17,030 nucleotides of DNA, from contig QMYG01000001.1 in NCBI GenBank assembly GCA_003662535.1, positions 1 to 17,030 on the forward strand, read 5' to 3'. The notes below the pieces were generated by a model. It was not told the DNA's origin. It worked only from the letters and a program-made list of their open reading frames with translations, and did no database searches. Shown piece after piece: positions 1 to 17,030 of the stretch; position 1 is the stretch's first letter; every line of letters begins with the position of its first letter. The DNA is from Candidatus Bathyarchaeota archaeon (lineage in GTDB: Archaea; Thermoproteota; Bathyarchaeia; EX4484-135; B24-G1). Both the position numbers and the translations under genes were made by a program.

Positions 1-744
1 GGGCTCTACTCCGTAGTGGGTGAGGTTTAGCCTTGCTCCTAGAATCATGTGCCTCTGAATGTCTGCTCCTATTGTTTGGTATCCCATGAGCCCCGCCTCT
101 AAAAGTAGGCTGCCTGTTCCGCAGAACGGGTCGAAAATTAGGTTTTCTGGCTCTGGCCTTGTCAGGTTCACCATGCATCTCGCTAGTTTCGCAGGCATGG
201 GTGTTGGGTGGAAGAAGGGTCTTCGGCTGGGCCTCCTCTCAACGAAGACTCCTGGCCTTATTTCTGCAAGTTTAAGCCCAAAGAAAAAGAGGTTGTCTGA
301 GAGAACCCCGAAAAACAGCCTGTCGGGCCTGACCAAGTCTACCCCCTTGTAGGGTATGGCGTCTCCGAGCCTGCGCTCCAGCTCTAGGCTGTCTATCTGC
401 TGGCAGGAGCCACGAACACGCCGAACCCTGACGGCAAAGCTCATCCCAGCCCTGAGAAAAGCGCCATAGTCTACCTCCCTAGCACAGCGCAGTATGGTGT
501 CAAAATCTGCGGGGCAGGTAAAAAGCTCGAGGCAACAGACACGAACGAAAGCCGAACGCCTAACAACAGCATCAACACAGCCCGAGTCTACCAAAAGCCT
601 AACAACCTGAGGGGCACCGTCAAGCTCCTTAAAGCTTATGTGTTCTGACTCGAGAATCGCCCTCAGCTCGGCCTTTGGAAGTGTTGGGTGTTCCCCAGAA
701 ACCAAAAAGAATAGTTTTTGTTTACTTCCTTGATTAAAGTTCAT
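1..744 (-). CDS. tRNA (guanine-N2)-methyltransferase, TrmG10/Trm11 type (3' end beyond window)
   Basis: Reading leftward from ATG at 744, 248 codons are open to the window edge, so the C-terminus is missing. The N-terminus (about residues 11-25, LFFLVSGEHPTLPKAE) and the following 150 residues fit the THUMP-containing front half of archaeal TrmG10/Trm11 proteins, which N2-methylate guanine 10 of tRNA using SAM. Residues about 203-220 contain the SAM-binding motif FDPFCGTGSLLLEAG, then GADI, the usual acidic site for the SAM ribose. The catalytic D/NPPY motif would lie past the edge and cannot be checked. The ATG overlaps the last 11 bases of the upstream PRPP synthase, so the two are probably co-transcribed and translationally coupled. 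An internal TTG at 705 is a less likely start. Family assignment is firm; the exact target guanine is inferred. Confidence 0.85.
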   Translation of the reverse strand, partial: MNFNQGSKQKLFFLVSGEHPTLPKAELRAILESEHISFKELDGAPQVVRLLVDSGCVDAVVRRSAFVRVCCLELFTCPADFDTILRCAREVDYGAFLRAGMSFAVRVRRVRGSCQQIDSLELERRLGDAIPYKGVDLVRPDRLFFGVLSDNLFFFGLKLAEIRPGVFVERRPSRRPFFHPTPMPAKLARCMVNLTRPEPENLIFDPFCGTGSLLLEAGLMGYQTIGADIQRHMILGARLNLTHYGVEP

Positions 745-1615
745 TCTTGAGGGCCTCGGCGATTATCGGCGCCACGGAGACCACGGCCTCCGGGCAGGGA
801 ATGCAGTCGGTGCCGACGATTTCTAGGCATCCAGCCTCGGAGATTCTCTGTCGTGCATTCCCAACGAGCAGGGGGTGCGCACAAGCCGCATAGACACGCC
901 TAGCACCCTGCTCACGGGCGATTCTAGCGGCAGCCGCAACAGTCCCCCCAGTGCTGATGATATCATCGATAATCAGGACATCCCTCCCGCTTACGTCGAA
1001 GGATTCCTCGACGCTGACACGGATTTCGCCTGTGATTCTGTCTCTTTCCTTGTGTATCCAGCCGTGTCCGCCGCCGAGAACCTCGTCCGCCTCCTTTGCG
1101 TGTATTAGTGCGCCCTGGTCTGGGGCTAGGGCGAAGGCTCCTTTTAGGCCTTTTTCTAGGAAGTGTTGGGCGAGCAGCTTCATGGCTGAGAGGTTTTCTG
1201 CCTGTATCTTGAAACGCTCCAGTATGTCGAGTTCGTGGATATTCACAGTTATTAGCCGGTCCACTCCAGCCGCCTCAATGAGCTTAATCACCGTGTTTAT
1301 GCTGATGGCTTCCCCCGGCAGGAAACGCTTATCCTGCCTTGCATAGGCGAGGTAGGGCACAACCGCTATCACACGCCTAGCGCCAAGGTCCTTGGCCGCG
1401 TCGGCTAGGAGCAGAAGTTGAAGCAGGTTTGTGTCCTGTGGTGGGGCTAGAGTCTGCACTATGGCGACTGTTTCCCCGTCTACGTTTCCCTCGATCCGCA
1501 CGTAGGTTTCCCCGTCGGGAAAGACCTTGTGGAAAACGTCTACCACGTCTACGCCCAGCAGGCTAGCCACTCGGTTGCCGAGTTCTGTGGAGGCAGGCCC
1601 GGCGATAACCAGCAA
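734..1615 (-). CDS. prs: Ribose-phosphate pyrophosphokinase (PRPP synthase)
   Basis: Makes 5-phosphoribosyl diphosphate from ribose 5-phosphate and ATP, feeding purine, pyrimidine, histidine and NAD synthesis in the cytoplasm. The 293-residue length is normal for the archaeal type. Visible motifs are FPDGETYVRI (about 32-41), the ATP-contacting YARQDKRF (91-98), the catalytic-region NIHELD (125-130) and the PRPP-binding loop DDIISTGGT (217-225). The start is TTG at 1615: an in-frame stop lies just upstream and GGTGA sits six bases before it. A TATA-like TTTTAAGG (minus strand, about 1648-1656) is suitably placed for its promoter. It precedes the overlapping tRNA methyltransferase gene as the first gene of a two-gene unit. 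Confidence 0.96.
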   Translation of the reverse strand: MLVIAGPASTELGNRVASLLGVDVVDVFHKVFPDGETYVRIEGNVDGETVAIVQTLAPPQDTNLLQLLLLADAAKDLGARRVIAVVPYLAYARQDKRFLPGEAISINTVIKLIEAAGVDRLITVNIHELDILERFKIQAENLSAMKLLAQHFLEKGLKGAFALAPDQGALIHAKEADEVLGGGHGWIHKERDRITGEIRVSVEESFDVSGRDVLIIDDIISTGGTVAAAARIAREQGARRVYAACAHPLLVGNARQRISEAGCLEIVGTDCIPCPEAVVSVAPIIAEALKNEL

Positions 1616-1739
1616 ACGTAATCACCGCAAGAAAACTAGGTGCAAGCCTTAAAAGCAGTTATGCTGACTGCGAAGCTGAGGCGAAGCTTTATTCAAATTT
1701 ATAATTGTGCTGGTTGAAGTTTTGTTTAGGTTGGTTGGC
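1616..1739. promoter_or_regulatory. Divergent promoter region, prs / TGS GTPase
   Basis: The space between divergent genes holds a minus-strand TATA-like element near 1648-1656 for prs and plus-strand TATA-like elements at about 1687-1705 (CTTTATTC, TTTATAATT) for the GTPase. Just upstream of the latter, GCGAAGCT occurs twice (1670-1677 and 1681-1688), exactly 11 bases apart, which could be a regulator site on one DNA face. The TATA position argues against translation beginning at GTG 1707. Confidence 0.5.
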
Positions 1740-2945
1740 ATGCTGGTTGGTGTTGTTGGAAAGCCGAACGTGGGGAAAAGCACATTCTTTAGTGCGGCCA
1801 CGCTTGCGCACGTCGAGATCGCCAACTATCCCTTCACGACGATTAAGCCGAATCGGGGTGTCGCCTATCTCCGCAAGCCCTGCGTCTGCAGGGAGTTCGG
1901 AGTTCAGGATAACCCCGTCAATTCTGCGTGCATAGACGGGATTAGGCTCATTCCTGTGGAGCTTGTGGACTGTGCGGGCCTCGTTCCCGGGGCGTGGCAG
2001 GGGAGAGGCCTAGGAAACCAGTTCCTCGACGAGATTAGGCGTGCAGACGCCCTCATTCACGTGGTAGACGCATCAGGCTCAACAGACCTAGAGGGGAGGC
2101 CCTGCGAGCCGGGGAGCCACGACCCTCTTGAGGATGTGAAGTTCTTGGAGGTGGAGATTGCGATGTGGCTTGTTCAGATTTTGAAGCGTGATTGGCAGAA
2201 GCTCGCTAGGAGCGTGGAGGCTGGAACCGCAAAGCTGGTAGACGCACTAACCACACGCCTAAGCGGCCTGGCCATACGCAGAAGCCACATCATAGAAGCC
2301 CTGAAAAAGACGGAGCTAGACGAGAACAGGCCGGGAAAATGGAGCGACGAAGACCTGAAAAGGTTCGCCCACGAACTGAGGAGAATATCTAAGCCGATGC
2401 TCATAGCCGCAAACAAAATAGACATTCCAGAAGCCGAAAGAAACCTAGAGAGGCTCATGGCACTAGGCTATACGGTGATACCCTGCTGCGCAGTGGCAGA
2501 GCTAGCACTACGCAGAGCCGCAGAAAAAGGCCTAATAAAGTATGTGCCCGGCGACCCCGACTTCGAGGTCTTAAAGCCTGAGGAAATGACGAAGCAGCAG
2601 CTGGAGGGCTTAGAGACTATTAGGGAGCGTATCCTGCGAAAATACGGCTCAACTGGCGTTCAGGACGCAATAAACGCCGCCTACTTCAAGCTCCTAAACG
2701 CCATAGTAGTCTACCCGGTAGAAAACGTGGAAAAGCTAAGCGACCACGAGGGCCGTGTCCTGCCAGACGCCTACGTTGTGCCGAAGGGGACGACGGCGAG
2801 GGAACTCGCATACATGATACACACAGAACTCGGAGAAACCTTCATCTACGCAATAGACGCAAAAAACAAGAGACGCATAGGTGAAAACTACGTCCTAAAA
2901 GACGGAGACGTAATCTCCATAGTCAGCGCAAAGAAGAGAGGCTAA
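1740..2945 (+). CDS. Obg/YchF-like GTPase with C-terminal TGS domain
   Basis: A 401-residue TRAFAC GTPase of the OLA1/YchF group. G1 is GKPNVGKS (7-14), the switch-II/G3 region is DCAGLVPGA (77-85), and G4 is NKID (225-228). An insertion with helical character spans about 120-215. The last 65 residues (about 335-398, [20 protein letters not shown]... to [11 protein letters not shown]) are a TGS domain, usually an RNA- or ribosome-binding module. Related proteins bind ribosomes or tRNA and act in translation or stress control; the precise role of the archaeal version is not settled. The frame is open from GTG 1707, but I prefer ATG 1740: the P-loop then begins at residue 7 as usual, AGGTTGG lies upstream, and the TATA-like elements sit too close to 1707. 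It is followed by an AT-rich promoter and so is probably monocistronic. Confidence 0.9.
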
Positions 2946-3056
2946 ACCCGATACTTGCCATATATATTCAACATATACATTCTATAGTCATATATAGTGA
3001 ATATGCTATAAGTTTATATCAGGTAATTATGAGATATAAAAACGGTGGTGGGCCTG
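2946..3056 (+). promoter_or_regulatory. AT-rich promoter with inverted repeats
   Basis: Almost pure A+T between 2958 and 3040. A TATA-like GTTTATATC lies at 3012-3020, about 40 bases before the ATG of the next gene. Upstream, ATATTCA (2964-2970) and TGAATAT (2998-3004) are exact inverted copies, and CTATA (2982-2986) with TATAG (2993-2997) form a second nested dyad. These could be operator half-sites, although AT-rich DNA yields such dyads easily by chance. GGTGG at 3044-3048 is the probable SD for the ATG at 3057. Confidence 0.45.
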
Positions 3057-3296
3057 ATGGAAACCCCCGTATTGAAGTATCACGAGTTCGGCGTGCACGG
3101 TCTGCCAGGCCACCACTTCAGAATAGTAAAGTCCATAGAGACGATAGAGAGTGAGCAGGGCAAAATATACCGCCTAAACCTGCTCATTGAACACTATCAA
3201 GATGGAGAATTAATAAATACTAGGGCGCTTACGCTCGCTGTTAAGCCCGGAGAGGGCGCTGAAGTGGCTGAACTACCCCCTGAACTCTTCCTTTAG
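3057..3296 (+). CDS. Small conserved-looking hypothetical protein (79 aa)
   Basis: I do not recognise a family. The predicted protein has no membrane segment or signal peptide. It begins with a His/Gly-rich section (HEFGVHGLPGHHFR, about 9-22), followed by alternating hydrophobic residues typical of beta strands (IYRLNLLIEHY, ALTLAVKPGE), suggesting a small beta-rich or beta-barrel domain. The start was set at ATG 3057, which has GGTGG upstream and follows a TATA-like element by a normal distance; GTG 3045 is also in frame but would overlap that SD. Its final 24 bases overlap the end of the convergent mer gene. The frame is likely real because of its own promoter, SD and gene-like codon use, but its function is unknown. 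Confidence 0.65.
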   Translation: METPVLKYHEFGVHGLPGHHFRIVKSIETIESEQGKIYRLNLLIEHYQDGELINTRALTLAVKPGEGAEVAELPPELFL

Positions 3297-4277
3297 CTTA
3301 GGAATCACGTGCTCGCTGATTAGTTTCATCGCTTTTCGCTTCCTCTTACCTATGGGGGAGCCCACCACCAACTGAGTTATGCCAATGTCTACCAACTCCT
3401 CAACCTTCTTAACGCAGTCCTCGGGAGTCCCGTAGATGGTGAAGGCCTCAATCATGTCGTCCGTAACTTGGCTGAAAGCCTCCTTAAATTTGCCCGCTTT
3501 CAAGGCTTCCCTTATGCTTTCAGCCGCTTCCTCAGGTATGTCGTGCCGTTCTAACACTATCTTCGGGCTTCCAGCCGTTATGAAGGCCACCACAGGTATT
3601 GCCGCCTTCCTAGCCTTTTCCGGATTTTCATCAACGGAAAAGCTCGTGTAGGCGGCTATATCTATGTCCTCTTTGCGTTTTCCAGCACGCTCCAGCCCCT
3701 TCTTTATATGCTCCATCGCAAACCTGAAGTCAATCGGATGTGAAGCATTAATTAGGATTCCGTCCCCGATTTCAGCCGCCAAGGCAAGCATTTTCGGGCC
3801 CTGAGCGCCAATATAGATGGGGATTTTCCTCAAAGGCTTATAGCTGATGGAGGCACTCTGCACATTGAAGATTTCGCCCTGATAGCTCACACGCTCTCCC
3901 CGGAAGAAAGCCCTAAGAATCTCAACGCACTCCCTTATAGCCCTCAAAGGCTTTTTCCGCTCCACACCCAAATAGCCAAGAGTAACACGGTCTCCAGCGC
4001 CAAGCCCAACTACGGCTCTTCCACCAGAAACCCTATCCAAAGATGCGATGCTCGATGCGATGAAGGCTGGGTGGGTGAGATAAGGATTAGTTACGCCAGG
4101 CCCTAGGTAGACTCTGTCTGTGTAATTTGCGATTAGCGAAAGAATGACGTAGACATTTCTGTTGTTGAAGTGGTCTGTTATCCAGATGAAGTCGAAGCCA
4201 TACTTCTCTGACAGAATGCCGTGCCCAACGGTCTGCCAGAAGGCTGTGTCGGGTACAAACTCGATTCCAAATCTCAT
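3273..4277 (-). CDS. mer: F420-dependent 5,10-methylenetetrahydromethanopterin reductase
   Basis: Reduces methylene-H4MPT to methyl-H4MPT with F420H2, or the reverse, in methanogenesis and the archaeal Wood-Ljungdahl methyl branch. The 334 residues match Mer along the whole length. Landmarks are MRFGIEFVP at the start, WITDHFNNRNVY (32-43), LGPGVTNPY (58-66) with the cis-peptide region, SGGRAVVGLGAGD (84-96), IPIYIGAQGPKML (152-164), ILINASHP (174-181), VAFITAGSP (230-238), and near the end TQLVVGSPIG (301-310). These residues, notably TNPY and GAQGPKM, separate Mer from generic luciferase-like monooxygenases. ATG 4277 is preferred because GGTGA (4290-4286) lies eight bases before it; GTG 4289 would fall inside that SD. 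It is divergent from the PhoU/AbrB gene with a shared TATA-rich spacer, and overlaps the small convergent gene by 24 bases. Confidence 0.93.
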   Translation of the reverse strand: MRFGIEFVPDTAFWQTVGHGILSEKYGFDFIWITDHFNNRNVYVILSLIANYTDRVYLGPGVTNPYLTHPAFIASSIASLDRVSGGRAVVGLGAGDRVTLGYLGVERKKPLRAIRECVEILRAFFRGERVSYQGEIFNVQSASISYKPLRKIPIYIGAQGPKMLALAAEIGDGILINASHPIDFRFAMEHIKKGLERAGKRKEDIDIAAYTSFSVDENPEKARKAAIPVVAFITAGSPKIVLERHDIPEEAAESIREALKAGKFKEAFSQVTDDMIEAFTIYGTPEDCVKKVEELVDIGITQLVVGSPIGKRKRKAMKLISEHVIPKLKEEFRG

Positions 4278-4354
4278 CAAGGACTTCACCGGATTATGTA
4301 GTTAGGGCGCAAGTCATATATATATTTTATAGGTTATATATATTGGGTAGGAGT
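4278..4354. promoter_or_regulatory. Divergent promoter, mer / phoU-like
   Basis: The AT-only block at 4315-4344 holds TATA boxes facing both ways. Minus-strand TATAAAATA (about 4331-4320) precedes mer. Plus-strand TATATTTTATA (about 4321-4331) is centred about 27 bases before ATG 4355, which fits a leaderless or nearly leaderless transcript for the regulator. The block TATATATATTTTATA with a following TTATATATATT is itself roughly symmetric. A single bound factor could therefore control both genes; the AbrB-headed regulator encoded here is an obvious but unproven candidate. Confidence 0.55.
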
Positions 4355-5437
4355 ATGGAAGCGAGAAAAGTTATGGTGCTTGGGAAGTCGTCCCGTGTAG
4401 TGGCTTTGCCAAAAAGATGGGTAGACATGCACAACATAAAGAAGGGTGACAAAATAATCTTCGTAATGCAGGAAGACGGCTCCTTGGTCATGTATCCACG
4501 AACACCGATAGAGAAAAAGCCAGAAACAATAGAAATTAAGGTAAACCCCCAAACAGAAAAAGGTTTACTTGAGAGGCAGCTAATTGCCGCATACTTAAAC
4601 AACTATTCGGTAATTAAGGTTAAGGCTGAGAAATTTTTTAATTCTGAACAGCAGATGGAGCTGAGAAACAGGCTTAGGAAGCTTACAGGCCTCCAAATAG
4701 TCGAGGCCAGCTCCAGCGAGATAATCATTCAAAATCTGTTGGAGCTTTCTGAACTCGACATACATAAGGGCATACACAGGGCCCATTTAATTACTTCCTC
4801 CATGTTTAGGGATGCTATTAAAGCTTTTGAACGCAGAGATTTAGATTTAGCCAATTCCGTTCTGAATCTGGACGAGGATGTGAACCAATTTTATTTCCTC
4901 ATAATGAAGCAGCTTCGCTGCTCCCTCGTAGACAAGTCTCTTAGGGATGCTTTGGAAATTTCTCCAATAGAATGTATAGATTATATGCTTGTTATGCAGA
5001 GGATTGAGCATATTGCAGACCACGCTAAGCTAATTGCCGGCGATGTGATAGAGATTGGGGAGGAGGAGATTCCCCAAGAAATAACGGAGCTAATCCTATC
5101 TGCGGCGAACATAGCCTTCAAAGTCTACCAAAACGCAATCACAGCCTTCTTCATGGGCGATGTAAAGCTGGCAAATCACGCCATAAACCTAAGAGAAGAG
5201 CTAAAAGAGCTAAAAACAAACGCAAGAAAGCTCTTTGAGCACAGAATCATCACCCTATGTCAAGAGGCGGCCTCAAACATGCAGAGTGAGGGATGCATTA
5301 TTTTCGGCACAAAGGAGAGGGTGAACCTCTGCCTAAACGACATCCTAGATAGCATAGAAAGAATCGCAGACTACGGAACAGACATAGCCGAAGTCGCCAT
5401 AGACAAGGCATTAGAGCAGGTTCAGAGCAAGGACTGA
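4355..5437 (+). CDS. PhoU-family regulator with N-terminal AbrB/SpoVT-type DNA-binding domain
   Basis: A two-part 360-residue protein. Residues about 1-48 (MEARKVMVLGKSSRVVALPKRW... KKGDKI... SLVMYP) are a swapped-hairpin AbrB/SpoVT domain, which usually binds DNA as a dimer. After a linker, about residues 125-350 form two PhoU helical repeats. Their metal-binding signatures are RIEHIADHAKLIA in the first repeat and SIERIADYGTDIAE in the second. This AbrB-PhoU combination is common in archaea and is generally taken as a phosphate-responsive transcriptional regulator; no Pst transporter genes are nearby. ATG 4355 is chosen over TTG 4343 because the AbrB domain begins there and the TATA spacing fits a leaderless start. 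The gene is divergent from mer. It ends about 110 bases before the next promoter, so it looks monocistronic. Confidence 0.88.
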   Translation: MEARKVMVLGKSSRVVALPKRWVDMHNIKKGDKIIFVMQEDGSLVMYPRTPIEKKPETIEIKVNPQTEKGLLERQLIAAYLNNYSVIKVKAEKFFNSEQQMELRNRLRKLTGLQIVEASSSEIIIQNLLELSELDIHKGIHRAHLITSSMFRDAIKAFERRDLDLANSVLNLDEDVNQFYFLIMKQLRCSLVDKSLRDALEISPIECIDYMLVMQRIEHIADHAKLIAGDVIEIGEEEIPQEITELILSAANIAFKVYQNAITAFFMGDVKLANHAINLREELKELKTNARKLFEHRIITLCQEAASNMQSEGCIIFGTKERVNLCLNDILDSIERIADYGTDIAEVAIDKALEQVQSKD

Positions 5438-5582
5438 CTGCGGTGATTAGCATTATTCCGCCTTCTTTTGCTACAGCTTAGATAAAAATTTTTAGCTCAG
5501 CTCTCCAGAGGGTTCGCTTTCTCTGCGTAAATATTATATATACAGTATGTATATACCTCAGCTTGGAGCGGAGGGACTCCCC
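5438..5582 (+). promoter_or_regulatory. Terminator-like T run and promoter with dyad
   Basis: Downstream of the PhoU-like gene, AAAAATTTTT (about 5486-5495) may end its transcript. Further on, a TATA-like ATATTATATATA (5531-5542) precedes the next gene. It overlaps a dyad with perfect seven-base arms, TATATAC (5537-5543) and GTATATA (5549-5555), separated by five bases. A dyad covering the TATA box and the downstream region is a typical place for an archaeal repressor. GGAGGG (5570-5575) seven bases before GTG 5583 is a strong SD. Confidence 0.5.
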
Positions 5583-5903
5583 GTGTCAAGTGGGCTTAAA
5601 GACATTGTTAGGCTCATACCAGAAGAGTATAGAGATAGGCTAGCTGAAGCCCTCCTCGACCTCCTCCTAGAAACAAAGAATGTTGAGGCTGTTACCGCAA
5701 CCAGCGCCAAGAGAATTTTGATGCTCATGAAGCATGACATGCTCAGCACGGATATGGGCCTCGAAACCCTGCTAAACACCGCACTACTGGCAGAACCTGT
5801 AAAGACCCTAGACGTGGTTGGCGACGTATTAGCCGCCTCTATGGTTGTGGATGAAGTAATAAACGCCCTAGCAGTCCGAGTTAAGGAAGTTACCACCAAA
5901 TAG
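5583..5903 (+). CDS. Small helical hypothetical protein (106 aa)
   Basis: Not recognised. The product is acidic-to-neutral and almost entirely helix-forming, with regular Leu/Ala spacing (YRDRLAEALLDLLLE, about 16-30; LETLLNTALL, about 60-69; VVGDVLAASMVVDEVINAL, about 78-96). It has no signal peptide and no segment hydrophobic enough to be a clear membrane helix. The frame is also open from ATG 5547, but GTG 5583 has GGAGGG exactly seven bases upstream, and ATG 5547 lies too near the TATA box at 5531-5542 to be within the transcript. It has its own promoter with an overlapping dyad, and T-rich DNA follows. This suggests an independently regulated small protein, perhaps a helical scaffold or adaptor; no function can be assigned. 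Confidence 0.65.
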   Translation: MSSGLKDIVRLIPEEYRDRLAEALLDLLLETKNVEAVTATSAKRILMLMKHDMLSTDMGLETLLNTALLAEPVKTLDVVGDVLAASMVVDEVINALAVRVKEVTTK

Positions 5904-6013
5904 CCTCCCATCTTCCCCAATTTTTGAATTCAGTAATTTTTGGTCAGCAAATTTTTTAGTTTAGATTAGCCATATATACAGTTAGTCTGCGTGTTAAAGG
6001 GGGATAGAATTTA
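5904..6013 (+). promoter_or_regulatory. T-rich terminator and promoter before DUF373 operon
   Basis: Three T runs (TTTTT at 5921-5925, ATTTTT near 5936-5941, ATTTTTT at 5951-5957) follow the small gene and resemble archaeal intrinsic termination. A TATA-like CATATATAC (about 5971-5979) precedes the next gene by about 40 bases. GGGGGA (5999-6004) is the likely SD for TTG 6014. No gene is visible in the spacer. Confidence 0.45.
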
Positions 6014-7177
6014 TTGTCTGCTGAAGAGAGGAGGGTTAGGCGGACGCTGATACTCTGCGTAGACAGGGATAACGACTTAGGCGTGAAGGCTGGGATAAAG
6101 ACTCCCATCGTCGGGAAGGACGCAAACCTAGAAGCCGCAACAACCCTCGCCATGAGCGACCCGGAGGAGGCTGATGCGAATGCGATGTTCGAGGCTGTGA
6201 GGCTCTATGAGCGCCTAAGGGAAAGCGCCAGCCCCTATGAGGACTACGAGGTCGCAACAATCGCAGGCTCGGAGGTCGGAGGCATAGAAGCAGACAGAAA
6301 GGTCGCCGAAGAACTGGCGAAGGTGCAGGAGCTATTCCCAGCAGACGGCGTAATCCTAGTCACTGACGGATACTCAGACGAGGACATCTACCCACTAATC
6401 CACTCAAGAATACCAGTTACTTCTGTTAGGCGTATTGTTGTGAAGCATAGCAGGTCGATTGAGGAGACCGCCGCCCTCTTCTCGAGGTATGCGAAGATGC
6501 TCGTGGAGGACCCGAGATACTCAAAGCTGTTTCTGGGGATTCCCGGAGTTTTTATGCTAGTTTTGGCTGTCTTGTGGTATTTGAATCTGCTCCTCTATGG
6601 ATGGATAACTTTCCTAGTGTTGTTTGGTGCAGCATTGGTGATTAAGGGCTTCAAGCTCGAGAGGCTTTTTAGGCGTCTACCTCGTAGGAGACTCCCAGTC
6701 GCACATCCGACGAGGAGCATGAGCAACTTCCTCTACCTAGCTGGCGGTTTAACAGTCATAGTTGGGGTTTATCAGGGGGCCTCATACATCTACAGCTACG
6801 TGCTCCCATCAACCATAATTCCAGCAGGGACGCCTTGGGCGCTTCTCCTCCCAAAGCTTACTGGGCTTTTCCTGCTCAGGTCTTCCATACTGATTGTTGC
6901 TGGTGTCTGCCTCCTCATACTCGGGAAGACCATCCATTGGCTGCTGCTTAGAAGCCAGCACTTCTGGTATGGCATCGTGAGCCTCATCGCCTGTGCTTGG
7001 TTCCAGAAGGTTCTTCAGGAGGCGGCACTGCTCTTCATCAATCCTTCTCTGCCATACACCGGGTTGATGATTTCGATTACTCTTGGCATATCGCTTATAT
7101 CGGCTTCGATAATACTATTGAATTCTGTGCGTCAGCGGTATAGGAGGTTCTTCGAGGGAGAAGCTGTTGAAAGCTGA
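6014..7177 (+). CDS. DUF373 family membrane protein
   Basis: The 387-residue protein matches the archaeal DUF373 family of unknown function. A soluble N-terminal half (about 1-170) carries the family pattern TLILCVDRDNDLG (11-23), then GAAT-like ANLEAATTLAMSDPEEADANA (37-57) and IAGSEVGGIEAD (83-94), followed by DGVILVTDGYSDED (111-124). The repeated Asp residues (DRDND, TDGYSDED) look like a metal or phosphate site. The C-terminal half has about six hydrophobic segments, near 174-190, 191-210, 238-262, 281-303, 317-343 and 349-370, so it sits in the membrane with the acidic domain probably in the cytoplasm. Arg-rich loops at 219-235 support that topology. The start is TTG 6014 with GGGGGA upstream. 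It overlaps the MTA phosphorylase by 11 bases, so the two are co-expressed. Confidence 0.88.
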   Translation: MSAEERRVRRTLILCVDRDNDLGVKAGIKTPIVGKDANLEAATTLAMSDPEEADANAMFEAVRLYERLRESASPYEDYEVATIAGSEVGGIEADRKVAEELAKVQELFPADGVILVTDGYSDEDIYPLIHSRIPVTSVRRIVVKHSRSIEETAALFSRYAKMLVEDPRYSKLFLGIPGVFMLVLAVLWYLNLLLYGWITFLVLFGAALVIKGFKLERLFRRLPRRRLPVAHPTRSMSNFLYLAGGLTVIVGVYQGASYIYSYVLPSTIIPAGTPWALLLPKLTGLFLLRSSILIVAGVCLLILGKTIHWLLLRSQHFWYGIVSLIACAWFQKVLQEAALLFINPSLPYTGLMISITLGISLISASIILLNSVRQRYRRFFEGEAVES

Positions 7178-7964
7178 AATCGCAATTATAGGCGGGACCG
7201 GCTTTGAATCCCTCATAGAGCATGGGGAGTGGCTGCGCATAGGAACACCCTACGGCATCCCCCCGCCAATCCTCGTGGGGGAGATTCGTGGGAGGAGTGT
7301 TGCCTTCCTCTCAAGGCACGGGCTGAGGCACGAAAAGCCGCCGCACAGGGTGAACTACAGGGCGAACATCTACGCCCTACACACGCTGGGGGTTAAGCGT
7401 ATCCTCGCAACCAACGCAGTCGGGGCGATAAACCCTGACTTCAGGCCAGGAGACCTCGTCATACCACACGACATAATAGACTTCACGAAGTCTAGGCAGT
7501 CTACCTTCTACGAGGGTGAACCCGTAGTGCACATAGACGTTTCACAGCCCTTCTGCCCCGAGGTTAGGGCCATACTGATAGAAGAAGCGAGAAAGCACCC
7601 AGTTAAGGTTCATGAGAGGGGTGTTCTCGTCTGCACGGAAGGCCCGAGGTTCGAGACTCCAGCCGAGATAGAGATGTTTAGGAGGCTTGGGTGCGACATC
7701 GTCGGCATGACTGCGGCTCCCGAGGCCTTCCTCGCTAGGGAGCTCGAAATCTGCTATGCAACTGTGTGCTTCGTCTCCAACATGGCTGCTGGAATGCAGG
7801 CCCGCCTGACCGTTAAGGAGGTGTTTGATGTAGCAAGTAGGGTTAGCCCCGTAATCCAGCAAATCTTAAGTGATACCGTCTGGAGACTACCACAAGAGCG
7901 GCACTGCCCCTGCAGTAGGGTGCTTAAGGATGCTGGCCTCGGCGGCGAGACTCCTAATAGATAG
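7167..7964 (+). CDS. 5'-methylthioadenosine / methylthioinosine phosphorylase
   Basis: A purine nucleoside phosphorylase of the MTAP family, 265 residues. It splits methylthio-nucleoside with phosphate into purine base and methylthioribose-1-phosphate, salvaging the product of polyamine synthesis and radical-SAM chemistry. Motifs are IGGTGF (8-13), FLSRHGLRHEKPPHRVNYRANI (47-68), phosphate-site TNAVGAINPDFRPGD (82-96), CTEGPRFETPAEI (156-168) and GMTAAPEA (180-187). A C-terminal HCPC (246-249) forms a CxC pair, a feature reported for a thermostable archaeal MTAP where it aids disulfide stability. At the purine-contact position I read SNMAAG (N205) rather than an Asp, which suggests 6-oxopurine (methylthioinosine) use. 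The TTG start at 7167 lies inside the end of the DUF373 gene, with GAGGGAG upstream. Confidence 0.9.
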   Translation: MKAEIAIIGGTGFESLIEHGEWLRIGTPYGIPPPILVGEIRGRSVAFLSRHGLRHEKPPHRVNYRANIYALHTLGVKRILATNAVGAINPDFRPGDLVIPHDIIDFTKSRQSTFYEGEPVVHIDVSQPFCPEVRAILIEEARKHPVKVHERGVLVCTEGPRFETPAEIEMFRRLGCDIVGMTAAPEAFLARELEICYATVCFVSNMAAGMQARLTVKEVFDVASRVSPVIQQILSDTVWRLPQERHCPCSRVLKDAGLGGETPNR

Positions 7965-8781
7965 GTTCGCCTACTTTCTAAGCAAATACAGGCTTTCGAG
8001 GATAGAGTGGCTCCTGTCGAAAATCGGCGTCTACCGCTTTTACGAGAGGATGCTCCAACAACAGGTCATGCAGGGCGCAATGCCCGAACACATAGCAGTG
8101 ATTCTGGACGGAAACAGGAGATGGGCGAGGATGAGGTCGCTAAACCCTTGGATTGGCCACGAATACGGGGCTAAGAAGGTTAAGGAATTCCTGAGGTGGT
8201 GCTTGGAGCTAGGCGTGAAATCCATCACACTCTATGCACTTTCAACCGAGAACTTTAGGAGGCCTAAGCACGAACTCAGGGCCCTAATGAACATACTGAA
8301 GCAGAAGCTTAGGGAGGCAGCTGAAAACGAGGACATTCACAGGTATCAGGTCAAGGTGAAAGCGATAGGTAGGGTTGGTTCCCTTCCGGAGGATGTTCAG
8401 GAGGCCGTTAGATATTTGGAGAAGCGCACAAAGCACTATAACAAGAGGTTTTTGAACATCGCCATCGCCTATGGCGGAAGGGCTGAAATCGTAGACGCCG
8501 CTAGGAAGATAGCTGAGGCTGTAAAGTGTGGAAAACTAGAGCCTGAAGACATAGACGAGCATGTTTTCGAGAGCTTCCTTTATACGGCGCACCTTCCGAA
8601 GCAAGACCCAGACCTGATAATAAGGACTTCGGGCGAGGAGCGCCTAAGCGGCTTCCTGCTGTGGCAGTGCGCCTACAGCGAACTCTACTTCCTAGACGTC
8701 TACTGGCCTGATTTCAGGAAGATAGACCTCCTCAGGGCGATTAGGACTTACCAGCAGAGGCACAGGAGGTTTGGACGCTAA
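7930..8781 (+). CDS. uppS: cis-Prenyltransferase (polyprenyl diphosphate synthase)
   Basis: Extends allylic diphosphates with isopentenyl diphosphate in cis configuration to make the polyprenyl lipid carrier used for protein glycosylation and envelope polymers in archaea. The 283 residues contain all family motifs: HIAVILDGNRRWAR (54-67) with catalytic D60, HEYGAKKVKEFLRWCLELG (77-95), LYALSTENFRRP (101-112), IAIAYGGRAEIVDA (177-190), and DPDLIIRTSGEERLSGFLLWQ (226-246) followed by the AYSELYF region that holds the Mg-binding Glu. A 50-residue helical extension precedes the first motif, which is normal for archaeal members. GTG 7870 is also in frame but lies deep inside the MTAP gene. ATG 7930 has GGGTG seven bases upstream and still overlaps that gene by 35 bases. 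The gene ends in a 4-base convergent overlap with pepQ. Confidence 0.94.
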   Translation: MLASAARLLIDRFAYFLSKYRLSRIEWLLSKIGVYRFYERMLQQQVMQGAMPEHIAVILDGNRRWARMRSLNPWIGHEYGAKKVKEFLRWCLELGVKSITLYALSTENFRRPKHELRALMNILKQKLREAAENEDIHRYQVKVKAIGRVGSLPEDVQEAVRYLEKRTKHYNKRFLNIAIAYGGRAEIVDAARKIAEAVKCGKLEPEDIDEHVFESFLYTAHLPKQDPDLIIRTSGEERLSGFLLWQCAYSELYFLDVYWPDFRKIDLLRAIRTYQQRHRRFGR

Positions 8782-9842
8782 GCAACGGACAAGCCATAAC
8801 CAGCCTTCGTCAGCCTTTCCGCTCCCTCCTCCATCACCAGCACTGTGTCTTCTATGCGTATCCCCCCGTAGCCGGGAATATACACGCCCGGCTCTATGGT
8901 TATCACGTTTCCAGCCTTGAGTTTGGCCTTGCTTGCTTGGTTTAGCCTCGGGGGTTCATGTATTTCTAGTCCTACTCCGTGTCCTAGGCCGTGAACGAAG
9001 TATTTTGCCAGCCCATGCGTTTCTAGGGTTTTTCTTGCTTCTGCGTCTACCTCCCCAGCTTCCACACCAGCTCTCACGGCCTTTAGGGCTTTTTCTTGTG
9101 CCTCCCTCACAGCCTCGTAAAGCCGCAACTGTTTCTCTGTGGGTTTTCCAACCACATAGGTTCTTGTCAGGTCTGAGCAGTATCCAGCGTGCTTTGCACC
9201 CAAATCTATTATTACGAGGTCTCCCTCACGGATAGTCCTGTCGCTCGACCAGCCGTGTGGATAGGCAGACCTCGGGCCTGAAGCCACGATTGTCTCGAAG
9301 GCTGGGCCTTCTGCTCCGTTCCTCCTCATGGCGTATTCGGCTTCTGCTGCAACCTCATACTCCCTGACGCCCGGCCTCAAGGCCTCGAGGGCGGCCTCCA
9401 GCCCAAGCTCCGTGAGGTGGGCGGCCTCAGCCATCAGCTTTAGCTCTTCCTCGTCCTTCACAGTCCGCAGGCTCCAGACAACTTCGTCTACCTCCCTAAG
9501 CTCCGCAGCCGTGCCCAACAATTTCCCAAGTTTTTCGTATGTTTTTGCGTCTAAGAAGTCGAATCCGACGCTTCTACACCCAAGCTCCGCCACCTTCTCC
9601 GAAATAATCTTGTTTGGGTCGTCCTCGTATCTTAGCAGTTTTATGTCTATGCTGCTTAGCTCTTCCCTAGCTGCTTCATAGTCCACCCCATACACGTAGA
9701 GTGTTGGCTCTTCGTCCAGTGGGACAAGTAGGTAGGTGCCTCCACGAAAACCCGTGAAATATAGTATGTTTGGTTCTCGTGTTATCAGAGCTGCGTCTAT
9801 GCCGTTCTTCTGCATGGAATCCCTTAAACGCCTCAGCCGCAA
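8778..9842 (-). CDS. pepQ: Xaa-Pro dipeptidase / aminopeptidase (M24 family)
   Basis: A cytoplasmic metallopeptidase cleaving the bond before proline, 354 residues as usual for archaeal prolidases. The N-terminal creatinase-like domain spans about 1-125 (ILYFTGFRGGTYLLV, 26-40). The C-terminal pita-bread domain has the five metal ligands D213 (IIDLGA), D224 (CSDLTR), H288 (GLGHGVGLEIHE), E317 (TIEPGVY) and E331 (RIEDT). The start is TTG 9842, which has GAGGTGA six bases upstream, the best SD in the window; ATG 9815 is less likely. Only 32 bases separate this start from the divergent KH/PP-loop gene, so the two promoters must interlock with each other and with the start regions. Prolidase versus aminopeptidase P cannot be decided here. 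Confidence 0.94.
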   Translation of the reverse strand: MRLRRLRDSMQKNGIDAALITREPNILYFTGFRGGTYLLVPLDEEPTLYVYGVDYEAAREELSSIDIKLLRYEDDPNKIISEKVAELGCRSVGFDFLDAKTYEKLGKLLGTAAELREVDEVVWSLRTVKDEEELKLMAEAAHLTELGLEAALEALRPGVREYEVAAEAEYAMRRNGAEGPAFETIVASGPRSAYPHGWSSDRTIREGDLVIIDLGAKHAGYCSDLTRTYVVGKPTEKQLRLYEAVREAQEKALKAVRAGVEAGEVDAEARKTLETHGLAKYFVHGLGHGVGLEIHEPPRLNQASKAKLKAGNVITIEPGVYIPGYGGIRIEDTVLVMEEGAERLTKAGYGLSVA

Positions 9843-9874
9843 TTAATTCACCTCGGTGCAGGAGTTGCTGAGGA
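9843..9874. promoter_or_regulatory. Very short divergent intergenic region, pepQ / KH-PP-loop ATPase
   Basis: Thirty-two bases separate two TTG starts. The pepQ SD (GAGGTGA, minus strand) lies at its left end and GGAG (9861-9864) near its middle serves the plus-strand gene. TATA-like elements would fall inside coding DNA: GTATACAAT (minus strand, about 9874-9882) for pepQ and CTTAAACG (about 9827-9834) for the plus-strand gene. These assignments are inference. Confidence 0.35.
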
Positions 9875-10900
9875 TTGTATACGCCTGAGGAAATTTCAAG
9901 GTTTGTGGCTGAGGTCAGGAAAGACCTTAAGCTGTTCAGCCTAGTCCAGCCGGAGATACTACGCATTCGCTACAGCCCCGAGGACGACTCTATGCTCATC
10001 ATAACGGCTGACAGGCCAGACAAGGCGGCGCTCCTCGGGCCTGGAGGCAGGGTGCTAAAAACTGTGAGGGACCGGCTAGGCATCGGGAGGGTGGCGGCCC
10101 GCTCCCAAACCCAGATAATGATCAAGCGTTTCCGTGTGGCTCTAGCGTTGAAGGCGGCTAAGAAGCTCCTATCTGAGGTAGACGGAGAAGCAAAGGAAAT
10201 CGTCAGGGACAGGATTTTGCCCATGCTTAGGAACGAGCTGAAGTATCCTGAGAGAAGGTGGCTTCGGATGTGGGAGCTCCCCTACCACGGGATAGCCGTC
10301 GCCTACTCAGGCGGGGTAGACAGCACCGCAAGCCTACTAATCGCTAAGCTGGCTGGACTAAACCCCATAGCCGTAACGGTAGACGCTGGAGGGTGGATGA
10401 TACCCCCGCACACGAAGCGAATAATAGAGGAAACCACCAAAAACCTCAACATACCACACAAATACCTCAAACCAAAAACAGAAATCTTCAACGAAATCCT
10501 GAGCTCAGCCGTAGAGGGGAGAAAACACCCATGTAAGGACTGCCACTGCCAAATAGAACACTTGGTCATGAAATTCTGCAAAGAAAACCACATTCCCATA
10601 GTTGGATTCGGAGACCTACTCCCAACGGGAAGATACTCCATATACATGGTTGAAAAGGGCCTCGTCAGATTCAACGTTGCAGCGGCCCTAAGCCTGACGA
10701 AAACGGACACCATTTTGGCGTCTAAGAGAGCGGGGCATCCGGGTTCTAGGCTCGTTTACGGCTGCCCATTACTCCGGTCTCTGCACAAGAGGCACCACCA
10801 CTTCAGATACGTCAGTATAGGCAGGGTTTTAAGGGAGTTGAGGGCTCAGGTGTTGGAGCCGTCTCAGGCGCTTAGATACGTGAAAAGCATTATAGGATGA
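9875..10900 (+). CDS. KH-domain PP-loop ATPase with CxxCxC cluster, substrate unknown
   Basis: A 341-residue fusion. Residues about 25-85 form a KH-like RNA-binding domain with its GxxG loop as GPGG (55-58). After a helical linker, the PP-loop AVAYSGGVDSTASLL (141-155) marks an ATP pyrophosphatase domain that adenylates a substrate, often a tRNA base. HPCKDCHC (218-225), C235 and a later YGCPLL (C297) resemble the Cys arrangement of tRNA thiolases such as TtcA/TtuA, where CxxC plus a distant Cys holds an Fe-S cluster or zinc. It fits the archaeal group of predicted PP-loop ATPases without assigned substrate. An RNA sulfur-modification role is inference; a different adenylating reaction is possible. 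The start is TTG 9875 because a TGA is in frame just upstream. smc begins 56 bases after its end. Confidence 0.82.
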   Translation: MYTPEEISRFVAEVRKDLKLFSLVQPEILRIRYSPEDDSMLIITADRPDKAALLGPGGRVLKTVRDRLGIGRVAARSQTQIMIKRFRVALALKAAKKLLSEVDGEAKEIVRDRILPMLRNELKYPERRWLRMWELPYHGIAVAYSGGVDSTASLLIAKLAGLNPIAVTVDAGGWMIPPHTKRIIEETTKNLNIPHKYLKPKTEIFNEILSSAVEGRKHPCKDCHCQIEHLVMKFCKENHIPIVGFGDLLPTGRYSIYMVEKGLVRFNVAAALSLTKTDTILASKRAGHPGSRLVYGCPLLRSLHKRHHHFRYVSIGRVLRELRAQVLEPSQALRYVKSIIG

Positions 10901-10956
10901 AAATCCTACTTTAATGCTTGAATACGTCGCAGGAAAGCGGGCTTGTGGTTGGTTCC

Positions 10957-13662
10957 ATGCCACGCATCAGGGAAGTCAGGCTGAGAAACTTCAAGAGCTT
11001 TGGGCAAAAAACGACCGTAATAAAGCTAGACAGCGGATTCACAGCCCTAACAGGGCCGAACGGAAGCGGAAAATCAAACATAATAGACGCAATACTCTTC
11101 GGACTAGGAGAACTAAGCGCAAAAAAGCTAAGAGCAGAACGCCTCACAAAACTCGTGAGAAACGGAGCAAGAAAGGCAGAGGTAATCATACAGTTCGACA
11201 ACTCCGACAGAAGCATACCAATAGACTCGAAAATAATAACAATATCTAGGGAGATAGACAGGAACGGGGAGTCGGTTTTTCGCTTAAATGGTAGACGAAT
11301 CCAACGCTTTGAGCTTTTAAACCTACTTTCTGTGGCTGGGATAGGGCCATCAGGCAGCAACATAGTTGCTCAGGGCACCATAACACACCTAACCACGATA
11401 TCACCGAACGAGAGGCGGAAAATCCTAGAGGACATTATCGGCATCTCGCAATATGACGCCCAAAAGGCCGAAGCGGAGGAGAAGCTTCGCAGGGCCGACG
11501 CCGCCCTAAAGGACGCTTTAGGACGTTCTGAGGAGATTAGGCGTAGACTCTGGGAGCTCGAGCGTGAAAGAAACGACCTTTTGCGGTATAGGCTTATCGA
11601 CAAGGAGTATAGGAGTCTAAAAGCCCTAGAAATATCCATCGTGATGGATGAACTGCGAAGCACGATGCGGGTCTTAACTGAGAAGCTGAGGGCGGAGGAA
11701 GAGAAGCTGGAACAGTTCCTTCAGAGACGAAGAGAGCTGGAGCAACAGATACAGCGGCTTGAGGAAGAAAGGGAGAAAATCAGGATGGAGGCGATGAAGG
11801 GCGGAGGGGACAGGCTTCCAGAGGTGAAGATGCAGATAGGTAGACTGGAGTCGAAGCTGAACAACCTAAACTACATCGTGAGGAACAGCCTAAAACGCAT
11901 AGAGGAACTAAACGAGGAGAGGGAAAGGAAAGCGAGGAGGCTAAAAACACTAATCGCAGACCTCAACCAGAAGAAAGCCGAGCTAGAGAAGCTCAAAAGC
12001 GAAAGAGACGAACTTGAGGAGAAGCTTCAGGAGGCTGAATCACGTGCTGAGTCTTTGAACTCTGCCCTGAGGGAGCTGATTGACCGCCAGAGCATAAGCG
12101 TGGAAGAAGCCCTAAAGCTTGGTAGACGCATAAAGGAGCTTTATTCAGGGCTCGTCTCCGCACAGCTCGGACTCATGTACGCCAGAGCCTCAAAGCTCTA
12201 CACGAGGAGGTGGATGGGAGACCACCAGTGGCACGTGCAGATATTAACCCAGCTATCAGGCATGCTGAGGGAGGCCTTCCGTGAGCAAAAAGCCCAACCT
12301 CAGGTTCCAGAGAGACTCCTTCTGAGCTTGAGAATAGCGAAAAACGCATTGGGGGAGTCGCAGCTGAGGCTGGAAATACTGCGGGAGCGCCTAAGCAGAC
12401 TTGCGGAGGTGGAGCGTTCAGCCCAAGCGAGGGTTCAGCCCCTCCTAGAGGAGCTTGGGAGGGAACAGCGTAGACTGAGCGAGATGCAGGAGGCCCTAAA
12501 CCCGCAAAGACTACACAACTTACAAGAGCAGGCCAGAAAAGCAAACGAGGAACTGAGGACTCTACAGGCACGCCTAAATCAGGTAAAGGCGAGGGAAGAG
12601 AGCCTAAAACTACAGCTGGAAAACGTCTTAGAGCCAGAAATACAGGCACTAAAGAGGGAGATTCCTCGGATAGACCAGAAAATTTTAGAGTTTAGGGAGG
12701 AGATGGAGAAGGCTTTGTCCGAGAAGGCGGAAGCCGAGGAGAGGCTCCGTGAGCTGAGGGAGGCTGCTGAAGAACTGTCTTCGAAGCTTTCAGGGGCTCA
12801 GGAGTTGGAGAAGTCCCTGACGGCGCAGATTGAGGAGGTGAGGTCTAGGCTCAGGGAGCTAGACGGCGAATACGAGGAGCAACGTAGACTGATAGAGGAA
12901 ATCCGCATAACCCTTGGGGATATTCAGGGAGCGCTGAACCGCCAACTCGCAAGCCTAAGAAGCCTAGGCTACGAAGACCCCATCGAAATTCCAGAGAAAC
13001 CCCTGAAAAACCTCCACAGCAAGCTAGAAGCCCTAAAAAAGGAGCGAAAAAACCTAGAGAATAACGTAAATCAGCTCGCATTAAAACGCTACGAGGAGGA
13101 GGTAAGCAGATACAAGCGAATATCGAGCAAGTTGAACGAATTGGAAAGAGATAGGGATGCAATACTGAAATTCATAGAAGAGATAGAGCAGAGAAAACGC
13201 AAAGCCTTCCTAGAGGCCTTCAACAAACTGAACAAGAGGTTCTCACAGCTCTTCACGAAGCTAACCGGAGAGGGCAAAGCACGCTTAGAGCTGGAGAACC
13301 CAAGCGACCCCTTCTCCGGGGGCATGGACATCCTCGTCCAGTTCCCGGGGAAGCCGGAAATGCCTGTGAGCGGGGCGAGCGGGGGCGAGCGTTCTGTAAC
13401 GGCTGTTGCCTTTCTTCTCGCCCTTCAGCAGTTCACGCCCTCGTCCTTCTACATCTTCGACGAGATAGACGCCCACCTAGACCCCTACTACGTGGATAAG
13501 CTCGGAGAACTGCTCTCCGAGGAGTCCAAGAAGTCTCAGTTTATAGTGATAAGCCTGAAACCGGAGCTTGTCAGGAAGGCGGGAAAGATTTATGGACTGT
13601 ATTTCCAGCGTGGCTGCAGCCACGTGGTTCCACTGCCAAAGGAGGCTGAAAGCGTTGACTAA
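10957..13662 (+). CDS. smc: SMC chromosome-segregation ATPase, short, no recognisable hinge
   Basis: Structural-maintenance-of-chromosomes ATPase of the condensin type, 901 residues from ATG 10957. The N-terminal head has VRLRNFKSFG (7-16), Walker A GPNGSGKS (33-40) and the Q-loop (Q138). The C-terminal head has signature SGASGGERS (805-813), Walker B FYIFDEID (831-838) and D-loop AHLD (839-842), and ends with VISLKPELV, as in true SMC rather than Rad50. Coiled-coil arms run about 165-380 and 465-745, unequal and shorter than usual. Between them (about 381-462) I see mainly helical sequence without the Gly-rich hinge motifs, and no CxxC zinc hook; the only Cys is near the C-terminus. Typical SMCs are near 1,170 residues. 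Upstream GTG 10945 and TTG 10918 are alternative starts. It overlaps scpA by eight bases, so complex formation with ScpAB is expected. Confidence 0.9.
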   Translation: MPRIREVRLRNFKSFGQKTTVIKLDSGFTALTGPNGSGKSNIIDAILFGLGELSAKKLRAERLTKLVRNGARKAEVIIQFDNSDRSIPIDSKIITISREIDRNGESVFRLNGRRIQRFELLNLLSVAGIGPSGSNIVAQGTITHLTTISPNERRKILEDIIGISQYDAQKAEAEEKLRRADAALKDALGRSEEIRRRLWELERERNDLLRYRLIDKEYRSLKALEISIVMDELRSTMRVLTEKLRAEEEKLEQFLQRRRELEQQIQRLEEEREKIRMEAMKGGGDRLPEVKMQIGRLESKLNNLNYIVRNSLKRIEELNEERERKARRLKTLIADLNQKKAELEKLKSERDELEEKLQEAESRAESLNSALRELIDRQSISVEEALKLGRRIKELYSGLVSAQLGLMYARASKLYTRRWMGDHQWHVQILTQLSGMLREAFREQKAQPQVPERLLLSLRIAKNALGESQLRLEILRERLSRLAEVERSAQARVQPLLEELGREQRRLSEMQEALNPQRLHNLQEQARKANEELRTLQARLNQVKAREESLKLQLENVLEPEIQALKREIPRIDQKILEFREEMEKALSEKAEAEERLRELREAAEELSSKLSGAQELEKSLTAQIEEVRSRLRELDGEYEEQRRLIEEIRITLGDIQGALNRQLASLRSLGYEDPIEIPEKPLKNLHSKLEALKKERKNLENNVNQLALKRYEEEVSRYKRISSKLNELERDRDAILKFIEEIEQRKRKAFLEAFNKLNKRFSQLFTKLTGEGKARLELENPSDPFSGGMDILVQFPGKPEMPVSGASGGERSVTAVAFLLALQQFTPSSFYIFDEIDAHLDPYYVDKLGELLSEESKKSQFIVISLKPELVRKAGKIYGLYFQRGCSHVVPLPKEAESVD

Positions 13663-14314
13663 AACGAGGAAGCCCTTTTATCTCAAGCCTCCTTGGGAGG
13701 TGCTTTTCGCCGTTCACCGCCTGAAGAGCGTTGAGCCTTGGGAGATTAAACTTTATAGCCTTCTGCCCTCGCTCTTGCAGGAGATGGAGAAGCACGGGGG
13801 TGTGGATTTTAAGGCTTCAGGCGTGGCTCTGCATTCCTCGGCCACCATATACCTCATGAAGTCCGCCCTACTACTCGAGGAGCCGAGGCGAGAGGAACCC
13901 GTCAGGGATGAAGTTCCACCACCCATAAGTCTACCTTTAAGGAGGGGGCTCGTCTCCATAGAGCTGGAGCAGCTCGTAGGCCAGCTTAGGGAAGCCCTAG
14001 AGAAGGAGCAGCGTGTAGGCAGGCCAGTGAGGTGGATGCCGCCGCCGGTAGAGCTGCTCCCAGACCCGAAGCAGTTCCTCTTAGAGATAGAGAAGCGCAT
14101 GGAAAACCTCCATGAAAGGCTGGTGAATCTTTCGCAGGGCGAAAGCATCCCCCTAAGCACGCTCCTACAGGGGATGGAGTGGCTGGAGGCAGTAAAGCTC
14201 TTCATCACGCTGCTCTTCCTAGCCCAGAAGGAGAAAGTCTACCTATACGAGGTAGACGGAGAAATATACATATCTCTAGAGCCTGTCGAATACGGCGAAG
14301 AAGAGGAGGCGTAA
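13655..14314 (+). CDS. scpA: Segregation and condensation protein A (kleisin)
   Basis: The kleisin that bridges the two SMC heads, 219 residues. The N-terminal domain (about 12-75) has the family pattern WEVLFAVHRLKSVEPWEIKL (14-33) followed by VDFKASGVALHSSATIYLMKSALLL, helices that pack on the SMC neck. A proline-rich flexible linker (about 77-140) follows, and a C-terminal winged-helix region (about 165-210, ending VYLYEVDGEIYISL) should bind the other head. An acidic EEEEA closes the protein. The frame extends far upstream into smc in another register, but TTG 13655 is the start: GGAGG lies nine bases before it, and the resulting product aligns with the family start. Its first eight bases overlap the end of smc, indicating translational coupling and matched stoichiometry. 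Confidence 0.88.
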   Translation: MTKTRKPFYLKPPWEVLFAVHRLKSVEPWEIKLYSLLPSLLQEMEKHGGVDFKASGVALHSSATIYLMKSALLLEEPRREEPVRDEVPPPISLPLRRGLVSIELEQLVGQLREALEKEQRVGRPVRWMPPPVELLPDPKQFLLEIEKRMENLHERLVNLSQGESIPLSTLLQGMEWLEAVKLFITLLFLAQKEKVYLYEVDGEIYISLEPVEYGEEEEA

Positions 14315-14322
14315 AGTGTCTC

Positions 14323-14344
14323 TTCGCCCATAAGTTATGGCGAA
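14323..14344. promoter_or_regulatory. Near-perfect dyad in the scpA-scpB gap
   Basis: Within the 60-base gap, TTCGCC-CATAA and TTATGG-CGAA face each other around a central G, giving ten matching pairs with a single extra C in the left arm. It lies about 30 bases before the scpB start. The one-base centre makes an RNA hairpin strained, so a protein-binding operator is the likelier reading. No terminator-like T run follows. Confidence 0.45.
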
Positions 14345-14374
14345 CCATAGGAGCGAACTCTTGGAGGTTGAAGG

Positions 14375-14941
14375 TTGGGGGCAGATTTTGATGAACGCCT
14401 AGCACTCGTCGAGGCAGCGCTCTACGCAACAGGTAGACCGCTAAGCTGGCGTGAACTCGCATCAGTCCTCGGCGAAAGCTCGAAGGACGAGGTGCTAAAG
14501 CTGGCCAGAACCCTCGTGAAGGAATATAGACGCAGAGGCGGAGCCCTAGAAGTCGTGGAGCTTCAGGGTGAGAGGTTCGTCCTTCAGCTTAAACCCAGCT
14601 ACGCCCTCCGTGTCCGCCCACTAATGCCGAAGTTTCCGTCCAAAGCCGCCCTGAGAACCCTCGCCTACATAGCCTTCAAGCAGCCCGTCCTGCAGTCGAG
14701 GGTGATAAAGGTTCGGGGGAGCCACGCCTACAAGCATTTGAAGATGCTCGAGGCACTGGGCTTCATCACACGGGAGAAGAACCAGAGGGGGAAAATAGTT
14801 ATAAGAACAACCGAGCTCTTCTCCGAATACCTGAACCTAAGCAAGGAGCCGAGAAGGATGAAACGCCAACTTCAGGAGAAACTTAAAGCAGAGAACATAC
14901 AAACATACCTCCAGAAAGAAAAACACAAAGAGGGGGGCTAG
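14375..14941 (+). CDS. scpB: Segregation and condensation protein B
   Basis: The winged-helix partner of ScpA in the SMC complex, 188 residues. The first winged helix is near 4-70 (RLALVEAALYATGRPLSWREL then EVVELQGERFVLQL), the second near 80-155 (SKAALRTLAYIAFKQPVLQSRVIKVRGSHAYKHLKMLEALGFI), the classic ScpB pattern in which RG..A/S.KHL replaces the bacterial RG..... segment. A Lys/Arg/Glu-rich tail of about 30 residues follows and might contact DNA or ScpA. The start is TTG 14375 with GGAGGT six bases upstream. It lies 60 bases after scpA, across a dyad, and four bases before the phosphatase gene. Having both scpA and scpB beside smc argues that this is the cell's condensin locus. Confidence 0.87.
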   Translation: MGADFDERLALVEAALYATGRPLSWRELASVLGESSKDEVLKLARTLVKEYRRRGGALEVVELQGERFVLQLKPSYALRVRPLMPKFPSKAALRTLAYIAFKQPVLQSRVIKVRGSHAYKHLKMLEALGFITREKNQRGKIVIRTTELFSEYLNLSKEPRRMKRQLQEKLKAENIQTYLQKEKHKEGG

Positions 14942-14945
14942 AGCC

Positions 14946-15389
14946 TTGGCAAGAAAAATAGTCCTCTTCGTCTGCCTAGGAAACGCCTGCAGAAGCCCCT
15001 TCGCAGAAGAGCTCTTCAACAAACTGGCAGAGGAAAAAGGCCTAGAGTGGAGGGCCCTCTCAGCTGGAATAGAGCCCGGCATAGACACGCCGCTAGAAGC
15101 GAGAAAAGCAGCCAGAGAATTCGGGGTAACCTTCGCAGAGCACACGCCGAGAATCGTGACGAGGAAGCTTCTCGAGGCTTCCGACCTAGTTTTAACTATG
15201 GAGGGGTGGCAGAAGGAGGAGCTAATTCGGACGTGCCCCCACTGCTGGGACAAAATCTACACGCTGACAGAATACGTCGGGGAGACGGGGGAGATACCGG
15301 ACCCCTACCTAAGCCCGGCCACCTACACTCAGGTCTACAGGCAGATTGACAGGCTGCTCCACAAGTTGGTGGAGAAGCTCTCCAAATAG
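14946..15389 (+). CDS. Low-molecular-weight protein-tyrosine phosphatase family protein
   Basis: A 147-residue member of the LMW-PTP/arsenate-reductase fold. The active-site P-loop CLGNACRS (C10 to S17) gives the required CX5R with nucleophile C10 and R16, plus the second Cys (C15) often used for redox protection. The general-acid Asp is D119 in IPDPY. An extra CPHC pair (97-100) is unusual and could hold a metal or disulfide. The length equals the family's usual length. Phosphatase is more likely than arsenate reductase because the DPY motif is intact and no ars genes are nearby. The start is TTG 14946 with a GGGGG run about eight bases upstream. It is last in the probable smc-scpA-scpB operon, which raises the possibility of acting on phosphorylated SMC or kleisin; that is inference only. 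Confidence 0.88.
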   Translation: MARKIVLFVCLGNACRSPFAEELFNKLAEEKGLEWRALSAGIEPGIDTPLEARKAAREFGVTFAEHTPRIVTRKLLEASDLVLTMEGWQKEELIRTCPHCWDKIYTLTEYVGETGEIPDPYLSPATYTQVYRQIDRLLHKLVEKLSK

Positions 15390-15422
15390 AGGGGAAACCC
15401 TCAAATTTTATATAGTTTTAGC
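15390..15422. terminator. T/A-rich spacer between convergent units
   Basis: The spacer between the LMW-PTP gene and the convergent small frame contains ATTTTATATAGTTTT (about 15405-15419), which on the plus strand looks like an archaeal poly-T terminator for the long operon. No stable GC stem precedes it. Confidence 0.35.
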
Positions 15423-15632
15423 TCAAGCCATAGGGGTAAGGGTTTCTCTAGGGAGTATTTCGTGAATCTGCTCCTCTTTCACTAGGCGACACGCAATTAA
15501 GTTATAGAGCCTAGTGAAAGGGAAGGGTATGGCTTCTGGAGCCACCCCCTCAATTCTCTCCACAACCCTACGAAGCAGACTAATGGGCGTGAAGACTTCC
15601 CTCCCATCAACAGACTCTGGGTATGGGTTCAC
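15423..15632 (-). CDS. Possible small protein downstream of hypE (69 aa)
   Basis: An open frame on the hypE strand, from GTG 15632 inside the end of hypE (26-base overlap) to 15423. The product begins MNPYPESVDGREVFTP and has one amphipathic region (ISLLRRVVERIEG, about 17-29), then FTRLYNLIACRLVKEEQIHEIL. I recognise no family; it is not HypC or another Hyp protein. Supporting a gene are its strand, overlap with hypE and unbroken frame up to the T-rich spacer. Against it are the lack of a clear SD and the perfect 12-bp inverted repeat inside it (15476-15520), which could mean that the DNA is a structured RNA or element instead. A later GTG start near residue 24 is possible. Confidence 0.4.
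   Translation of the reverse strand: MNPYPESVDGREVFTPISLLRRVVERIEGVAPEAIPFPFTRLYNLIACRLVKEEQIHEILPRETLTPMA
15476..15520. repeat. Perfect 12-bp inverted repeat (hairpin)
   Basis: CTTTCACTAGGC (15476-15487) and GCCTAGTGAAAG (15509-15520) are exact reverse complements around a 21-base A/T-rich loop. Outward, the arms continue with a T/G wobble, a C-G pair, one mismatch, then T-A and C-G. The transcript could thus fold into a stem of about 16 pairs. It lies downstream of hypE, inside the small frame. Confidence 0.6.
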
Positions 15633-16635
15633 CTACGGGCATTTGAACTATTCTTGTTCCGCCGACTAGTGTCCGCATGAAGACGTAGCCCGGCCTCTCT
15701 CCTCGGACTGTGCCTATGATGCAGGCGTCCCTCCCATACTTCGTTCTCCTAGCGGCCTCCACCACTTCAGCCGCAACGTCAGCGTCCACAGCCGCCACAA
15801 CCCTACCCTCGCAGGTTACCTCGAGCGGGTCTATCCCAAGCATTTCGGAAGCCGCCCTAACAGAGTCCCTGACTGGAATCTGGCTCTCCTCAAGCCAGAT
15901 GCTCACGCCAGACTTCCTAGCAATCTCGTTCAGAGCAGAGGCGAGGCCGCCCCTAGTCGGGTCTTTCATCGCATGAACGCCGCCAACGCTGAGCATCGCC
16001 TGAACGGTCTCCCAGACGGGGGCCACGTCGGACTTCAATTCAGCCTCGAAGCCTAAGCCCTCCCTCGTAGCTAGAAGAGCCACCCCGTGGTCTCCAACAG
16101 TGCCTGTGACGATTATTCTGTCTCCGGGTTTTGCCCCGCTGTCCAGTATTGGTTTTCCGTACTCGACTATGCCTACTCCGCAGGTTGCGATTACCATGCC
16201 GTCTACGTGGCCTCTGGGCATGCACTTGAAGTCTCCCGATATTATTGCTACGTTGGCTTCTTTCGCCGTTTCGTCCATGGAGCGGATTATGCGTTTCAGG
16301 TCTTTTATTGGGAAGCCCTCCTCGACGATGATTGCGTCCAGTATTGCGACCGGCCTGGCGCCCATGACGGCGAGGTCATTCACAGTCCCAGAGATGGCTA
16401 GGCGCCCGATGTCCCCGCCGGGAAAGAAAAGCGGGTCCACCGTGTGGCCGTCTATGGTCAGCACCAGTTCGCTTTTCCCCAGCTTTATCGAGGCACCGTC
16501 GTCCATGGCGTCTAGGGACACGCCGTCTAGGGCCTGCCTCAGCGTGAAGCTTGGGAGAAAAATCTTCTCCAGCAGCTCCGTCATCGCTGCGCCTCCAGCT
16601 CCGTGCACAAGCTTGATTACCTCTTCCTCAGCCAA
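15607..16635 (-). CDS. hypE: Hydrogenase maturation protein HypE
   Basis: HypE dehydrates the carbamoyl group placed on its C-terminal Cys by HypF to a thiocyanate, supplying CN ligands for the [NiFe] hydrogenase active site. The 342 residues end in PRVC (C342), the required carbamoylated tail. The N-terminal half has HGAGGAAM (11-18), TIDGHTVDPLFFPGGDIGRLAISGTVNDLAVMGARP (60-95), then EEGFP (105-109) and ISGDFKCMPRG (132-142). The AIR-synthase-like C-terminal half has GDRIIVTGTVGDHGVALL (171-188) and KDPTRGGLASALNEIA (224-239). TTG 16635 is chosen because GGGGG lies six bases upstream; TTG 16641 would abut that SD. No other hyp or hydrogenase gene is in the window, so the rest of the pathway must be elsewhere. 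Confidence 0.95.
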   Translation of the reverse strand: MAEEEVIKLVHGAGGAAMTELLEKIFLPSFTLRQALDGVSLDAMDDGASIKLGKSELVLTIDGHTVDPLFFPGGDIGRLAISGTVNDLAVMGARPVAILDAIIVEEGFPIKDLKRIIRSMDETAKEANVAIISGDFKCMPRGHVDGMVIATCGVGIVEYGKPILDSGAKPGDRIIVTGTVGDHGVALLATREGLGFEAELKSDVAPVWETVQAMLSVGGVHAMKDPTRGGLASALNEIARKSGVSIWLEESQIPVRDSVRAASEMLGIDPLEVTCEGRVVAAVDADVAAEVVEAARRTKYGRDACIIGTVRGERPGYVFMRTLVGGTRIVQMPVGEPIPRVC

Positions 16636-16741
16636 CACCAACCCCCGTTATTTTTTGGTGAGCCTCGGCAATAGGCCTATCGCTTGGCGGAACCTGCATG
16701 TTTAAATTTTTGTCTGCGTGTTTTTGGTTGGCGGGTGAGCC
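16636..16741. promoter_or_regulatory. Divergent promoter, hypE / rps8e
   Basis: TTTAAA (about 16701-16706) on the plus strand is a good TATA candidate for rps8e, about 36 bases before its start. GGTGAGCCT occurs at 16658-16666 and again just before the rps8e start at 16734-16742. A perfect 10-bp palindrome, ATAGGCCTAT (16671-16680), sits between them and could be an operator. No clear TATA for hypE is visible. Confidence 0.45.
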
Positions 16742-17030
16742 TTGTCGGTCTGCCATTGGGACCTGCATAAGCGTAAGAGGACGGGTGGGCGTAGACGCCC
16801 CTACAGGAAGAAACGCAAATACGAGATGGGCTCCTTCCCCACAGAAACAGTCCTAGGGCCGGACAAGCGTAAGGTAGACAGGCGTAAGGAGGAAACATAA
16901 AGGTCAGGGTTTTCAGCACAAACAAGGCCGTAGTCTCAGACCCAGAAACAGGGAAGTCCCAGCTCGCAGAAATACTACGTGTAGTGAAAAACCCAGCCAA
17001 CGTAGACTACGACAGGAGAGGCGTAATCAC
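16742..17030 (+). CDS. rps8e: 30S ribosomal protein S8e, 3' partial, with an apparent frameshift
   Basis: A small-subunit ribosomal protein of archaea and eukaryotes. From TTG 16742 the frame gives the typical basic start (CHWDLHKRKRTGG, RRPYRKKRKYEMG, then LGPDKRKVDRRK) and hits TAA at 16898 after 52 codons. The rest of the protein continues in another frame from GGA at about 16891: GNIKVRVF, then VSDPETGKS, ILRVVKNPAN and RRGVIT up to the edge. Joining at 16886-16892 restores family alignment with no length change, so one base seems missing from AAGGAGGA. A sequencing or assembly error is the simplest reading. A real -1 shift cannot be excluded. GGTGA lies three bases before the start, closer than usual. 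The C-terminal 30 or so residues are beyond the window. Confidence 0.85.

What the first reader, a model, noticed from the sequence alone, without database searches (positions are those of the whole stretch)
10957..13662. Short SMC without a recognisable hinge, in an smc-scpA-scpB operon
Seen: canonical SMC head motifs (Walker A 33-40, signature 805-813, Walker B 831-838) but only about 901 residues, with unequal coil arms of about 215 and 280 residues. The centre (381-462) is helix-like, lacks the glycine-rich hinge signatures and has no Cys for a Rad50-type zinc hook. Known: hinge-mediated dimerisation is central to SMC function. Inference: this condensin dimerises by a reduced or novel tip, or through ScpA/ScpB alone. 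The protein could then form a kleisin-closed ring or clamp with a different opening geometry. Keeping scpA and scpB in overlapping order suggests a working complex rather than decay.
Basis: partly seen in the sequence, partly recalled or inferred. Interest (0 to 1): 0.78.

Follow-up and report, generated by a model that had tools for sequence, protein, structure and literature searches.

The report
Archaeal chromosome-folding SMC without hinge
An archaeon has lost the hinge domain that normally joins the two halves of its DNA-folding SMC machine, yet kept its motor heads, arms and partner genes, which suggests that a part usually called essential can be replaced.

Summary
The smc gene (10957-13662, 901 aa) has intact ATPase motifs and no SMC_hinge domain and is followed by scpA and scpB. 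It is not an assembly deletion: five near-identical relatives (906-910 aa, 52% identity) lack the hinge too, while the other 114 of the 120 best hits have it. The hinge-less six form one clade (100/100) among hinge-bearing Bathyarchaeia-like SMCs. About 287 profile positions centred on the hinge are gone. The arms are equal, about 280 residues each, joined by a turn at 444-451, not 215 and 280. Residues 379-443 of the N arm lost heptad pattern below all 22 canonical controls in both lineages; hydrophobicity and charge leave the range clearly only in the window protein. This is a candidate dimer tip, unproven. In the two held sister-family genomes no smc or scpB was found. Hinge-less SMCs are in print for marine Actinobacteria (PMC12153180). 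I also found them across a candidate-phyla class: hinge in 0 of 55 genomes, SMC in 36. New variant of a known kind.

The parts
10957..13662 (+). smc, 901 aa, hinge-less SMC ATPase
   Evidence: ORF; SMC_N 9e-63, no SMC_hinge at E<=10; TIGR02169 2.1e-165 but 552 bits, under its 729 cut-off, in two stretches
10957..11451 (+). N-terminal half of the ATPase head (about residues 1-165)
   Evidence: alignment to canonical SMCs and PDB chains; boundary approximate
11053..11076 (+). Walker A GPNGSGKS, residues 33-40
   Evidence: sequence
11452..12285 (+). N arm of the coiled coil, about residues 166-443
   Evidence: profile alignment, AlphaFold helices up to 443/444
12091..12285 (+). remodelled distal N arm, residues 379-443: weak heptads, hydrophobic; candidate dimer tip
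   Evidence: heptad score 0.32 (P0003 0.41) against 0.46-0.70 in 22 canonical SMCs
12286..12309 (+). hairpin turn, residues 444-451, in place of the hinge
   Evidence: AlphaFold turn 445-451 / 444-450; 6-residue length difference between lineages here; midpoint 440-447 from profile offsets
12310..13140 (+). C arm of the coiled coil, about residues 452-728
   Evidence: profile alignment, AlphaFold
13141..13659 (+). C-terminal half of the ATPase head, about residues 729-901
   Evidence: alignment; boundary approximate
13369..13395 (+). ABC signature SGASGGERS, residues 805-813
   Evidence: sequence
13447..13470 (+). Walker B FYIFDEID, residues 831-838
   Evidence: sequence
13655..14314 (+). scpA kleisin, 219 aa, TTG start inside the end of smc
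   Evidence: profile of 14 class ScpAs E 3.5e-69; 34-45% identity to them; PDB 6ivh 2.9e-6; no Pfam match by itself
14375..14941 (+). scpB kite protein, 188 aa
   Evidence: PF04079 2.1e-30; TIGR00281 89.9 over 89.2 bits; PDB 6juv 3.5e-33
9875..10900 (+). PP-loop ATPase upstream of smc, a synteny marker kept in the sister family
   Evidence: 49% and 48% identity in G001 and G002, no match in G008, G013, G028; 32% in 1 of 16 class smc loci; only weak PP-loop Pfam hits
8778..9842 (-). M24 peptidase, divergent neighbour, a synteny marker
   Evidence: PF00557 1e-79; also in G001 and G002 and in 6 of 16 class smc loci read

Best explanation
It is the orthologous SMC subunit of an archaeal Smc-ScpA(-ScpB) condensin that has lost its hinge. 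Shown by sequence: the ATPase head motifs and kleisin gene are kept, about 287 positions centred on the hinge are removed, and the equal arms are closed by a short turn into a helical hairpin. Inferred: it still works as an ATP-driven DNA clamp or loop-former. Two hairpins are held together at the heads by ATP-dependent engagement and by ScpA, along the arms by rod contacts, and at the far end by the remodelled hydrophobic helical tip (379-443 and its partner strand) acting as a replacement dimer interface. The hinge-based gate and DNA-binding surface would be absent, so DNA would enter through the kleisin or head gates or a weak tip.
For: No SMC_hinge in the protein or in the held part of the genome. 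The same architecture in five relatives at 52% identity, two of them (P0003, P0006) rescanned by Pfam, while a hinge profile finds the hinge in 114 of the 120 best hits and in none of P0001-P0006. Hinge-less clade 100/100 nested among hinge-bearing class SMCs and outside the class SMC-like paralogue. smc-scpA-scpB order as in 14 of 16 class loci read. Hinge-centred cut, 441+441 residues in P0003, turn at 444-451. Arm statistics stay in or near the canonical range except in 379-443. Head identity of 74% to P0002 against about 30-38% in the distal arms fits continued selection on the ATPase. In B. [quoted passage not shown] Rod contacts are said probably to contribute to dimerisation of hinge-less Smc (PMC5526789 passage, citing Minnen 2016).
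Against: No dimer was modelled or measured; the AlphaFold models are single chains with pTM 0.29 and 0.35 and poor head confidence. The tip change rests on two independent lineages and one simple score; in P0003 the hydrophobic index only reaches the canonical maximum and the charged fraction lies inside the canonical range, and tip identity between lineages is only slightly above the rest of the arms. No smc was found in the sister family, which also fits relaxed constraint. The genome is 58.5% complete, so a second SMC cannot be excluded.
Confidence: 0.55

Rival explanations
1. A working hinge-less SMC with no distal dimer contact: two hairpins are held only by the heads, ScpA and arm rods, giving an open V or kleisin-closed clamp.
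For: Everything that supports hinge loss; rod contacts are said probably to contribute to dimerisation of hinge-less Smc (PMC5526789 passage). No known dimer motif: the only Cys is C887.
Against: The distal N arm no longer scores as ordinary coil, which plain truncation does not predict.
Confidence: 0.25
2. A gene in decline: the hinge was lost under weak constraint, on the way to the full loss seen in the sister family.
For: In G001 and G002 (85% and 75% complete) no smc and no scpB was found, and they keep the upstream neighbours without smc behind them.
Against: All ATPase motifs are intact; length is kept within 9 residues over about 48% sequence divergence; heads are 74% identical; the cut is hinge-centred and keeps the arms in register; scpA and scpB are intact.
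Confidence: 0.1
3. The hinge function is supplied in trans, for example by pairing with the second SMC-like protein of about 640-760 aa common in the class.
For: A fragment of an SMC-like paralogue is in the same genome (C103), and second, weaker SMC-like matches occur in about 36 of the 41 genomes (my count of rows, not each identified).
Against: That paralogue has no SMC_hinge (at most one hinge match per genome) and no CxxC in the 18 loci read or in the two read; it coexists with canonical SMC in class relatives.
Confidence: 0.05
4. Assembly deletion or a hidden divergent hinge.
For: Single MAG, 121 contigs.
Against: Five relatives from other contigs share it, and a near-copy with 3 substitutions has the same length; only a 7-residue non-helical turn lies between the arms in both models.
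Confidence: 0.02

Closest known systems
Canonical archaeal/bacterial SMC of Smc-ScpAB condensin (TIGR02169 / TIGR02168)
   Same: Head motifs, long antiparallel arms, scpA and scpB neighbours as in class relatives, head clade
   Different: No hinge, about 287 positions fewer, remodelled distal N arm; scores under the TIGR02169 and TIGR02168 cut-offs
'Hinge-less' SMC variants of marine Actinobacteria (PMC12153180, section 15 and passages read)
   Same: No hinge, no CxxC, coiled-coil hairpin, not seen in tandem with a regular SMC
   Different: Archaeal clade, so most likely a separate loss; here the operon, hinge-bearing relatives and a sister family without the complex are shown. That paper's sequences were not compared here
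Rad50/SbcC
   Same: Head plus hairpin coil without an SMC hinge
   Different: No CxxC hook; NCBIfam Rad50 NF003034 145 bits against a cut-off of 700; scpA/scpB neighbours
ASRP / coalescin ClsN (PMC9389158, passages)
   Same: Archaeal, SMC-like, no SMC hinge
   Different: The passages say that the vast majority of ASRPs carry a zinc hook; NF045487 114 bits against a cut-off of 300; the window gene lies in the SMC clade
Short hinge-less SMCs of a candidate-phyla (CPR) class (this work)
   Same: SMC heads, no hinge, no CxxC in the four distinct proteins read, ScpB in 35 of 55 genomes
   Different: Group with Bacillota SMCs, and shorter (34 of 36 genomes read 674-855 aa), so an independent loss

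Membership tests
SMC subunit of Smc-ScpAB (prokaryotic condensin), canonical architecture | ABC-type head with Walker A, signature, Walker B | tested here: met
   residues 33-40, 805-813, 831-838
SMC subunit of Smc-ScpAB (prokaryotic condensin), canonical architecture | SMC_hinge domain (PF06470) | tested here: not met
   no hit at E<=10, none in the held genome, own hinge profile misses its near-copy P0001, 7-residue turn instead
SMC subunit of Smc-ScpAB (prokaryotic condensin), canonical architecture | kleisin ScpA and kite ScpB partner genes | tested here: met
SMC subunit of Smc-ScpAB (prokaryotic condensin), canonical architecture | descent within the SMC clade and same operon as relatives | tested here: met
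   trees; smc-scpA-scpB order in 14 of 16 class loci read, an upstream window gene in 8 of 16
SMC subunit of Smc-ScpAB (prokaryotic condensin), canonical architecture | homodimerisation at the distal end and DNA loop or entrapment activity | not testable with these tools
   no multimer prediction or experiment
Rad50/SbcC | CxxC zinc hook at the coil tip | tested here: not met
   one Cys only, C887; relatives have one at 325 or 328
Rad50/SbcC | score over the family cut-off | tested here: not met
   145 against 700 bits
ASRP / coalescin | NF045487 score and zinc hook | tested here: not met
   114 against 300 bits; no CxxC
MukB | MukB N-terminal domain (PF04310) | tested here: not met
   8.9 against 23 bits, E 1.6
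Hinge-less SMC of marine Actinobacteria | no hinge and no CxxC in an SMC-clade protein | tested here: met
Hinge-less SMC of marine Actinobacteria | actinobacterial clade | tested here: inconclusive
   the window sits in the archaeal clade, but that paper's sequences were not in the tree

The most novel reading that the evidence does not exclude
The SMC hinge is dispensable in nature and has been lost several times: in this archaeal lineage, in marine Actinobacteria (in print), and across most of one candidate-phyla bacterial phylum. Hinge-less SMCs then close their arms with a helical hairpin whose tip is remodelled into a new dimer contact. Condensin would work there without a hinge gate, and in the archaeal order hinge loss may be a step on the way to losing the complex altogether.
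Probability: 0.45. Interest if true: 0.85.

Novelty: new variant of a known kind. Interest (0 to 1): 0.7.

Why it matters
Models of SMC ring loading and loop extrusion give the hinge a central role in dimerisation, DNA binding and gating. Natural hinge-less condensins that keep ScpA and ScpB genes are ready-made tests of which steps really need it, and B. subtilis experiments already hint that the kind of dimer domain is uncritical (PMC5344682). The archaeal case also has hinge-bearing close relatives and a sister family in which no SMC complex was found, so the path of loss can be studied. The candidate-phyla bacteria would make hinge-less condensin common rather than a curiosity.

Tried and rejected
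Rejected: assembly deletion, hidden hinge, zinc hook, membership in the class SMC-like paralogue, unequal arms. A search with the tip region alone (P0003 360-500) found only P0002-P0006 (5 proteins), so the archaeal clade is two lineages: the window with its near-copy, and five near-identical relatives that count as one. Short length alone is not hinge loss: L062 (830 aa) and L034 (978 aa) keep PF06470. A central heptad dip was looked for in other hinge-less groups: weak in four CPR proteins, absent in 18 class paralogues, so the tip idea does not carry over simply. The ScpA query and the ScpA row printed were in a wrong frame (start 13656); the profile search used all window frames and is valid, and redid the alignment from 13655. 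Fold search was not run, because model confidence is low and a hairpin coil gives uninformative matches. The class name Bathyarchaeia is inferred from named relatives, not told by a tool. Upstream synteny is not general: 8 of 16 class smc loci read show M24, UPPS or PP-loop near smc; the other 8, among them six relatives from the clade nearest in the tree and G008, whose contig ends at smc, show none in the stretch read.

Rows dropped: L060 (frame broken) from the tree; L060, P0004-P0006, the G000 paralogue fragment and the gappy G018 paralogue from the tree; L143 read in a wrong frame and not used; L140 is identical to L100. One search used P0003 only of the five near-identical relatives. In one search, of 36 genomes with a match 34 read 674-855 aa (four of these with a stop inside a matched stretch: G047, G049, G077, G079); G045 is a fragment (514) and G091's frame length (23226) cannot be interpreted. 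G015 and G020 lack PF06470; by position and contig length their SMC frames run into contig ends.
Full report
What was checked. The window's smc reads 901 aa from ATG 10957 (an upstream TTG at 10918 would give 914). Pfam-A finds SMC_N at 9e-63 and no SMC_hinge up to E 10. The own genome (721,938 bases, 121 contigs, 58.5% complete) has 0 matches to PF06470, while the control rings in 10 of 14 known genomes. NCBIfam's best family is SMC_prok_A, 2.1e-165 but 552 bits against a cut-off of 729, in two stretches. The only cysteine is C887.

It is not an artefact. A search of about 5.8 billion proteins (3799 hits, best 120 listed) gave five further proteins of 906-910 aa, 52% identical over the full length, without PF06470, and P0001, a copy of the window protein with 3 substitutions. 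The other 114 are 1172-1190 aa, and a hinge profile made from 22 class SMCs finds the hinge in 114 of 114 of them and in none of P0001-P0006. P0003 and P0006 were also rescanned with Pfam and show no hinge among the 25 best families at E<=1. The five relatives are near-identical, so the evidence is two independent lineages. A search with the tip region alone found the same five.

Orthology. A tree of head and neighbouring arm sequences (57 rows, 417 columns) puts the window and P0002-P0006 in one clade, 100/100, beside 13 hinge-bearing SMCs (100/100 for the 19 together) that include proteins named Bathyarchaeia or Bathyarchaeota. A second, quick tree shows that they are not the class SMC-like paralogue. 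In 16 class smc loci read, scpB follows smc in 14 and an ScpA-type ORF lies between them in those 14. Upstream, M24 is near smc in 6 of 16, UPPS in 5 and the PP-loop gene in 1, so at least one window neighbour in 8 of 16; HypE lies beyond scpB in 2. The other 8 loci, among them six relatives from the clade nearest in the tree and G008, whose contig ends at smc, show none of these neighbours in the stretch read; so the smc-scpA-scpB operon is the safe synteny and the upstream order is only partly shared. PF06470 is present in 36 of 41 class genomes including the own one in the 41, and in 27 of 27 that are at least 90% complete and at most 5% contaminated; it is missing in the own genome, G001, G002, G015 and G020. 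G001 and G002, the only other held genomes of the order, have no SMC match (G001 none; G002's best is the paralogue at 4.2e-19) and no scpB. They keep DUF373, MTAP, UPPS, M24 and the PP-loop gene in the window's order (DUF373 partial in G002), but behind the PP-loop gene lie unrelated ORFs, not smc. With 85% and 75% completeness, joint absence by chance would be about 4% if independent (my arithmetic).

Anatomy. A profile of 22 canonical class SMCs aligns to P0003 in two blocks, 1-441 to positions 6-454 and 459-899 to 742-1182; to the window protein, 1-403 to 6-416 and 465-895 to 754-1183. About 287 positions (455-741) are missing in P0003, centred at 598; the Pfam hinge core of P0012 is 531-642, centred near 591 in profile numbering. 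So the hinge and distal arm on each side are removed and the arms stay in register. Two AlphaFold models (6 and 25 sequences; mean pLDDT 66.9 and 74.5, pTM 0.29 and 0.35) both show one turn, 445-451 or 444-450, between long helices, and matching arm breaks at about 280-286 and 607-615, symmetric about 447. Heads are poorly modelled, and the models say nothing about dimers. Arms are thus about 280 residues each, not 215 and 280. In engineered B. subtilis Smc, function falls gradually from an arm of 344 to one of 321 residues, is lost over a large range, and returns at 267-253 (PMC5344682 passages); how 280 compares is unclear, because boundaries are defined differently.

The tip. Heptad contrast along the arms of the window protein and P0003 is at canonical levels in the segments compared, except in 379-443: 0.32 and 0.41, against 0.58 (0.46-0.70) in the aligned segment of 22 canonical SMCs. 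Hydrophobic index is 0.40 and 0.35 against 0.25-0.35; charged fraction 0.21 and 0.33 against 0.31-0.49. So P0003 leaves the range on heptads only and touches the top of the hydrophobic range. This suggests remodelling into something other than a two-strand coil. A replacement dimer contact is the most likely use, but it is inference. Conservation between the lineages there is only slightly above that of the other arm segments, and other hinge-less groups show the dip weakly or not at all.

Partners. ScpA (219 aa, TTG 13655) has no Pfam hit by itself, as PF02616 is weak in this class (19 of 41 genomes), but a profile of 14 class ScpAs finds it at 3.5e-69, 34-45% identical, and T. onnurineus ScpA 6ivh at 2.9e-6 (organism from PMC7055376). 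ScpB is clear. [quoted passage not shown]

Literature. Searches for hinge-less, hingeless, 'lack the hinge' and 'without hinge' with SMC listed three different papers; of the two opened, one describes natural hinge-less SMCs, in marine Actinobacteria (PMC12153180, section 15 read, passages); PMC8327961 was seen as a listing only. Searches for SMC and hinge with Parcubacteria or Patescibacteria, and for SMC and ScpB with candidate phyla radiation, listed 0, 1 and 1 papers, none on this by title or passages (of PMC7203096 only the first 300,000 of 769,434 characters are held, and PMC9734747 was seen as a listing only). The held library is open-access only, so this is not proof of absence. The B. 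subtilis zinc-hook swap supports normal growth on rich medium (PMC5344682, section 12).

Beyond the window. Two loci from the genome scan (Lloydbacteria L100, 757 aa; Ryanbacteria L104, 710 aa) have no hinge either, nor has either genome (0 of 2). They match SMC_prok_B at 1.1e-149 and 1.8e-167, both under the cut-off, group with Bacillota SMCs and have no CxxC. In 55 genomes of L100's class an SMC match at E<=1e-30 occurs in 36, of which 34 read 674-855 aa, PF06470 in 0 and ScpB in 35. In a 116-genome phylum sample PF06470 occurs in 4, 3 over the cut-off; SMC presence was not scored there. This looks like an independent and far wider loss, and raises the interest of the finding.

Verdict. A real, conserved, orthologous hinge-less SMC: a new variant of a known kind. 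By descent it is the SMC of Smc-ScpAB; by architecture it fails the hinge criterion and should be filed as a hinge-less variant. How it dimerises is open. My estimates: functional hinge-less SMC about 0.88; with a distal tip contact about 0.55.

Noticed in passing
L100:6001-8271, L104:6001-8130 and the class and phylum of L100's genome (G041): Short SMCs without a hinge across a candidate-phyla bacterial class: PF06470 in 0 of 55 genomes, SMC match in 36, ScpB in 35; no CxxC in the four distinct proteins read; in a phylum sample PF06470 in 4 of 116.
   Followed up: partly
G000:C103:2542-3351 (L139), L138:2695-4605, L150-L167: A second SMC-like protein of about 640-760 aa common in the window's class (weaker matches in about 36 of 41 genomes, not each identified), no CxxC in the 18 loci read, own clade (SH-aLRT 100). 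Best NCBIfam match for G002's copy is SMC_prok_A 2.9e-67, ASRP weaker.
   Followed up: partly
L118/L136 (G001:C18), L119/L137 (G002:C58): Sister family keeps DUF373-MTAP-UPPS-M24-PPloop but no smc or scpB was found behind them or elsewhere; in G001 a glycosyltransferase-like ORF (my reading of the sequence) ends 4 bases away.
   Followed up: yes
L062:3792-6281 and L034:6001-8934: SMCs of 830 and 978 aa (an Aenigmatarchaeota and a Bacilli MAG) that keep the hinge, so their arms must be short instead.
   Followed up: no
P0001 (905 aa, 9145-base contig): A near-copy of the window's SMC with 3 substitutions over 901 residues, hinge-less too: a strain-level confirmation.
   Followed up: partly
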